A stretch of 64,000 bases of DNA from assembly GCF_000428945.1 (NCBI RefSeq), contig NZ_AUAX01000003.1, positions 62,001 through 126,000 on the forward strand, written 5' to 3'. Positions 1 through 64,000 of this stretch are shown piece by piece; the first letter of the stretch is position 1; every line of letters begins with the position of its first letter. The position numbers were made by a program, and so were the translations under genes. The notes under the pieces are model-generated. The model searched no databases. It had not been told where the DNA came from and saw only the letters and a list, made by a program, of their open reading frames with translations. The DNA is from Hamadaea tsunoensis DSM 44101. Its GTDB lineage: Bacteria > Actinomycetota > Actinomycetes > Mycobacteriales > Micromonosporaceae.

Positions 1-335
1 ACCGTGCCGATGGCGGCCAGCGCCCCGATCGAGGCGTGGCCGCTGAACAGCAGCACCGCGATGGCGCCCTGGGTCGCCGCGGCCAGCACGGCCGACGCGA
101 TCATCACGACCCGGCGCGGGAGCCGGTCCGCGATCACCCCGCCGACCAGGACGAACAGTACGTTGGTCCCGGAGCGGGCGGCCACCACGAGGCCGAGGTC
201 GCTGGCCGAGCCGGTCAGGTCCAGCACGGCGAAGGCGAGGGCCATGGGGGCGACCGCGTTGCCGATCATGTCGACGATGCGGCCGAGGAGCAGCCACCGG
301 AAGGGTGCGTGGCGCAGGGGGGCGAACGCGCTCAT
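1..335 (-). CDS. MFS transporter, N-terminal fragment
   Basis: This is the first about 111 residues of a major facilitator superfamily permease. The gene starts at 335 (ATG, MSAFAPLRHAPFRWLLLGR) and runs off the left edge, so its C-terminal part is missing. About three hydrophobic segments are visible. A cytoplasmic loop reads GGVIADRLPRR, which matches MFS motif A between TM2 and TM3. The start MSAFAPLRHAPFRWL is typical of the drug-efflux/enterobactin-exporter-like MFS proteins common in actinomycetes. The substrate cannot be inferred. The gene lies downstream of ppx on the same strand, separated by about 80 bp that hold a half copy of a dispersed repeat. Confidence 0.85.
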   Translation of the reverse strand, partial: MSAFAPLRHAPFRWLLLGRIVDMIGNAVAPMALAFAVLDLTGSASDLGLVVAARSGTNVLFVLVGGVIADRLPRRVVMIASAVLAAATQGAIAVLLFSGHASIGALAAIGT

Positions 336-391
336 GCACGGCACCCTAGCCGCGTCCGCAGTGACGCAGCCAGCCAGTTCACCCGTTCCAA

Positions 392-407
392 GATCCCGTT
401 TGGATCA
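392..407. repeat. Half copy of the 75-bp dispersed inverted-repeat element
   Basis: GATCCCGTTTGGATCA here is identical to the first 16 bases of the left arm of the full element at 28969-29043. The sequence then diverges (CGGGGAGATCAG) and no right arm follows. It lies in the short gap between the ppx stop and the MFS start. It looks like a decayed or half-unit copy. Confidence 0.6.
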
Positions 408-415
408 CGGGGAGA

Positions 416-1330
416 TCAGGCCAGCGAGTCCGCGATGCCGTCGAGGATGTCGTGCTCCGACGCGAGGGCCGAGTCGAACCCGGTCTTCTCCATGATCGTC
501 CGCAGGATCAGCCCGCCGGCCACGATCACGTCCACCCGGCCCGGATGCATGACGCCGACCCCGCTGCGCTGCTCACGGGTCATCTCGGCGAGGCCGGCCG
601 TCACGAACGCGACCTCCTCGCGGCTCACCCGCGCGTGGTGGATGCGCGCCGGGTCGTACTCGTTCAGGCCACGGGCGATCGCGGTCACCGTGGTCACCGA
701 ACCGGCCAGCCCGACCAGCGTGTGGGCCGTCGAGCCGGGGACCGTACTCAGCGCCAGATCGACGGCCGCCGAGATGTCGGCCGTCGCCGCGGCCAGTTCC
801 GCCAGCTCCGGCGGGTCGCTGTGCAGGTGCCGCTCGGTCATGCGTACGCAGCCGATGTCCACGCTGCGGGCGGCCGTGACCTCGGTCGAGCCGAGCACGA
901 ACTCCGTCGAGCCGCCGCCGATGTCCACCACCAGGTACGGCCCCGGCTCCGCCAGGCCCGACACCGCTCCCGTGAACGACAGCCGCGCCTCCTCGTCCCC
1001 CGTCACGACCTCCGCCGGGTGGCCCAGCGTCGCGCGTACCATGTCGTGGAAGTCAGCCGCGTTGGCCGCGTCGCGGGTCGCGCTGGTCGCCACCATCCGG
1101 ACCGCGTCGACCTCCGCTTTCTCGATCTCCGACGCGTACGCCGAGAGCGCCACCCGGGTCCGTTCGATCGCGTCGGGGTTCAACCGGCCGGTCTTGTCCA
1201 CACCCTGGCCGAGGCGGACGATCCGCATCTGGCGGGTGACGTCGGTGGCGCCGCGGCCGTCGTCGGCGAGCTCGGCGATGAGCAGGCGGATCGAGTTGGT
1301 ACCGCAGTCAATGGCCGCGACACGCCTCAT
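416..1330 (-). CDS. ppx: Ppx/GppA family exopolyphosphatase
   Basis: The 304-residue protein belongs to the Ppx/GppA phosphatase family (ASKHA fold), which removes phosphate from polyphosphate and in some members from pppGpp. The N-terminal phosphate-binding loop DCGTNSIRLLIA (residues 8-19) and the second loop DIGGGSTEF are both intact. At about 300 residues it is the short two-domain form usual in actinobacteria, without the C-terminal HD-like domains of E. coli Ppx. Its ATG overlaps the stop of the acetyltransferase gene (ATGA), so it is the last gene of a translationally coupled set ftsB-DUF501-argA-ppx. Mycobacteria keep the same neighbourhood (eno, ftsB-like, DUF501, ppx). Polyphosphate versus pppGpp preference cannot be judged from sequence. 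Confidence 0.92.
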   Translation of the reverse strand: MRRVAAIDCGTNSIRLLIAELADDGRGATDVTRQMRIVRLGQGVDKTGRLNPDAIERTRVALSAYASEIEKAEVDAVRMVATSATRDAANAADFHDMVRATLGHPAEVVTGDEEARLSFTGAVSGLAEPGPYLVVDIGGGSTEFVLGSTEVTAARSVDIGCVRMTERHLHSDPPELAELAAATADISAAVDLALSTVPGSTAHTLVGLAGSVTTVTAIARGLNEYDPARIHHARVSREEVAFVTAGLAEMTREQRSGVGVMHPGRVDVIVAGGLILRTIMEKTGFDSALASEHDILDGIADSLA

Positions 1331-1842
1331 GAACTCCCCTTTTCGAGGATGAGCAGCATCCGGGTGTTGCCGAGGGTGTTGGGCTTCACCCGTTCCAGCG
1401 CGAGGAACTCGGCGACACCCTCGTCGTAGGAGCGCAGCAGCTGCTCGTAGACGACCGACGGAACGGGGGCGCCGTCGATCGGGACGAACCCGAACGAGGC
1501 GAAGAACGCGATCTCGAACGTGAGCGCGAAGACCCGGCGTACGCCCAGCTCACGAGCCTGATCCAGGAGCGCGCCGACGATCTGGTGGCCGATCTTGCGG
1601 CCGCGGAACCCGGGGTCGACGGCGACCGTGCGGACCTCGGCGAGGTCCTCCCACATGACGTGGATGGCGCCACAGCCGACCACGCGCCCGTCGACCTCGG
1701 CGACCCAGAACTCCTGGATGTCCTCGTAGAGCGTGACCGTGGCCTTGCTCAGCAGCCGGCGTTGCGGCGAGTAGACGTCGACGAGGGCCCGGATCCCCCG
1801 GACGTCGGCGGTCCGGGCGCGCCGGACGAGCACCTCAGACAC
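1327..1842 (-). CDS. argA: Amino-acid N-acetyltransferase (GNAT-type NAGS)
   Basis: This 171-residue GNAT acetyltransferase resembles the short stand-alone N-acetylglutamate synthase of actinobacteria (Mycobacterium ArgA type). The predicted reaction is acetyl-CoA + L-glutamate to N-acetylglutamate, the first step of arginine synthesis. The opening VRRARTADVRGIRALVDVYS, the core VAEVDGRVVGCGAIHV, and the acetyl-CoA pyrophosphate loop in VDPGFRGRKIGHQIVGALL (R/QxxGxG/A type, about residues 77-92) are visible. It lacks the amino-acid-kinase domain of E. coli ArgA. It overlaps the DUF501 gene upstream by 8 bp and ppx downstream by 4 bp, so co-translation is likely. No arg biosynthetic genes are adjacent, so specificity rests on family resemblance. 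Confidence 0.85.
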   Translation of the reverse strand: MSEVLVRRARTADVRGIRALVDVYSPQRRLLSKATVTLYEDIQEFWVAEVDGRVVGCGAIHVMWEDLAEVRTVAVDPGFRGRKIGHQIVGALLDQARELGVRRVFALTFEIAFFASFGFVPIDGAPVPSVVYEQLLRSYDEGVAEFLALERVKPNTLGNTRMLLILEKGSS

Positions 1843-2350
1843 AGGGCCCGCCCGACCACCAGGGATCGACGTTCTCGATCACCTCGTCGCCGAAGGGGTT
1901 CACGCCCGGTCCGGCCGCGAGCGCGTGGGCCAGGTGGACGTGCAGGCATTTGACGCGGTCGGGCATGCCGCCCGCGGAGACCCCGGCGACCTCCTCGACG
2001 TGCCCGACGGCCTCGCGGCGGCTCAGGTAGTCCTCGTGCGCCCGCCGGTACGCGTCCGCGAGCTCCGGGTCCTCGGCCAGCCGGGCCTGCTGCTCCTTCA
2101 TCAGCCCGGCGGACTCCAGCCGGCTGCACGCCGCCGTCGCCCGGGGACAGGTCAGGTAGTAGAGCGTCGGGAAAGGCGTGCCGTCGGGCAGGCGCGGGGC
2201 CACCTCGACGACGTCCGGGTTGCCGCAGGGGCAGCGATGCGCGACCGCGCGGGTCCCCCGGGGCGGGCGGCCGAGCTGCCGGCCGACGACCTCGAGATCC
2301 TCGGCGGTCGCCTCGGTACGCACCGGCGCCGGCACGTCATCGTGCTTCAT
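1835..2350 (-). CDS. DUF501 domain protein
   Basis: The 171-residue cytoplasmic protein belongs to the DUF501 family, which has no established biochemical role. Conserved cysteine-containing segments are visible: HRCPCGNPDVVEV near residues 34-46 and YYLTCPRAT further on, suggesting a metal site or structural cysteines. A hydrophilic helical region with EDYLSRREAVGHVEEVAG follows. I chose ATG at 2350 (MKHDDVPAPVR); a longer frame upstream runs into the ftsB gene and is not supported. It sits 7 bp after ftsB and overlaps argA by 8 bp. Linkage of DUF501 to ftsB and ppx is conserved across actinobacteria, which hints at a cell-envelope or division-linked role; that is inference only. Confidence 0.85.
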   Translation of the reverse strand: MKHDDVPAPVRTEATAEDLEVVGRQLGRPPRGTRAVAHRCPCGNPDVVEVAPRLPDGTPFPTLYYLTCPRATAACSRLESAGLMKEQQARLAEDPELADAYRRAHEDYLSRREAVGHVEEVAGVSAGGMPDRVKCLHVHLAHALAAGPGVNPFGDEVIENVDPWWSGGPCV

Positions 2351-2357
2351 CTGTCTC

Positions 2358-2903
2358 CTACTTGCCCGGGTTCTTTCCCTGGGCGTCGCCCGCGGCACCG
2401 ATCGAGCCCCACAGGGTCGAGTACCACGGCCGATCGCCGGTGTCCTGGCCGGTCTGCGGCTTCGGGTCGCCGGCGAGCCCCTCGGGCGCCCAGATCGGCA
2501 CGAGCGGCACCTCGCCCGGGCGTACATAATAGAGGCGCTGGCGCGCCTGGATCCGCACGTACTCCGGGTCGTCCCACTTCGCGGCGGTCAGCTTCAGGTC
2601 TGCGATGTGCGACCGCTGCCGCTCCTGCGCCGCCTGCAGCGCCTTGATCTGGTCCTGCTGGTTGAAGTAGACCCGCAGCGGATACACGTACGCGAGCGCC
2701 AGCGTGGCCAGCACGACCAGCATGACGGTGGCCCGACCGGTCAGCCGCCGGTCTTCCTTCGCCGTGGTACGCGCGGCGCTGCCGGCCGCCGCCGCACGCC
2801 GGGCCGTGGCCGGACGGGCCGCGGAACGGCCGCCCCGGCTCAGGTCGCGTACGCCCGACCGCCGGGCGGGACCCTGCCCGCTGGGGGTCCGGCGCTGCGT
2901 CAT
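2358..2903 (-). CDS. ftsB: FtsB/DivIC-family septum formation initiator
   Basis: This 181-residue bitopic membrane protein has an N-terminal basic, Ala/Arg-rich cytoplasmic tail (residues 1-57), one transmembrane helix (about 58-76, ATVMLVVLATLALAYVYPL) and an extracytoplasmic coiled coil (QQDQIKALQAAQERQRSHIADLK). The conserved motif RLYYVRPGEVPLV follows. The layout is that of FtsB/DivIC, which bridges FtsL and FtsQ in the divisome. The cytoplasmic tail is longer than in E. coli FtsB, as is usual in actinobacteria. It heads the ftsB-DUF501-argA-ppx run and is separated from eno by a strong hairpin (2923-2972). Confidence 0.9.
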   Translation of the reverse strand: MTQRRTPSGQGPARRSGVRDLSRGGRSAARPATARRAAAAGSAARTTAKEDRRLTGRATVMLVVLATLALAYVYPLRVYFNQQDQIKALQAAQERQRSHIADLKLTAAKWDDPEYVRIQARQRLYYVRPGEVPLVPIWAPEGLAGDPKPQTGQDTGDRPWYSTLWGSIGAAGDAQGKNPGK

Positions 2904-2922
2904 GGCATCACTTTAACCGCGT

Positions 2923-2972
2923 GATCAACGCTCCGGCGACGCAGAAATGCCGGTGGCGCCGGAGCGTTGATC
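2923..2972. terminator. Hairpin between eno and ftsB
   Basis: GATCAACGCTCCGGCG (2923-2938) and CGCCGGAGCGTTGATC (2957-2972) form a perfect 16-bp stem with an 18-nt loop, directly after the eno stop on the minus strand. No long T-run follows, as in many actinobacterial I-shaped terminators. It would limit read-through from eno into the ftsB group. Confidence 0.75.
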
Positions 2973-2990
2973 GCACTGTTATCGGATTTC

Positions 2991-4583
<1,593 letters not shown>

Positions 4584-5234
4584 GTGCGGTTGACCGCCGC
4601 CCTGGTGGGAGCGCTTTCAGCGGCCGCGCTGCTGACCGGCTGCGGCTCCGGCGCCCCGCCCGCGATCGACCGCACCGACCTCGTCAACGACCTCGCCGCC
4701 CGGCTGAGCCACGCCGGCGAGGTGTCCTACTCCGCCCGCTACCAGGTCGCCGGCGGCTCCTCGGCGACCGTCGCGCAGACCGCCGCGCCGGCGCGGACGG
4801 CGTACCGGTGGGACTCGGGGGCGCTCGTGCTCACGACCGGCGCCACGACCAGCTGCGGCGGCAAGCCGGTCACCTGCTCCACGACCGCGCCGCCCGGACC
4901 CGGCCAGCCCGTCGGCGCCGACCTGCCCAAGCACGGTCTCGTCACCGCCCAGCAGGTCAGCGCGCTGCTGACGGCGGCGGTCCTCGATCTGCGTACGGAC
5001 ATCCAGCAGCGGGACTCCACGATCGCCGGGCAGCCGGCGGCCTGCGTCGACGTCAACGGGGTCAAGGACGGCGCCGGGTACGAGTTCGACGTCTGCGTCA
5101 TCACCGACGGCGTCCTCGGCAGCTTCGCCGGCACGGTCAACGGCAAGGCGATCGAGATGACGATGACCCACTACAGCCGGGTGGTCGCCGAGGACAGCTT
5201 CGCCACGGCGATGCCGTCCCCGACCGGCGACTGA
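4584..5234 (+). CDS. Putative secreted lipoprotein
   Basis: The 216-residue predicted lipoprotein has N-terminal residues VRLTAALVGALSAAALLTGC, a short basic start, a hydrophobic core and lipobox LTGC with the acceptor Cys at residue 20. The mature part begins DLVNDLAARLSHAGEVSYSARYQVAGG and includes four further cysteines. It resembles in outline the mycobacterial LppX/LprG-type fold, but identity is too weak to name it. GTG at 4584 is chosen because it gives a compact signal peptide; GTG codons at 4530 and 4548 are in frame, and the GGGGAGAG at about 4557 is rather far upstream, so the start is uncertain. It converges on the DUF885 gene with 6 bp between stops. Function unknown. Confidence 0.75.
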   Translation: MRLTAALVGALSAAALLTGCGSGAPPAIDRTDLVNDLAARLSHAGEVSYSARYQVAGGSSATVAQTAAPARTAYRWDSGALVLTTGATTSCGGKPVTCSTTAPPGPGQPVGADLPKHGLVTAQQVSALLTAAVLDLRTDIQQRDSTIAGQPAACVDVNGVKDGAGYEFDVCVITDGVLGSFAGTVNGKAIEMTMTHYSRVVAEDSFATAMPSPTGD

Positions 5235-5240
5235 CGGCGC

Positions 5241-6827
5241 TCAGACGTCCAGCAGCGTACGCAGATGGCGCGGGGCCGGTGATCCCTGCGCCAGCATGGC
5301 GTCGTGCCAGGCCCGCAACGGCGTACCCGACGGGCGGGCGCGGCCGATCGCGGACACCTCCGCGTAGCCCACGAAGTAGGTCGACAGCTGCGTCGAGGTG
5401 AGCAGGGCCCGCCGCCACTTGCCGGCCGCCTCGCCCGCCTCCTGGAAGCCGCGCTCGGTCATCAGGGCCATCGCGTCCGCCTCGCCGAGCCCCTCGCAGT
5501 GGATCAGCTGGTCGATGAGCGCGTTGATCGTCGAGCGCAGCTGCATCTTGAGCTGCTGCATCCGCATCTCCGGGCCGCCGAAGCCGTGGTCGGCCATGAC
5601 CTCCTCGGCGTACACGGCCCAGCCCTCGATGAAGACGCCGGAGGCGCCGAGCGCGCGTACGCGGGTCGAACCGCGGTAGCGCCGCGCGTGCGCGAGCTGG
5701 AGGAAATGGCCCGGCATGGCCTCGTGCACGGTGAGGTTGCGGATCATGTGGTCGTTGTACTCGCGGTAGAACGACTCGATGAGCTCCGGCGACCAGTCGG
5801 CGGGCGCCGGCGCGATGCAGTAGAACGTCGGGACGTCGGCCGTCTCCAGCGGACCGGGCGCGTCGCAGTACGCGACCGCGACCCCCCGGGCGAACTCCGG
5901 CATGACCTCCAGCACGCAGGGATCGTCCACAAGCGAGACGAGATCGTGCTCGCGGACGAACTCGGTGGTCTCCATCATGGTCGTGCGGGCCAGGTCGACG
6001 ATCGTCTCGTCGTTCGGGTGCTCGTCGGACAGGGCGCGCAGCGCGGCGCGGACGGAGTCGTGGCCGAGCGCGCGGGCGGCCTCGGTGATCTCCTGCGTCA
6101 CCCGTTCGAGGGTGGCCTCCGCCCGGTCCATGATCTGGGCGGCCGACAGGTGCGTGTCCAGCGTGTGCCACAGCCGGGCTTCCCAGAGCTTGCGGCCGAG
6201 CCGCGGGTCGCGTACGCCCTTCTGCCGGGACAGCCAGTCCGCGAAGGAATCCAGTTCGGCGACCGCCCGCTCGGCCAGCGGCGTGACGACGGGGGCGAGC
6301 CCGGGCACCTGCTCGACCAGCGGCGGGACCTGGGAGCGGATCAGGTCGGCGGTGCCCCGGAACTGGCCGACGCCCGTCTCGAGGTGCACCTGGGTGCAGT
6401 CGTCCAGCAGCGCACGCGCGGTCGCCAGCGAGTCCGGGATCGCGGCGAGCCGGCCCGCGAGCGCCGTCAGCCGCTCGTCGACCGGCGCGAACGGCCGGGC
6501 GATCAACGCGTGCAGGAGCGCGCCGGGGTTGTGCCGCAACGGATTCCACTCGTGACCGCGGACCTCCGTGCGCTCGAAGATGCCGCGGTCCACGATGCTC
6601 GTCAGGATCTCGTGGTCCACCCGCTCTGCGGGGTCGAGCCCGTCCGGGTCCACCTGGGACAGCGCGTGGGCGGCCTCCCGCAGCATGGTGACGTCGGCGC
6701 CGACCCCTTCCGGGCTCAGGTCGGGCAGCCGGTCGTCGAAGCGGTGGTCGCCCGCATAGAGAGCGGCCAGCGGATCGGCCTCCAGCACGGCGTCGACGAT
6801 GTGCTCAGCGAGCGGCGCGAACTCCAT
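5241..6827 (-). CDS. DUF885 family metallopeptidase-like protein
   Basis: The 528-residue protein belongs to the DUF885 family of cytoplasmic, mostly helical M3/M32-like metallopeptidase relatives. The diagnostic HEAMPGHFLQLAHARR segment is present: H368-E369 and H374 form the zinc-binding HExxxxH variant, and a downstream EGWAVYAEE supplies a third acidic ligand. N-terminal VDAVLEADPLAALYAGDHRFDDRLPDLS is typical of the family's opening. No signal peptide is seen. It is probably a peptidase, but no substrate is known for the family in actinobacteria. It stands alone between a convergent lipoprotein gene and a membrane-protein gene transcribed in the same direction 38 bp upstream. Confidence 0.88.
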   Translation of the reverse strand: MEFAPLAEHIVDAVLEADPLAALYAGDHRFDDRLPDLSPEGVGADVTMLREAAHALSQVDPDGLDPAERVDHEILTSIVDRGIFERTEVRGHEWNPLRHNPGALLHALIARPFAPVDERLTALAGRLAAIPDSLATARALLDDCTQVHLETGVGQFRGTADLIRSQVPPLVEQVPGLAPVVTPLAERAVAELDSFADWLSRQKGVRDPRLGRKLWEARLWHTLDTHLSAAQIMDRAEATLERVTQEITEAARALGHDSVRAALRALSDEHPNDETIVDLARTTMMETTEFVREHDLVSLVDDPCVLEVMPEFARGVAVAYCDAPGPLETADVPTFYCIAPAPADWSPELIESFYREYNDHMIRNLTVHEAMPGHFLQLAHARRYRGSTRVRALGASGVFIEGWAVYAEEVMADHGFGGPEMRMQQLKMQLRSTINALIDQLIHCEGLGEADAMALMTERGFQEAGEAAGKWRRALLTSTQLSTYFVGYAEVSAIGRARPSGTPLRAWHDAMLAQGSPAPRHLRTLLDV

Positions 6828-6865
6828 GCGGAGACCCTATCCCGGACGGGTTTCCGTTTCCCGCT

Positions 6866-7975
6866 CTATGCGGACGCCTTCCGGCGTACCGTGACCGCGG
6901 CCCAGCCCGCCGCCAGCACCAGCGCCGCGAGCGGCAGCACCGCGTAGTCCGAGGGCGGCGCCGCCAGGTGCGACTGCAGCCAGAGGCCGCCGCCGTAGGC
7001 CGCGGCCACCGCAAGCGCGCCCAGCACCGCGACCACCACGCGCCCCGGCACCGTGCGGTCGGCGCCCAGCACCGCGCCGGCCACGAACGCCAGATCCACC
7101 ATCACAGCCCCCGCCACCAGCGCGAACGGCACTGCCGAGGGCGGGAAGTGGAAGGCCACGAGCACACCCCAGACCACGCAGCGGTACGCGACGTAGCCGA
7201 CCCCGATCAACGTCGCCGTCCACCGGGCGCCGACGAACGCGCGGGCCGCCACGAGAGCCAGCATGGCCACCGCGACGATCCAGCCCGGGTAGACCCAGTC
7301 GGCGACGGGCAGCGTGAAGTTGTGGATCGCGGCCGTGTCGACCGGCCGGCCAATCTGGTCCGCCGCGAACTTGAGCAGGCTCGGCTCGGCGTACGGGTGG
7401 CCGTCGAGGTAGGCCTGGAAGCCGAGGGTTCCGTACTCCTGGTGCTGGTCGGGGAAGAGCACGTTCTCCAGGAAGAAGAACCAGGCCAGGCTCAGCCCGA
7501 CGGTACGCAGCCGGGACGCCGGCGTACTGATCCAGAAGCTGCGGGCGACCCCGAGGATCATGAGGGCGGTGCCGATGTACAGCAGCGCGTGGCTGTAGGA
7601 CCAGGCGGTGATGTCCAGCCCGTTGATCCGGTGGTTGAGCACGTCGATCGGGATGGCGATGAGGAACGTCCCGGTGCCGCTCACCATCAGGTTGCGCGCC
7701 AGCCGGTCCAGCCCGAACCCGGTACGCCACTGGAAGATCACCAGCGCGACGGCGAGCACGGTGCCGGCGGTGTTGAGCAGGTGCGGCGGGGCGAAGTCGT
7801 CGCGCAGCCACTTGAAGTGCCAGGACATGTCCCAGGTGGAGCCGAGCATCTTGAGGACGAACGCGAGCAGCCAGAGCCGGAAGACCGCCGCCGTGGTGGC
7901 CGGCCGCTGCTCCTCGGTCGGGCCGGACCGGGCGATGCGAGCCCAGTCGGTGGGAGGCAACGTCAAGATCGTCAC
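6866..7975 (-). CDS. Multi-pass membrane protein of unknown function
   Basis: The roughly 369-residue polytopic membrane protein has about nine to ten hydrophobic segments. Polar landmarks include LGSTWDMSWHFKWLRDDFAPPHLLNTAG near the N-terminus, LNHRINGLDITAWSYSHALLYIG, and FFLENVLFPDQHQEYGTLGFQAYLDGHPYAEPSLLKFAA. Several conserved-looking histidines (WHFKW, LNHR, SHALL) sit at membrane boundaries and could bind metal or haem, but I cannot assign a family. I favour GTG at 7975 (VTILTLPPTDWARI); the frame is open to 8074, but that start would leave little room for the divergent promoter. It lies 38 bp upstream of the DUF885 gene and is divergent from the SurA-like lipoprotein. Function unknown. 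Confidence 0.7.
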   Translation of the reverse strand: MTILTLPPTDWARIARSGPTEEQRPATTAAVFRLWLLAFVLKMLGSTWDMSWHFKWLRDDFAPPHLLNTAGTVLAVALVIFQWRTGFGLDRLARNLMVSGTGTFLIAIPIDVLNHRINGLDITAWSYSHALLYIGTALMILGVARSFWISTPASRLRTVGLSLAWFFFLENVLFPDQHQEYGTLGFQAYLDGHPYAEPSLLKFAADQIGRPVDTAAIHNFTLPVADWVYPGWIVAVAMLALVAARAFVGARWTATLIGVGYVAYRCVVWGVLVAFHFPPSAVPFALVAGAVMVDLAFVAGAVLGADRTVPGRVVVAVLGALAVAAAYGGGLWLQSHLAAPPSDYAVLPLAALVLAAGWAAVTVRRKASA

Positions 7976-8154
7976 GGCTTCACTCGTCTCGTCGGTACGC
8001 CCCTGAACTCGGGACGTGGTTGACGGAATTCTGCCGTGCGACACGCCCGCACGGTAGCCGTCGGCGTCCCCCACTTATCCCTGAGATCACCGCCGTGAGA
8101 CCATCGGCCCCGGTACTGACCGATGAAACCGGTACACATCTGCTGGAGGATGCC

Positions 8155-8853
8155 GTGCGATCCCATCGCCGTCTGCTGTCCGCCGTCGCCCTCGCCGGCG
8201 TCGCCGTGTTCGCGCTGGCCGGGTGCCGGACCTCGCCGACCGTCGCGGCCTACGTGGGCGACACGCAGATCACCGAGAGCCAGGTCAGCGACATCTACGA
8301 CGCCACGGTGAAGGAAGCGCCGAAGACCCCGCTGACCCGCCAGGACGTCGTGCAGGCGCTGGTCCTGGGCGAGCTGTGCGGCCAGCTGCAGTCGGCGAAG
8401 AAGTTCTCGTCGCAGCAGATCGACACGGCCAGCATCGCCCAGTCGCTCGGCGTCACGCAGGGCGCTCCCGCGGTGAAGATGTTCGACAAGACCTACAGCT
8501 GCCTGAGCGGCTTCCCCGCGTCGAGCACCCCGCTGACCGCGGAGCAGAAGCAGGAGGTGCTGCAGGCGGCGATCGCCGACGGCATCTTCCCGCCCGGCTC
8601 GACCGTGGCCAGCGTCGGCGACCAGATCGACACCGCCCAGGTACGCGGCGCGATGGCCGAGCGCGACGCGTTCGCCCAGGCCGCCACCGACGTCTCGGTC
8701 AACCCGCGGTACCGCCAGCTGACCTTCCCGATCCTCCAGGGGCAGAGCGGCAAGCCGATCATCTACGTGCCGCTGGGCCAGGCGCCCAACGGAGCGGTCA
8801 CCGACGGGCCGGGAGAGGCCCCGTCGGCCGCGCCTATCGAGCCGCAGAGCTGA
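8155..8853 (+). CDS. SurA N-terminal domain-like lipoprotein
   Basis: The 232-residue predicted lipoprotein has GTG at 8155 with GGAGGA 4 nt upstream and signal peptide MRSHRRLLSAVALAGVAVF. The lipobox is LAGC with Cys24. The mature region VAAYVGDTQITESQVSDIYDATV resembles the SurA N-terminal (periplasmic foldase/chaperone) domain. No PPIase (parvulin) domain follows, so it may act as a chaperone or be a structural relative only. It overlaps mazG by 3 bp (TGATG), so the two genes are translationally coupled. Mycobacteria have an unrelated lipoprotein (LpqU) at this position next to mazG and eno, so the slot is kept while the gene differs. Confidence 0.82.
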   Translation: MRSHRRLLSAVALAGVAVFALAGCRTSPTVAAYVGDTQITESQVSDIYDATVKEAPKTPLTRQDVVQALVLGELCGQLQSAKKFSSQQIDTASIAQSLGVTQGAPAVKMFDKTYSCLSGFPASSTPLTAEQKQEVLQAAIADGIFPPGSTVASVGDQIDTAQVRGAMAERDAFAQAATDVSVNPRYRQLTFPILQGQSGKPIIYVPLGQAPNGAVTDGPGEAPSAAPIEPQS

Positions 8854-9659
8854 TGCCCCGCGTCGTCCTCCTGGTCACCTCGCCTCGGATCCCGGCCGGC
8901 GTGCTGTCCGCGCAGGCCTGGGATCTCGTCCGCGCGTACCCGGTGAAAAGCAGGGTGGAAGGCGCGCAGACGGCGGCGATCCGCGCGGCCGGGGGCGACG
9001 TGGAGATCATGCCGGCCCCGACCGCGGACGCGCTGCTCGCGGCGCTGGACGAGGCGGTCGTGTGGCTCGCCGCGCCGGACGGCGACGAGCGGCTGGCGCG
9101 GGAGATCGGCCTGAAGCTGGCCGCGAACCCGCAGCTCGCCGAGCTGGAGCTGGTGTACGGGTCGTGGGACCCGCCCGGCGCCCGGCTGCTGGACGCGGTG
9201 GCGGTGACGGACCGGCTGCACGTCGAGGACGCGTGGCGACGCGTGCAGACCCACGAAACGCTGGCGAGGTACCTCCTGGAGGAGGCTTACGAGGCGTACG
9301 ACGCGATCCTCGCGGGCGACCTCGACGCGCTGCGCGGCGAGATGGGCGACGTGCTGCTGCAGGTCCTGCTGCACGCGCGGATCGCCGAGGAGCGCGCCGA
9401 GGACGAGCGCTGGACCGTCGACGACGTGGCCGGCGAGTACGTGGCCAAGATGATCCGCCGCAACCCGCACATCTTCGAGCCCGGCCGGGCGACCGACGAC
9501 ATCGACGAGATCATCGTCAACTGGAACGCGGCCAAGGCGGCCGAGGGCCCGAAGCGGCACACGAGTTCGCTGGCCCGGGCGCTGGCGACGCTCGCCGCCG
9601 CGGCCAAGGACGAGGACGGCGTCGCGGCGCTCCGCGAAGCCCTCGGCTCCCTCTCCTGA
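8853..9659 (+). CDS. mazG: MazG-family nucleoside triphosphate pyrophosphohydrolase
   Basis: The 268-residue all-alpha NTP pyrophosphatase hydrolyses (d)NTPs, often damaged ones, to NMP + PPi. The MazG core is in the C-terminal half: EEAYEAYDAI, then ALRGEMGDVLLQVLLHARIAEE, giving the ExxE...ExxD magnesium-binding pattern, followed by KMIRRNPHIFEP and EIIVNWNAAKAAE. The N-terminal about 115 residues (MPRVVLLVTSPRIPAGVLSA) form an additional domain seen in actinobacterial MazG. The ATG overlaps the stop of the upstream lipoprotein. It converges on mfd, with a dispersed inverted-repeat element (9685-9759) between the two stops acting as a likely bidirectional terminator. Confidence 0.92.
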   Translation: MPRVVLLVTSPRIPAGVLSAQAWDLVRAYPVKSRVEGAQTAAIRAAGGDVEIMPAPTADALLAALDEAVVWLAAPDGDERLAREIGLKLAANPQLAELELVYGSWDPPGARLLDAVAVTDRLHVEDAWRRVQTHETLARYLLEEAYEAYDAILAGDLDALRGEMGDVLLQVLLHARIAEERAEDERWTVDDVAGEYVAKMIRRNPHIFEPGRATDDIDEIIVNWNAAKAAEGPKRHTSSLARALATLAAAAKDEDGVAALREALGSLS

Positions 9660-9684
9660 CCGACGATCACGGCGGGGCCCCCAA

Positions 9685-9759
9685 GATCCGGTTTGGATCA
9701 GGGAAATCACCCGAATCTTGGGCCAAGATTACGTGCGAATCCCTGATCCAAACCGGATC
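9685..9759. repeat. 75-bp dispersed inverted-repeat element, copy A
   Basis: The outer arms GATCCGGTTTGGATCAGGGA (9685-9704) and TCCCTGATCCAAACCGGATC (9740-9759) are perfectly complementary over 20 bp. The centre contains a second palindrome AATCTTGG-G-CCAAGATT (9714-9730). A near-identical element lies at 28969-29043, with a G/C swap in both arms that preserves pairing. It fills the gap between the convergent mazG and mfd stops, so it may end transcription from both sides. The right flank repeats CCGGATCATG (9753-9762 and 9771-9780). Confidence 0.85.
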
Positions 9760-9775
9760 ATGCGGCGGAGCCGGA

Positions 9776-13357
<3,582 letters not shown>

Positions 13358-13550
13358 AGAAGTTCCTCCCACGAGGTCTGGGCACGCCGTATGGCCCCCG
13401 TTCCGAAACGGAAGGGGGGTGGCGGCGCCAGCGAGGACAGCCTACCAATCCGCGGGACGGACTACATCGTCCATCCGCTGGTCAGAAGGGCGGGATAGGA
13501 TGCGGCTCAGGACAGCGGCGTCCTTGCAGACAACTGGAAGGATCACCGCA

Positions 13551-16390
<2,840 letters not shown>

Positions 16391-16394
<4 letters not shown>

Positions 16395-16467
16395 CCGAAC
16401 TCCTGGCGGCTCGGGCAAGCCCTCCCCGGCTGACCGAACTCCTGGCGGCTCGGGCAAGCCTCCCCGG
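16391..16467. repeat. Tandem 39/38-bp repeat carrying a mini-element, at the 3' end of ppc
   Basis: Two adjacent copies occupy 16391-16429 and 16430-16467, differing by one C. Each has a 12-nt lead CTGACCGAACTC followed by a 27-nt core that begins CTGGCGGCTCGGGCAAGC and ends CTCCCCGG. The ppc stop (TGA, 16392-16394) is inside copy 1. The same core with two compensatory-looking G/C swaps recurs at 38500-38526. A short dyad GGGC-AA-GCCC lies in each core. Confidence 0.85.
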
Positions 16468-16594
16468 TCCGGTAGGCGCCCGGGTCCCCGTCCTGGCAGA
16501 CTGTCATGCGTTCGATCGGCATGATTCGGCCGGGGACCCGGCGCCGCCGCCGTCGCGCGGTGCGCACCGGCGGGTGGGAAGGCAGGAGGAAGCG

Positions 16595-18136
16595 GTGGAC
16601 CGGTTCGACTGGGTGCTGACCGAGCAGGATCTGCTCACGGCTTCGGCGTACACACCCGACCCGGTCGAGCTCTCCGACCTGCAGATGATCCTCTCCGGGG
16701 CGTACGCGCCGCTGGACGGATTCATGAGCCGCGCCGACTGCGAGGCCATCGAGCGTACGGGCCGGCTGGCCAAGGACGGGGTCTGGCCGCCGATCACGCT
16801 GACCGTGCCGGAGGGCGTCCTCGATCCGGGCGCCAAGGCGCTGCTGCTGACCGATCAGGAGGGTGCCCCGGTGGCCGCCGTCCAGGTCGCCGAGCAGTGG
16901 CCGACCGGCCGGGGTGGCGCGATCCGCGTCGCCGGCCCGGTACGCGCCTACGGCGACGGCGGCCACCTGCCGTTCCGGCGCTACCGGCTGTCCGCGCCCG
17001 AGGCCCGGCAACGGCTCGGCTCCGTCCTCGGCGACGGCACCTCGGGCCGGGCGCAGGGCCGCGTGCTCGGCTTCTACGCCGATCGGCCGCTGCACCGCCC
17101 GCAGCTCGCCCAGCTGCTGCACACCGCCCGCCAGCTCACGGCCCAGATCGTGTTGCTGGTGCCGGTGGCCGACCCCGGGCCGGGCGGCCTCGAACAGCAC
17201 GCGCTGCTGCGTTGCGTGGCCGCGGCGGCCGAGCGGCTGCCCGATCCGCTGATCGTCGCCCTGCCGCTGCACCGGCGCGACGACGAGATCGTGGACGGTG
17301 CGCTGCGCGCGCGGGTCGCGGAGGCGTACGGCATCACCCACCTGCTCTCGACGGCCGACACGATCGCCGGGCGCGGGCCGCGGGTGCTCGTGCCCCGCGC
17401 GCTCGCCTACGACACGCGCGACGGGCAGTGGCGCGACCGCAACGACGTGACCGCGCGCTTCGCCCGGCTGCCGCTGACCTCCGAGGAGATCTCCGAGCTG
17501 CTCGACGAGGGCGAGACGCTGCCCGAGTGGCACACACCGCCGGCCGTCGCCCGCGAGCTGGCCCGGGCCCGCCCGCCCCGGCAGCGCCGCGGCCTGGTCC
17601 TGTTCTTCACCGGCCTGTCCGGCTCGGGCAAGTCCACCGTGGCGCACGCCGTCGCCGAGACCCTGCGCGAAACCGGCGAGCGTACGATCACGCTGCTCGA
17701 CGGCGATGTCGTACGCCGGGAGCTGAGCAAGGGGCTCGGCTTCACCAAGACCGATCGCGACCTCAACATCCGGCGGATCGGCTGGGTGGCCGCCGAAGCC
17801 GCCCGGCACGGCGGGATCGCGATCTGCTGCCCGATCGCGCCCTACCACGAGGCGCGGGCGACGGCCCGGACGATGGCGCGTACCGCCGGAGCGGACTTCG
17901 TGCTCGTGCACGTGTCGACGCCGATCGAGGTGTGCGAGCAGCGCGACCGCAAGGGCCTGTACGCGAAGGCCCGCGCCGGGCTCATCACCGGCATGACCGG
18001 TGTGGACGATCCGTATGAGGTCCCGGCGGACGCCGAGATCACGATCGACACGAGCCGGCTGACGGTCGACGAGGCGGCCGGCTTGGTGCTGGACTACCTC
18101 GCCGAGCACAACTGGATCATGCAGGTGGCCGGCTGA
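16595..18136 (+). CDS. cysC: Adenylylsulfate kinase with degenerate ATP-sulfurylase-like N-terminal domain
   Basis: The 513-residue two-domain protein has an APS kinase domain at residues about 330-513. It carries the P-loop GLSGSGKST starting at 340, LLDGDVVRRELSKGLGF, DRDLNIRRIGWVAAEAARHG and FVHVSTPIEVCEQRD-type elements, so it should phosphorylate APS to PAPS. Residues 1-325 follow the PUA-like/ATP-sulfurylase layout (LSGAYAPLDGFMSRADCEAI; WPPITLTVPEG), but the catalytic QxRNPxHxxH motif reads YADRPLHRPQ around H167 and no GRDHAG motif is found. Sulfurylase activity is therefore doubtful. GTG at 16595 has AGGAGGA 4 nt upstream. It ends 20 bp inside the convergent GH26 gene. Proximity to two PAPS-dependent sulfotransferases (24708, 29997) suggests it supplies PAPS for polysaccharide sulfation. 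Confidence 0.88.
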   Translation: MDRFDWVLTEQDLLTASAYTPDPVELSDLQMILSGAYAPLDGFMSRADCEAIERTGRLAKDGVWPPITLTVPEGVLDPGAKALLLTDQEGAPVAAVQVAEQWPTGRGGAIRVAGPVRAYGDGGHLPFRRYRLSAPEARQRLGSVLGDGTSGRAQGRVLGFYADRPLHRPQLAQLLHTARQLTAQIVLLVPVADPGPGGLEQHALLRCVAAAAERLPDPLIVALPLHRRDDEIVDGALRARVAEAYGITHLLSTADTIAGRGPRVLVPRALAYDTRDGQWRDRNDVTARFARLPLTSEEISELLDEGETLPEWHTPPAVARELARARPPRQRRGLVLFFTGLSGSGKSTVAHAVAETLRETGERTITLLDGDVVRRELSKGLGFTKTDRDLNIRRIGWVAAEAARHGGIAICCPIAPYHEARATARTMARTAGADFVLVHVSTPIEVCEQRDRKGLYAKARAGLITGMTGVDDPYEVPADAEITIDTSRLTVDEAAGLVLDYLAEHNWIMQVAG

Positions 18137-20177
18137 CCTGGAAGACGGGCAGCCGCCCCAGTTCCCGGTAGGCCGCCAGCCCGCCCGCGGTCGCCGTCAC
18201 CCGGGAGTCGCGCCCGGCGGCGTCCGGCGTGTCGAAGTAGACCATCGCCTTGACCCGCGGGAACAGCTGCATCTGCCGTCCCACGCTGCGGTAGAAGTCG
18301 TTCATGTGCCCCGGGTTGGTGCCCGAGTACCACACTCCCCATTCGGCCACCATCAACGGTTTCGTGGGGAAGGTCCGGGCGGCCCAGGTGTAGAAGCCGG
18401 GCCACGCGGGGCTCAGGCTCGACCGCCGGTTCATCATCTCGGCGAAGTCGCCGTGACCGTAGCCGGGGTCGCTGTACGCGTACGCGTCCCAGGCGATCCA
18501 GTCGACGACGTCGTCACCGGGGTACAGGTCCTCGAACCACGACTGCGTGTTCCACGGGACGTAGGCCATGTAGCACATGGTCGAGATCAGGTTCGTCACG
18601 CCGTCGTTGCGCAGCCGCTGCACGACGTACCGGAAGGCGGCCGCGTAGTCCTTGGCGGTCATGCCGAGCACCGGGTTGGTACGCACGTCGTTCTCGGGCT
18701 CGTGGTGCATCGTGAAGAAGAACGGCTCGGGGAACGTCCGCTTGATGTGGTCGGCGAGCCGGTCGAGGTAGTCGTTCGCCCACGGGTTGCCCAGCGAGAT
18801 CGAGCGCCAGGTGGCGTCGAGCGGCTTCCAGTTCAGCAGCAGGATGCGCGGGTGCGCGGGGTCCCGGGCGATCGCCGTCTCCTCCGCGGTCGGGAACATC
18901 TGGTCCCCCCGGTGGTACGCGTGGTAGATCGCCTGCGGCCGCTGCGTCTGCGCCTCGAACGTCCTCAGCGCGGTGGTGCGGTTGATCGAGGTATGCGCGG
19001 CGGGCGCCACTCCCCAGAGGACTCCGCAGCTCGGCACGTTGAGCGGGCCGAGCACGCAGTCCGGTTCGGCGGGACTGCTCGGCGAGGGGCTCGGCTGCGC
19101 GGAATGGCTCGGACTCCCCGAAGGACCCCCGGAAGGGCTCCCCGAAGGGCTCCCGGAAGGACTCTCGGACGGCTGTCCCGAAGGACTCCCCGATGGACTG
19201 CCGGACGGACTGCCCGACGGCGTTCCCGACGGGCTGCTCGACGGAAGCCCGGAAGGGCTCTCCGACGGGCTCGCCGATGCGCTCGGCCCCGCCGACGGAG
19301 ACCAGCTGGGCAATCCACTGGGCGACTCGCTCAGGGATTCGCTCGGTGACGGCCAGGGCTGGTCGCCTGTGGGGCTCGGCGGTGCCGGCGGGCTGTACGC
19401 CGGCCCGCTCGCCGATCCGGCCGGGTCGGCACCGGTCGGGCTGGGCAGCGCCGGCGGCGAGTGTGATCCCAGGCCGCTCGGGGAGGCCCCGGCCGAGGCC
19501 GTGTCCTCGACGAGCCAGCCCGGCAGCGTCAGATCCCGTTCCCCGTCCGACGGCGGTGCCACGAACGGGCCGCCGGGCAGCAGCTTGTGCGTACCGGGGC
19601 TCGTGTTCGCGGGGCCGCCGCTCCACTGCAGGATCAGGGTCGGCGCCCGGTACGCGTCGCTCTCCCTGGACGCGAAGGTCGCGAGCATGTCGCTGGTGGC
19701 GGCGGTGACGGCGAAGGCGTACTGGCCGGCTTTCCTGATCACCGAGCTCACGTCGAAGTGCACGGCGGTCTCGAGCCCGCGGGGAAAGACGGACGAGACG
19801 ACCGGGCCGAGCCGGGGCGCGGTCGCGGGGCTGAGTTCGTGCGACCGCCACGACGACCACGGCACCGAGCTGAGCTCCACCAGGCCGGGCAGGACGCCGG
19901 AGCCGCGGGCGAGCCAGACCTCCGCGTGCTGGGGCGCCCGGCCCTCGGGCAGGTCCACCTGGAACTTCAGGTAGCTGATGGCGGCGCCGCCACCGAGGCC
20001 GCCGGCCGTGAGAGCCGCCGAGGCCGAGGTCCACGTACGCACCGACGCGTCCTCGCTGACGGGGATGGAGCGGGGCTCGCCGACGTGTCCGCCGACGAAT
20101 CCGATCGCCGCGGCGAGGGTGACCGCGCCGGCCGCGAGGAGTGCGACGAAGACCGGACGCGGGCGCGTCTGTGTCAT
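18117..20177 (-). CDS. Secreted/anchored GH26-like glycoside hydrolase with Ser-Pro linker
   Basis: The 686-residue modular exported protein starts at ATG 20177 with GGAGG 5 nt upstream. Residues about 9-30 form a signal anchor/peptide (VFVALLAAGAVTLAAAIGF). Residues about 40-185 look like a DNRLRE-type beta-sandwich (EDASVRTWTSASAALTAGG; YLKFQVDLPEGRAPQHAEVWLARG). Residues about 220-360 are a low-complexity linker of PSGSPSG/SPSES repeats. The C-terminal 300 residues match GH26 (beta-mannanase-like): acid/base E493 in HHEPEND and nucleophile E612 in VAEWGVW. It is divergent from the polysaccharide operon and probably trims, releases or remodels the polymer, though an unrelated beta-glycan substrate is possible. 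It overlaps the APS kinase gene tail-to-tail by 20 bp. Confidence 0.85.
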   Translation of the reverse strand: MTQTRPRPVFVALLAAGAVTLAAAIGFVGGHVGEPRSIPVSEDASVRTWTSASAALTAGGLGGGAAISYLKFQVDLPEGRAPQHAEVWLARGSGVLPGLVELSSVPWSSWRSHELSPATAPRLGPVVSSVFPRGLETAVHFDVSSVIRKAGQYAFAVTAATSDMLATFASRESDAYRAPTLILQWSGGPANTSPGTHKLLPGGPFVAPPSDGERDLTLPGWLVEDTASAGASPSGLGSHSPPALPSPTGADPAGSASGPAYSPPAPPSPTGDQPWPSPSESLSESPSGLPSWSPSAGPSASASPSESPSGLPSSSPSGTPSGSPSGSPSGSPSGQPSESPSGSPSGSPSGGPSGSPSHSAQPSPSPSSPAEPDCVLGPLNVPSCGVLWGVAPAAHTSINRTTALRTFEAQTQRPQAIYHAYHRGDQMFPTAEETAIARDPAHPRILLLNWKPLDATWRSISLGNPWANDYLDRLADHIKRTFPEPFFFTMHHEPENDVRTNPVLGMTAKDYAAAFRYVVQRLRNDGVTNLISTMCYMAYVPWNTQSWFEDLYPGDDVVDWIAWDAYAYSDPGYGHGDFAEMMNRRSSLSPAWPGFYTWAARTFPTKPLMVAEWGVWYSGTNPGHMNDFYRSVGRQMQLFPRVKAMVYFDTPDAAGRDSRVTATAGGLAAYRELGRLPVFQVSRPPA

Positions 20178-20211
20178 ACGTACCTCCCGGATCCGAATGG
20201 GGGATTCACTT

Positions 20212-20284
20212 GATCTAGATCCTATTAGCCGCGTATGGGGGTCTAAAGGCACAAACGGGTAGATTGGGTACTCGGACGAGTACC
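20212..20284. promoter_or_regulatory. Divergent promoter/operator region of the polysaccharide locus
   Basis: On the minus strand TTTAGA (20242-20247) and TAGGAT (20219-20224), spaced by 17 bp, form a credible promoter for the GH26 gene. The palindrome GATCTAGATC (20212-20221) overlaps that -10 box. A second dyad GGTACTCG-GA-CGAGTACC (20267-20284) lies toward the wzz side. TAGATT at 20260-20265 could be a plus-strand -10 box. The two dyads are candidate operators shared by the divergent transcripts. Confidence 0.5.
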
Positions 20285-20438
20285 GGCATGTCCGTCAGAC
20301 CCGAGAAATCGGACATTCGGCGCGTTCTTCGGCAGTTACGTACGCGCAGCCACGCCGTTTACCCCACGGGGGATGTCCCCGCCGTCCGCGAGAACTCCTC
20401 ACTGTCCGGACGGCTCACCCGCACCCGAAGGGCAGCCG

Positions 20439-22112
20439 ATGGACGTCACTCCTCCCGTGTCGATGGACCTCTCCGATTACCTCGGACTGGTCCGCCGGCA
20501 CTGGTGGGTGGTCCTGCTGCTGACGGCCGTCGGGGTCGGCGCCGCCGGGGCCGTGACCCGTACGCTGCCCAAGGAGTACCTGTCCGCCACGTCCGTCCTG
20601 GTCCAGCCGTCCGGCGACGACACGAACGCGTCCGGCGGGCGTACCAAGGGTGAGATCAATCTCGACACCGAGGCTCAGCTCGTCCGGTCGACCCAGGTCG
20701 CCGCGAGCGCCGCCGAGCTGCTGCGTACCCAGGAGTCGCCGCGGGACCTGGCCAAGAACGTGACCGTCGAGGTGCCGCCGAACACGACCGTCTTGTCGAT
20801 CAAGTACGCCGCCGCGACCCCCCTGGCCGCCCAGGCCGGCTCGCACGCGTTCGCCGAGGCGTACCTGCGCAGCCGGGAGGCCAACGCGCGGTTCGACCTG
20901 ACCAGCCAGGCGAAGGCGCTCGACACCAAGGTCAAGCAGCTCAACGGCCAGCTCAACCAGATCGTCGCGAAGCTCGGCAAGCTCGGCCCGGACTCGGCCA
21001 CCCGGCCCAGCCTCGACAGCCAGCGCGCCACCCTGCAGACCCAGATCAACCAGCTGAACAGCAAGACGAACCAAATCGCGACGGCCACCGTGAGCGTCGG
21101 ACGGATCATCAGCGACGCCGGCCTGCCGAACCGGCCGCGCAAGCCCGACCTGATGGTCAACCTGGCCGGCGGCGCGATGCTCGGCGGCCTGATCGGCGTC
21201 CTCGTCGCGGCCGTGCGCCAGCGCCTCGACAAGCGCGTACGCCGCGGCTCCGACGTTTCGCGCCGCGCCGACGTGCCGGTGCTGGCCGAGGTGACCGCCC
21301 GGACGAAGCCGCGCCTCGACGACGTGTTCCCGCCCTACGGCACCGGCGGGCGGATCTTCAACCGGCTCCGCAACGAGGTGGTCGCCGCCCTCGCCGAGAC
21401 CGGCCGGCAGGACGTGGCCAGCACGATCGTCGTCACCGGCGCCAGCGGCGGCCCGTGCGCCACCCTGGTCGCCGCCAACCTGGCCGCCGCGCTCGCGCGT
21501 ACCGGCAGCGAGGTCGTCCTGGTCGGCGCGCACCAGCCCGAACTGCTGGTCGGGATCGCTCCGCTGGCCGGGATGCTGGGCGTCCAGCCGACCCCGGGGC
21601 TGCCGGACGTCGTCGGCGGACGTACCGCCCTGTCGGCGGCCCTGCAGCGCGCGCCGCGTACGCCGCATCTGCACGTACTTGCCACGGGGGCGTCGGCCAG
21701 CGCCGCCGGGGTGCTCCAGTCCCAGGCGCTGCGCGACGTTCTCGGCCAGCTTCGGCAGCGCTGCGACTTCCTCGTCATCGAGGCGCCCTCCGCCGCCACC
21801 AGCGCGGACGCGCAGAGCCTCGCGGGCGCCGCCGACGCCGCGATCGTCGCGGTCGAACTCCGGCGTACGCGTCACCCGCAGGTGGCCGACGCCGCCGAGC
21901 AGCTTCGCCGGGTCGGTACGCCGCTCCTCGGAGCCGTGGTCGTGCCCCGCCTGCAGGTGCCGGACGGGACCGCGGCCGCGCCGGCCCCGGTGGAGACCTC
22001 CGCCCCCGACACGGTCCTCATGCAGCGGCTGACCGACGAGAAGCTGGCCGAGCTGGACGACGCCGCGAAGAGCGCCGCCGGCGAACCGACTGCCGAGGCG
22101 CTGGGCAAGTGA
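20439..22112 (+). CDS. Wzz/polysaccharide co-polymerase with CpsD-like pseudo-ATPase domain
   Basis: The 557-residue inner-membrane protein resembles fused Wzz/BY-kinase (Wzc/CpsCD) proteins that set polysaccharide chain length. The Wzz domain has TM1 around residues 22-42 (HWWVVLLLTAVGVG), an extracytoplasmic coiled coil (QAKALDTKVKQLNGQLNQIVAKL) and TM2 around 243-265. The C-terminal cytoplasmic domain (about 300-520) has the MinD/CpsD fold, but its Walker A site reads GASGGPCATLVA (334-345), lacking the essential Lys, and no Tyr cluster ends the protein. Kinase activity is therefore unlikely. ATG at 20439 follows GAAGGG. It is the first gene of a run joined by 4-bp ATGA/GTGA overlaps (wzy next, GTGA). 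Confidence 0.85.
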   Translation: MDVTPPVSMDLSDYLGLVRRHWWVVLLLTAVGVGAAGAVTRTLPKEYLSATSVLVQPSGDDTNASGGRTKGEINLDTEAQLVRSTQVAASAAELLRTQESPRDLAKNVTVEVPPNTTVLSIKYAAATPLAAQAGSHAFAEAYLRSREANARFDLTSQAKALDTKVKQLNGQLNQIVAKLGKLGPDSATRPSLDSQRATLQTQINQLNSKTNQIATATVSVGRIISDAGLPNRPRKPDLMVNLAGGAMLGGLIGVLVAAVRQRLDKRVRRGSDVSRRADVPVLAEVTARTKPRLDDVFPPYGTGGRIFNRLRNEVVAALAETGRQDVASTIVVTGASGGPCATLVAANLAAALARTGSEVVLVGAHQPELLVGIAPLAGMLGVQPTPGLPDVVGGRTALSAALQRAPRTPHLHVLATGASASAAGVLQSQALRDVLGQLRQRCDFLVIEAPSAATSADAQSLAGAADAAIVAVELRRTRHPQVADAAEQLRRVGTPLLGAVVVPRLQVPDGTAAAPAPVETSAPDTVLMQRLTDEKLAELDDAAKSAAGEPTAEALGK

Positions 22113-23461
22113 CCGCGTACGCCCTCCCCCGGCCACGGATCGCGGTCCTGCCGCTGCGGCCCGGCTGGCCCTTGACCGGCCTGCTGCTGCTCTATCCGCT
22201 GTGGTGGGCGCTGGGTCTGGGCGTACTGATCTTCCCGCTGATGGCGGTGCCGATGGCCGTCGCCCTGGTACGCGGCCGGCGCGCCGGTCGCCGCCTGAAG
22301 CTGCCGCCGGGGTTCGCCCTGTGGGTGCTGTTCCTGGCGACGGCGGTGGCCGGGGTGGCGGTGCTCGGCTCCGACCCCGACGGCGTGGTGGCGAGCACGG
22401 CGAGCGACCGGATCATCGCGGTGGCGTTCCGCCTGGCCGAGTACGCGTCCCTCACGGTCCTGCTGCTCTACGCGGGCAACCTGCCGACGGGCGTGCTCAG
22501 CCAGCGCCGCCTGGTACGCCTGCTCGGCTGGCTGTTCGTCGTGACGGTGGCCGGCGGCCTGCTCGGTACGTTCGCCGGGCACTTCGGCTTCACCAGCCCG
22601 GTCGAGCTGCTGCTGCCGCACGGCTTGCGCGGCAAGGGTTTCATCCAGTCGCTCGTGCACCCGTACGCGGCCCAGATCATGGACATCGTCGGCGATCCGA
22701 AGCCGCGCCCGGCCGCGCCCTGGGGCTACACGAACACCTGGGGCAACAACTACTGCCTGCTCGTCGTGTGGTTCGCCGCGGCCGTCTGGGGATTCGCGAC
22801 CCGGCGCCGGGTCAAGGTGTTCGCCCTGGCGGTGCTGGCGCTGTCGGCGATCCCGGTCGTCTACTCGCTCAACCGCGGCCTGTGGATCGGGCTGGGCGTC
22901 ACCCTCGCCTTCGTCGCCGTACGCCAGGCGGTCGCCGGGAAGCTCGCCCTGCTGGTGGCCGGGGTCGGGGCGGCCGGTGTCCTGGCGGCCGCGCTGGCGG
23001 TCACTCCACTCGGGACGATCGTCGGGCAGCGGCTGGAGAACGGCAAGTCCAACGGCGTCCGCATGTATCTCACCGAGCGCGCCGTGACCGGGTTCGAGGA
23101 GTCCCCGGTGATCGGCTTCGGCTCCACCCGCAACACGGTCGGCGGCCGGCAGTCGATCACCGTCGGCGAGAGCGCCGGCTGCGAGCGGTGCGGCAACTTC
23201 ACGGTCGGCGGCAACGGTCAGCTGTGGCAGCTGCTGTTCGCCCACGGCGGCCTCGGCACGGCGGCGTACCTCGGCTTCTTCGCGTACGCGCTGGTGCGGT
23301 TCCGGCGCGACCGCAGCCCGGTCGGCATCGCCGGCTCGGCCGCCATCCTCGGCACCTTCTGCGCCATGTTCTGGTACAACGCCCTGGTCACGCCGCTGGC
23401 CTTCACCTTCCTCGCCTACGCGCTGCTGTGGCGGGCCGACGACAAGGAGGCCGCCGCATGA
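22109..23461 (+). CDS. Wzy polymerase / O-antigen-ligase-like membrane protein
   Basis: The 450-residue protein has about eleven hydrophobic segments and the large extracytoplasmic loop typical of the Wzy_C/WaaL superfamily. It joins lipid-linked oligosaccharide repeats or transfers them to an acceptor. Family hallmarks are the loop residues GYTNTWGNNYCLLVVW, the SLNRGLWIGLGV segment, and the late ESPVIGFGSTRNTVGG (P-x-x-G-x-G pattern). A Cys pair, SAGCERCGNFTVGGNG, lies in the second outer loop. GTG at 22109 overlaps the wzz stop; the 3' end overlaps the next gene by 4 bp. Polymerase rather than ligase is favoured because Wzz and Wzx partners are in the same operon. Confidence 0.82.
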   Translation: MTAYALPRPRIAVLPLRPGWPLTGLLLLYPLWWALGLGVLIFPLMAVPMAVALVRGRRAGRRLKLPPGFALWVLFLATAVAGVAVLGSDPDGVVASTASDRIIAVAFRLAEYASLTVLLLYAGNLPTGVLSQRRLVRLLGWLFVVTVAGGLLGTFAGHFGFTSPVELLLPHGLRGKGFIQSLVHPYAAQIMDIVGDPKPRPAAPWGYTNTWGNNYCLLVVWFAAAVWGFATRRRVKVFALAVLALSAIPVVYSLNRGLWIGLGVTLAFVAVRQAVAGKLALLVAGVGAAGVLAAALAVTPLGTIVGQRLENGKSNGVRMYLTERAVTGFEESPVIGFGSTRNTVGGRQSITVGESAGCERCGNFTVGGNGQLWQLLFAHGGLGTAAYLGFFAYALVRFRRDRSPVGIAGSAAILGTFCAMFWYNALVTPLAFTFLAYALLWRADDKEAAA

Positions 23462-24711
23462 GCCCGGTGACCACTGCTCCACCCGCACTGACCGTGGCCG
23501 ACGCGCGACTGCGGCACGAGTACCTCGCCGAGGTGCTGGACGTGCTCTATCCGGCGCCGTGCTCGCTGACCGGCGAGGGCGCCGGCCGGGTCGCCGAGTA
23601 CCTGGTGATCCCGCACGCGCGGAAGCCGAAACTGCTCGTCCCGACGGGTTCGGCCCGGGTGGCGGCCGCCGCCGTACGCCGTTTCGCCGAACCGCAGGGC
23701 CGCCTCGCCCGGCTGAAGCGGGAGGCGGTCGTGGCCGCTCTGCGTACCGGGACGTGGCCGGCCCTGCTCCGGGACCGCGTACGCATCCACGCGCCGACCA
23801 GCGCCGCCGACTCGATCGACAGCTACCTGCGCACGGCGCTCGGCACCCAGCTGAGCATCAGCGTCCACATCGGACCGGCACGGGCGAACCGCAAACCGGT
23901 GCTGCAGCTGCTCTCCCCGACCGGTGGCACGTTCGGCTTCGCCAAGCTCGGCACCGGCCCGCTGACCCGCCGCCTGGTACGCGCCGAGACCGCCGCCCTG
24001 ACCGCGCTGTCGCACATCGATCTGCGGGGCGTGAGCGTACCCAGGGTGCTGCACTCCGGGCAGTGGCGCGGCCATCAGATCCTCGTGCAGTCCGCGCTGC
24101 CGGTGTGGCACCCGCGGGCGGAACTGCCGGCCGGGACGCTGACGGCGGCGATGCTGGAGGTCGCCCGGGCCTGCGGTACGACCAAGGGCTGGCTCGCGAC
24201 CAGCCCGTACTGGGCCGATCTGCGCAACCGCCTCGGCCAACTGATCCACCACCCGGACGGCGCCCAGCTCAACGACGCCGCGCGGCAGCTCGTCGAGCGC
24301 TGCGGGGACGTCGGCCTGACCTACGGCGCGTGGCACGGGGACTGGGCGCCGTGGAACATGGCGCACGTCGTCCAGCCCGGCGGCGAGACCCGGCTGCTGG
24401 TCTGGGACTGGGAGCGGTTCACGCCCGGCGTACCGATGGGCTTCGACGCGCTGCACCACGAACTCCAGCGTCGCGTCCAGCACGAACCCGACGCCCGCGC
24501 CTGCGTCGCGGATCTGGTGGCGCAGGCGCCGACCCTGCTGGACCCGTTCGACGTTGTACCGGACGGGCGCGACGTCACCGCACTGCTCTACCTCATCGAC
24601 CTCGCCGCCCGCTACGTCGCCGACCGCCAGGCCGAGGCGGGTGCCCGGCTCGGCGTGCTCGGCACGTGGCTCCTGCCCGTCCTGCTCGAGCGCGTACGGA
24701 GGTTGTCATGA
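23458..24711 (+). CDS. Phosphotransferase-fold protein (APH/choline-kinase-like) in polysaccharide operon
   Basis: The 417-residue soluble protein has a C-terminal aminoglycoside-phosphotransferase/choline-kinase-like domain. The catalytic loop HGDWAPWN (H293, D295, N300) and the metal-binding WDWE (D317) are intact. A strand GTFGFAKLGTG near residue 160 may supply the ATP-binding Lys. The first about 130 residues (RLRHEYLAEVLDVLYPAPCSLTGEGAGRVAEYL) match nothing I recognise. It is probably a small-molecule or sugar/lipid kinase acting on a polysaccharide precursor, not an antibiotic-resistance enzyme, given its strict coupling to wzy (ATGA) and the sulfotransferase (ATGA). Substrate unknown. 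Confidence 0.75.
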   Translation: MSPVTTAPPALTVADARLRHEYLAEVLDVLYPAPCSLTGEGAGRVAEYLVIPHARKPKLLVPTGSARVAAAAVRRFAEPQGRLARLKREAVVAALRTGTWPALLRDRVRIHAPTSAADSIDSYLRTALGTQLSISVHIGPARANRKPVLQLLSPTGGTFGFAKLGTGPLTRRLVRAETAALTALSHIDLRGVSVPRVLHSGQWRGHQILVQSALPVWHPRAELPAGTLTAAMLEVARACGTTKGWLATSPYWADLRNRLGQLIHHPDGAQLNDAARQLVERCGDVGLTYGAWHGDWAPWNMAHVVQPGGETRLLVWDWERFTPGVPMGFDALHHELQRRVQHEPDARACVADLVAQAPTLLDPFDVVPDGRDVTALLYLIDLAARYVADRQAEAGARLGVLGTWLLPVLLERVRRLS

Positions 24712-25580
24712 GAAGCGATGCGGTTCCCGAGCCCGTCAAGCGCCTGCTGCACGCGGGCTCCCGCTCCTTCGGCCGGCTGACCGCCGGCGCCCGGCTGCTG
24801 CCGTCCTTCCTGATCTGCGGCGGCCAGCGCTGCGGCACCACCTCGCTCTACCGTGCCCTCGCCCAGCACCCGACGGTGCTGAAGGCCGTGCTGCACAAGG
24901 GCGTGCACTACTTCGACACCAACTACCAGCGCGGTCCCGAGTGGTACCGCGCGCACTTCCCGCTGCGCCGGCACGCCGAGCGCCTGCTCGACGAGCACGG
25001 CGTACCCGGGCAGACGTTCGAGTCCAGCCCGTACTACCTCTACCACCCGCACGCCGCCGCGCGGATCGCCCGCGACCTGCCCGGTGTCAAGATCATTATT
25101 CTGGTACGCGATCCCGTCGAGCGCGCGTACTCGCACCACGCGCACGAGGTGGCCCGCGGGTTCGAGATGGAGCCCGACTTCGCCCGGGCCCTGCAGCTCG
25201 AACCGCTGCGCCTGCGCGGGCAGCACGAACGGCTGCTCAACGACCCCAACGCGTACTCGTTCGCCCACCAGCACCACGCCTACCGGGGCCGGGGCGAGTA
25301 CGCCGCGTACCTGGAGAAGATGGCGCAGCAGGTCGGCCGGGACCACCTGCTGGTCCTGTCAAGCGAGGAGTTCTTCGTCGACCCGAAGCCGGTGTACGAC
25401 CGGGTGCAGGACTTCCTGGGCCTGCCGCACCTGGGCTACCCGGAGTTCGAGCAGCACAACGCCCGTCCCCGCCCGGTCGAGCTGGCCGACGGGGTACGCG
25501 CCGAGCTGACCGAGCATTTCGCACCGCATGACGCGGCCCTGAGCGGCTGGCTCGGGCGTACACCCGCTTGGCGCTCATGA
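24708..25580 (+). CDS. PAPS-dependent sulfotransferase
   Basis: The 290-residue cytoplasmic sulfotransferase is of the heparan-sulfate/bacterial carbohydrate type. The 5'-phosphosulfate-binding loop is GGQRCGTTSLYRAL (about residues 39-52), and the 3'-phosphate-binding segment is IILVRDPVERAYSHHAHEVARG. The catalytic-base region HKGVHYFDTNY is also typical (KG..YF). It would transfer sulfate from PAPS to a sugar hydroxyl or lipid-linked precursor. It overlaps the kinase-like gene (ATGA) and the flippase gene (ATGA), placing sulfation before export. A nearby APS kinase (16595-18136) can make the donor. The acceptor is unknown. Confidence 0.88.
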   Translation: MRSDAVPEPVKRLLHAGSRSFGRLTAGARLLPSFLICGGQRCGTTSLYRALAQHPTVLKAVLHKGVHYFDTNYQRGPEWYRAHFPLRRHAERLLDEHGVPGQTFESSPYYLYHPHAAARIARDLPGVKIIILVRDPVERAYSHHAHEVARGFEMEPDFARALQLEPLRLRGQHERLLNDPNAYSFAHQHHAYRGRGEYAAYLEKMAQQVGRDHLLVLSSEEFFVDPKPVYDRVQDFLGLPHLGYPEFEQHNARPRPVELADGVRAELTEHFAPHDAALSGWLGRTPAWRS

Positions 25581-27034
25581 CCACGACGGCCGTCGAGGCA
25601 CCCGCCGCCCGGACCGACGCGGTGGCCGCCACGGCCCGCGGCGGTCTGGCGAACCTGCTGGGCGCGGGCCTGGCGGGGGTGTCCGGGGTGGCGGTGACCT
25701 GGTTGGTCGCGCGGGGCCTGGGTCCCGTGCAGGCCGGCGGGTTCTTCGCCGCGACGGCCGCGTTCACGCTGGTCGGCGGGGTGGCCCGGCTGGGCACGAT
25801 GACCGGGCTGGTCTACTGGCCGGCCCGGTTACGCGCGCTGTCCACACCGGAGCTGATCGGCGCGTGCCTGCGGGCGAGCCTGCCGCCGGTGGCGCTGGTC
25901 GGCGGCGTCCTCGCGGTGCTGACCTATCTCTTCGCCCCCACCGTCACCCCCGAGTACGCCCAACCGCTGCGCGCGCTCGCGGTCTTCCTGCCGGTGGCCG
26001 CCCTGACCGACGCCCTGCTGGCGGCTTCCCGGGGCTACCGGCAGATGCGCCCGACGGTGGTCCTCGACAAGATCGTCCGGCCGGCGGCGCAGGTGCTGCT
26101 GATCGGGGCGGTCTTCGCCGGCACCGACGCGACCGGCTGGTGGGCCTTCGCCTGGGCGCTGCCCTACGTGCCGGTCTGTGCGGTCGCCGGCTACCTGGTC
26201 TGGCGCCAGGTACGCAGCCACCCGAGCGCCCGGACCTCGATGATGGTGCCGTTCTGGCGGTTCACCGCGCCGCGGGCGGTGGCGAACATGGCGCAGACCG
26301 CGTTGCAGCGCATCGACGTGCTGCTCGTGGCCGCGCTGGCCGGCCTCGCCCCGGCCGCCGCGTACGCCGTCGCCGGCCGGTTCGTCATCGTCGGCCAGCT
26401 GGCCAACGGCGCGATCTCGCAGGCGACCCAGCCCCGGCTGGCCGAAGCGCTGGCCGTCGGCGACCTCGACGGCGCCCGCCGGCTCTACCGCAGCGCGACC
26501 AGCTGGCTGATCCTGGTCGCCTGGCCGCTGCACCTGACGATCCTGCAGTTCCCCGAGCTCTACCTGTCGTTCTTCGGCGCGCACTACCGGTACGCCGCTC
26601 CCGCCGTCCGGCTCCTCGCCCTGGCGATGCTGCTGGCGACCGGCTGCGGAATGGTCGACATGGTCCTCGCCATGGGCGGGCGTACCTGGTGGAACCTGGG
26701 CAACGTGCTCGCGGCCCTGGTCACCACGGTCGCCTTCGACCTCGTCCTGATCCCGCCCTACGGCATCGTCGGCGCGGCGGCCGGACTCGCCTGCTCGGTC
26801 GCCGTCAACAACCTGCTCCCCCTGGCCCAGATCATGATCAAGATGCGGCTGCACCCCTTCGGCGGGGCCACCTTCGCCGCCGCGTCGCTCACCCTCCTCA
26901 CGTTCGGCGCGGTACCGGCCGCGCTGCACGCGTACCCCCTCGTGGCCATCGGGGCCGGGGCGGTCGCGTACCTGCTGGCGGTGCTCGCTCTGCGCGACCG
27001 CCTGCCACTCGCCCTGCGGGCGACCGTCTCATGA
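25577..27034 (+). CDS. Wzx-type polysaccharide flippase (MOP superfamily)
   Basis: The 485-residue membrane protein has twelve or more hydrophobic helices and the overall pattern of the polysaccharide-transporter (PST/Wzx, MOP) family, which flips undecaprenyl-linked oligosaccharide across the membrane. It begins ATARGGLANLLGAGLAGVSGVAVTWLVARGLGP, the usual first helix pair. LRIDVLLVAALAGLAPAAAYAVAGRF-like sequence in the middle corresponds to the conserved TM7 region (here QRIDVLLV). The start ATG at 25577 overlaps the sulfotransferase stop; MALM from 25568 is a possible upstream start. It follows the sulfotransferase directly, consistent with flipping an already sulfated repeat. Confidence 0.88.
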   Translation: MTTTAVEAPAARTDAVAATARGGLANLLGAGLAGVSGVAVTWLVARGLGPVQAGGFFAATAAFTLVGGVARLGTMTGLVYWPARLRALSTPELIGACLRASLPPVALVGGVLAVLTYLFAPTVTPEYAQPLRALAVFLPVAALTDALLAASRGYRQMRPTVVLDKIVRPAAQVLLIGAVFAGTDATGWWAFAWALPYVPVCAVAGYLVWRQVRSHPSARTSMMVPFWRFTAPRAVANMAQTALQRIDVLLVAALAGLAPAAAYAVAGRFVIVGQLANGAISQATQPRLAEALAVGDLDGARRLYRSATSWLILVAWPLHLTILQFPELYLSFFGAHYRYAAPAVRLLALAMLLATGCGMVDMVLAMGGRTWWNLGNVLAALVTTVAFDLVLIPPYGIVGAAAGLACSVAVNNLLPLAQIMIKMRLHPFGGATFAAASLTLLTFGAVPAALHAYPLVAIGAGAVAYLLAVLALRDRLPLALRATVS

Positions 27035-27048
27035 CTGCGAGGAGAGAA

Positions 27049-27960
27049 ATGCGCACCGACTACACCCAGATCTTCCAGGACAGCGCCGCCGTCGAGAAAT
27101 ACGAGCACATCGTGTACGCGCCGGACAGCTACTGGTCGGCGATCAATCGACGGCAGCGGGCGTACCTGCGGGGGCTGGCGAAGCGGGCGTTCCCCTATCG
27201 GCGGCCGGTGCAGCACGACTTCGCGTGCGGTACCGGCCGGGCGATCCGGATCCTGCACGGACTGGTCCGGGGCGCGCACGGCTACGACACCAGCGCGGCC
27301 ATGCTGGCCAAGGCGTCCGAGGTCGGCGCGTACGCGATGATGCACCAGATCGGCGAGTCGGGCCCGATCCCGCAGCCGGTGGCCACCGAGTCCCCGGCGA
27401 TCGTGACGGTCTTCCGGCTGCTGCTCAATGTGGACGAGGCGGTCCGGGAGCGGGCGATCGCGTTCGCCGCCCAGGCCCTGCCGCACTACGACGCCGGGCT
27501 GCTGGTCGTGGAGAACCACGGCAACGCGCAGTCGCTGCGGCACCTGCGCCACCGTACGCACGGCGACAAGCCCTGGTTCGCCGAACTGTCCCATGAGGAC
27601 GTCGCCGCCCTGCTGGACCGGCACGGCTTCACGATCGTGGAGCAGCGCGGCTTCGCCCTGTTCACGCAGGGCTGGTACGGCCGCCGGTGGCTGCGCCCGA
27701 TCGCCGGATTCGTCGACGACTTCGCCACCAAGCTCGGGCTGGCCGGCCGCTTCTCGGTGAACGTGCTGTACGTCGCCCGGCGTACCCGGCCGACCCTGGG
27801 CGACCTGGCCAGCGGGGATCTGATCGCCGCGCCCGACGCGTACGCGCCCCGGGACGCCGCCCCGGAGCTGCCGTTCCCCGACCACCAGGAAGTGCCGGAG
27901 GAGGCGCCGGTGGTGGACCCGGACCGGCCGCGGACCGACCCCGACGCGGAGAGCTGGTGA
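27049..27960 (+). CDS. Class I SAM-dependent methyltransferase
   Basis: The 303-residue (from 27049) Rossmann-fold methyltransferase has motif I DFACGTGRAIRIL, acidic strand-2 end GYDTSAAMLAKAS and post-motif FRLLLNVDEAVRERAIAFAAQALPH. A C-terminal extension of about 60 residues is rich in Asp/Pro (PDHQEVPEEAPVVDPDRPRTDPDAESW). ATG at 27049 is preferred because GAGGAG lies 4 nt upstream; ATG at 27031 (MTARRE) overlaps the flippase stop as ATGA, like the other junctions, and is an alternative. It probably O-methylates the polysaccharide or its precursor. Target unknown. It overlaps the next gene by 4 bp (GTGA). Confidence 0.82.
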   Translation: MRTDYTQIFQDSAAVEKYEHIVYAPDSYWSAINRRQRAYLRGLAKRAFPYRRPVQHDFACGTGRAIRILHGLVRGAHGYDTSAAMLAKASEVGAYAMMHQIGESGPIPQPVATESPAIVTVFRLLLNVDEAVRERAIAFAAQALPHYDAGLLVVENHGNAQSLRHLRHRTHGDKPWFAELSHEDVAALLDRHGFTIVEQRGFALFTQGWYGRRWLRPIAGFVDDFATKLGLAGRFSVNVLYVARRTRPTLGDLASGDLIAAPDAYAPRDAAPELPFPDHQEVPEEAPVVDPDRPRTDPDAESW

Positions 27961-28922
27961 TCCGCCGCGCCATCGCGGTGCTGGGGGCGGCGGCGCTGGT
28001 ACTCGCGGGGTGTTCGCAGCCCGCGAGCCGCGTGGCGCCCGCCCCCGGCGTCTCCCCCTCGGCTTCGCCGTTCGCGGGCAGGCTGTCCGGCGGTGCCGTC
28101 GCCGCCCCGGCGAAGGGGATCATGCTGGGCGCCTGGGTGAAGCCGGCCGCGCTGACCCAGACCGGCCGCGTGGCCGCCGTACGCCAGTACGAGAAGGCGA
28201 TCGGCCGGCCGCTGGAGATCGTCAACACCTACCGCCGGCTGGACGAGGCGATCGACACGACCTCCGACCGGCAGTTCGCCCGCAAGGCGGTGCTGATGCT
28301 CAGCTGGGCCACCGGCGACACCCGCTCGATCACGCTCGGCCACAGCGACCCGGTCCTGCGCGAGCGGGCCCAGGAGATCAAGGCGATCGGCCGGCCCGTG
28401 CTGCTGCGGGTGCGCTGGGAGATGGACCGGCCCGGGCTCGCCGCCACCATCTGGAGCGCCGAGGACTACATCGCGGCGTACCGGCACATCCGCACACTCT
28501 TCGCCGGGCTCGGGGTCACCAACGTGGCCTGGGTGTGGTGCCCGACCGCCGAGGGCTTCGCGGCCGGCCGCGCCGCCGCGTACTACCCCGGCGACGACGT
28601 GGTCGACTGGGTTTGCGTGGACGCGTACGCCGGTTCCCAGTACGCCACCCTGCCCGCGCTGCTGCAGCCGTTCCTGGCCTGGGCGGCGGCCCGGCCGAAG
28701 CCGATCGTGCTCGGCGAGTTCGGCATCTCCCGGGCCTGGGGTACGCGCCGCCGTGTGGACTGGTTCACCGAGGCCGGCACGTTCGTGCACGCGTACGCGC
28801 AGATCAAGGCGGTCAGCTACTTCGAGTCCGACCCGGACGGCAACGGGGAGAACCAGCAGTTCCGGGTGGCCGACGACCCCGAGGTGCTGGCGGCCTTCCG
28901 AGCCGCCTTCACCCGACCCTGA
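27957..28922 (+). CDS. GH26-like glycoside hydrolase lipoprotein
   Basis: The 321-residue predicted lipoprotein begins VIRRAIAVLGAAALVLAGC with lipobox LAGC (Cys19), followed by a short Ser/Pro/Ala linker and a GH26-like barrel. Likely catalytic acids are E155 in RVRWEMDRPG and E254 in LGEFGIS. WVWCPTAEG, YYPGDDVVDWVCVDAYAG and SYFESDPDG are strongly similar to the corresponding segments of the larger GH26-like protein at 18117-20177 (YPGDDVVDWIAWDAYAYS), so the two are paralogues bracketing the operon. It is the last gene of the coupled plus-strand run. It may edit or release the polymer at the membrane face. A dispersed inverted repeat follows the stop. Confidence 0.85.
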   Translation: MIRRAIAVLGAAALVLAGCSQPASRVAPAPGVSPSASPFAGRLSGGAVAAPAKGIMLGAWVKPAALTQTGRVAAVRQYEKAIGRPLEIVNTYRRLDEAIDTTSDRQFARKAVLMLSWATGDTRSITLGHSDPVLRERAQEIKAIGRPVLLRVRWEMDRPGLAATIWSAEDYIAAYRHIRTLFAGLGVTNVAWVWCPTAEGFAAGRAAAYYPGDDVVDWVCVDAYAGSQYATLPALLQPFLAWAAARPKPIVLGEFGISRAWGTRRRVDWFTEAGTFVHAYAQIKAVSYFESDPDGNGENQQFRVADDPEVLAAFRAAFTRP

Positions 28923-28968
28923 CCCGTTCCGCCCGCCGCTCGGGGGCGGGGCGTGCCCGTGGCCCCTT

Positions 28969-29043
28969 GATCCCGTTTGGATCAGGGAAATCACCCGAAT
29001 CTTGGGCCAAGATTACGTGGATATCCCTGATCCAAACGGGATC
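28969..29043. repeat. 75-bp dispersed inverted-repeat element, copy B
   Basis: Arms GATCCCGTTTGGATCAGGGA (28969-28988) and TCCCTGATCCAAACGGGATC (29024-29043) pair perfectly over 20 bp around the same inner palindrome AATCTTGGGCCAAGATT. Compared with copy A (9685-9759), one arm has G to C and the other the matching C to G, so pairing is conserved. It lies between the convergent GH26 lipoprotein and GT2 stops and probably terminates both. Confidence 0.85.
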
Positions 29044-29082
29044 ATCGCGCACTGCTGCAGCCGGACAGGCGGCCGCGACAGC

Positions 29083-30000
29083 TCAGATGCCGTGGCCGTG
29101 TTTGTGGAGGGCGCCGAGCACCCGTTCCACCTTCACCGCCCCGGTGAGCGCCGCCAGCGCGATCGCCGCCCGCGGCTCCCGCCAGTTCGCACGTACGCTC
29201 GCCCGGGTCCACTTCCACGCCTCGGACTTGTTCCCGGCGGCAGCGCTCCAGCAGGCCAGCTGCCCGTAGACCCGGGCGGCGCCGGGCGCGCAGCCGGAGA
29301 TCTCGGGGTGCCGGGTCATCATCCAGCGCAGCGACGAGATCTTCGTGGCGTACTCGTACGCGTAGTGCGACGTCCGTCCCCACAGGACGCGTACCAGGGG
29401 CTCGTCGACGTGCAGCACCGGATGCCGGCGGGCCGCCCGCAGCAGCAGGTCCCAGTCCTCGTTCTGGCTGCCCGGCGCGTCCTCGGCGACCAGGCCCAGC
29501 CCGTCGGGGCCGGCCAGCGCCCGGCGGCGCAGCAGGAAACCGGACGAGTGCAGCATCGCCATCCGCGACCGGGCCAGGTCTTCGACGGTCACGAGATCCT
29601 GGCCGGCCAGCCGGATCGTGCGGCGGTCGGCGTACTGGACCTCGATCGCGCAGGTGACCATCTCGGCATCCGGATGGTGGCGGAGCGCGGCGACCTGCGT
29701 ACGCAGCTTGTTCGGCACCCACACGTCGTCGTCGTCGCAGAACGCCACCAGGTCGGTGTCGAGCGCCTCGATGCCCGTGTTGCGCGCACCCGCCAGACCC
29801 GGCGTACGCGCGTTCGTGATCACCTTCACCGGATGCTCGCCGTCTGACGCGAGTGATTCGTCGGGCTCGGCGCGGTCGTAGACGACGAGGACGCGCAGCG
29901 GGCCCTCGTAGTCCTGTTCGAGAATGCCCTCGACGGCTTTGCGCAGCAGCCCGGGACGGTTGTGCGTGGGGACGACGACCCCGACCGACGGCCAGCTCAC
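29083..30000 (-). CDS. Family 2 glycosyltransferase
   Basis: The 305-residue GT-A glycosyltransferase starts VSWPSVGVVVPTHNRPGLLRKAV, the standard GT2 opening. The nucleotide-sugar/metal site FCDDDDVWVPNK lies at about residues 85-96, after ARTPGLAGARNTGIEA. A QNEDWDLLLRAAR segment is the usual catalytic-base region (ED). It transfers a sugar from an NDP-sugar in polysaccharide synthesis; sugar unknown. GTG at 30000 overlaps the stop of the upstream sulfotransferase (GTGA), so the two are co-translated. The long open frame continuing upstream to 31887 is antisense to other genes and is rejected. It is the only GT2 in the locus, so further transferases must be encoded elsewhere. Confidence 0.88.
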   Translation of the reverse strand: MSWPSVGVVVPTHNRPGLLRKAVEGILEQDYEGPLRVLVVYDRAEPDESLASDGEHPVKVITNARTPGLAGARNTGIEALDTDLVAFCDDDDVWVPNKLRTQVAALRHHPDAEMVTCAIEVQYADRRTIRLAGQDLVTVEDLARSRMAMLHSSGFLLRRRALAGPDGLGLVAEDAPGSQNEDWDLLLRAARRHPVLHVDEPLVRVLWGRTSHYAYEYATKISSLRWMMTRHPEISGCAPGAARVYGQLACWSAAAGNKSEAWKWTRASVRANWREPRAAIALAALTGAVKVERVLGALHKHGHGI

Positions 30001-31013
30001 GCCGCCACCTCCTCGGACTCGGCGACCGGATCGGCGACCGGGCCGGCGGGCGGGGCGGGGGGCGAGGCGGCCGGTGGGACGGCGGGCGGCGCCGCGAGCG
30101 GATAGCCGTACGCGCGCAGCATCGGGGCGCACACCGCACTGACGACGGCCCGCTGCCGGGGCGCCAGCCGTGTACGCCATTCCTCGTCCCGGCGCAGCGC
30201 GACCCGGCCGGAGGTGAACCGCATCGGGTTGCCGGCCGCGCTGTGCGAGACGCCGAGCGTGACGTGGTCGTGGCCGAGCCAGCTCAAGTCCACTGCGGAC
30301 GGATCCAGCCCGGCGAACGCGACCAGACGCCGGACACTGGCCACCGGATCGTCGAGGAACTCCTCGTACCGCAGCCGGCGCACGGCCACCCCGCGCCGCT
30401 GGAGCAGTCCGAACGCCGCGTTGTGCGCCGTCCACAGCAGCGCCGAGCGGGCCGGCGAGTAGCGGGTCATCTCGGCGTCCGCCGCTTCCGGCCGGCGTAC
30501 GCGCTTCGTCCACGAGTACGCCACCCCGCGCGCGTCCCGGACCATGTGCACGACGCGCAGGTCGATGCTGCTGCGCGCGTACCGCAGCACGTGGGCGAGG
30601 GCGGAGTGCTTCGAGGAGTCCACGACGACCGACGCGCCCGACACGTTGGCGGCGGCGGCGTACACGCGGCCGTAGTACTCCGCGTACTCCTGGACGAGGT
30701 CGGCGTACCCCGCTGGTACGCGGGTCGCGAGGCGCGGGATGTGCCGTGTGCGCTCGACGAGCGCGCGCAGGGCGAGCACGCGGTGGACGTCGACCCGGTG
30801 CCAGCCGCCGAAGGCCGCGATGCCGACGCGTTCCCAGAAGTCGCAGCCGGAGAACGGTACGCCGCAGCCGCATTTCTCGTCGTCGCGCAGGTCGCGCTGC
30901 CAGAGGTGGACGACCTCGCCGAGCGCGCAGACCCCGGGAACCTCCCCCAGTACGCGTTCCACCAGCGTGGTTCCGCTGCGGCCCAGTCCACCCAGGAAGA
31001 TCACCCGTGTCAT
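29997..31013 (-). CDS. Sulfotransferase family protein
   Basis: The 338-residue sulfotransferase has the PAPS 5'-phosphosulfate loop LGGLGRSGTTLVERVL (residues about 7-22) and 3'-phosphate site VVVDSSKHSALAHVLRYA / VHMVRDARGVAYSWTKR. A cysteine-bearing stretch DEKCGCGVPFSGCDFW is characteristic of the family that includes mycobacterial Stf-like enzymes. A Pro/Ala-rich tail of about 35 residues (APPAVPPAASPPAPPAG) ends the protein. It is divergent from the WecG-like gene by 55 bp and coupled to the GT2. It is the second sulfotransferase of the locus and shares little beyond motifs with the one at 24708, so a different hydroxyl or a different acceptor is likely. Confidence 0.87.
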   Translation of the reverse strand: MTRVIFLGGLGRSGTTLVERVLGEVPGVCALGEVVHLWQRDLRDDEKCGCGVPFSGCDFWERVGIAAFGGWHRVDVHRVLALRALVERTRHIPRLATRVPAGYADLVQEYAEYYGRVYAAAANVSGASVVVDSSKHSALAHVLRYARSSIDLRVVHMVRDARGVAYSWTKRVRRPEAADAEMTRYSPARSALLWTAHNAAFGLLQRRGVAVRRLRYEEFLDDPVASVRRLVAFAGLDPSAVDLSWLGHDHVTLGVSHSAAGNPMRFTSGRVALRRDEEWRTRLAPRQRAVVSAVCAPMLRAYGYPLAAPPAVPPAASPPAPPAGPVADPVAESEEVAA

Positions 31014-31068
31014 CGCCGGACCCCCGTGTTCCCGATGTTGCCCGTGTCACGGGGTTTAACGACAATCC

Positions 31069-31962
31069 ATGACCCTTGACCCGGTATTGTCCGGATTCGT
31101 GGCATATGAGCGTGTGACACTGGCGGGCCGGGAATTCGACGCGATCACGGAGGAAGAGGTCGCGGGCTTCGTCGCCGAGGCGCTCGCCCGCGGCGAGGGC
31201 GGCCGGATCGTGACGCCCAACGTCGACATCCTGCGGCTGGCCGACGGGGACGGGCCGCTCGCGACCGAGGTGGGCGGCTTCCTCGACGACGCCACGCTGG
31301 TCGTCGCGGACGGCATGCCGCTCGTCTGGGCCAGCAGGCTGCAGGGCAGCCCGCTGCCCGAGCGGGTGGCCGGTTCCGGCCTCATCTGGACGATCTCCCA
31401 GGCCGTCGGCGAGGTCGGCGGCTCGGTCTACCTGCTCGGCGGAACCCCGGAACCGGAGCGCGAGGAGGACGACTGGCTGCTCATGGCCGAGGTCGTCGGA
31501 GTCAAGGGCGAGACGGCCGGCAACGGGGCCCAGCGCGCCGCGGCCGAACTCGCCGCCGCCTGCCCGGGGTTGGTCGTCGCGGGCTGCTCGGCGCCGCCGT
31601 TCGGCTTCGACGACGACCCCGACGCGTACGCCGCGGTGCTGCACGAGGTGGTCGCGACGGAGCCGGACGTGTGCTTCGTCGGCCTGGGCTTCCCCCGGCA
31701 GGAGCGGGTGATCTCGGATCTGCGCGGCGAGTTGCCAGGTACGTGGTTCCTGGGCTGTGGCGCGGCGATCAATTTCGTGGCCGGCGAGCAGCAGCGGGCG
31801 CCGGTGTGGATGCAGCGCAGCGGCCTGGAGTGGGCGCACCGGCTGGCGCAGGAGCCGCGCCGGCTGGCCTCGCGTTACCTGCGCCACGACGCGCCCTACG
31901 CGGTACGCCTGCTCGCCGGGGCGGCCGCGAACCGCCGCCGGGCCGACGGCCCGGAGGACTGA
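31069..31962 (+). CDS. WecG/TagA/CpsF-family glycosyltransferase
   Basis: The 297-residue GT26-family enzyme has the motif set TPNVDILRLA, ADGMPLVWASRLQGSPLPERVAGSGL, VYLLGG, VFVGLGFPRQE-like (CFVGLGFPRQERV) and GCGAAINFVAGEQQRAP, ending EWAHRLAQEPRRLASRYL. These proteins add ManNAc(A)-type or glucose residues to undecaprenyl-linked acceptors early in wall or exopolysaccharide assembly. The ATG at 31069 has no clear SD; GTG at 31099 is an alternative, and the family homology begins after both. It is transcribed away from the sulfotransferase and marks the right end of the polysaccharide locus. No initiating sugar-phosphate transferase is present in the window. Confidence 0.87.
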   Translation: MTLDPVLSGFVAYERVTLAGREFDAITEEEVAGFVAEALARGEGGRIVTPNVDILRLADGDGPLATEVGGFLDDATLVVADGMPLVWASRLQGSPLPERVAGSGLIWTISQAVGEVGGSVYLLGGTPEPEREEDDWLLMAEVVGVKGETAGNGAQRAAAELAAACPGLVVAGCSAPPFGFDDDPDAYAAVLHEVVATEPDVCFVGLGFPRQERVISDLRGELPGTWFLGCGAAINFVAGEQQRAPVWMQRSGLEWAHRLAQEPRRLASRYLRHDAPYAVRLLAGAAANRRRADGPED

Positions 31963-32325
31963 GGGCCGGGCCCTGACCCGCCCACCGGCCGCGCGTCCGG
32001 TACTCCGCGTCCCTGCACCGGGCGGGCTCCACGACCGGGCGTCCCGGGCGGGTCAGGGTGCTTACCCCGGGCCTGGCACGACCCAGCGAAACCAACATGA
32101 AGCGTTACGTACACACATTGACGCCAGACATCCGGGGTGCTGTCAAGTCTCCAATAGGATGTGGGCCTTCCGACCGTGCCCATCGGCCGCTACAGTAGCC
32201 GTGTACCGTGTGGGAACGTGAGCGATTTCGTTTAACAGCGATTCACCGCCGGACCGGAAGCCACCGCCGGCTCGCTGGGACGGCGTCGTCGCCCGCACCC
32301 CTCTTCCCCCTACGCGGAGGGCTTG
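31963..32325. promoter_or_regulatory. 363-bp intergenic region upstream of deoR
   Basis: No gene is supported. The first 110 bp are very GC-rich with overlapping short inverted repeats (for example GACCCGCC/GGCGGGTC-like around 31974-32056), which could end the wecG-like transcript. A TAGGAT box at 32155-32160 and TTGACG near 32116 look promoter-like but are not correctly spaced to each other. The deoR SD GGAGG lies at 32316-32320. Confidence 0.4.
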
Positions 32326-33096
32326 ATGCTCGCACCACAACGGCAGGCCGCGATCCTCGACCGGGTCCGCGCCAGCGGTGGCGTGCGCGTCGCCGACCTG
32401 GTCAGCGAATTCGGCGTCTCCGACATGACGATCCGCCGCGACCTGGAGATGCTGGCCGACCGAGGCCTGGTGCTCAAGGTGCACGGCGGCGCCACGGCCC
32501 TGCATCCCGGCGCGACCGACGAGCCGGGGTTCGCCGCCAAGACCGATCTGCACACCGCAGAGAAGGCCGCGATCGCACAGAAGGCCGCCGAGCTGGTCCG
32601 CCCCGGCACCGCCATCGCGCTGTCGGCCGGCACGACCACCGCCCGCCTGGCGCACCGCCTCGTCGACGTGCCCGGCCTGACCGTGGTCACCAACTCGATC
32701 CCGGTGGCGGACGTCTTCTACCGCAACGGCCGCACCGACCAGACGGTCGTGCTGACCGGCGGCGTGCGTACTCCGTCGGACGCGCTCGTCGGGCCGATCG
32801 CGGTCGACGCCATCCGCTCGCTGCACCTGGACATGCTCTTCCTGGGCGTGCACGGGATGAGCGAGCGGGCCGGCTTCACCACGCCCAACCTCATGGAGGC
32901 CGACACCGACCGGGCGCTCGTCGAGGCGTCCGAGCGGCTCGTGGTGATCGCCGACTCCTCGAAGTGGGGAACGATCGGCATCTCTTCCATCGCGTCACTC
33001 CAGGACGCCGACGTCCTGGTCACCGACGGTGGCCTGAGCGCGGCCGCGCGCGAGGCACTCGGCGACGTGGTGGGCGACCTCGTGATTGCACAGTAG
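32326..33096 (+). CDS. DeoR/GlpR-family transcriptional regulator
   Basis: The 256-residue sugar-responsive regulator has an N-terminal DeoR winged HTH (ILDRVRASGGVRVADLVSEFGVSDMTIRRDLEML, residues about 8-41) and a C-terminal sugar-phosphate-sensing (DeoRC, ISOCOT-like) domain with SAGTTTARLA, LTGGVRTPSDALVGP, HGMSERAGFTTPN and VIADSSKWG. ATG at 32326 has GGAGG 5 nt upstream. It lies 8 bp before galT, so it probably regulates this galactose/sugar-phosphate operon and may respond to a phosphorylated sugar. No operator could be identified with confidence. Confidence 0.9.
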   Translation: MLAPQRQAAILDRVRASGGVRVADLVSEFGVSDMTIRRDLEMLADRGLVLKVHGGATALHPGATDEPGFAAKTDLHTAEKAAIAQKAAELVRPGTAIALSAGTTTARLAHRLVDVPGLTVVTNSIPVADVFYRNGRTDQTVVLTGGVRTPSDALVGPIAVDAIRSLHLDMLFLGVHGMSERAGFTTPNLMEADTDRALVEASERLVVIADSSKWGTIGISSIASLQDADVLVTDGGLSAAAREALGDVVGDLVIAQ

Positions 33097-33104
33097 TGGG
33101 AGAC

Positions 33105-34223
33105 ATGGTCAAGCGCAGTTCGATCAACCTCGCGGACGGTCGCGAGCTCATCTATTTCGATGAATCCGACGACCAGGTGCGCGCCACCGTTGATCAGCGG
33201 CATCTGCCGCCCCGGCCCGCCCCCTCGCAGCTGCGGCTGGACCCGCTCACCCAGGAGTGGATCGCCGTCGCCGACAACCGGCAGGGCCGGCCCAACCTGC
33301 CCCCCACGAGCGAGTGCCCGCTCTGCCCGTCCACGCCCGGCCACTTCACCGAGATCCCCGCGGACGGCTACGACGTCGTGGTCTTCGAGAACCGCTTCCC
33401 CTCCTTCTCGTACGCGACCGACAACGCCGCCTTCGGCGAGGTGGACGGATATCCGCGTACGCGGCCGGGAGTCGGGCGCTGCGAGGTCGTGTGCTTCACC
33501 CCGGAGCACGACTCGTCGTTCGGGTCGCTCAGCGAGGCCCGGGTCGGCACGGTGCTCGACGCGCTGACCCACCGGACCGCCGAACTGTCCGACCTGCCCG
33601 GCGTCGAGCAGGTCTTCTGCTTCGAGAACCGGGGCGTGGAGATCGGCGTGACCCTGCACCACCCGCACGGCCAGGTGTACGCGTACCCGTACGTGACGCC
33701 GCGGACGAGCCTGTACCTGCGGGCCGCCCGGCAGCACCAGGAGACCACCGGCCGCAATCTGTACGCCGACGTGCTCGCCGCCGAGCGGGCCACCGGCGAA
33801 CGGGTGATCGCCGAGAACGCGTACTGGACGGCTTTCGTGCCGGCCGCCGCCCGCTGGCCCTATGAGATCCACATCGCACCGCACCGCAAGGTGGCGGATC
33901 TCACCGAACTGTCCGATGTGGAACGGCAGGCGGCGGCGTCCCTCTGGCTCGGTGCCGTACGCGCCCTCGACGGCCTGTTCGGCCAGCCGATGCCCTACAT
34001 CGCGGCCTGGCACCAGGCACCCGTCCGCACCGACCGTGAGCTGGGCTATCTGCACCTTCAGATCTTCAGCATCCGGCGGGCGCCGGCGAAGCTGAAGTAT
34101 CTGGCCGGTTCGGAGTCGGCGATGGGCGCCTTCGTGAACGACATCGCGCCGGAGGCCGCCGCCTCGGCGTTGCGGGCGAGTTGGCAAGCCGTAACCCCGG
34201 AGGCTGTCGTACAGGCGGACTAA
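33105..34223 (+). CDS. galT: Galactose-1-phosphate uridylyltransferase
   Basis: The 372-residue HIT-superfamily enzyme of the Leloir pathway catalyses UDP-glucose + Gal-1-P to Glc-1-P + UDP-Gal. The zinc-site cysteines CPLC (in ECPLCPSTPG) and the catalytic HHPHGQ with the uridylylated His are intact; also FENRFPSFSYA, PYEIHIAPHR and the C-terminal HLQIFSIRR. The start ATG 33105 has GGGAG only 2 nt away; GTG 33096 is in frame. The gene follows deoR directly. galK and galE are not in the window. UDP-galactose from this enzyme could feed the neighbouring polysaccharide locus, though this is inference. Confidence 0.93.
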   Translation: MVKRSSINLADGRELIYFDESDDQVRATVDQRHLPPRPAPSQLRLDPLTQEWIAVADNRQGRPNLPPTSECPLCPSTPGHFTEIPADGYDVVVFENRFPSFSYATDNAAFGEVDGYPRTRPGVGRCEVVCFTPEHDSSFGSLSEARVGTVLDALTHRTAELSDLPGVEQVFCFENRGVEIGVTLHHPHGQVYAYPYVTPRTSLYLRAARQHQETTGRNLYADVLAAERATGERVIAENAYWTAFVPAAARWPYEIHIAPHRKVADLTELSDVERQAAASLWLGAVRALDGLFGQPMPYIAAWHQAPVRTDRELGYLHLQIFSIRRAPAKLKYLAGSESAMGAFVNDIAPEAAASALRASWQAVTPEAVVQAD

Positions 34224-34233
34224 TGTCGATGGC

Positions 34234-35088
34234 ATGCGGGTAGCAGTCGCCGAGTCCATCGACCTCAACGTCCGGCAGTACGGCCCTACAGGGCAGCCCG
34301 GCGACGCTGGTCGCCATTTCCTCCTCGTCCACGGTCTGGCGTCGAACGCGCGGCTCTGGGACCAGGTCGCGGCATACCTGGTCGCGGCCGGGCACCACGC
34401 CTGGGCCGTCGATCTGCGCGGCCACGGCGAATCCGACCTGCCCGACGGTGACGTCGGCACCGCGACGGCCGCCGCCGACCTCGCCGTGGTCTGCGAGCGC
34501 CTCGGTCTCGACCAGGTGATCGCGGCCGGCCAGTCGTGGGGCGGCAACGTGGTGGTCCGGTTCGCCGCCGAGCATCCCCGGCTGGTCGCGGGGCTCGCCC
34601 TCGTCGACGGCGGCTGGATCGACCTCGCCGCGGACTTCCCGTCCTGGGAGGCGTGCGCGAAAGCCCTCCGACCACCGGAGATCGACGGGGCACCGGCCGG
34701 GCAGCTCGAAGGCTTCCTGCGGACGGCGCATCCCGACTGGTCCGACGAGGCCGTCGACGCGACCGCCTTCAACCTCCGCGTACGCGACGACGGCACGGTC
34801 GAGCGCCGGCTGCCCGTCGAGCGGCACATGGAGATCGTCCGGGACATGTGGGAGCACCCGGTCACCCGGTACTTCGGCCGGATCACCATGCCGGCGGTGC
34901 TGCTTCCGGCGTACTCGTCCGACGATCCGGGGCGGGCCGCCGGGAAACGCGATCACGTCGCGCGGGCCGCCGCGGCGATGGCGGACGCGCGGGTGCACGA
35001 GTACCCCGGCAGCGACCACGACCTGCACGCCCAACGGCCCAAGGACGTGGCCGACGACCTGTTGAGCCTGGTGGGGGACGCACGATGA
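34234..35088 (+). CDS. Alpha/beta hydrolase
   Basis: The 284-residue alpha/beta-hydrolase fold protein has the oxyanion region LLVHGLASNARLW, the strand motif VDLRGHGESDLP, the nucleophile elbow AGQSWGGNVVVR (Ser catalytic), and late acid/His residues, with SDHDLHAQRP supplying the His. Substrate unknown. Relatives include haloperoxidase-like and epoxide-hydrolase-like esterases. It begins 10 bp after galT and overlaps the next gene by 4 bp (ATGA), so it is the third cistron of the deoR-galT group. Confidence 0.87.
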   Translation: MRVAVAESIDLNVRQYGPTGQPGDAGRHFLLVHGLASNARLWDQVAAYLVAAGHHAWAVDLRGHGESDLPDGDVGTATAAADLAVVCERLGLDQVIAAGQSWGGNVVVRFAAEHPRLVAGLALVDGGWIDLAADFPSWEACAKALRPPEIDGAPAGQLEGFLRTAHPDWSDEAVDATAFNLRVRDDGTVERRLPVERHMEIVRDMWEHPVTRYFGRITMPAVLLPAYSSDDPGRAAGKRDHVARAAAAMADARVHEYPGSDHDLHAQRPKDVADDLLSLVGDAR

Positions 35089-36284
35089 CCGAGCTGATCG
35101 CTCTGATGGGCTCCGGCGAGACGACGCCGACGATGATCAAGCCGCACCGGGGGATCTTCGAGCTGGTCGGCGCCGCGCCGGCCGTCCTGCTCGACACTCC
35201 GTACGGATTCCAGTCCAACGCCGACGACATCTCCGCCCGCGCGACCGGCTACTTCAAGGCGAGCGTGGGCCGGGACATCGGCGTGGCCTCGTGGCGCCGG
35301 GCCGACCTGCCGGCGGTCGAGGGCGAACGGGCCTTGGCCGCGCTCCGCTCCGCCGACTGGATCTTCTCCGGCCCCGGCTCCCCCACGTACGCCCTGCGCA
35401 ACTGGCGGGACTCGGCGATCCCGGGAATCCTCGAACAGACCAAGGTCCTGGTGTTCGCCAGCGCGGCCGCGCTCACCCTGGGATCGCACGCCATTCCGGT
35501 CTACGAGATCTACAAGGCCGGCGAGGACCCCCGCTGGGATCGGGGACTCGACCTGTTCGGGCGGCTGACCGGCGTACCGGCGGTGATCATCCCGCACTTC
35601 GACAACGCCGAGGGCGGTCATCACGACACCCGCTACTGCTACCTCGGCGAGGGCCGGCTGACGCTGATGGAGAAGTGGCTGCCGGAGGAGTCGCTGATCG
35701 TGGGGGTGGACGAGCACACCGCCGCGCTGGTCGACCTGCGGTCCGGCACGGTGAAGGTCGTCGGCGTCGGCGGGCTGACCCTGCGCCGGGGCGGCCAGGT
35801 CGCGGTCCACCCGACCGGGAGCACGCTGGGGCTGGCGGAACTCGCCGGCTTCTCCGACTCCGCCGCGGCCACGGCACCACCGGCCTTCACCCCCGCCGAC
35901 GAGGACGGCGCGGCCGGGGACGGGGCGACCTCGCTGCGGGACATCGTCGACGGCCTGGATGCGCGGTTCGCCGACGGGCTGGCGGCCAACGACGCGGCGA
36001 CCTGCGTCGAGGTGGTCCTGGAGCTGGAGAGCGCCATCGAGGACTGGTCGGCCGACACGAACGTGAGCCCGGATCACGAGCACGCCCGCAGTGTCCTGCG
36101 AGGAATGGTCGTGCGGCTGGGTCAGTTGGCCACCGACGCGCACGAGGCCGTTCCCGCGCTCGTCACCGCCGTACGCGACGCCCGCGAACAGGCCCGGGCC
36201 GCCCGCGACTTCGCGATGGCGGACGCCTTGCGGGACGCGCTGACCGGCGCCGGATTCGCCGTCCAGGACACGAAGATCGCCTGA
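35085..36284 (+). CDS. Peptidase-S51-like/class I GATase-like protein fused to a CysRS C-terminal-type domain
   Basis: The 399-residue protein has an N-terminal domain (about 1-260) resembling peptidase S51/cyanophycinase: LIALMGSGETTPTMIKPHR, IFSGPGSPTYALRNW, nucleophile elbow VFASAAALTLGS with Ser126 (canonical GxSAGA), then PHFDNAEGGHHDTRYCY and GVDEHTAALVD. Residues about 285-399 form a helical tail ending ARAARDFAMADALRDALTGAGFAVQDTKIA, which closely follows the C-terminal signature of cysteinyl-tRNA synthetase (DFxxADxxRDxLxxxGxxxxDT). No synthetase catalytic domain is present. Its role is unknown. The tail may bind an RNA or be a reused dimer module. It is coupled to the hydrolase gene (ATGA) and ends before a perfect hairpin. 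Confidence 0.82.
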   Translation: MTELIALMGSGETTPTMIKPHRGIFELVGAAPAVLLDTPYGFQSNADDISARATGYFKASVGRDIGVASWRRADLPAVEGERALAALRSADWIFSGPGSPTYALRNWRDSAIPGILEQTKVLVFASAAALTLGSHAIPVYEIYKAGEDPRWDRGLDLFGRLTGVPAVIIPHFDNAEGGHHDTRYCYLGEGRLTLMEKWLPEESLIVGVDEHTAALVDLRSGTVKVVGVGGLTLRRGGQVAVHPTGSTLGLAELAGFSDSAAATAPPAFTPADEDGAAGDGATSLRDIVDGLDARFADGLAANDAATCVEVVLELESAIEDWSADTNVSPDHEHARSVLRGMVVRLGQLATDAHEAVPALVTAVRDAREQARAARDFAMADALRDALTGAGFAVQDTKIA

Positions 36285-36327
36285 TGCTCCCCTGTGGACG
36301 GCTCCGCTGCGGGCCGGAGACAGGGCC

Positions 36328-36359
36328 GGGGCGGGCCTTCCCGAAAGAAGGCCCGCCCC
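36328..36359. terminator. Bidirectional terminator between the S51-like gene and icd
   Basis: GGGGCGGGCCTTC (36328-36340) and GAAGGCCCGCCCC (36347-36359) form a perfect 13-bp stem with a 6-nt loop, CCGAAA. The genes on either side converge, so it can serve both. Confidence 0.85.
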
Positions 36360-36453
36360 GAAAGGGACGGCAGGTGAGTTCACTTCGGATGAGGGCGTCT
36401 GGCATTCGCTCTCGCAACCCTCAACGACACACCGCCGAACGGGTGACGCCCGA

Positions 36454-37671
36454 TCAGGCGTTCAGCTTGCGCGCCAGGTTGGCGTCGAGCGTGTTCATGA
36501 ACTCCTCGCTGGACTGCCACGGCGCGTCCGCGCTGATCAGCAGGGCGAGGTCCTTGGTCATCGCGCCGCCCTCGACCGTGTCGATGATGACCTGCTCCAG
36601 CGTGTTCGCGAAGTCGGTCACCGCCGGGGTGTTGTCGAGCTTGCCGCGGTGGGCGAGGCCCCGGGTCCAGGCGAAGATCGACGCGATCGGGTTCGTGGAG
36701 GTCTTCTGACCCTTCTGCCACTGCCGGTAGTGCCGCGTGACCGTGCCGTGCGCGGCCTCGGCCTCGACCGTACGGCCGTCCGGGGTCATCAGCACCGAGG
36801 TCATCAGGCCGAGCGAGCCGAAGCCCTGCGCGACGATGTCGGACTGGACGTCACCGTCGTAGTTCTTGCAGGCCCAGACGTAGCCGCCCTCCCACTTGAG
36901 CGCCGCGGCGACCATGTCGTCGATGAGCCGGTGCTCGTAGGTCAGGCCCTTGGCGTCGAACTCGGCCTTGAACTCGGCCTCGAAGATCTCGGCGAAGATG
37001 TCCTTGAACCGGCCGTCGTACGCCTTGAGGATCGTGTTCTTGGTCGACAGGTAGACCGGGTAGTTGCGCAGCAGGCCGTAGCTGAACGACGCCCGCGCGA
37101 AGTCCCGGATCGAGTCGTCGTAGTTGTACATGCCCATCGCGACGCCGCCGCCGGGGAAGTCGGCGATGGTGAACTCCATCGGCTCGCTGCCGTCGGCCGG
37201 GGTGTACGTGACGGTCACCTTGCCGGGGCCGGGCACGACGAAGTCGGTCGCCTTGTACTGGTCGCCGTGCGCGTGACGGCCGACGACGATTGGCTTGGTC
37301 CAGCCGGGTACGAGCCGGGGGACGTTGCTCATGATGATCGGCTCGCGGAAGATGACGCCGCCGAGGATGTTGCGGATCGTGCCGTTGGGCGACCGCCACA
37401 TCTTCTTCAGGCCGAACTCCTCGACCCGTGCCTCGTCCGGCGTGATCGTGGCGCACTTGACGCCGACGCCGTGCAGCTTGATGGCGTTCGCCGCGTCGAT
37501 CGTGACCTGGTCGTCGGTCGCGTCACGGTGTTCGATGCCGAGGTCGTAGTAGTCCAGCTCGACGTCGAGGTAGGGCAGGATCAGCTGCTCGCGGATCTGC
37601 TTCCAGATGATCCGCGTCATCTCGTCGCCGTCGAGTTCGACGACCGGGTTGGTCACCTTGATCTTCGCCAT
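36454..37671 (-). CDS. icd: NADP-dependent isocitrate dehydrogenase, eukaryote-like homodimeric type
   Basis: The 405-residue TCA-cycle enzyme oxidatively decarboxylates isocitrate to 2-oxoglutarate. The N-terminus [26 protein letters not shown], substrate loop [20 protein letters not shown] and catalytic YDGRFKDIF and [21 protein letters not shown] segments place it in the subfamily shared with eukaryotic NADP-IDH and Mycobacterium Icd1, not the E. coli type. Residues [17 protein letters not shown] form the cofactor region expected for NADP. ATG 37671 has GAGGAG about 11 nt upstream. Flanked by ung upstream and a terminator downstream. Confidence 0.96.
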
Positions 37672-37792
37672 GGCGCCGGGCGCTCCTCTCGGGAATTCGA
37701 TTAACAGTACGAGCGTACTGCCGTCCCGAAGGGGCGCCCGACGCGGGTCGGCGAGCGGTGAAAGAAGGCACTCCCAAACAGGACGTCCCTGC

Positions 37793-38470
37793 TCAGACGC
37801 CCCAGGCGACCTCGCCGCGGCCGGCCTCGACCAGAGCCGCGTTCGCCTGCGAGAACGGCTTCGAGCCGAGGAAGCCGCGCGGGTTCATCGGGCTCGGATG
37901 CCCGGCCTCGATCACCACGTGCTGCGGATTGCGGACGAGGGCCGCCTTCTTCCGCGCGTAGCTGCCCCAGAGCAGGAACACGACGCGATACGGCGAGTCG
38001 TTGACCGCCTTGATCGCCGCATCGGTGAACTGCTCCCAGCCCTTGTCGGCGTGGCTGGTCGGGGTGCCGGAGCGAACGGTCAGCACGGCGTTGAGCATGA
38101 GCACGCCCTGGCTCGCCCAGCGGGTCAGGTCGCCGTCGCGGGGCGAGGACTGGCCGAGATCGTCGAAGATCTCCTTGTAGACGTTGCGCAGGCTGGGCGG
38201 GACGGACACGCCCGGCCGCACGCTGAAGCTCAGCCCGTGCGCCTGACCCGGCTTGTGATACGGATCCTGCCCCAGGATCAGTACGCGCGTGTGCGCGGGC
38301 GAGGTCAGCCGGAACGCCGTGAACAGGTCCTCCCGCGGGGGGAAGACGGTCTGCGACGCGTATTCCGCGTCGACGAAGGCGGACAGGCGGGCGGTCGCGT
38401 CGAGATCGAGGTGCGGCTTCATCACGTCGCACCACTCGGCGGGCAGCAGATCCAACAGGTCGAAGGCCAT
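37793..38470 (-). CDS. ung: Uracil-DNA glycosylase, family 1
   Basis: The 225-residue base-excision-repair enzyme removes uracil from DNA. Motif [19 protein letters not shown] (general-base Asp, water-activating loop) and motif [12 protein letters not shown] (HPSP minor-groove loop) are intact; [11 protein letters not shown]-type strand [11 protein letters not shown] is also typical. The start ATG 38470 ([10 protein letters not shown]) gives the family length but has no SD, so a leaderless or very short-leader mRNA is possible. A mini-repeat flanked by direct repeats sits about 30 bp upstream of the start (38492-38536), in the position of its promoter or leader. Confidence 0.95.
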
Positions 38471-38491
38471 GCGGGAGAGCCTAGTCTCCGA

Positions 38492-38536
38492 ATACGACAC
38501 TGGCGGCTCGCGCAAGCGCTCCCCGGCGATACGACA
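38492..38536. repeat. Mini-repeat core flanked by 8-bp direct repeats
   Basis: The 27-nt core (38500-38526) starts CTGGCGGCTCGCGCAAGC and ends GCTCCCCGG. It is the same as the two cores at 16391-16467 except for two positions (GGGC-AA-GCCC there, GCGC-AA-GCGC here). ATACGACA occurs immediately before (38492-38499) and just after (38529-38536), resembling a target-site duplication. It lies between the ung start and the mdh stop. Confidence 0.75.
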
Positions 38537-38582
38537 GACAAAGGGGGCAGGCCGACGCCCGCCCCCTTCGAAGAGATGCGCG

Positions 38583-39533
38583 TCAGAGGCTGACGACGTC
38601 GGCCTGCTTGGCGCGGACGGCCTCGGCGGCCTCCTTCAGCCCGGCGAGCTCGGTGTCGGTCAGTTCGGTCGTGACCACCTTGCGTACGCCCTGCGCACCG
38701 ATCTCGGCTTCGACACCGAGGTAGACGCCCTCGATGCCGTACTCGCCGTCGACCCAGGCGCAGACGGGCATCACGGCACCGCTGTCCTCCGCCACGGCCT
38801 TCGCCATCCGGGCGGCCGCCGCGGACGGGGCGTAGTACGCCGAACCGGTCTTCAGCAGGGCCACGACCTCGGCGCCGCCGTTGCGCGTACGCACGACCAG
38901 CTCTTCGATCTTCTCGGCCGACAGCAGGTCGGACAGCGGCTTGCCGTCGACCGTGCAGCGGGACGGGACGGGGACCATGGTGTCGCCGTGCGAGCCGAGG
39001 GTGAGCGTCTTGACCGAGCCCACCGGCACGTTCAGCGTCTCGGCGACGAAGTGCGAGAACCGGGCGGTGTCGAGCATGCCCGCCTGCCCGAGTACGCGGT
39101 TGCGCGGGAACTGCGAGGCGATCTGCGTGAGGGCGGTCATCTCGTCGAGCGGGTTGGAGACGACGATGATCACGGCGTTCGGCGCGTGCTTGGCGACCTG
39201 CTCGGCCACCCCGCGGACGATCTTGGCGTTGACCCCCAGCAGGTCCATCCGGCTCATGCCCGGCTTGCGCGGCAGGCCGGCGGTGATCACCACGATGTCC
39301 GAGTCGGCGATGGCCTCGTAGTTCTCACCGTTGACACCGGTGGTGACGCCGACGACCTTGGTCTCGAATCCCTCGATCGGGCGCGACTGGTTCAGGTCGA
39401 GGGCGAGGCCCTCCGGCTTGCCGTCCACGATGTCGGTGAGGACGACCGTCTCGAAGACGTCGTACTCGGCCAGACGCTGCGCGGTCGTGGAACCGTAGAA
39501 ACCGGCGCCTACGACGGTGACCTTCTTGCCCAT
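38583..39533 (-). CDS. mdh: Malate dehydrogenase (LDH-like type)
   Basis: The 316-residue NAD-dependent malate dehydrogenase belongs to the LDH-like MDH group. Elements visible are the Rossmann loop GAGFYGSTTAQRLAEY with NAD-selecting Asp in TDIVDG, mobile loop GLPRKPGMSRMDLL carrying the Arg that discriminates malate/oxaloacetate, VSNPLDEMT, catalytic His in LGSHGDTMVP, and a C-terminal helix TELAGLKEAAEAV. It interconverts malate and oxaloacetate. ATG at 39533 has GAAGGT about 8 nt upstream. It follows icd and ung on the same strand but is separately spaced, with the mini-repeat downstream. Confidence 0.95.
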   Translation of the reverse strand: MGKKVTVVGAGFYGSTTAQRLAEYDVFETVVLTDIVDGKPEGLALDLNQSRPIEGFETKVVGVTTGVNGENYEAIADSDIVVITAGLPRKPGMSRMDLLGVNAKIVRGVAEQVAKHAPNAVIIVVSNPLDEMTALTQIASQFPRNRVLGQAGMLDTARFSHFVAETLNVPVGSVKTLTLGSHGDTMVPVPSRCTVDGKPLSDLLSAEKIEELVVRTRNGGAEVVALLKTGSAYYAPSAAAARMAKAVAEDSGAVMPVCAWVDGEYGIEGVYLGVEAEIGAQGVRKVVTTELTDTELAGLKEAAEAVRAKQADVVSL

Positions 39534-39730
39534 TGTTCAGACCTTCCCTGCGGGGAGTTGCCTCGCGCCGTGGCGAGGCGCCATCAGACGAACCGGCGTT
39601 GACCGGACGGGTTCACTTTCCGCACCATAGCCCCGACATCGACCCAACGACGGTCCGGGTCCCGGCGATGTTGCCCACAGATCACCACGGCCATCCGGTG
39701 GTGACACGACGCCGGGCCCCGCGTACGCCG

Positions 39731-39763
39731 GCGGCCCGGCCCTCACGGGGAGGACCGGGCCGC
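39731..39763. terminator. Hairpin after the M23 peptidase gene
   Basis: GCGGCCCGG (39731-39739) pairs with CCGGGCCGC (39755-39763) around a 15-nt loop, 38 bp downstream of the minus-strand M23 stop. The rest of 39534-39800 is the mdh upstream region; I see no gene in it. Confidence 0.55.
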
Positions 39764-39800
39764 GGAAGCTCGCCCGTCGGGGAACGGGGCGGGGGTTTCG

Positions 39801-40580
39801 TCAGCTGCAGGTGGTCTTGATGCCCTTGGCGGCGAGGAACGGAGCCGGGTCGATCTGGCCCCACATGCCCTTCCACACCTCGAAGTGCAGGTGCGGGCCG
39901 GTCGAGTCGCCGGTCGAGCCCTCGTAGCCGAGGATCTGGCCGGCCGCGACCTTCTGGCCGGCGTGCACGACGGTCTTGTTCATGTGCGCGTAGTGCGTGA
40001 ACAGGCCGTTGCCGTGGTCGACCAGAACCGAGATGCCGTAGCCGGAGTAGACCCAGCCGGCGGCGACGACGGTGCCGGCACTGGCGGCGTGCTCGGGGGT
40101 GTTCTCGGCGGCGGCGAAGTCGATGCCGGCGTGCAGTACGCCCCACCGCTGGCCGTAGCAGGAGGTGACCTGGGCGCCGGGGATCGGGATGGTCCAGCCG
40201 GTCGCCTTGGCCGCAGCCGCCTTCTTGGCGTCCGCGGCCTTCTTCGCGGCCGCTGCGTCGGCGGCCTTCTTGGCGGCGGCCGCGTCGGCCGCCGTCTTCG
40301 CGTCGGCCGAGGCCTGGGTGGAGGCGGCCTGGCGCTGCGAGCGGTCGGCCCGTGCTGCGGCGGCGTCACGCGCCTCTGCGGTCAGCGCGGCGGCCGAAGA
40401 ATGGGCGGGGGAAGTGGGGTTGGGGTGAGCGAAGCTCGCGGCGGCGAGGCCGACACCGGTCACGCCCGCGAGCGCGGCGATCGCCACGACCTGGCGGCTC
40501 TTGCCGGTGAGGCGGCTGCGTACCTGGCCGGCAAGCTGCTGCCCCTTGTTCAGGATGGTCTTCGTGTTGCCTTCAGGCAC
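39801..40580 (-). CDS. M23 peptidase with Ala/Lys-rich helical stalk
   Basis: The 259-residue exported murein endopeptidase-like protein has a hydrophobic segment VVAIAALAGVTGVGLAAASFA (about 33-53) as uncleaved anchor or signal. An Ala/Lys-rich heptad-like helical stalk (about 70-130; repeated KKAADA units) follows, then the LytM domain: HAGIDFAA (H, D ligands), HYAHMN and GPHLHFEVW (HxH) are all intact, so it should be catalytically active. GTG 40580 (VPEGNTKTILNKG) is chosen because GAGGAGG lies 5 nt upstream; the longer frame to 40673 has no such signal. A paralogue lies 276 bp upstream on the same strand. Confidence 0.88.
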   Translation of the reverse strand: MPEGNTKTILNKGQQLAGQVRSRLTGKSRQVVAIAALAGVTGVGLAAASFAHPNPTSPAHSSAAALTAEARDAAAARADRSQRQAASTQASADAKTAADAAAAKKAADAAAAKKAADAKKAAAAKATGWTIPIPGAQVTSCYGQRWGVLHAGIDFAAAENTPEHAASAGTVVAAGWVYSGYGISVLVDHGNGLFTHYAHMNKTVVHAGQKVAAGQILGYEGSTGDSTGPHLHFEVWKGMWGQIDPAPFLAAKGIKTTCS

Positions 40581-40811
40581 GTACGCCTCCTCGGGTCCTC
40601 GTTGACACGAGGCGCAAGACTGCCTGGTCAAACCCCTAATGGCGAACCCGAGCCGACTCAGGGTGGTCGGCAAATCGCCCTAAATCCACAGAAATTAGGG
40701 TCGATAAAAATGGTGAGCTGAATCACATTGGGGACTATGGTGCTGGTCACAGCCATCTGGACATCAGCGCCGATCGACGGACAGACGTCGACGCCCACCG
40801 GGCATGAAAAA

Positions 40812-40837
40812 CGCCCACACCGACAACGGTGTGGGCG
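40812..40837 (-). terminator. Rho-independent terminator of the upstream M23 gene
   Basis: CGCCCACACCG (40812-40822) and CGGTGTGGGCG (40827-40837) form a perfect 11-bp stem with loop ACAA. On the minus strand it is followed by TTTTT, a classical intrinsic terminator 20 bp after the M23 stop at 40857. Confidence 0.9.
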
Positions 40838-40856
40838 GATCCCTCAAGTCGGGAAA

Positions 40857-41558
40857 TCAGTAAACCGACTCCATCTCCAGCTTCAAGTCGACACCGTGCG
40901 CCTTGAGCCACGGCACCGGGTCGGTCGCCGCACCGTGGTCGTGAATTTCGAGGTGGAGATGCGGCCCGGTCGAGTGACCCGTGTTGCCCGTCCAGCCGAT
41001 CTGCTGACCGGCCTTGACCTTGTCGCCGACCTTGACGTTGAGCTTCAGCGAGTGGCAGTACACCGAGACGACGCCGTCACCGTGATCGATCATGATCGTG
41101 TTGCCGCAGGCTCCGCGCCACGCGGCCACGATGACCGTGCCGTCGTGGATGGCGGCATAGGGGGTGCCCTCCGCGACGGCGAGGTCGACACCGTTGTGGA
41201 CGGTGCCCCATCGGCCGCCGAAGCCGGAGGTGAACTCGTAGTCGTGCAGCGGGAGCACCCAGGCGTCCGGCGCGGCGGCGACCGAGCTGTTCAGGCCGCC
41301 GTTGCGGTCGCTACGGCTGGCGGCGTCGGCCGCGGTCGCGCGGTCGAGAGAGGCCTGCGAAGTGTTGTCGACGCCGTCGAGTGCATGGGCGTCGGCCTTG
41401 GCGTTCGGCATGGCGGCACCGGCGCCCAGCGCCACGATGCCGGCTCCGACGATGGCCGTCGCCACGACGCCGACATAACGGCTGCGCGGCGGCGAAGGGA
41501 TCCGGCGGCGACCTCGGTACTTATCGCGCTCGCGTAGCGGCTCTGGCCGGTACTGCAA
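40857..41558 (-). CDS. M23 family metallopeptidase, membrane-anchored
   Basis: The roughly 233-residue LytM-type peptidase has a basic N-terminal tail (RERDKYRGRRRIPSPPRSR), a transmembrane segment VGVVATAIVGAGIVALGAGAA, a short extracytoplasmic linker and a C-terminal M23 domain with HNGVDLAV, VYCHSLKLNV and GPHLHLEI (HxH) intact. TTG at 41558 is favoured because GGAGG lies 9 nt upstream; TTG codons at 41564 and 41567 are nearer or touching the SD. It is probably the counterpart of the mycobacterial M23 peptidase located just before sucC. The 16-bp palindrome at 41733-41748 lies in its upstream region. Confidence 0.88.
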   Translation of the reverse strand: MQYRPEPLRERDKYRGRRRIPSPPRSRYVGVVATAIVGAGIVALGAGAAMPNAKADAHALDGVDNTSQASLDRATAADAASRSDRNGGLNSSVAAAPDAWVLPLHDYEFTSGFGGRWGTVHNGVDLAVAEGTPYAAIHDGTVIVAAWRGACGNTIMIDHGDGVVSVYCHSLKLNVKVGDKVKAGQQIGWTGNTGHSTGPHLHLEIHDHGAATDPVPWLKAHGVDLKLEMESVY

Positions 41559-41971
41559 CGCCAACAACCTCCGTCACTCTGACACCGGTGCGGACCCTGA
41601 CCCGGCCACGCGCGTTTTCTCGCGCTCGCGGTCAGTGCTTGGTCCGGACGACGTTCTCCGGTATCCGATCATCCAGCGGTGAAGCTCGATGATCCTGACT
41701 TGTTTCCCCGGTGTACTGCGGGACAACGTAGCGAACCCCTAGGGGTTCACACAAGTTCCGCAACGTGATCAACATACGGACAGTGCGACTGTGCGGCAGG
41801 AAGTGTCCGATTGCGTCACTATAAGGCACGATTCTTGGCCACTACTCTCCGCAACACGGAAGAAACACAGCGGTGTGAGAAGCCTCCGCTTTCCCGGTCG
41901 CGGCGCAGCGGGTTACCGTTCGTTAAGGCGCCGTCCGGGGTCGGGCCGCCGTAGCCGAAAAGGTGGGAAGC
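41559..41971. promoter_or_regulatory. 413-bp divergent region, M23 peptidase / icmB-like gene
   Basis: No gene is supported. It holds a perfect 16-bp palindrome GAACCCCTAGGGGTTC (41733-41748), about 175 bp upstream of the M23 start. The octamer AACCCCTA in it also occurs 51-58 bp upstream of the other M23 gene (40631-40638). TATAAG at about 41819 is a weak plus-strand -10 candidate. I could not recognise a c-di-AMP (ydaO) riboswitch. Confidence 0.5.
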
Positions 41972-42379
41972 ATGTCCGAACCGATCAGGGTCGTCGTCGC
42001 CAAACCGGGCCTCGACGGGCACGACCGCGGCGCGAAGGTGGTCGCCCGCGCGCTGCGCGACGCCGGCATGGAGGTCATCTACACCGGCCTGCACCAGACG
42101 CCGGAGCAGATCGTACAGACGGCGATTCAGGAGGACGCCGACGTGGTGGGCCTGTCCGTCCTGTCGGGCGCGCACATGACCCTGTTCCGCAAGGTGGTGG
42201 AGCTGCTCAAGGAGCGGGACGCCACCGACATCACGGTCTTCGGCGGCGGCATCATCCCGGACGCCGACATCCCCGAGTTGGAGGCGATCGGCGTCGCCAA
42301 GATCTTCACGCCGGGCGCGACGACGCAGTCCATCGTCGACTGGGTACGCGCGAACGTCCCGCAGAAGGCCGCCGGCTGA
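41972..42379 (+). CDS. Cobalamin-binding mutase small subunit, IcmB-like
   Basis: The 135-residue stand-alone B12-binding Rossmann domain is nearly collinear with the small subunit of isobutyryl-CoA mutase (IcmB) and the C-terminal domain of methylmalonyl-CoA mutase. It carries the base-off signature DGHDRGAK (DxHxxG, His as lower axial Co ligand), LSVLSGAHM, and [11 protein letters not shown]. Together with a large subunit it would carry adenosylcobalamin for a CoA-ester carbon-skeleton rearrangement. No large subunit or MeaB chaperone gene is in the window. ATG 41972 has AGGTGGGA upstream. A terminator follows 14 bp after the stop, so it is monocistronic. Confidence 0.87.
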
Positions 42380-42392
42380 CCCGGCGCACACG

Positions 42393-42419
42393 AAAGGCCG
42401 GCCACCACGGCCGGCCTTT
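42393..42419 (+). terminator. Intrinsic terminator after the icmB-like gene
   Basis: AAAGGCCGGCC (42393-42403) and GGCCGGCCTTT (42409-42419), loop ACCAC, are followed by TATATAT. Perfect 11-bp stem. Confidence 0.9.
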
Positions 42420-42440
42420 TATATATGCGGTGCAAAGAGA

Positions 42441-42477
42441 GAGGAGCCGGACGCACCCCTCACACGTCCGGCTCCTC
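42441..42477. terminator. Second hairpin downstream of the icmB-like gene
   Basis: GAGGAGCCGGACG (42441-42453) and CGTCCGGCTCCTC (42465-42477) form a perfect 13-bp stem with an 11-nt loop, only 21 bp after the first terminator. It may be a back-up terminator or a structure with its own role. Confidence 0.65.
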
Positions 42478-42534
42478 ATATGCACGACGCCCCGCCGCCA
42501 CCCCTCGACCGACAGGGCATCGGCCGTTTTCCCT

Positions 42535-42784
42535 TGTCAGAGCTACCCCTCAGCGCTCTGACATCCACTTCAACGAGGCCTCTGCCGGGGGGTTACGCGG
42601 TCCAGAAAAAATCTTGGCGAGAACTTTCCGGGCTTCCCGGCGCCCCGGCGCGGGCGCCATTGTGGGATCGTGCACAAATGGGTACCCGAACGGCCGTTCG
42701 GGGGACCCGCGACCGTTAGGCTGCGGCAGTGAAGGCCCGTTCTAGGTGACGGGCTCCCCAGACTGACGGAACGGGACGCTTAAC
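42535..42784 (+). promoter_or_regulatory. sucC upstream regulatory region
   Basis: The 405-bp gap 42380-42784 holds no gene. Besides the two hairpins above it contains a 9-bp hairpin TGTCAGAGC/GCTCTGACA (42535-42563) and a perfect 18-bp palindrome CCCGAACGGCCGTTCGGG (42685-42702). TAGGCT at 42717-42722 is a plausible -10 box; its -35 position (42694-42699) lies inside the palindrome, the classic layout of a repressor operator. The start GTG 42785 has no strong SD. Confidence 0.55.
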
Positions 42785-43960
42785 GTGGACCTGTACGAGT
42801 ACCAGGGGCGCGACGTCTTCGAGAAGCACGGCCTGCCCGTGCTCGGCGGCGGCGTGGCGGCGACCCCCGAAGAGGCCCGAGCGATCGCCGAGCGGCTCGG
42901 CACGAGTGTTGTCGTGAAGGCGCAGGTGAAGGTCGGCGGCCGCGGCAAGGCGGGTGGTGTGAAGCTCGCCGCCACTCCCGCCGAGGCGTACGACCGCGCG
43001 ACCGACATCCTCGGCATGGACATCAAGGGCCACACGGTCCACAACGTGATGCTCGCCGAGACCGCCGACATCGCGGAGGAGTACTACTTCTCCTACCTGC
43101 TGGACCGGGCCAACCGGACCTTCCTGTGCATCGCCAGCGTCGCCGGCGGCATGGAGATCGAGCAGGTGGCGCACGAGGCACCGGAGAAGGTCGTCAAGCG
43201 GCCCATCGACGCGACCGTCGGTGTCACGCCGGAGATCGCCCGTGAGATCGTCGCCCAGGCCCAGTTCCCGGCCGAGATCGCCGACCAGGTCGAGCAGATC
43301 GCCGTGGACCTGTGGAAGACCTTCGTCGCCGAGGACGCGACCCTGGTCGAGGTCAACCCGCTGGCCAAGACCACCGGCGGCAAGGTGCTCTGCCTGGACG
43401 CGAAGGTGACGCTGGACGAGAACGCCGGCTTCCGCCACCCCGACCACGAGGCGCTCGAGGACAAGTCGGCCGTCGACCCGCTGGAGCAGGCGGCCAAGGC
43501 CAAGGACCTCAACTACGTCAAGCTCGACGGCGAGGTCGGCATCATCGGCAACGGCGCGGGCCTGGTCATGTCCACTCTGGACGTGGTGGCGTACGCGGGT
43601 GCGGACAAGAACGTCAAGCCGGCCAACTTCCTCGACATCGGCGGCGGCGCGAGCGCCGAGGTCATGGCGAACGGCCTGGAGATCGTGCTGTCCGACCCGG
43701 CCGTGCGCAGCGTCTTCGTCAACGTCTTCGGCGGCATCACCGCCTGCGACGCGGTCGCCAACGGCATCATCTCCGCCCTGGAGCTGCTCAAGCAGCGCGG
43801 CGAGGCGGTCACCAAGCCGCTCGTCGTACGCCTGGACGGCAACAACGCCGAAGAGGGACGCCGCATCCTCGACGAGGCCAACCACCCGCTGATCCAGCGG
43901 GTCGACACCATGGACGGCGCCGCCCAGCGCGCCGCCGATCTCGCCGCTGTGGGGGCATGA
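42785..43960 (+). CDS. sucC: Succinyl-CoA synthetase beta subunit
   Basis: The 391-residue ADP/GDP-forming succinate-CoA ligase beta chain has an ATP-grasp domain. The N-terminus [43 protein letters not shown] and [20 protein letters not shown] (Mg/nucleotide ligands) are intact, followed by [19 protein letters not shown]-like [10 protein letters not shown] and [17 protein letters not shown] of the CoA-ligase half. It makes nucleoside triphosphate from succinyl-CoA with SucD. GTG start at 42785. The next gene, sucD, begins 1 bp after the stop, so the two are one operon. Confidence 0.96.
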
Positions 43961-43961
43961 G

Positions 43962-44843
43962 ATGGCTATCTGGCTCACGAAGGACTCGAAGGTCATCGTC
44001 CAGGGCATCACCGGGTCCGAGGGCACCAAGCACACCCGCAAGATGCTGGCCGCGGGCACGGACATCGTCGGCGGCACCAACCCCCGCAAGGCCGGCCAGG
44101 AGCTGGACTTCGACGGCGTGAAGGTGCCGGTCTTCGGCACGGTCGCCGACGCGATGGAGAAGACCGGCGCGGACGTCACCGTGATCTTCGTACCGCCGGC
44201 GTTCACCAAGGGCGCGGTCATCGAGGCGATCGACGCGGGCATCGGCCTGGCCGTCGTCATCACCGAGGGCGTACCGGTGCACGACAGTGCCGAGTTCTGG
44301 GCGTACAACCTGGCCAAGGGCGGTAAGACCCGGATCATCGGGCCGAACTGCCCCGGCATCGCCTCGCCCGGCCAGTCGAACGCGGGCATCATCCCCGCGT
44401 CGATCAGCGGCCCCGGCAAGATCGGCCTGGTCAGCAAGTCCGGCACGCTGACCTACCAGATGATGTACGAGCTGTCCGACTTCGGCTTCACCACCGCGGT
44501 GGGCATCGGCGGCGACCCGATCATCGGTACCACGCACATCGACGCGCTCGCGGCCTTCCAGGCCGACCCCGACACCGAGGCGATCGTGATGATCGGCGAG
44601 ATCGGCGGCGACGCCGAGGAGCGCGCGGCCGAGTTCATCAAGGCCAACGTGACCAAGCCGGTCGTCGGCTACATCGCCGGCTTCACCGCCCCGCCCGGCA
44701 AGACCATGGGCCACGCGGGCGCGATCATCTCCGGCTCCTCCGGCACCGCCGAGGCCAAGAAGATCGCCCTCGAGGCCGCGGGGGTCAAGGTCGGCAAGAC
44801 GCCGTCCGAGACCGCGCAGCTCATGCGCGAGATCCTTTCCTAG
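43962..44843 (+). CDS. sucD: Succinyl-CoA synthetase alpha subunit
   Basis: The 293-residue alpha chain has a CoA-binding Rossmann domain with [30 protein letters not shown] and a ligase domain with catalytic His in [37 protein letters not shown] and [16 protein letters not shown] are family signatures. It forms the phosphohistidine intermediate and binds CoA. It lies 1 bp after sucC and ends in a strong terminator convergent with the proline-rich membrane protein gene. The order sucC-sucD-(Pro-rich protein)-perM-purN-purH is conserved in mycobacteria. Confidence 0.96.
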
Positions 44844-44854
44844 TACGCGTACCG

Positions 44855-44891
44855 AAGCGCTCCGTTCCCGACACCCGGGAGCGGAGCGCTT
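44855..44891. terminator. sucD terminator
   Basis: AAGCGCTCCGTTCCCG (44855-44870) pairs with CGGGAGCGGAGCGCTT (44876-44891) over 16 bp with one G-T wobble; loop ACACC; a TTT run follows. Also usable by the convergent gene. Confidence 0.88.
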
Positions 44892-44908
44892 TTCGTTGGC
44901 GGGGTACG

Positions 44909-45508
44909 TCAGTAGTTGTCGTAGTGCCAGCTGCCGCTCATCGCGCCGGCGCAGATCGCGACCAGGCCGCCGATGAGGGCGAGCGCCGTGAACGCGATGC
45001 CCAGCCAGAAGCCGATCTTGCCGAGCAGGGCGTCGCTGCCGGTCTTCTTGCCCTCGTTGATCGCGAGCCAGCCGAACAGGACGCCGATCAGCGGGCAGCA
45101 CACGACGGCGAAGATGATGCTGAGGATGCCGAACAGCACCGTGTTGTCCTTGCCGGACTGCACCGGCGTCGGCGGTGCGTACGCGCCCCCCGGCGGATAT
45201 CCGCCGGCCGGGTACGCCCCGGCGCCGGCCCCGGTCCCAGGTGGCGGCATGGCACCGGGTGGCGGCGCGGCTTCGGGCGGCGGCGGCATCGAACCGGCCG
45301 GGGCCGGCTGGTAGCTGGCGCTCTCGTAGATCGATCCCCCGCCGGGCGGCTCCTGGGGCGAACCTGCCGCCGGCGATTCGTAGCCCGTGCCGGAGACCGG
45401 CGGCTCGTACCCCGTGCCCGAGACCGGCGGCTCATAGGCCGGCGGCTGAGTGCCGTCCGATCCGGACGACGCTGGCGGTTCGTAGGGCGGCGGCTTGTCG
45501 TCGCTCAT
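44909..45508 (-). CDS. Proline-rich small membrane protein (DUF4190-like tail)
   Basis: The 199-residue protein has a Pro/Gly/Tyr-rich cytoplasmic N-terminal half (repeats of YEPPVSGTG, PPGA) and a C-terminal pair of hydrophobic helices (DNTVLFGILSIIFAVVCCPLIGVLFGWLAIN ... IGFWLGIAFTALALIGGLVAI), as in DUF4190-type proteins. ATG 45508 is chosen over 45514 because AAGGAG is 6 nt away. The helical hairpin closely resembles the 79-residue protein at 47018-47257 (shared GKDNT-LFG start). It occupies the place of the proline-rich membrane protein found between sucD and perM in mycobacteria, but on the opposite strand. Function unknown; a protein-protein scaffold at the membrane is plausible. Confidence 0.8.
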   Translation of the reverse strand: MSDDKPPPYEPPASSGSDGTQPPAYEPPVSGTGYEPPVSGTGYESPAAGSPQEPPGGGSIYESASYQPAPAGSMPPPPEAAPPPGAMPPPGTGAGAGAYPAGGYPPGGAYAPPTPVQSGKDNTVLFGILSIIFAVVCCPLIGVLFGWLAINEGKKTGSDALLGKIGFWLGIAFTALALIGGLVAICAGAMSGSWHYDNY

Positions 45509-45634
45509 CGACATCTCCTTCTTCGCAACCGAGGCACGATCTGTCGGCGACCTTGAGCAAAGGGTAATGGCCGCAAAACGGACGCGGGTGTACTTCGTAG
45601 TTATCGGCGCCCGAATGTGGTTAGGTAGCCCGTG

Positions 45635-47008
45635 ATGGCAGGCACCCCGGACGAAGAAACCCTGGCCGCGGCGGAGGCGGCGCACCTTGCCCGCCGCGAG
45701 ACGGTGGCGCTCGACCTTGAGGCGCCGGCGGGGCCGGGCCGGCCACGCCAGCGGGCCGCCGTCCGGGCCAGTGCGGCGCCGGTGGCTCCCGGTGCGAACA
45801 CGCGCCGCCGCCGGCTCCTGCGGGGCATGGCCGCCGCGACGGTCAACGCGCTGCTGGCCGCCCTCACCGCGATCGCACCGGTCGCCGCGCTCACGGCACT
45901 CGCCCTGATCACCGCCGGTCAGCACCTGAGCATCGCGGGCAGCCTGCGGTTCGGGCTCGCCGGCTGGCTGCTGAGTCTCGGCGTACCGCTGGAAACCGAG
46001 TACGGGCAGCTCACGTTGGCTCCGTTGGCACTGGGCACGCTAGCCGCGTGGCGGATCATGCGGGCGGGCGTGCACACCACCCGCGCGCTCGGTGCCCGGG
46101 GCAGCCGCAGCCCGCGCCGGGCTCTGCGCGTCGGCGCCGCCGTCGGCCTCGGGTACGCCTTCCTCGCCGGGCTGGCCGGCTGGCTCGCCGACGGCGACCT
46201 GGTCGGCGTGGCCCCGCTGCGGGCCGCCCTGCACGGGCTCGTCCTCGGTACGCTTTTCGCCGTCCTCGGCGCCCTGCGGGAGACCGGCGCGATCCAGGTC
46301 GTCGCGCAACGCGTACCCCGGGTGGTCAGGGATGCGACGCGGACCGGCGCGGTCGGCGCGATGCTGGTGATCGCCGCCGGTGGTGCCACGACGGGCCTGG
46401 TGGTGGCGTTGCGCGGCGGGGAGGCGAGCTCGGTGCTCGCGGCCTATCACACGGGTGTCGCGGGGCAGGCCGGGGTGACGCTGGTGAGCCTGGCGGTGGC
46501 GCCGAACGTGGCCGTCTGGGCGTCCGCCTACCTGCTGGGGCCGGGTTTCAGCCTGGGCGCGGACAGCATCGTGCGGGCCTCGGGCGTGGCGGCGGGCCCG
46601 TTGCCCGCGTTGCCGCTGGTGGTGGCGATGCCCGGCGCCCAGCTGCACGGCGTCGCGTATGTGCTGCTCGGCCTGCCGCTGCTGGCCGGGATCACGGCGG
46701 GCTGGCTGCTGACGCGGCGTCGCCTGCGGCCGCGTGACGGCGTGGTGCCCGTCGTGCGGTGGGGGCATCTGCTCACCGGCTCGCTGATGGCGGGCCCGAT
46801 CGCCGGAGTGCTGCTCGGGTTGGCGGCGCTCGCCTCGGGCGGCACGCTCACCTCGACCATGGGGCACCTCGGCCCGGAGGTCCTGCCGGTGGTGGCCGCG
46901 GGGTCGGGCGTCATCGCGCTCGGCTGCCTGCTCGGCGCGCTCGGAACGCGGCCCTTCTATGCCCGCGGCACGAAAATGGGCGACCCCGAGGGATCGCCCA
47001 TTTCGTGA
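45635..47008 (+). CDS. perM: PerM/DUF6350-family integral membrane protein
   Basis: The 457-residue multi-pass protein has a charged N-terminal tail of about 60 residues and about ten hydrophobic helices. Its sequence character and location between sucD and purN-purH match mycobacterial PerM (Rv0955), needed for cell division under stress, and the Streptomyces DUF6350 family. Landmarks are LSIAGSLRFGLAGWLLSLGVPLETEYGQLTLAPLAL and GPGFSLGADSIVRASG. ATG 45635 or GTG 45632 can be the start; the SD is weak (TAGGT). Its 3' end contains a hairpin (46970-47006) that overlaps the stop. No enzymatic motif is seen. Confidence 0.82.
   Translation: MAGTPDEETLAAAEAAHLARRETVALDLEAPAGPGRPRQRAAVRASAAPVAPGANTRRRRLLRGMAAATVNALLAALTAIAPVAALTALALITAGQHLSIAGSLRFGLAGWLLSLGVPLETEYGQLTLAPLALGTLAAWRIMRAGVHTTRALGARGSRSPRRALRVGAAVGLGYAFLAGLAGWLADGDLVGVAPLRAALHGLVLGTLFAVLGALRETGAIQVVAQRVPRVVRDATRTGAVGAMLVIAAGGATTGLVVALRGGEASSVLAAYHTGVAGQAGVTLVSLAVAPNVAVWASAYLLGPGFSLGADSIVRASGVAAGPLPALPLVVAMPGAQLHGVAYVLLGLPLLAGITAGWLLTRRRLRPRDGVVPVVRWGHLLTGSLMAGPIAGVLLGLAALASGGTLTSTMGHLGPEVLPVVAAGSGVIALGCLLGALGTRPFYARGTKMGDPEGSPIS
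46970..47006. terminator. Hairpin inside the 3' end of perM
   Basis: ACGAAAATGGGCGA (46970-46983) pairs with TCGCCCATTTCGT (46994-47006) with one bulged A, loop CCCCGAGGGA. It overlaps the last perM codons and the first base of its stop codon. The convergent small gene stops only 9 bp away, so both transcripts may end here. Confidence 0.7.
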
Positions 47009-47017
47009 ACGGAGCCG

Positions 47018-47257
47018 TCAGCGGTTCACCGAGTAGATGATGCCGAAGATGATGTTGAGCGCCGCGACGACGTAGCCGACGATCGCCAGCGTGGCCGGCT
47101 TGCCGTTCTTGTTCGCCTGCAGGTGCGACAGCACGGCGAACAGGATGCCGATCGGGGCGCAGCAGAGCGCAAGCACGATGCCGAGGACGCCGAAGAGCGT
47201 GGTGTTGTCCTTGCCGGCGGGCGCGACCGGCTGCGGGATGACGGGAGGCTGACTCAT
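47018..47257 (-). CDS. DUF4190-like two-TM membrane protein
   Basis: This 79-residue protein is almost entirely two transmembrane helices (TLFGVLGIVLALCCAPIGILFAVLSHLQ and ATLAIVGYVVAALNIIFGIIYSV) after a short PPVIPQPVAPAG tail. AAGGAG lies 7-8 nt before ATG 47257. The GKDNT-LFG motif and the helix pair are paralogous to the C-terminal part of the protein at 44909-45508. Function unknown. Confidence 0.82.
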   Translation of the reverse strand: MSQPPVIPQPVAPAGKDNTTLFGVLGIVLALCCAPIGILFAVLSHLQANKNGKPATLAIVGYVVAALNIIFGIIYSVNR

Positions 47258-47426
47258 AAGGGGTCTCCTTCAGGGGCCGTGAAGCCGATGGATGGACGAA
47301 CAGCGGGATTGTAGTCATCAGGAGCAACCTGTGGGACTCCTGTGACCGGAGGATGATCGTCATACACCCGGCGACCGAGATCAACTCGAATCGCCGGATG
47401 TATCGCCTCTTTGGTGCGCCGAATCC

Positions 47427-48143
47427 CTATTGATTGGTCAGATCGTTGTGCAGGTTGTCATTCCAATGGGTGGTGAAACTGCAGATCGCACCGAGCAGCG
47501 CGATGACCGCGAGCGCGATGCCCAGCCAGCCCAGCCACTTCATGCTCGCCCTGTTCTGCTTCACCCGCTGGAGGTGAATGATGCCGAGGATGAGCGCCGG
47601 AATGCCGCCGATGAAGGGCGCGCCGTCGAGGAACCAGCAACAGCAGCACCCCGTGCCGATGATGCCGAACAGCACCGACAGCCAGCCGATGACATTGTTG
47701 TGGCCGCCCATCCGCTCGTACATGGAATTGTTTCCGGCGGCCGGCGGGGCGGGCGGCGGCGCGTACTGGGGAGTCGTGGGCGGCGTGCCCTGCCAGCCTC
47801 CGCCGGGGGCGGTCGGCGGCAGCGGCGGCGGAACCGAGGGCCCGGTCGACATCGACGGCGGCACCGACTGCGGCATCGACTGCGGCATCGACGACGGCAT
47901 CGCGGCGGGTGGCGCGGCGGCGGGATCCGCCGGCAGCGGCGGCGCGGCCGGATCCGGCATCGGCGGCGGTGGGGTCATCGGCGGCAGGCCGGTACCCGTG
48001 GGCTCCGTCGTGGGGGGCAGCGTCTCCGGCGTACCGGAGATGGGTTCGGGACTGCCGACAGGCTCCGGGGCCGCCGGTGGCGCGGCCCAGATGGGCTCCT
48101 GCGGCTGGCCGGTGTTCGACTCGGACGGTTCCGAAGACGTCAC
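47427..48143 (-). CDS. Proline-rich membrane protein with Cys-rich TM motif
   Basis: The 238-residue protein has residues 1-130 that are Pro-rich and disordered (repeats such as MPQSMPQS and PPMPDPAAPPLP). The C-terminal 100 residues hold two to three hydrophobic helices with the unusual run IIGTGCCCCWFLDGAPFIGG and LGIIHLQRVKQNRASMKWLGWLGI, similar to TM2/DUF4190-type proteins. GTG 48143 (VTSSEPSESNTG) has GAGGAGG 5 nt upstream. It is divergent from purN with about 95 bp between. It is the third proline-rich or DUF4190-like protein around perM. The Cys4 run could be palmitoylated or metal-binding, or have no special role. Function unknown. Confidence 0.78.
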   Translation of the reverse strand: MTSSEPSESNTGQPQEPIWAAPPAAPEPVGSPEPISGTPETLPPTTEPTGTGLPPMTPPPPMPDPAAPPLPADPAAAPPAAMPSSMPQSMPQSVPPSMSTGPSVPPPLPPTAPGGGWQGTPPTTPQYAPPPAPPAAGNNSMYERMGGHNNVIGWLSVLFGIIGTGCCCCWFLDGAPFIGGIPALILGIIHLQRVKQNRASMKWLGWLGIALAVIALLGAICSFTTHWNDNLHNDLTNQ

Positions 48144-48238
48144 GGCGACCTCCTCTTTTGGGCGTTTTGTCCAACATATGGCATTGATCGGCCTGGGTCT
48201 GTGAAATCGCAGATCCCGGGGCCAGATAGGGTGTTGCG

Positions 48239-48874
48239 GTGACCGCTCCCGACCGACCCGCCGGCGGCGGCCCGCGACGGCTCGTCGTCCTCCTGTCCGG
48301 CTCGGGCTCCAATCTGGCGGCCCTCCTCGACGCCTGCGCCGACCCGGCGTACGGCGCGCGGATCGTGGCGGTCGGAGCCGACCGTGACGGCATCGCCGGA
48401 CTCGACCGCGCCCACGCGGCCGGCGTACCGACGTTCGTCCACCGGATTCCCGACTACGCCGACCGGGGCGCCTGGGACGAAGCACTGACGAAGTCGGTCG
48501 CGGCGTACGAGCCGGATCTGGTGATCAGCGCGGGCTTCCTCAAACTCGTCGGCCCGGCGTTCCTGGCCCGGTTCGGCGGTCGTTATCTGAACACGCACAA
48601 CGCGCTGCTGCCGTCGTTCCCGGGCATCCACGGCCCGCGCGACGCGCTCGCGTACGGCGTGCGCATCACCGGGGCCACCCTGTTCGTGGTCGACGAGGGC
48701 GTCGACACCGGCCAGATCATCGCCCAGGTCGCCGTACCGGTGCTGGACGGCGACACCGAGGAGACGCTCACCGAGCGGATCAAAGAAGTCGAGCGGGCGC
48801 AGCTGGTGGAGTACGTGGGCCGGATGGCCCGCAACGGCTGGACCATCTCGGGACGAAAGGTGAAGGTGCTGTGA
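48239..48874 (+). CDS. purN: Phosphoribosylglycinamide formyltransferase
   Basis: The 211-residue GAR transformylase of purine synthesis uses N10-formyl-THF. [19 protein letters not shown] is the N-terminal phosphate-binding loop. The catalytic set N-H-D is found in [12 protein letters not shown] (Asn, His) and in [13 protein letters not shown] (Asp). [11 protein letters not shown] is also conserved. GTG start at 48239. The last codon overlaps the purH start (GTGA at 48871), so the two are translationally coupled. Confidence 0.95.
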
Positions 48875-50511
48875 CCAGTGCTGAGCGGCCGGACGCTGAG
48901 CGGCTTGACGACGTCGGCGACGGACGCCGCCCATTCCGGCGGGTGCTGATCAGCGTCGACGACAAGAACGGCCTGCCCGGCCTGGTACGCGCCCTGCGCA
49001 ACGCCGGTGCGGAGATCTTCGCGACCGGCTCGACGGCCAACGCGATCGAGGACATGGGGCCGCCCTGCAACCGGGTGGAAGACCTCACCGGCTTCGGCGA
49101 GGCGCTCGGCGGCCGGGTGAAGACGCTGCACCCCAATGTTCACGCCGGCCTGCTGGCCGACATGACCGACCCGGCGCACGTCGCCGAGCTGGAGCGGCTC
49201 GGCATCGAACCCTTCGACCTGCTCGTGTCGAACCTCTACCCCTTCCGCAAGACCGTCGACCGCGGCGGCTCGCTGGAGGAGTGCATCGAGAAGATCGACA
49301 TCGGCGGCCCGGCGATGGTCCGCGCGGCGGCGAAGAACAGCAACAGCATCGCGGTCGTCATCTCCCCCACCGACTACCCGTTCCTCATCGGAGCGGCCGA
49401 GCGGGGCGGCTTCACCCTCAAGGAGCGCCGGGCCCTGGCCGCCCGCGCGTACGGCGAGATCGCCGACTACGACCTGGCCATCGCCCAGTGGACCGGCGTG
49501 AACCTCGTCGAGCTGGAGGACACCGCGCCCGGCGCGAACTGCTGGCCGGAGTTCGGCGGCATCGGCGGCTGGCGTACCCAGGTGCTGCGCTACGGCGAGA
49601 ACCCGCACCAGGCGGCCGCGCTCTACATGGAACCGTGGGGCGCCCCCGGCCTCGCCCGGTCCGAGCAGCTCGGCGGCAAGGAGATGTCCTACAACAACTT
49701 CGTCGACGCCGACGCGGCCTGGGCGGCGTGCAACGCGTACGAGGGGGTGGCCTGTGTCGCGATCGTCAAGCACAACAACCCCTGCGGCATCGCCATCTCC
49801 GCCGAATCCGTCGCGGACGCGCACCGCAAGGCGCACGCGTGCGACCCCATGTCGGCGTACGGCGGCGTGATCGCGAGCAACGTCGTGGTCACCGCCGAGA
49901 TGGCCCGCCAGCTCGACGGCGTCTTCACCGAGGTCATCGTCGCCCCGGGCTACGAGGAGGAGGCCGCGGCCATCCTCACCGCCAAGAAGAATCTGCGTAC
50001 GCTGGTCGCGCCGCCCTATGTGGCGCAGGGCGTACAGCTGCGGCAGATCTCCGGCGGTTTCCTGGCGCAGACGGCCGACCTGCTGCAGGCGGACGGCGAC
50101 AACGTGGACAACTGGCGCCTGGTGACCGGCGAGCCGGCCACTCCCGAGCAGCTCGACGATCTCGAGTTCGCCTGGGGCGCCTGCAAGTACGCCAAGAGCA
50201 ACGCGATCCTGCTCGCGAAGAACGGCGGCGCCGTCGGCATCGGCATGGGCCAGGTCAACCGCGTCGACTCGGTACGCCTCGCGATCTCCCGGGCGAACAC
50301 GCTGGCCGACGGCGAGGAGCGGGCCCGCGGCTCGGTCTGCGCCTCGGACGCGTACTTCCCGTTCCCGGACAACATCGAGCTGCTCGGCGAGGCCGGGATC
50401 ACGGCGATCGTGTGTCCGGGGGGTTCGATCCGCGACGACCAGGCGATCGAGGCGGCGGAGAAGGCCGGCATCACGATGTACTTCACCGGATCACGCCACT
50501 TCTGGCACTGA
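48871..50511 (+). CDS. purH: Bifunctional AICAR transformylase/IMP cyclohydrolase
   Basis: The 546-residue enzyme catalyses the last two steps to IMP. The N-terminal IMP cyclohydrolase (MGS-like) domain carries [33 protein letters not shown] and [15 protein letters not shown]. The C-terminal transformylase has [38 protein letters not shown] and AYGGVIASN, ending GSRHFWH (the GxRHF motif). Length is a little above the usual 520 owing to a 20-residue N-terminal tail. Coupled to purN; followed by a 34-nt perfect inverted repeat terminator. Confidence 0.96.
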
Positions 50512-50522
50512 GCCGGCAGCAC

Positions 50523-50556
50523 GAAGGCCGCGGTCCCGATCGGGACCGCGGCCTTC
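50523..50556. terminator. purH/dppF bidirectional terminator
   Basis: GAAGGCCGCGGTCCCGA (50523-50539) is followed directly by its complement TCGGGACCGCGGCCTTC (50540-50556), a 34-nt perfect palindrome between convergent genes. Confidence 0.9.
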
Positions 50557-50584
50557 TGCGTTCTTCGGCGTTGTTCCTCGGCGT

Positions 50585-51613
50585 TTACGCGACGACGTGG
50601 CGCTGCTCGGCGAAGTGACACGCCGAGAGGTGGTTGTCCGCCGCCGGCCGCAGGATGAGCAGCGGCTCCTCGGTGACGCACCGCTCCTGGGCCTTCCAGC
50701 ACCGGGTGCGGAACCGGCAGCCCGACGGCGGGTTGGCCGGGGACGGCACGTCGCCTTCGAGGCGGATGACCTCGCGGTGGGCCCGGGCCTCGGGATCCGG
50801 CACCGGGACCGCCGAGAGCAGGGCCTGCGTGTACGGGTGGGTCGGGCGCGAGTAGATCTCGTCCTCGGTGCCGATCTCGACGATCTTGCCGAGGTACATG
50901 ACGCCGACCCGGTCGGAGATGTGGCGGACCACGGACAGGTCGTGGGCGATGAAGATGTAGCTCAGCCCGAACTCGTCCTGCAGCTTCTCCAGCAGGTTGA
51001 TGACCTGTGCCTGGATCGATACGTCGAGCGCCGAGACGGGCTCGTCGCAGACGATCACCTCGGGCCGCAGGGCCAGCGCGCGGGCGATGCCGATGCGCTG
51101 GCGCTGGCCGCCGGAGAACTGGTGCGGGTAGCGGTTGATGTGCTCCGGGTTGAGCCCGACCAGTTCCAGCAGCTCCTGTACGCGACGCTGCCGGTCCCCC
51201 TTCGGGGCCACGTCAGTGTGGATCTCGTACGGCTCGCCGATGATGTCGCCGACGGTCATCCGCGGATTGAGCGAGGTGTACGGGTCCTGCATGACCATCT
51301 GCACGTTGCGGCGCAGCCTGCGCAGCTCCGAGCCGCCCATCTTGTAGATGTCGCGGCCGTGCAGCTTGGCCCGGCCGGCCGTCGGCGTCTCCAGGCGCAT
51401 GAGCAGCTTGGCGACGGTCGACTTCCCGCAGCCGGACTCGCCGACGATGCCGAGGGTCTCGCCCTTGCGCAGCTCGAACGAGACGCCGTCGACCGCCTTG
51501 ACATCACCGATCTTCTTCTTGAAGAGGATGCCCTGCCGGATCGGGAAGTGCTTGACCAGGTTCTCGACCTCGAGGATGGTCTCGCCCTTCGAAGCGGTCT
51601 CAGAGACGGCCAT
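50585..51613 (-). CDS. dppF: Oligopeptide/dipeptide ABC transporter ATP-binding protein
   Basis: The 342-residue ATPase belongs to a peptide importer of the OppF/DppF type. Elements are Walker [13 protein letters not shown], signature [14 protein letters not shown], Walker [13 protein letters not shown] and switch H in [11 protein letters not shown]. The C-terminal OppD/F extension includes the Cys-containing [14 protein letters not shown] that binds an Fe-S cluster in relatives. ATG 51613 overlaps dppD by 14 bp; AAGGAG is 8 nt upstream. Last gene of the dppABCDF operon. Confidence 0.94.
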
Positions 51614-52628
51614 CGAGCAGCTCCTTCGCGAAGTGGCAGGCGCTGGTCCGCCCGTCGCCCAGCTGGAGCAGGGGCGGGACGTCCGTCACGCAGATGTCCT
51701 TGGCGTACTTGCAACGCGGGTTGAACGCACAGCCGGTCGGCGGCTTCATCAGGTTCGGCGGCAGGCCCTTGATCGTGGCCAGCTCCGCACCCTTGGAGTC
51801 GAGTCGCGGGATCGAGTCGAGCAGCCCCTCGGTGTACGGGTGGGCCGGCTTCTTGTACAGCGCGTGCACGTCCGCGTGCTCGACGATGCGGCCGGCGTAC
51901 ATGACGGCGATCCGGTCCGCCACGTCGGCCACGACGCCCAGGTCGTGGGTAATCAGGATCATGCCCATGTTCAGGTCGCGACGCAGGTCGGCGAGCAGGT
52001 CCATGATCTGCGCCTGCACGGTCACGTCCAGCGCCGTCGTCGGCTCGTCGGCGATGAGCACCTTCGGGTCCAGCGCCAGCGCCATCGCGATCATCACGCG
52101 CTGCCGCATGCCGCCGGAGAACTGGTGCGGGTAGTCCTTGATGCGCGCACGAGCACCCGGGATCTTCACCAGGTCCATGAGCTCGACCGCCCGGCGGGTC
52201 GCGTCGGACTTCGACAGGCCCTTGCGCTTGCGCAGGGTCTCCGAGATCTGGTTGCCGACCGTGAACACGGGGTTCAGCGCCGACAGCGCGTCCTGGAAGA
52301 TCATCGCGATCTCCTGGCCGCGGATCTGCCGCCGCTCCTCCTTCGACATCTTCAGCAGGTCGCGGTCCTGGTAGAGGATGCGACCGCCGGTCACCTTGCC
52401 CGGCGGGATGTCGAGGATGCCCATGATCGTCTGGGCGGTCACCGACTTGCCGGAGCCCGACTCGCCGAGTACGGCGAGCGTCTCGCCCGGGTCGAGGTGA
52501 TAGGAGACCCCGTTGATGACCTTCGCGATCCCGTCGCGGGTGTGGAACTCGACGTAGAGGTCGTCCACCTCCAGGAGCCGGGGAGTGCTCGCGCGAGCCG
52601 CCGGGAAGTCGGTCTGTGGGCCAGTCAT
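51600..52628 (-). CDS. dppD: Oligopeptide/dipeptide ABC transporter ATP-binding protein
   Basis: The 342-residue partner ATPase has Walker [13 protein letters not shown], signature [14 protein letters not shown], Walker [14 protein letters not shown]-loop [11 protein letters not shown], and C-terminal cysteines [14 protein letters not shown] followed by a later ..SACHF (Fe-S-type extension). It pairs with DppF to energise peptide import. It starts 4 bp after dppC and overlaps dppF, which indicates tight co-translation. Confidence 0.94.
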
Positions 52629-52632
52629 CGGA

Positions 52633-53598
52633 TCACCGCAGCTTCGGGTCGAAGGCCTCGCGGATGGCGTCGCCCAGCATGATGAAGGCGAGCACCGTCA
52701 GCGCGAGGAACACGGACGGGACGGCGAGCGGGGTGATCTTTTCCCGCATGTGTACGCGCGCGGTCGCGATGTCGCTACCCCACGAGATGCTCGGCGGCTT
52801 GAGGCCGACGCCGAGGAACGACAGGGTGGCCTCGCTCGCGATGAAGGCGCCGAGGGCGATCGTGATGATCACCAGGAACGGTGCGAGCACGTTCGGCATG
52901 ATGTGCCGCCACATGATCCGCCCGTTGCCGGCGCCCAGCATCCGCGCCGCCGACACGTAGTCCTGCTGCTTGGCCGTGATGACCGAGGAGCGTACGACGC
53001 GGGCGGCGGTGGTCCAGCCGAGGACGCCGAGGATGCCGATCAGGGCGGTCAGGCGCAGGCTCTGGCTGTCCGACGGGATGCGCTTCATCAGCACGATCGC
53101 GCCGAGCAGCAGCGGGATCGCCAGCACGATGTCGACGATGCGGGAGACCACGGCGTCGATCCAGCCGCCGAAGAAGCCGGCGATCATGCCGATGACCATG
53201 GCCAGTACGCCGGCCAGGATGGCCGCGCCCGCGCCGATGAGCAGCGAGTTGCGCGTGCCGTAGACGGCGTGCGCCCACACGTTGCAGCCCTGGAAGTCGT
53301 ACCCGAAGGGGGCACCGGCGGAAGGCCCGGCCATCTGGTTGTTCAGGCTGCAACTGTTCGGGTCGGCGCTGGTGAACAGGCTCGGCCAGCAGGCCATCAC
53401 CAGGATGACGAGAACGATGGCCAGAGCGATCCAGAACAGCGCGTTGCGCCGCAGCTCCCGCCAGGCGTCGGCGGCGGCGCTGCGTACCTTCGTCGCCGAC
53501 TCCATGGTCTGCGGCTGGCCGGGGGCACCGGGTTCGCCTTGCAGTCCGGGCGTGGCGGAGTGCAGTTCGCTCGCCGCGGCGGTCTCAAAGTCACTCAT
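52633..53598 (-). CDS. dppC: Peptide ABC transporter permease
   Basis: The 321-residue BPD-type permease has an N-terminal cytoplasmic tail of about 55 residues, about six helices and the EAA loop VSAARMLGAGNGRIMWRHIMPNVLAPFLV. An extracytoplasmic insert FTSADPNSCSLNNQMAGPSAGAPFGYDFQGCNVWAH carries two cysteines. ATG 53598 (MSDFETAAASEL) is preferred since GAGGA is 7 nt away; the frame extends upstream into dppB without a start signal. It overlaps dppB by 8 bp. Confidence 0.93.
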   Translation of the reverse strand: MSDFETAAASELHSATPGLQGEPGAPGQPQTMESATKVRSAAADAWRELRRNALFWIALAIVLVILVMACWPSLFTSADPNSCSLNNQMAGPSAGAPFGYDFQGCNVWAHAVYGTRNSLLIGAGAAILAGVLAMVIGMIAGFFGGWIDAVVSRIVDIVLAIPLLLGAIVLMKRIPSDSQSLRLTALIGILGVLGWTTAARVVRSSVITAKQQDYVSAARMLGAGNGRIMWRHIMPNVLAPFLVIITIALGAFIASEATLSFLGVGLKPPSISWGSDIATARVHMREKITPLAVPSVFLALTVLAFIMLGDAIREAFDPKLR

Positions 53599-54514
53599 AG
53601 CGAATCCTCGGGTCCAGAACGGCGTACAGCACATCGACGATCAGGTTGGCCACGATGTAGATGACCACCAGCAGGCTGACGATCGAGACCACGGTCGGGC
53701 CGTCGTCCAGGCCGATGGCCTTGTAGAGCTTGAAGCCGACACCGGGGACGTTGAACACGCTCTCGGTGATGATCGCTCCGCCCATCAGGTTGCCCAGCTC
53801 GACGCCGAGGAACGTGACGATGGGGATCAGCGAATTGCGCAGCACGTGTACGCCGATCACGCGGCCCTGCTTGAGGCCCTTGGACGTCGCCGTGCGTACG
53901 TAGTCGGCCCGCAGGTTGTCGCCGAACGAGGCGCGGGTGAGCCGCATGGCGGTCGCGAGCGAGAGTGAGCCGAGCACCAGACCGGGCAGGATGAGGGAGG
54001 TCCAGGGCTGGTCCGGCGTGTAGATGACCGGGAAGATCTTCCACTTGATCGCGAAGAGGTACTGCGCGAGCGGGGCCAGGACGATCGACGGGATGCCGAT
54101 GACGACCAGGGTCAGTACCAGGGTCGTGTTGTCGAAGACGCCGCCTCGGCGCAGCGCGGCGATGATGCCGAACGAGACGCCGACGATCATCGCGAAGAGC
54201 AGGGCGATGAGGGCGATCTTGCCGGTCAGCACCAGCGCGTCGCCGATCGAGTCGAAGACCGAGCGCCCGGTGTACGTCGTCAGGTTCCCCGTGAAGAGAT
54301 CCTTGAGGAAGTAGAGGTAGCGCTGGAAGAACCCGGCGTTCAGATGGAACTGCTCCGTGAGCGCGGCCCGCTGCTGGGGGGTCACGGGCTTCTCACCCGC
54401 CAGTGCCTGGATGGGGTCTCCACCACCGGCGAACATCAGGGCGAACACGATCAGCGTCGCCCCGAAGAAGGTCAGCACACCTTGGAGCAGGCGCCGCACA
54501 ATGTAGCGGAACAT
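53591..54514 (-). CDS. dppB: Peptide ABC transporter permease
   Basis: The 307-residue BPD permease of the DppB/OppB type has N-terminal MFRYIVRRLLQGVLTFFGATLIVFALMF (typical first helix), a large outer loop after TM1, and EAA loop YVRTATSKGLKQGRVIGVHVLRNSLIPIVTFLGVELGNLMGGAIITESVFNVPGVG. It forms the channel with DppC. It is separated from dppA by 137 bp holding a very stable hairpin (54580-54613), which may lower its expression relative to the binding protein. Confidence 0.93.
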   Translation of the reverse strand: MFRYIVRRLLQGVLTFFGATLIVFALMFAGGGDPIQALAGEKPVTPQQRAALTEQFHLNAGFFQRYLYFLKDLFTGNLTTYTGRSVFDSIGDALVLTGKIALIALLFAMIVGVSFGIIAALRRGGVFDNTTLVLTLVVIGIPSIVLAPLAQYLFAIKWKIFPVIYTPDQPWTSLILPGLVLGSLSLATAMRLTRASFGDNLRADYVRTATSKGLKQGRVIGVHVLRNSLIPIVTFLGVELGNLMGGAIITESVFNVPGVGFKLYKAIGLDDGPTVVSIVSLLVVIYIVANLIVDVLYAVLDPRIRYE

Positions 54515-54579
54515 GAGTCTAGTCTCTCCGGATGTGGGAGGTTTTGGGGCGATTCCCCTAAAGACCCGGACACGGGCGT

Positions 54580-54613
54580 GGCGCCGCCGGCTCCGGTCGG
54601 AGCCGGCGGCGCC
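54580..54613 (-). terminator. Strong hairpin between dppA and dppB
   Basis: GGCGCCGCCGGCTCCG (54580-54595) and CGGAGCCGGCGGCGCC (54598-54613) form a 16-bp stem with a 2-nt central spacer. On the minus strand it lies 38 bp after the dppA stop. It probably acts as a partial terminator or 3' stabiliser, leaving excess dppA mRNA. Confidence 0.75.
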
Positions 54614-54651
54614 TGAGCGTGCCCATTAGATCAAGACTGCTCCCGGCTGAA

Positions 54652-56259
54652 TCAGCCGACGTACTCGATCTTGGTCAGGTTGACCCGGTTGTACAGGTCG
54701 ATCTCGACGTTCTTGACCTTGGTCGAGATGCCGTAGCTGTTCTGGCCGAAGCGCAGCGGCATGACCGGCATGTCCTTGGCCAGGATGTCCTCGGCCTGCT
54801 GCCACTTGGCGATGGCCTCGTCCGAGGTCTTGGCCTCACGGCCGTCCTGGACCAGCTTGTCGAAGTCGGGGTTGCTGTACCCGTAGTAGTTCGAGGAGCC
54901 CTTGGTGGTGTACAGCGGGCCGAGGTAGTCCTCCATCGACGGGTAGTCCATCACCCACGCCATCCGGAAGACGCCGACCGACTCCTTCTTCTGGACCTTG
55001 GTCAGGAGGTCGGCGAACTTCGCCTCCGGCTGGCCGACGCACTCGACACCCAGGTTGGCCTTGAGCTGGTTGCAGGTCGCGTCGACCCAGTCCTTGTGGC
55101 CGCCGTCGGCGTTGTAGCTGATCGTCAGCTTCGCCGGGCCGCCGGCCTGCTGGTACAACGTCTTCGCGTCAGCCGGCTTGTACTCGCAGTTCGCACCGCA
55201 GGTGTTGTCGCGGTAACCCGCGACCACGGGGGACACGAACGAGTACGCCGCCTTCTGCGACCCCTTGAAGACCTGGTCCACGATCTGCTGGCGGTCGATC
55301 GCCATCGAGATCGCGCGGCGGACGTCGACGTTCGCGAACGACTTGTCGTACGTCGGGAACGACAGGAACTGGAACGTCGAAGCGGGGCTCTGCAGGAACC
55401 GGTCGCCCAGGTCGCCGTCGGCCGTGGTGAGGTTCTCCGTGGGGATCTGCTTCATCACGTCGTCGTTGCCGGCCAGCAGGTCGGCGTACTCGGCCGAGGG
55501 CTGCTGGTAGATCTTGAAGTCCGCGCCGCTGATGTGCGGAGCCGTGCCCTTGTACGCGTCGTACCGGGTGACCGAGATCTCCGCGTCGTGCTGCCAGGTG
55601 CCGTCCATCTTGAACGGGCCGTCACCGATGGGAGCCTCGGCGAAGTCCTTCTTCACGGCGCCGTCGGAGTCGAAGGCGGCGGCCGGCAGCGGGTAGAACG
55701 CCGTGTAGCCGAGCATCGTCTTGAAGTCCGAGAACGGAGCCGTCAGCGTCACCGTGAAGCTGGTGTCGTCGACCTTCTTCAGACCGGACAGGGTCTTCGC
55801 CGTCGGCGTGGCCTTCGCGTCCGCCGGAGCGACCGCGTCGTAGCCCTCGATCTGCGAGAAGAAGTACGCGTTCTGCGAGCTGCCCTTGTAGGCGGCGGCG
55901 TTCCACGCGTTGATGTAGCTGTCGGACGTGACCTTCTCACCGTTGTGGAAGGTCCAGCCGTCCTTGATCTTGATTGTCCAGGTCTTGTTGTCGGTCGTGG
56001 TGATCGACTCCGCCTGCACCTCGTACGGCTTGTTGTTCTCGTCGTAGTCCACCAGCGGCGCGAAGAGCGCGGCGAGGACCTGCGAACCACTCGTCTCGTT
56101 CGTGTCAGCGGGGGTGAGGAACTGGGGTTCGGCGATGCCGATCCGGACCACACCATTCGACGAGCTGGCGCTGTCGCCGCCCTTGCCGCCACACGCCGAC
56201 AAAGCCAGCGCCGCGACCACAGGGAGCGCAGCAAACGCAGCGAGCTTGCGAACCTGCAT
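54652..56259 (-). CDS. dppA: Peptide ABC transporter substrate-binding lipoprotein (family 5)
   Basis: The 535-residue extracytoplasmic binding lipoprotein has signal MQVRKLAAFAALPVVAALAL and lipobox LSAC with Cys23, then a Ser/Gly tether. SBP family 5 segments follow: WTIKIKDGWTFHNGEKVTSDSYINAWN, APIGDGPFKMDG, VDVRRAISMAIDRQQIV and MAWVMDYPSMEDYLGPLYTT. ATG 56259 has GAGGAGG 5 nt upstream; the 5' extension to 56313 lacks a signal. A pair of cysteines (NTCGANCEY) is in the second lobe. It captures oligopeptides or related solutes for DppBCDF; actual ligand unknown. Confidence 0.93.
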   Translation of the reverse strand: MQVRKLAAFAALPVVAALALSACGGKGGDSASSSNGVVRIGIAEPQFLTPADTNETSGSQVLAALFAPLVDYDENNKPYEVQAESITTTDNKTWTIKIKDGWTFHNGEKVTSDSYINAWNAAAYKGSSQNAYFFSQIEGYDAVAPADAKATPTAKTLSGLKKVDDTSFTVTLTAPFSDFKTMLGYTAFYPLPAAAFDSDGAVKKDFAEAPIGDGPFKMDGTWQHDAEISVTRYDAYKGTAPHISGADFKIYQQPSAEYADLLAGNDDVMKQIPTENLTTADGDLGDRFLQSPASTFQFLSFPTYDKSFANVDVRRAISMAIDRQQIVDQVFKGSQKAAYSFVSPVVAGYRDNTCGANCEYKPADAKTLYQQAGGPAKLTISYNADGGHKDWVDATCNQLKANLGVECVGQPEAKFADLLTKVQKKESVGVFRMAWVMDYPSMEDYLGPLYTTKGSSNYYGYSNPDFDKLVQDGREAKTSDEAIAKWQQAEDILAKDMPVMPLRFGQNSYGISTKVKNVEIDLYNRVNLTKIEYVG

Positions 56260-56700
56260 TGAGCCTCCTCTTCTCTCGTCGCCGACGGTGTGACCCGCGA
56301 CAACGTGCGGCAAAGGTAGGCCGGGCGCAGACGGCTGTCCAAACCCGGATTATCACAGGAGGGTCACAGTGAGCCCCATGAAACTTGCCCAGTCGGCAAG
56401 TCATCTGGTAAAGAACTCACAGTGTGGGATCCGGGGGCATTGTCCGGTCGAGGGTACGGATGACCGATTCCGGCAATCGTCACTATCGATACAAAGCACC
56501 CCGGAGCGTTGTCCGTTTTGTAGGGTTCTGGTATCCCGAAATATGGAACGCGGCGCGCGCGAACTCGCAAAGTGACACTTCTTACAAAGGTCAAAGGTCC
56601 GCTGACGTTGTTGATACAGCTGCTACAGGACTTTGATCATGAGAGGTTATCCACAGGGGCGGCTCGGCCGTAGCTGTCGAGTGGCTGGCAGGATGGTGCC
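56260..56700. promoter_or_regulatory. 441-bp divergent region dppA / folD with dpp promoter
   Basis: No gene is supported. On the minus strand TTGGAC (56337-56342) and TACCTT (56313-56318), spaced 18 bp, are a credible dpp promoter giving a leader of about 45 nt. Upstream lie an inverted repeat ACTTGCC/GGCAAGT (56383-56401) and two copies of TCACAGTG (56364-56371 and 56417-56424), candidate regulator sites. The folD side is relatively AT-rich; AGGA lies 8 nt before its GTG. Confidence 0.55.
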
Positions 56701-57567
56701 GTGACGGCGAACATCCTGGACGGCAAGGCGACCGCGTCGGCGATCAAGGACGAGCTCAAGAGTCGCGTGGCGGCGTTGACCGCCCGGGGCATCACCCCCG
56801 GCCTCGGAACCGTGCTCATCGGCGAAGACCCCGGTTCGCAGGCGTACGTGGCCGGCAAGCACCGCGACTGCGCCGAGGTCGGCATCGCCTCGCTGCGCAA
56901 GGACCTGCCCGCGGACGCCACCCAGGCCCAGGTCGACCAGGCTCTCGCCGAACTCAACGCCGACCCCGCCTGCCACGGCTACATCGTCCAGCTGCCGCTG
57001 CCCCGGGGCCTGTCCGAGCAGCGCGCCCTCGAACTCATCGACCCGGACAAGGACGCCGACGGCCTGCACCCGGTCAACCTCGGCCGCCTGGTCCTCGGCT
57101 ACGAGGGCCCCCTGCCCTGTACGCCGCGCGGCATCGTCGAGCTCCTTCGCCGCCACGACGTCCCGCTGAAGGGCGCCGAGGTGACCGTCGTCGGCCGGGG
57201 AACCACGGTCGGGCGGCCGCTCGGGCTGCTGCTGACCCGGCGTACGGAGAACGCGACCGTGACGCTCTGCCACACGGGGACGAAGGATCTCGCCGCGCAC
57301 ACCCGTCGCGCGGACATCGTCATCGTCGCCGCCGGTACGCCCGGCCTGCTCACCGCCGACATGATCCGGCCGGGTGCGGCCGTGGTCGACGTCGGCATCA
57401 CCCGCGTGGTGGGCGCGGACGGCAAGGGCCGCTACACCGGCGACGTCGCACCCGAGGTCGCCGAGGTCGCGGGCTGGGTCGCCCCGATGCCGGGCGGCGT
57501 CGGCCCGATGACCCGGGCGATGCTCCTGCTCAACGTCGTCGAGCGGGCCGAGCGCCTGCTCGGCTGA
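56701..57567 (+). CDS. folD: Methylenetetrahydrofolate dehydrogenase/cyclohydrolase
   Basis: The 288-residue bifunctional folate enzyme interconverts 5,10-methylene-, methenyl- and 10-formyl-THF. The motif [27 protein letters not shown] (with the catalytic Lys), [21 protein letters not shown] and NADP site [16 protein letters not shown] are present, ending [17 protein letters not shown]. The family's usual GRSxxVGxP reads GRGTTVGRP, a mild change. GTG start 56701. It converges on pcrA with a hairpin between. It supplies 10-formyl-THF for the nearby PurN and PurH. Confidence 0.95.
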
Positions 57568-57580
57568 CCCCAGTGGGGCC

Positions 57581-57622
57581 TGTCTCCCGGATCATTCGCG
57601 GCCCGCGAGATCCGGGGAGACA
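57581..57622. terminator. folD/pcrA bidirectional terminator
   Basis: TGTCTCCCGGATC (57581-57593) and GATCCGGGGAGACA (57609-57622) pair with one bulged base; the loop itself holds a CGCGG/CCGCG-like dyad. Lies between the two convergent stops. Confidence 0.8.
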
Positions 57623-57627
57623 AAGCC

Positions 57628-60051
57628 CTAGAGCTTCTCCAGGGAGGCGTGCCGCAGGACCAGCCAGACGGTCTGGTCCCCGAAGTCCACCTGGACCTGC
57701 GCCCGCGCGCCCTGCCCTTCGACCACCACGACCCGGCCCATGCCGTAACGCTGGTGGAGCACCCGGTCACCGGCCTCCAGCGACGGCACCTTCGTCAGGT
57801 CGCTCGCGGTCGCCAGCTTGGACGGGTCGATCCCGATCCTCGACGCGATCTGCGCGGCCCGGGCCGTCCCGCCGACGAACGACGAGTTGCGCTCGCGTAC
57901 GCGTTCGGCGGAGCCGATGCCGCCGCCCCACGAGGTCATCGAGCTCTCGGTACGCTCCCACGCCGTCGTCTCGGGCGGCAGTTCCTCCAGGAACCGCGAG
58001 GGCGGGTTGTACTGCGGTTGCCCCCACGCCGACCGGGTGGCCGCCCGGCTGAGGAAGAGCCGCCGGCGGGCCCGGGTGATCCCCACGTACGCGAGCCGCC
58101 GCTCCTCCTCCAGCTCCCGGGGTTCGCTGAGGCTGCGCATGTGCGGGAAGACGCCGTCCTCCAGCCCGGTCAGGAAGACCACCGGGAATTCGAGGCCCTT
58201 GGCGGTGTGCAGGGTCATCAAGGTGACCACGCCCTGGTGGTCGGGGTCGTCGGTGGGCACCTGATCGGCGTCGGCCACCAGCGCCACCTGTTCGAGGAAG
58301 CCCGTGACCGTCGCCTCCTCCCCCGCGGCCTGCGTACGCTCGGTGTATTCGCGCGCGACGCTGACGAGTTCCTGCAGGTTCTCGACCCGGCCCTCGTCCT
58401 GGGGATCGATGCTCGCCTCCAGCTCGGTCAGGTAGCCGGAGCCGGTGAGCAGCAGCTCCAGCACCTCCTCCGGCGGGGCGGCGGTGGCCTTGTCCCGGGC
58501 GTCGTCCATCAGCTGCACGAACTCGCGGATCGAGTTGGCCGCGCGGGTCGAGATCCCGGGCGCCTCCGAGGCGCGCCGCAAGGCCGATCCGAACGAGATC
58601 CGGTCGCGGCTCGCCAGCGCCTCGACGCACGCCTCGGCCCGCTCCCCCACTCCCCGCTTCGGGACGTTGACGATGCGGCGTACCGAAACGGTGTCGTCCT
58701 CATTGGACGCGGCCCGCAGGTAGGCGAGCGCGTCCTTGACCTCTTTGCGCTCGTAGAAGCGCACGCCGCCGACGACCTTGTAGGGCAGGCCGAGCCGGAT
58801 GAAGACTTCCTCGAACACGCGGGACTGCGCGTTGGTGCGGTAGAAGACGGCGACGTCGCCGGGCCGGGCCTCGCCGGCGTCGGAGAGCGCGTCGATCTGG
58901 CGGGCGACCCAGTCGGCCTCGGAGTGCTCGTTGTCCGCGACGTAGCCGACGATCTTCTCGCCCTCGCCCATGTCCGACCAGAGCCGCTTGGGCTTGCGGC
59001 CCGGGTTGCGGTCGATGACGGCGTTGGCGGCGGTCAGGATCGTCTGCGTCGAGCGGTAGTTCTGCTCCAGCATGATCGTGCGCGCCTGCGGGTAGTCGCG
59101 CTCGAACTCCAGGATGTTGCGGATGGTGGCACCGCGGAACGCGTAGATCGACTGGTCGGCGTCGCCGACCACGCACAGCTCGCCCGTCTCGCCGACCAGC
59201 TCGCGGACCAGCACGTACTGGGCGTGGTTGGTGTCCTGGTACTCGTCGACCAGCACGTGCCGGAAGCGCCGCCGGTACTTCTCGGCGATGTCCGGCTTGG
59301 CCTGCAGCAGGTGCACGGTACGCATGATCAGGTCGTCGAAGTCCAGGGCGTGGGCCTCGACGAGCTTGCGCTGGTAGAGCGTGTACGCCTCGGCCAGCAC
59401 CCGCTCGTGCGCGCCCGTCGGCTGGAACGCCTCGGGGTCGATCAGTTCGTTCTTGAGATTGCTGACCTGGGTGACGAGTCCGCGGGGCGGGTATTTCTTC
59501 GGATCCAGGTCCAGTTCCCGGGCGACCATGGTCATCAGCCGCCGCGAGTCGTCGGTGTCGTAGATCGTGAAGCTGCTCTTGAGCCCGGCCGCGTCATGCT
59601 CGGCCCGCAGGATGCGCAGGCAGGCGGAGTGGAACGTGCTGACCCACATCAGCCGGGCGCGCCCGCCGACGACGGCGGCGACGCGCTCCTTGAGCTCGCC
59701 GGCGGCCTTGTTGGTGAAGGTGATCGCGAGGATCTCGCCCGGATGCACGTCCCGGGCCGCCAGCAGGTACGCGATGCGCTGCGTGAGGACGCGCGTCTTG
59801 CCCGAACCGGCGCCGGCCACGATGAGCAGCGGGGCGCCGTGGTGGACGACCGCGTCGCGCTGGGGTCCGTTCAACCCTTCGAGCAGCGACTCGGGATCGA
59901 GCCGGCCCTTGCGCCGGGGCTGGTCGTCGCCCTCCGGCCGAGCCTGGGCCGGCCTTTTGCCTGCGGTGGGGGCGTCCGACCCAGACTCAGGAGCACCTGA
60001 CCCGGACGGCTGGGCGGGCAGTTCAGCGGGGAGATCAAAGAGAGCATGCAT
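57628..60051 (-). CDS. pcrA: ATP-dependent 3'-5' DNA helicase PcrA/UvrD
   Basis: The 807-residue superfamily 1A helicase functions in nucleotide-excision and mismatch-type repair and replication restart. It has an N-terminal disordered extension (about 50 residues), the Q-motif GLNGPQRDAV, Walker A VAGAGSGKTRVL, motif Ia ITFTNKAAGELKER, motif II VDEYQDTNHAQY, motif III GDADQSIYAFRGA, motif IV LEQNYRST, motif V TLHTAKGLEFPVVFLTG and motif VI ERRLAYVGITRARRRL. A C-terminal Tudor-like RNAP-binding segment (AGDRVLHQRYGMGRVVVVEGQG..QVDFG) ends the protein. It corresponds to mycobacterial UvrD1. ATG 60051. Confidence 0.96.
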   Translation of the reverse strand: MHALFDLPAELPAQPSGSGAPESGSDAPTAGKRPAQARPEGDDQPRRKGRLDPESLLEGLNGPQRDAVVHHGAPLLIVAGAGSGKTRVLTQRIAYLLAARDVHPGEILAITFTNKAAGELKERVAAVVGGRARLMWVSTFHSACLRILRAEHDAAGLKSSFTIYDTDDSRRLMTMVARELDLDPKKYPPRGLVTQVSNLKNELIDPEAFQPTGAHERVLAEAYTLYQRKLVEAHALDFDDLIMRTVHLLQAKPDIAEKYRRRFRHVLVDEYQDTNHAQYVLVRELVGETGELCVVGDADQSIYAFRGATIRNILEFERDYPQARTIMLEQNYRSTQTILTAANAVIDRNPGRKPKRLWSDMGEGEKIVGYVADNEHSEADWVARQIDALSDAGEARPGDVAVFYRTNAQSRVFEEVFIRLGLPYKVVGGVRFYERKEVKDALAYLRAASNEDDTVSVRRIVNVPKRGVGERAEACVEALASRDRISFGSALRRASEAPGISTRAANSIREFVQLMDDARDKATAAPPEEVLELLLTGSGYLTELEASIDPQDEGRVENLQELVSVAREYTERTQAAGEEATVTGFLEQVALVADADQVPTDDPDHQGVVTLMTLHTAKGLEFPVVFLTGLEDGVFPHMRSLSEPRELEEERRLAYVGITRARRRLFLSRAATRSAWGQPQYNPPSRFLEELPPETTAWERTESSMTSWGGGIGSAERVRERNSSFVGGTARAAQIASRIGIDPSKLATASDLTKVPSLEAGDRVLHQRYGMGRVVVVEGQGARAQVQVDFGDQTVWLVLRHASLEKL

Positions 60052-60255
60052 CGGACATGAAGTCTATGCCGCCGGGCCGACATTCCGGCGACGCAGACCC
60101 CGTCCGGATGGTGCTACAACCCCGCGTAGGAGAAACCGCAGGAATTTGTCACCTGGACTTCATGGATGAGGTTCGTGTCCGATCTGGCGTAGTGAGTGCC
60201 GTACCGGGAGGATGAAGCGCGGAACGACCCCCGTCCATCCCACGGAGGCATTTTC

Positions 60256-62097
60256 ATGTCCAACTCCCGCCGATCCAGCTCACGGCTGTTCCGGCTGTCC
60301 GCGGTGCCGACCCTGGCGCTCGCGGTCGTGGCCGGTCTGCCGCTCGCCACCGCGCATCAGGCGCCCGCGGGCACAGGCTGGACCCCGATGACCCCGGTGT
60401 CGCTGACCTACACGGCGAACGCGCCGGGCAAGACTGCTTACGGCAACCTGATCGCGTTCAACGACTTCCACGGCGCGATCGACCCGCCGACCGGCAGCGG
60501 CGGCCTGATCAACGGCACTCCTGCCGGCGGTTCCGAGTACCTGACCACCTGGGTCAAGAAGCTGCGGACCGAGGCGCAGGCCTCCGGCGAGCAGTCGCTC
60601 ACCGTGGCCGCCGGCGACCTGATCGGCGCCTCGCCGCTGGTCAGCGCGGGCTTCCACGACGAGCCCGCCATCGAGATCATGAACAACCTGGGCCTCGACC
60701 TGAGCTCGGTGGGCAACCACGAGTTCGACGAGGGCACCACCGAGCTGCGCCGCATGCAGTTCGGCGGCTGCCACCCGACCGACGGATGCCAGGACGGCGA
60801 CGGCTTCGCCGGGGCGAAGTTCCCGTACCTCGCGGCGAACGTCCTCGACAAGAAAACCCACCTGCCGTTCCTGCTGCCGGTGAGCATCAAGCTCGTCGGT
60901 GGCGTACCGGTCGGGTTCGTGGGCATGACGCTCAAGGGCACGCCCGGCATCGTCAACCCGGCCGGCGTGACGTCGGTCGAGTTCAAGGACGAGATCGAGA
61001 CCGCCAACTTCTACGCCTCGGCGCTCAAGCTGCTCGGCGTGAAGTCGCTGGTCCTGCTCATCCACCAGGGCGGCGCGCAGAGCGTCAGCACCGACGTGTC
61101 CAGCTGCGTCGGGTTCGCCGGCGACATCACCCCGATCGTGGCGGGTCTCGACCCGGCCTACGGCATCGTGGTGTCGGGGCACACGCACCGCTTCTACTCC
61201 TGCGCCCTGCCGAACAAGGCCGGCCAGAACGTCGTCGTCACCAGCGCCGGCTCGAACGGCCAGCTGCTGACCGACATCTCGTACACGCTCGACAAGAAGA
61301 CCGGCCGGTTCGCCTCCGTCGAGGCGCACAACGTGATCGTGGAGAACGGCGTACGCAACCCGGACGGGTCGTGGCAGTTCGTCAACGGGGTGCCGGTCCG
61401 CAACCCCGACCTGGTCGACCCGAGCGCCAAGGTGATCGCCGACAAGTACCGCACCGCCATCGCGTCGCTGGCCAACAAGGTCATCGGCAAGATCACGTCG
61501 GACCTGTCCTCGGCCGCGCTGCCCAACGGCGAGAGCCCGATCGGTGACGTGATCGCCGACGCGCAGCTCGCGTACACGGCCACGTCGGCCGGGGCGCAGA
61601 TCGCGTTCATGAACCCGGGCGGCATCCGGGCGTCGCTGTCCTACGCGGCGAGCGTCGGCGGCGAGGCGCCGGGCGAGGTCACCTACGGCGAATGCTTCAC
61701 GGTCCAGCCGTTCAACAACCTGGTCGTGACGCAGACGTTCACCGGTGCGCAGATCAAGGAGGTGCTGGAGCAGCAGTTCGCCGGGTACGCCGGCCAGGGC
61801 ACCACGCGCATCCTGCAGGTCAGCAAGGGCTTCACCTACACCTACACGGCGAGCGCCGCCCTGGGCTCCCGGATCAGCGACGTCAAGCTCAACGGCGTCG
61901 CGCTCGACCCGGCCGCGAACTACCAGGTGACGACGAACGACTTCCTCGCCAACGGCGGTGACGGCTTCACCAACCTGAAGCTGGGCGCCGGGCGTACCAC
62001 GGCTCCGGGCTTCGACGTCGACGCGCTCACGGCGTACATCGCCGGGAACTCGCCGGTCGCGCCGGGCACCGCGGACCGCATCACCAAGGTGGCGTGA
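60256..62097 (+). CDS. Secreted 5'-nucleotidase/2',3'-cyclic phosphodiesterase-like metallophosphatase
   Basis: The 613-residue exported protein has a signal peptide at residues 1-34 (RLFRLSAVPTLALAVVAGLPLATA). The calcineurin-like metallophosphatase domain has NLIAFNDFHGAI (D, H), AAGDLIGASPL, VGNHEFDEG and VSGHTHRFYS. The C-terminal 5'-nucleotidase domain has FMNPGGIRASL, YGECFTVQPFNNLVV and YQVTTNDFLANGGDGF for nucleotide binding. No LPXTG or lipobox is seen, so it is probably released. It scavenges phosphate and nucleosides outside the cell. ATG 60256 has GGAGG 7-8 nt upstream. Transcribed divergently from pcrA. Confidence 0.94.
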   Translation: MSNSRRSSSRLFRLSAVPTLALAVVAGLPLATAHQAPAGTGWTPMTPVSLTYTANAPGKTAYGNLIAFNDFHGAIDPPTGSGGLINGTPAGGSEYLTTWVKKLRTEAQASGEQSLTVAAGDLIGASPLVSAGFHDEPAIEIMNNLGLDLSSVGNHEFDEGTTELRRMQFGGCHPTDGCQDGDGFAGAKFPYLAANVLDKKTHLPFLLPVSIKLVGGVPVGFVGMTLKGTPGIVNPAGVTSVEFKDEIETANFYASALKLLGVKSLVLLIHQGGAQSVSTDVSSCVGFAGDITPIVAGLDPAYGIVVSGHTHRFYSCALPNKAGQNVVVTSAGSNGQLLTDISYTLDKKTGRFASVEAHNVIVENGVRNPDGSWQFVNGVPVRNPDLVDPSAKVIADKYRTAIASLANKVIGKITSDLSSAALPNGESPIGDVIADAQLAYTATSAGAQIAFMNPGGIRASLSYAASVGGEAPGEVTYGECFTVQPFNNLVVTQTFTGAQIKEVLEQQFAGYAGQGTTRILQVSKGFTYTYTASAALGSRISDVKLNGVALDPAANYQVTTNDFLANGGDGFTNLKLGAGRTTAPGFDVDALTAYIAGNSPVAPGTADRITKVA

Positions 62098-62120
62098 GTC
62101 CCAGATGGCGGTCGAGGCCC

Positions 62121-62148
62121 TTGACTTCACCTCGCCCCGTGGCATAGT
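62121..62148 (+). promoter_or_regulatory. Promoter of the chorismate mutase leader transcript
   Basis: TTGACT (62121-62126) and CATAGT (62143-62148), spaced 16 bp, form a good promoter. The expected start (about 62155) falls on or next to the GTG of the leader peptide at 62156, implying a leaderless leader-peptide mRNA. Confidence 0.65.
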
Positions 62149-62155
62149 TGGCGAC

Positions 62156-62221
62156 GTGATCGAGCAGGTGCGATTTTACTTTTACGGCCCCGGGAGTCCC
62201 GCCGCCGTAGGTCGCGCCTGA
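62156..62221 (+). CDS. Phe/Tyr leader peptide of chorismate mutase attenuator
   Basis: The 21-codon open frame starts at GTG 62156 (or GTG 62168) and reads MIEQVRFYFYG then PGSPAAVGRA. Codons TTT-TAC-TTT-TAC at 62174-62185 give Phe-Tyr-Phe-Tyr, the products downstream of chorismate mutase; TTT should be rare in such a GC-rich genome, which would favour ribosome pausing. It stops at 62219-62221, 18 nt before a strong terminator (62240-62270) that precedes the chorismate mutase gene. The arrangement is that of a ribosome-mediated attenuator. No SD is visible; the mRNA may begin at the GTG. Confidence 0.75.
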   Translation: MIEQVRFYFYGPGSPAAVGRA

Positions 62222-62239
62222 GCGCCTCAAGACCTCACG

Positions 62240-62270
62240 AAAGCCCCGGGCTCCCAGAGCCCGGGGCTTT
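62240..62270 (+). terminator. Attenuator terminator upstream of chorismate mutase
   Basis: AAAGCCCCGGGCTC (62240-62253) and GAGCCCGGGGCTTT (62257-62270), loop CCA, form a perfect 14-bp stem followed by TT. It lies 51 bp before the chorismate mutase ATG. The CCCCGGG of its left arm is repeated in the leader at 62188-62194, directly after the FYFY codons. An intermediate dyad AGGTC/GACCT (62209-62213 and 62231-62235) lies between. Confidence 0.8.
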
Positions 62271-62321
62271 TTGCTGCGGGCACCGAGGATCCCGATCCAA
62301 CCCATCGAGGAGTACGCGGAC

Positions 62322-62642
62322 ATGAGCACTCAGGCAACGACGGCGGCCCCGGCCGCGGTGGCGCACGGGCTGAACGGGACGGGGACCACGGAACCCGGCG
62401 CCGCCGGCGAGATCGTCGATCTGCGCGCGCGGATCGACGCGATCGATGCCGCGCTGATCGACCTGTGGAAGGAGCGGGCCGCGATCTCCCGGCAGGTCGG
62501 CGCGACCCGCGTCGCGTCCGGTGGGACCCGGCTAGTCCTCGCCCGCGAGCGGGAGATCCTCGACCGTTTCCGCGACGAGCTCGGCGCCGACGGTACGCAG
62601 CTCGCCCTGCTCATCCTGCGGGCCGGCCGCGGGCCGCTCTGA
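62322..62642 (+). CDS. Chorismate mutase, AroQ type
   Basis: The 106-residue protein is a small AroQ-class chorismate mutase that makes prephenate for Phe and Tyr. The helix-1 pattern IVDLRARIDAIDAALIDLWKERAAISRQVGATRV holds the conserved Arg and Lys/Arg active-site positions; REREILDRFRDEL follows. The N-terminal about 30 residues are Ala/Thr-rich and disordered. ATG 62322 has GAGGAG about 10 nt upstream. It is the counterpart of the mycobacterial intracellular chorismate mutase (Rv0948c type), also found near uvrD1/pcrA, which works with DAHP synthase. Its expression is likely controlled by the Phe/Tyr attenuator directly upstream. Confidence 0.88.
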   Translation: MSTQATTAAPAAVAHGLNGTGTTEPGAAGEIVDLRARIDAIDAALIDLWKERAAISRQVGATRVASGGTRLVLAREREILDRFRDELGADGTQLALLILRAGRGPL

Positions 62643-62987
62643 GCCGCGCCACGGCCGCCGGGACCAAGGACGCACCGCCAGGACCAGGTTCGCGGGACAA
62701 CGTTGTCCCGGGATCTTGACTTCGCGTGGAATTCAGCCGAAAGTACGAGACCGGGCACGCGAACCTTCGCGTACCCGGCCGGCGTTCTATGTGGTGGAAC
62801 CTTCGGTCCCGGGGTGGCACCCCCGGGCGTTTCCAGGCCCGATCGTGAACGGGGGCGCGTTGGCGCGCGCCCCCCACGTTCGGGGACACAGGCACTCTCG
62901 CAAAATAAAAGCCCTGGTGGACAGTCCCGTTACCTAGCTGATACCCATACGGGACGGCCCCGATACGCTCCGCCGAGGAACGAACCC
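62643..62987. other. 345-bp convergent region rich in inverted repeats
   Basis: No gene is supported. It contains a perfect 18-bp palindrome CGGGACAACGTTGTCCCG (62693-62710), a 13-bp near-perfect hairpin CCGGGCACGCGAA/TTCGCGTACCCGG (62751-62778), an imperfect GC-rich hairpin at about 62847-62881 and a 7-bp stem GTCCCGT/ACGGGAC (62924-62955) placed to end the response-regulator transcript. Several probably act as terminators for the converging transcripts. Confidence 0.55.
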
Positions 62988-63656
62988 TCAGACGAGCCGG
63001 CGATCCGCCGCCCACCGGGACAATTCGTAGCGGTTCGACATCTGCAACTTCCGCAGCACATTGCTGACGTGCGTCTCGACCGTCTTGATCGAGATGAACA
63101 GCTCCTTGGCGATCTCCTTGTACGCGTACCCGCGCGCGAGCAGGCGCAGCACCTCCCGCTCCCGGTTGGTCAGCTGGTCCAGCTCGGGATCGGCGAGCGA
63201 GGCGTCCGGCCGGGCGGCGAAGGCGTCCAGCACGAATCCGGCCAGCCGGGGGCTGAAGACGGCGTCCCCGTCGGCGACCCGGCGGATCGCCACCACGAGT
63301 TCGTCCGGCGAGATCGTCTTCGTGACGTAACCGCGCGCGCCGGCCCTGATCAGTCCGATGACGTCCTCGGCGGCGTCGGAGACGCTCAGGGCGAGGAAGC
63401 GCACCTGCGGGTGGGCCCGGCGGATCGCGTCGAGCACCGCCCGGCCGCCGCCCTCGGGCATGTGCACGTCCAGCAGGACGACGTCGGGCTCGTGCGCGCC
63501 GATCGCGCTGATCGCCTCGGGGACGGTCGCGGCCTCGCCGACGACGTCCACGTGGACGCCCAGTTCCGCCCGCACCCCCGCCCGGAACATCGCGTGGTCG
63601 TCGACGAGGAACACCCGCAGGCGGCGGGGTTCCGCGACAGTCTCGGGCTCGGTCAT
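62988..63656 (-). CDS. NarL/LuxR-family response regulator
   Basis: The 222-residue two-component response regulator has a receiver domain with acidic pair D19-D20, phospho-acceptor D63 in VVLLDVHMP, Ser/Thr in LALSVSD and Lys in GYVTKTI. The C-terminal LuxR HTH is LTNREREVLRLLARGYAYKEIAKELFISIKTVETHVSNVLRKLQ. Its ATG overlaps the stop of the sensor kinase gene (ATGA), so kinase and regulator are co-translated. The target genes are not evident in the window. Confidence 0.94.
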   Translation of the reverse strand: MTEPETVAEPRRLRVFLVDDHAMFRAGVRAELGVHVDVVGEAATVPEAISAIGAHEPDVVLLDVHMPEGGGRAVLDAIRRAHPQVRFLALSVSDAAEDVIGLIRAGARGYVTKTISPDELVVAIRRVADGDAVFSPRLAGFVLDAFAARPDASLADPELDQLTNREREVLRLLARGYAYKEIAKELFISIKTVETHVSNVLRKLQMSNRYELSRWAADRRLV

Positions 63657-64000
63657 GAGGCACCTTCCTTGTTCGTGCTGACGGGCAGGTGCAGCCGTAC
63701 CTCGGTGCCCTCGCCCGGCTCGCTGCGGATCTCCGCGCGGCCGCCGTGCCGTTGCATTCTGCCCACGATGGACCCGCGTACGCCATGCCGGTTGTCGTCG
63801 ATCGTGGACATGTCGAAGCCGACGCCGCGGTCGCGTACGAAGACGCTGATCTCGGCGGGCTCCACTTCCGCGTACAACGAGATCGTGCCGACCTTGGCGT
63901 GCCGGGCGGCGTTGACCAGTGCCTCGCGGGCCGCGGCGACCAGGGCGCGGGTACGCTCGTCGACCTCCCGGTCACCGACGACGACGGTCTCCACCGCGAT
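63653..64000 (-). CDS. Sensor histidine kinase, C-terminal part
   Basis: The last about 115 residues of a NarX/DesK-type (HisKA_3) sensor kinase are visible; the gene runs off the right edge, so its sensor and dimerisation domains are not seen. The HATPase domain shows the N-box AAREALVNAARHAKV, G1 box VRDRGVGFD and G2-like GSIVGRMQRHGGRAEIRSEPGEGTEVRLHLP. It should autophosphorylate and pass phosphate to D63 of the coupled regulator. Many actinobacterial relatives have an N-terminal PspC domain, which cannot be checked here. Confidence 0.9.
   Translation of the reverse strand: MAVETVVVGDREVDERTRALVAAAREALVNAARHAKVGTISLYAEVEPAEISVFVRDRGVGFDMSTIDDNRHGVRGSIVGRMQRHGGRAEIRSEPGEGTEVRLHLPVSTNKEGAS

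Follow-up and report, generated by a model that had tools for sequence, protein, structure and literature searches.

A short reading frame with many phenylalanine and tyrosine codons and, after it, a hairpin that resembles a terminator precede the chorismate mutase gene aroQ of Hamadaea tsunoensis DSM 44101. What do these elements do? They lie in the stretch of DNA analysed here (the window, 64,000 nucleotides), and an earlier note on that sequence had proposed a ribosome-mediated attenuator in front of chorismate mutase. Conservation, codon content and paired changes support the proposal. In all likelihood the element is a leaderless ribosome-mediated transcription attenuator of chorismate mutase that senses mainly charged tRNA-Phe, and as judged from sequence it very probably switches aroQ on when Phe or Tyr runs short. 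The attenuator reading is built on the anatomy of the region, its conservation, coordinated structural changes and codons that match the pathway; from these we infer the start site, translation, sensing and kinetics. The parts are collected in Table 1.

Table 1. Features of the aroQ leader region, in window coordinates
Feature	Position	Strand	Basis
Promoter: -35 TTGACT, 16-nt spacer, -10 CATAGT	62121-62126 (-35), 62143-62148 (-10)	+	motif listing
Leader ORF, 21 codons, probably leaderless: VIEQVRFYFYGPGSPAAVGRA, then stop	62156..62221	+	frame translation, relatives
Sensor codons TTT TAC TTT TAC (Phe-Tyr-Phe-Tyr)	62174..62185	+	sequence and relatives
Leader hairpin (1:2), UACGGC/GCCGUA closing CGGG/CCCG	62183..62209	+	fold, pair counts
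Antiterminator 5' strand, within the ORF: GGGAG-U-CCCG (62192-62201) and GUAGGUC (62207-62213)	62192..62213	+	swap test, pair counts, nascent folding
Antiterminator 3' strand: GACCU(C)AC (62231-62238) and CGGGCUCCC (62247-62255)	62231..62255	+	swap test, pair counts, nascent folding
Intrinsic terminator GAAAGCCCCGGGCTC-CCA-GAGCCCGGGGCTTTT plus T	62239..62272	+	fold, pair counts, -30.1 kcal/mol
Shine-Dalgarno-like GAGGAG of aroQ, outside every hairpin	62307..62312	+	sequence
aroQ, monofunctional chorismate mutase, 106 aa	62322..62642	+	PF01817, NF005894, TIGR01808

The identity of the downstream gene is as the earlier note had it. The product matches PF01817 with 39.9 bits (cut-off 27), as well as NF005894 and TIGR01808 above their cut-offs, and aroQ is the sole CM_2 match detected in the window genome. 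By eye, the gene is followed by a GC-rich intergenic stretch with several dyads (62643-62987) and then by a convergent ORF on the minus strand (62988-63656), which resembles a LuxR-type response regulator.

The promoter named in the earlier note is present as described, and no other sigma-70-like site is listed in 61500-63400, where shuffled sequences average 0.2. The GTG that opens the leader frame lies 7 nt past the -10 hexamer. Relatives keep this spacing. The hexamer, CATACT in 117 cases, stands 6-7 nt 5' of a GTG or ATG in 130/130 distinct family leaders, a figure to be read with the rule of the script that located the starts, which required a -10-like hexamer 4-9 nt upstream and a short frame containing two or more F/Y codons. 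The script was run on 147 loci and found a frame in all of them, giving the 130 distinct leaders. A further locus, from Streptomyces sp. WM6378 (L038), was excluded because it has no F/Y leader; it has no match to model R3 (see below) either. The start was misplaced in genus g9 and at L209 and L224, where the sequences show the usual start, and a few over-long frames remain among the leaders picked. The spacing suggests that the leader ORF is probably leaderless, as had been claimed, with its ATG or GTG at or near the transcription start.

The run of four sensor codons, also noted earlier, was set against shuffled sequence. When 62100-62321 was shuffled 5000 times with dinucleotides preserved, no shuffle produced a short ORF in which four successive codons are all F/Y, and the best, three in four, is reached by 27. 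With at least two F/Y demanded by the script, Phe occurs in all 130 distinct family leaders and Tyr in 129. Each of the 130 contains at least one TTT codon. TTT had been expected to be rare at this GC content. It makes up 177 of 292 Phe codons in the leaders, compared with 15 of 344 for 29 long window frames; the window count is lowered in part because the frames were selected at GC of at least 85% in third positions, which itself disfavours TTT. One family leader, FTGFLGFT (L148, in genome G326), has three Phe codons and no Tyr. It amounts to a natural Phe-only version, and it carries a matching antiterminator change, CGAGUCCG:CGGGCUCG.

Three structures share the leader RNA. The terminator is a perfect 14-bp stem, as the earlier note had said, with 62240-62253 paired to 62257-62270, or 15 pairs if a G.U is counted. 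A pattern scanner applied to this region of the window listed no terminator, and most of the short T run sits within the stem. Among the 130 distinct leaders the longest T run 3' of the terminator is below three in 25. The second structure is an antiterminator. Here the earlier note was right in one respect and wrong in another. It had seen an AGGTC/GACCT dyad and no long antiterminator. The dyad is real and is the upper stem of the antiterminator (GUAGGUC with GACCUAC, seven pairs and one bulge), but a lower stem is present as well, in which 62192-62201 form nine pairs with 62247-62255 around one bulged U. Across most relatives this lower stem joins the leader segment GGAGUCCGG, a mimic of the terminator 3' arm GGAG[C/U]CCGG, to the 5' arm CCGGGCUCC. 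The second part of the antiterminator 3' strand falls in the 5' arm and loop of the terminator, and the leader stop codon sits in the antiterminator loop. The third structure is a competing hairpin, UACGGC/GCCGUA around CCGG/CCGG, which contains the last Tyr codon. Its inner part has an energy of -15.4 kcal/mol in the window, and CAGGUGCGA/UCGCGCCUG prolong it on the outside in the minimum-energy fold there; many relatives lengthen it by GCGCGA/UCGCGC.

How might these structures control the gene? Transcription would begin at or beside the GTG, and a ribosome would trail RNA polymerase along the leader. With charged tRNA-Phe and tRNA-Tyr available, the ribosome would clear the F/Y codons and arrive at the stop codon. 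The leader hairpin would then re-form, or GUAGGUC would be covered, the terminator would fold and transcription would end. Conversely, scarcity of Phe (mainly) or Tyr would stall the ribosome on the F/Y codons, masking UACGGC. This would open the leader hairpin and free the codons after the FYFY run to pair with the terminator 5' arm. If they do so before the terminator 3' arm emerges, aroQ would be transcribed.

Folding under ribosome constraints, which the earlier note had suggested, agrees with one half of this scheme: a stalled ribosome is predicted to give the antiterminator, but the state at the stop codon is hardly distinguished from it. In nascent window RNA reaching to the end of the terminator 5' arm, the leader hairpin forms at 0.97 when no ribosome is present. 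A ribosome at the first UUU abolishes the hairpin, and the antiterminator lower and upper stems then form at 0.92 and 1.0. The lower stem falls to 0.46 with the stall at the second UUU and to 0.23 at the last UAC. Stalls later in the run thus weaken the lower stem, which makes the early Phe codons the best sensors. A ribosome at the stop codon removes the upper stem and leaves the lower stem at 0.35 in the window. Across 124 of the 130 sequences, however, the leader and the terminator arm pair with a mean of 0.29 when no ribosome is present, 0.89 when one is stalled and 0.79 when it stands at the stop; this pairing exceeds 0.5 in 113/124 at the stop and in 36/124 without a ribosome. The folding model therefore does not separate the stop from the stalled state, and it is assumed that they would be told apart when the ribosome is released and the hairpin refolds, or by the space that the ribosome occupies. 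At equilibrium the full-length window RNA favours the terminator (-30.1 kcal/mol) over the whole antiterminator (-21.5 kcal/mol). Since the terminator is always favoured in the full-length RNA, switching must be kinetic.

What if the hairpins acted on translation instead, masking the aroQ ribosome-binding site rather than terminating transcription? The short T runs of several terminators would suit such a mechanism. However, the GAGGAG of aroQ lies about 35 nt past the terminator and takes part in none of the three structures, and the distance from leader to gene ranges widely, from an estimated -11 to 280 nt. Translation attenuation is therefore very unlikely, and attenuation of transcription is the reading followed here.

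If the three structures matter, they should be preserved by paired changes in relatives. Two alignments were used, A1 with 52 mostly closer sequences and A3 with 64 diverse ones; the latter was fitted to the hairpin and the terminator, not to the antiterminator. Compensatory changes, which the earlier note had foreseen for the terminator, are found in A3 for all three structures and in A1 for the terminator only. In A1 the terminator alone exceeds shuffles in changes on both sides of pairs. The leader hairpin is paired in 99.0% of cells and the antiterminator in 95.6%, values equalled by 56/500 and 18/500 shuffles; these two hardly beat the shuffles because there is too little variation. A3 is more telling. 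Its terminator is paired in 97.1% of cells, with 62 cells changed on both sides as against 14.9 in shuffles, and its leader hairpin in 94.1%, with 17 as against 4.0 (0/500 as high in both cases). For the antiterminator, 87.1% of cells are paired (shuffles reach 82.5%, and slid versions do not exceed 49.5%), and 34 cells are changed on both sides as against 12.6 (0/500). Two further measures are weak for the antiterminator: pairs with a both-side change number 5 against 3.5 (77/500 shuffles as high) and further pair types 23 against 20.0 (32/500).

The antiterminator can also be probed by exchanging its strands between relatives. In an anchored swap test with 66 distinct pairs, leaders and terminators pair at -15.21 kcal/mol with their own partners and at -13.39 kcal/mol with permuted ones, and 0/10000 permutations are as low; the test skipped 6 of the 130 sequences and retains in its count at least four (L137, L142, L143 and L148) in the wrong register. 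A cruder version with whole U and D segments, which are badly delimited, gives a much weaker difference (-25.75 against -25.37, sd 0.14). The shuffle and permutation controls ignore relatedness; nonetheless, the paired changes recur in separate genera and families. Recurrent antiterminator pairs there include GGAGUCCGG:CCGGGCUCC, GAUGUCCGG:CCGGGCAUC, GUUGUCCGG:CCGGGCAAC, GGAAG:CUUCC and GGACUCCGG:CCGGAGUCC, and in the leader hairpin UACGGC:GCCGUA gives way to UAUGGC:GCCAUA or UACGGG:CCCGUA.

One aspect of the leader might suggest a different function. Perhaps the short ORF encodes a small peptide with a function of its own, or an arrest peptide, with the sequence GSPAAVGRA itself mattering. 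Indeed, this C-terminus is nearly invariant in most genera examined, and in most relatives the F/Y run is followed by GGC NCC GGG AGT CCG GCA GCC GTR GGT CGC GCC TGA. However, these codons vary little at third positions also. Moreover, the leaders read from g16, g41 and G315 retain the block GCCGTAGGTCGCGC mostly in another frame (PSRRSR or PGRRSR as opposed to SPAAVGRA), and at L115, L118 and L135 the ORF stops early inside the block and the RNA is kept. The F/Y codons stay in frame in all of these. Because several genera read the conserved RNA in a different frame, it is the RNA and not the peptide that is under selection, and because the block outlasts frame shifts and early stops, the conserved peptide tail is a by-product. 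A functional peptide is thus a highly improbable explanation.

How widespread is the leader? A covariance model built from 52 leaders (R1) matches 352 of 354 Micromonosporaceae genomes, exactly those 352 in which aroQ was detected. Completeness is 77% for G001 and 69% for G101, the two genomes that have neither leader nor aroQ. The weakest best match per genome has E = 2.4e-12, and aroQ lies on the same strand at most 400 nt downstream in 81/81 loci fetched as best R1 hits. Terminator-only matches can score up to 38 bits with R1. Two genomes (G141 and G142) have second hits, L150 and L151, which have no aroQ by tblastn and resemble plain terminators; these were set aside. The alignment of relatives that the earlier note had called for thus shows the F/Y codons, the frame and the terminator retained in close and in distant relatives.

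The leader is not confined to the family. At E <= 1e-6, R2 matches 230/397 genomes from the order, a count that takes in the family itself, and R3 matches 75/394 genomes in the class and 21/396 in the phylum; some of the R3 hits read are not leaders, so counts at this threshold outside the family include false matches. Nevertheless, aroQ lies downstream in 20/20 R2 hits that were chosen and read outside Micromonosporaceae. Reading of the first 20 R3 regions gave nine leaders before aroQ, seven before DAHP synthase and four non-leaders; a further 18 gave two before chorismate mutase, 11 F/W/Y leaders and five non-leaders. All six R3 hits outside the class were read. Two, both from family f69 in another class (L259 in G1061 and L260 in G1033), are F/W/Y leaders whose runs are of the YFWFF or YFWFY type and which precede a DAHP-synthase-like ORF; the remaining four are non-leaders. 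The R3 hits rejected on reading are L202, L205, L206, L210, L216, L229, L231-L233 and L261-L264. Before aroQ, four g140 genomes carry leaders of the type MRKLTTFVFTYGTG. At two f8/g51 loci the leader is VLSWQRRFFYGYR, followed by a chorismate mutase ORF that Pfam confirms in one. Pfam also confirms the enzyme at L198, L194, L185 and L207, and the gene at L199 was judged by eye.

Why should some of these leaders contain Trp codons? Chorismate mutase leads only to Phe and Tyr, whereas DAHP synthase leads to Phe, Tyr and Trp. The window genome itself offers an example of the second kind. Its type-I DAHP synthase has its own Tyr-Trp-Phe leader, VTRRYWRFTLALGGARVSRR, just 3' of a -10-like hexamer (L214, on contig C32), with GGCUCUGGGUG:CACCCAGAGCC pairing and a terminator, and this is a second candidate attenuator. 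No F/W/Y leader was found at pheA or tyrA of that genome, and none at its type-II DAHP synthase (L215). Within the family, a leader script that counted F, W and Y was applied to 21 DAHP-synthase loci from 20 matching genomes among 30 searched. It found a leader in 18, with Trp and Phe in 18/18 and Tyr in 17/18, and none at L240, L255 and L256. In family f31, 18 of the 20 regions read have a leader, and each has Phe, Trp and Tyr (FWFWY-type; L201, L203, L204, L208, L209, L211, L213 and L217-L227). In 13 of them the ORF that follows encodes DAHP synthase, with Pfam run on L201 only; for the other five the longest ORF printed is in another frame. By comparison, Trp occurs in one of the 130 distinct family aroQ leaders (L127), with another case (L049) lying in a mis-picked extension, and in 2/31 aroQ leaders of other families (L228 and L230). 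In the leaders read, then, codon content mirrors the pathway, with Phe and Tyr before chorismate mutase, and Phe, Trp and in most cases Tyr before DAHP synthase.

The f31 leaders were retrieved with a model built from chorismate-mutase leaders alone, as were those of f69, although part of the score reflects the shared form of the terminator. Perhaps this is suggestive of common descent. One ancestral leaderless aromatic RNA switch may have spread through Actinomycetota, its sensor codons retuned for each enzyme, its RNA so fixed that the ORF changes frame and its retained TTT making Phe the primary signal. This is a tentative reading, about which we are somewhat more doubtful than confident. 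The same codon evidence bears on a last alternative, a ligand-binding riboswitch or T-box with an incidental ORF, which would account for the strong conserved RNA structure (fold z-score -5.6) but is extremely unlikely, as the reading frame, its start codon, the spacing from the promoter and the F/Y codons are all conserved, codon identity tracks the pathway and an Rfam search returned no family at its gathering score, the only match at E <= 1 being sot2652 with 20.3 bits against 61.

Is there a precedent for such an attenuator? In E. coli, pheL-pheA combines a leader with Phe codons, a terminator and an antiterminator before a chorismate mutase activity, as at aroQ. There, however, pheA encodes a fused chorismate mutase-prephenate dehydratase, and the leader is not known to be leaderless or to contain Tyr codons. 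The lineage is also unrelated to that of the window genome. The pheL-pheA attenuator is named in a review that also describes the AroR leader of Corynebacterium glutamicum (PMC11802643). AroR is an actinobacterial leader peptide with Phe-Tyr-Phe upstream of aroF, and it is reported to respond to limitation of Phe and not of Tyr (PMC11802643; PMC4046766). Sensing by the early Phe codons, as proposed for aroQ, fits that response (PMC11802643). However, AroR controls a DAHP synthase whereas the aroQ leader precedes chorismate mutase. In Streptomyces lividans TK24, leader peptides ahead of amino-acid genes (leuL, trpL, ilvL, metL and thrL) are mostly leaderless ORFs with regulatory codons, but for the eight leaders listed, sensing of Phe or Tyr or a place before chorismate mutase is not mentioned (PMC8079986). 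The ilvB1 attenuator of Mycobacterium tuberculosis likewise has a uORF with sensor codons and a competing terminator and antiterminator, but senses branched-chain amino acids before another gene (PMC13236596).

Ribosome-mediated attenuation and leaderless ORFs are thus already known in actinobacteria (PMC8079986; PMC4633059; PMC13236596). The kind is not new; the aroQ leader appears to be a new instance of it. Phe/Tyr uORFs at shikimate genes are described elsewhere, with no actinobacterial genus among the terms looked up (PMC6429828), and passages of three other papers contain nothing on a chorismate-mutase attenuator (PMC2965389; PMC1173090; PMC2659441). More generally, no account of an actinobacterial chorismate-mutase attenuator was found in a literature search that covered few subscription journals. 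An early survey reported no conserved RNA structures upstream of Phe or Tyr operons in actinobacteria (Seliverstov et al., 2005; PMC1262725). Against that stands a leader in 352 of 354 sampled Micromonosporaceae and its kin before aroQ in several other families.

The constraint on the RNA here is strong enough to pass for a conserved peptide. The codon sets at the two branch points amount to a natural experiment on the choice of attenuator signal. Finally, the enzyme is reported to depend on DAHP synthase for its activity (PMC11802643; PMC4281200), and the aroQ attenuator would add a transcriptional layer to the control of an enzyme that relies on a partner in this way.
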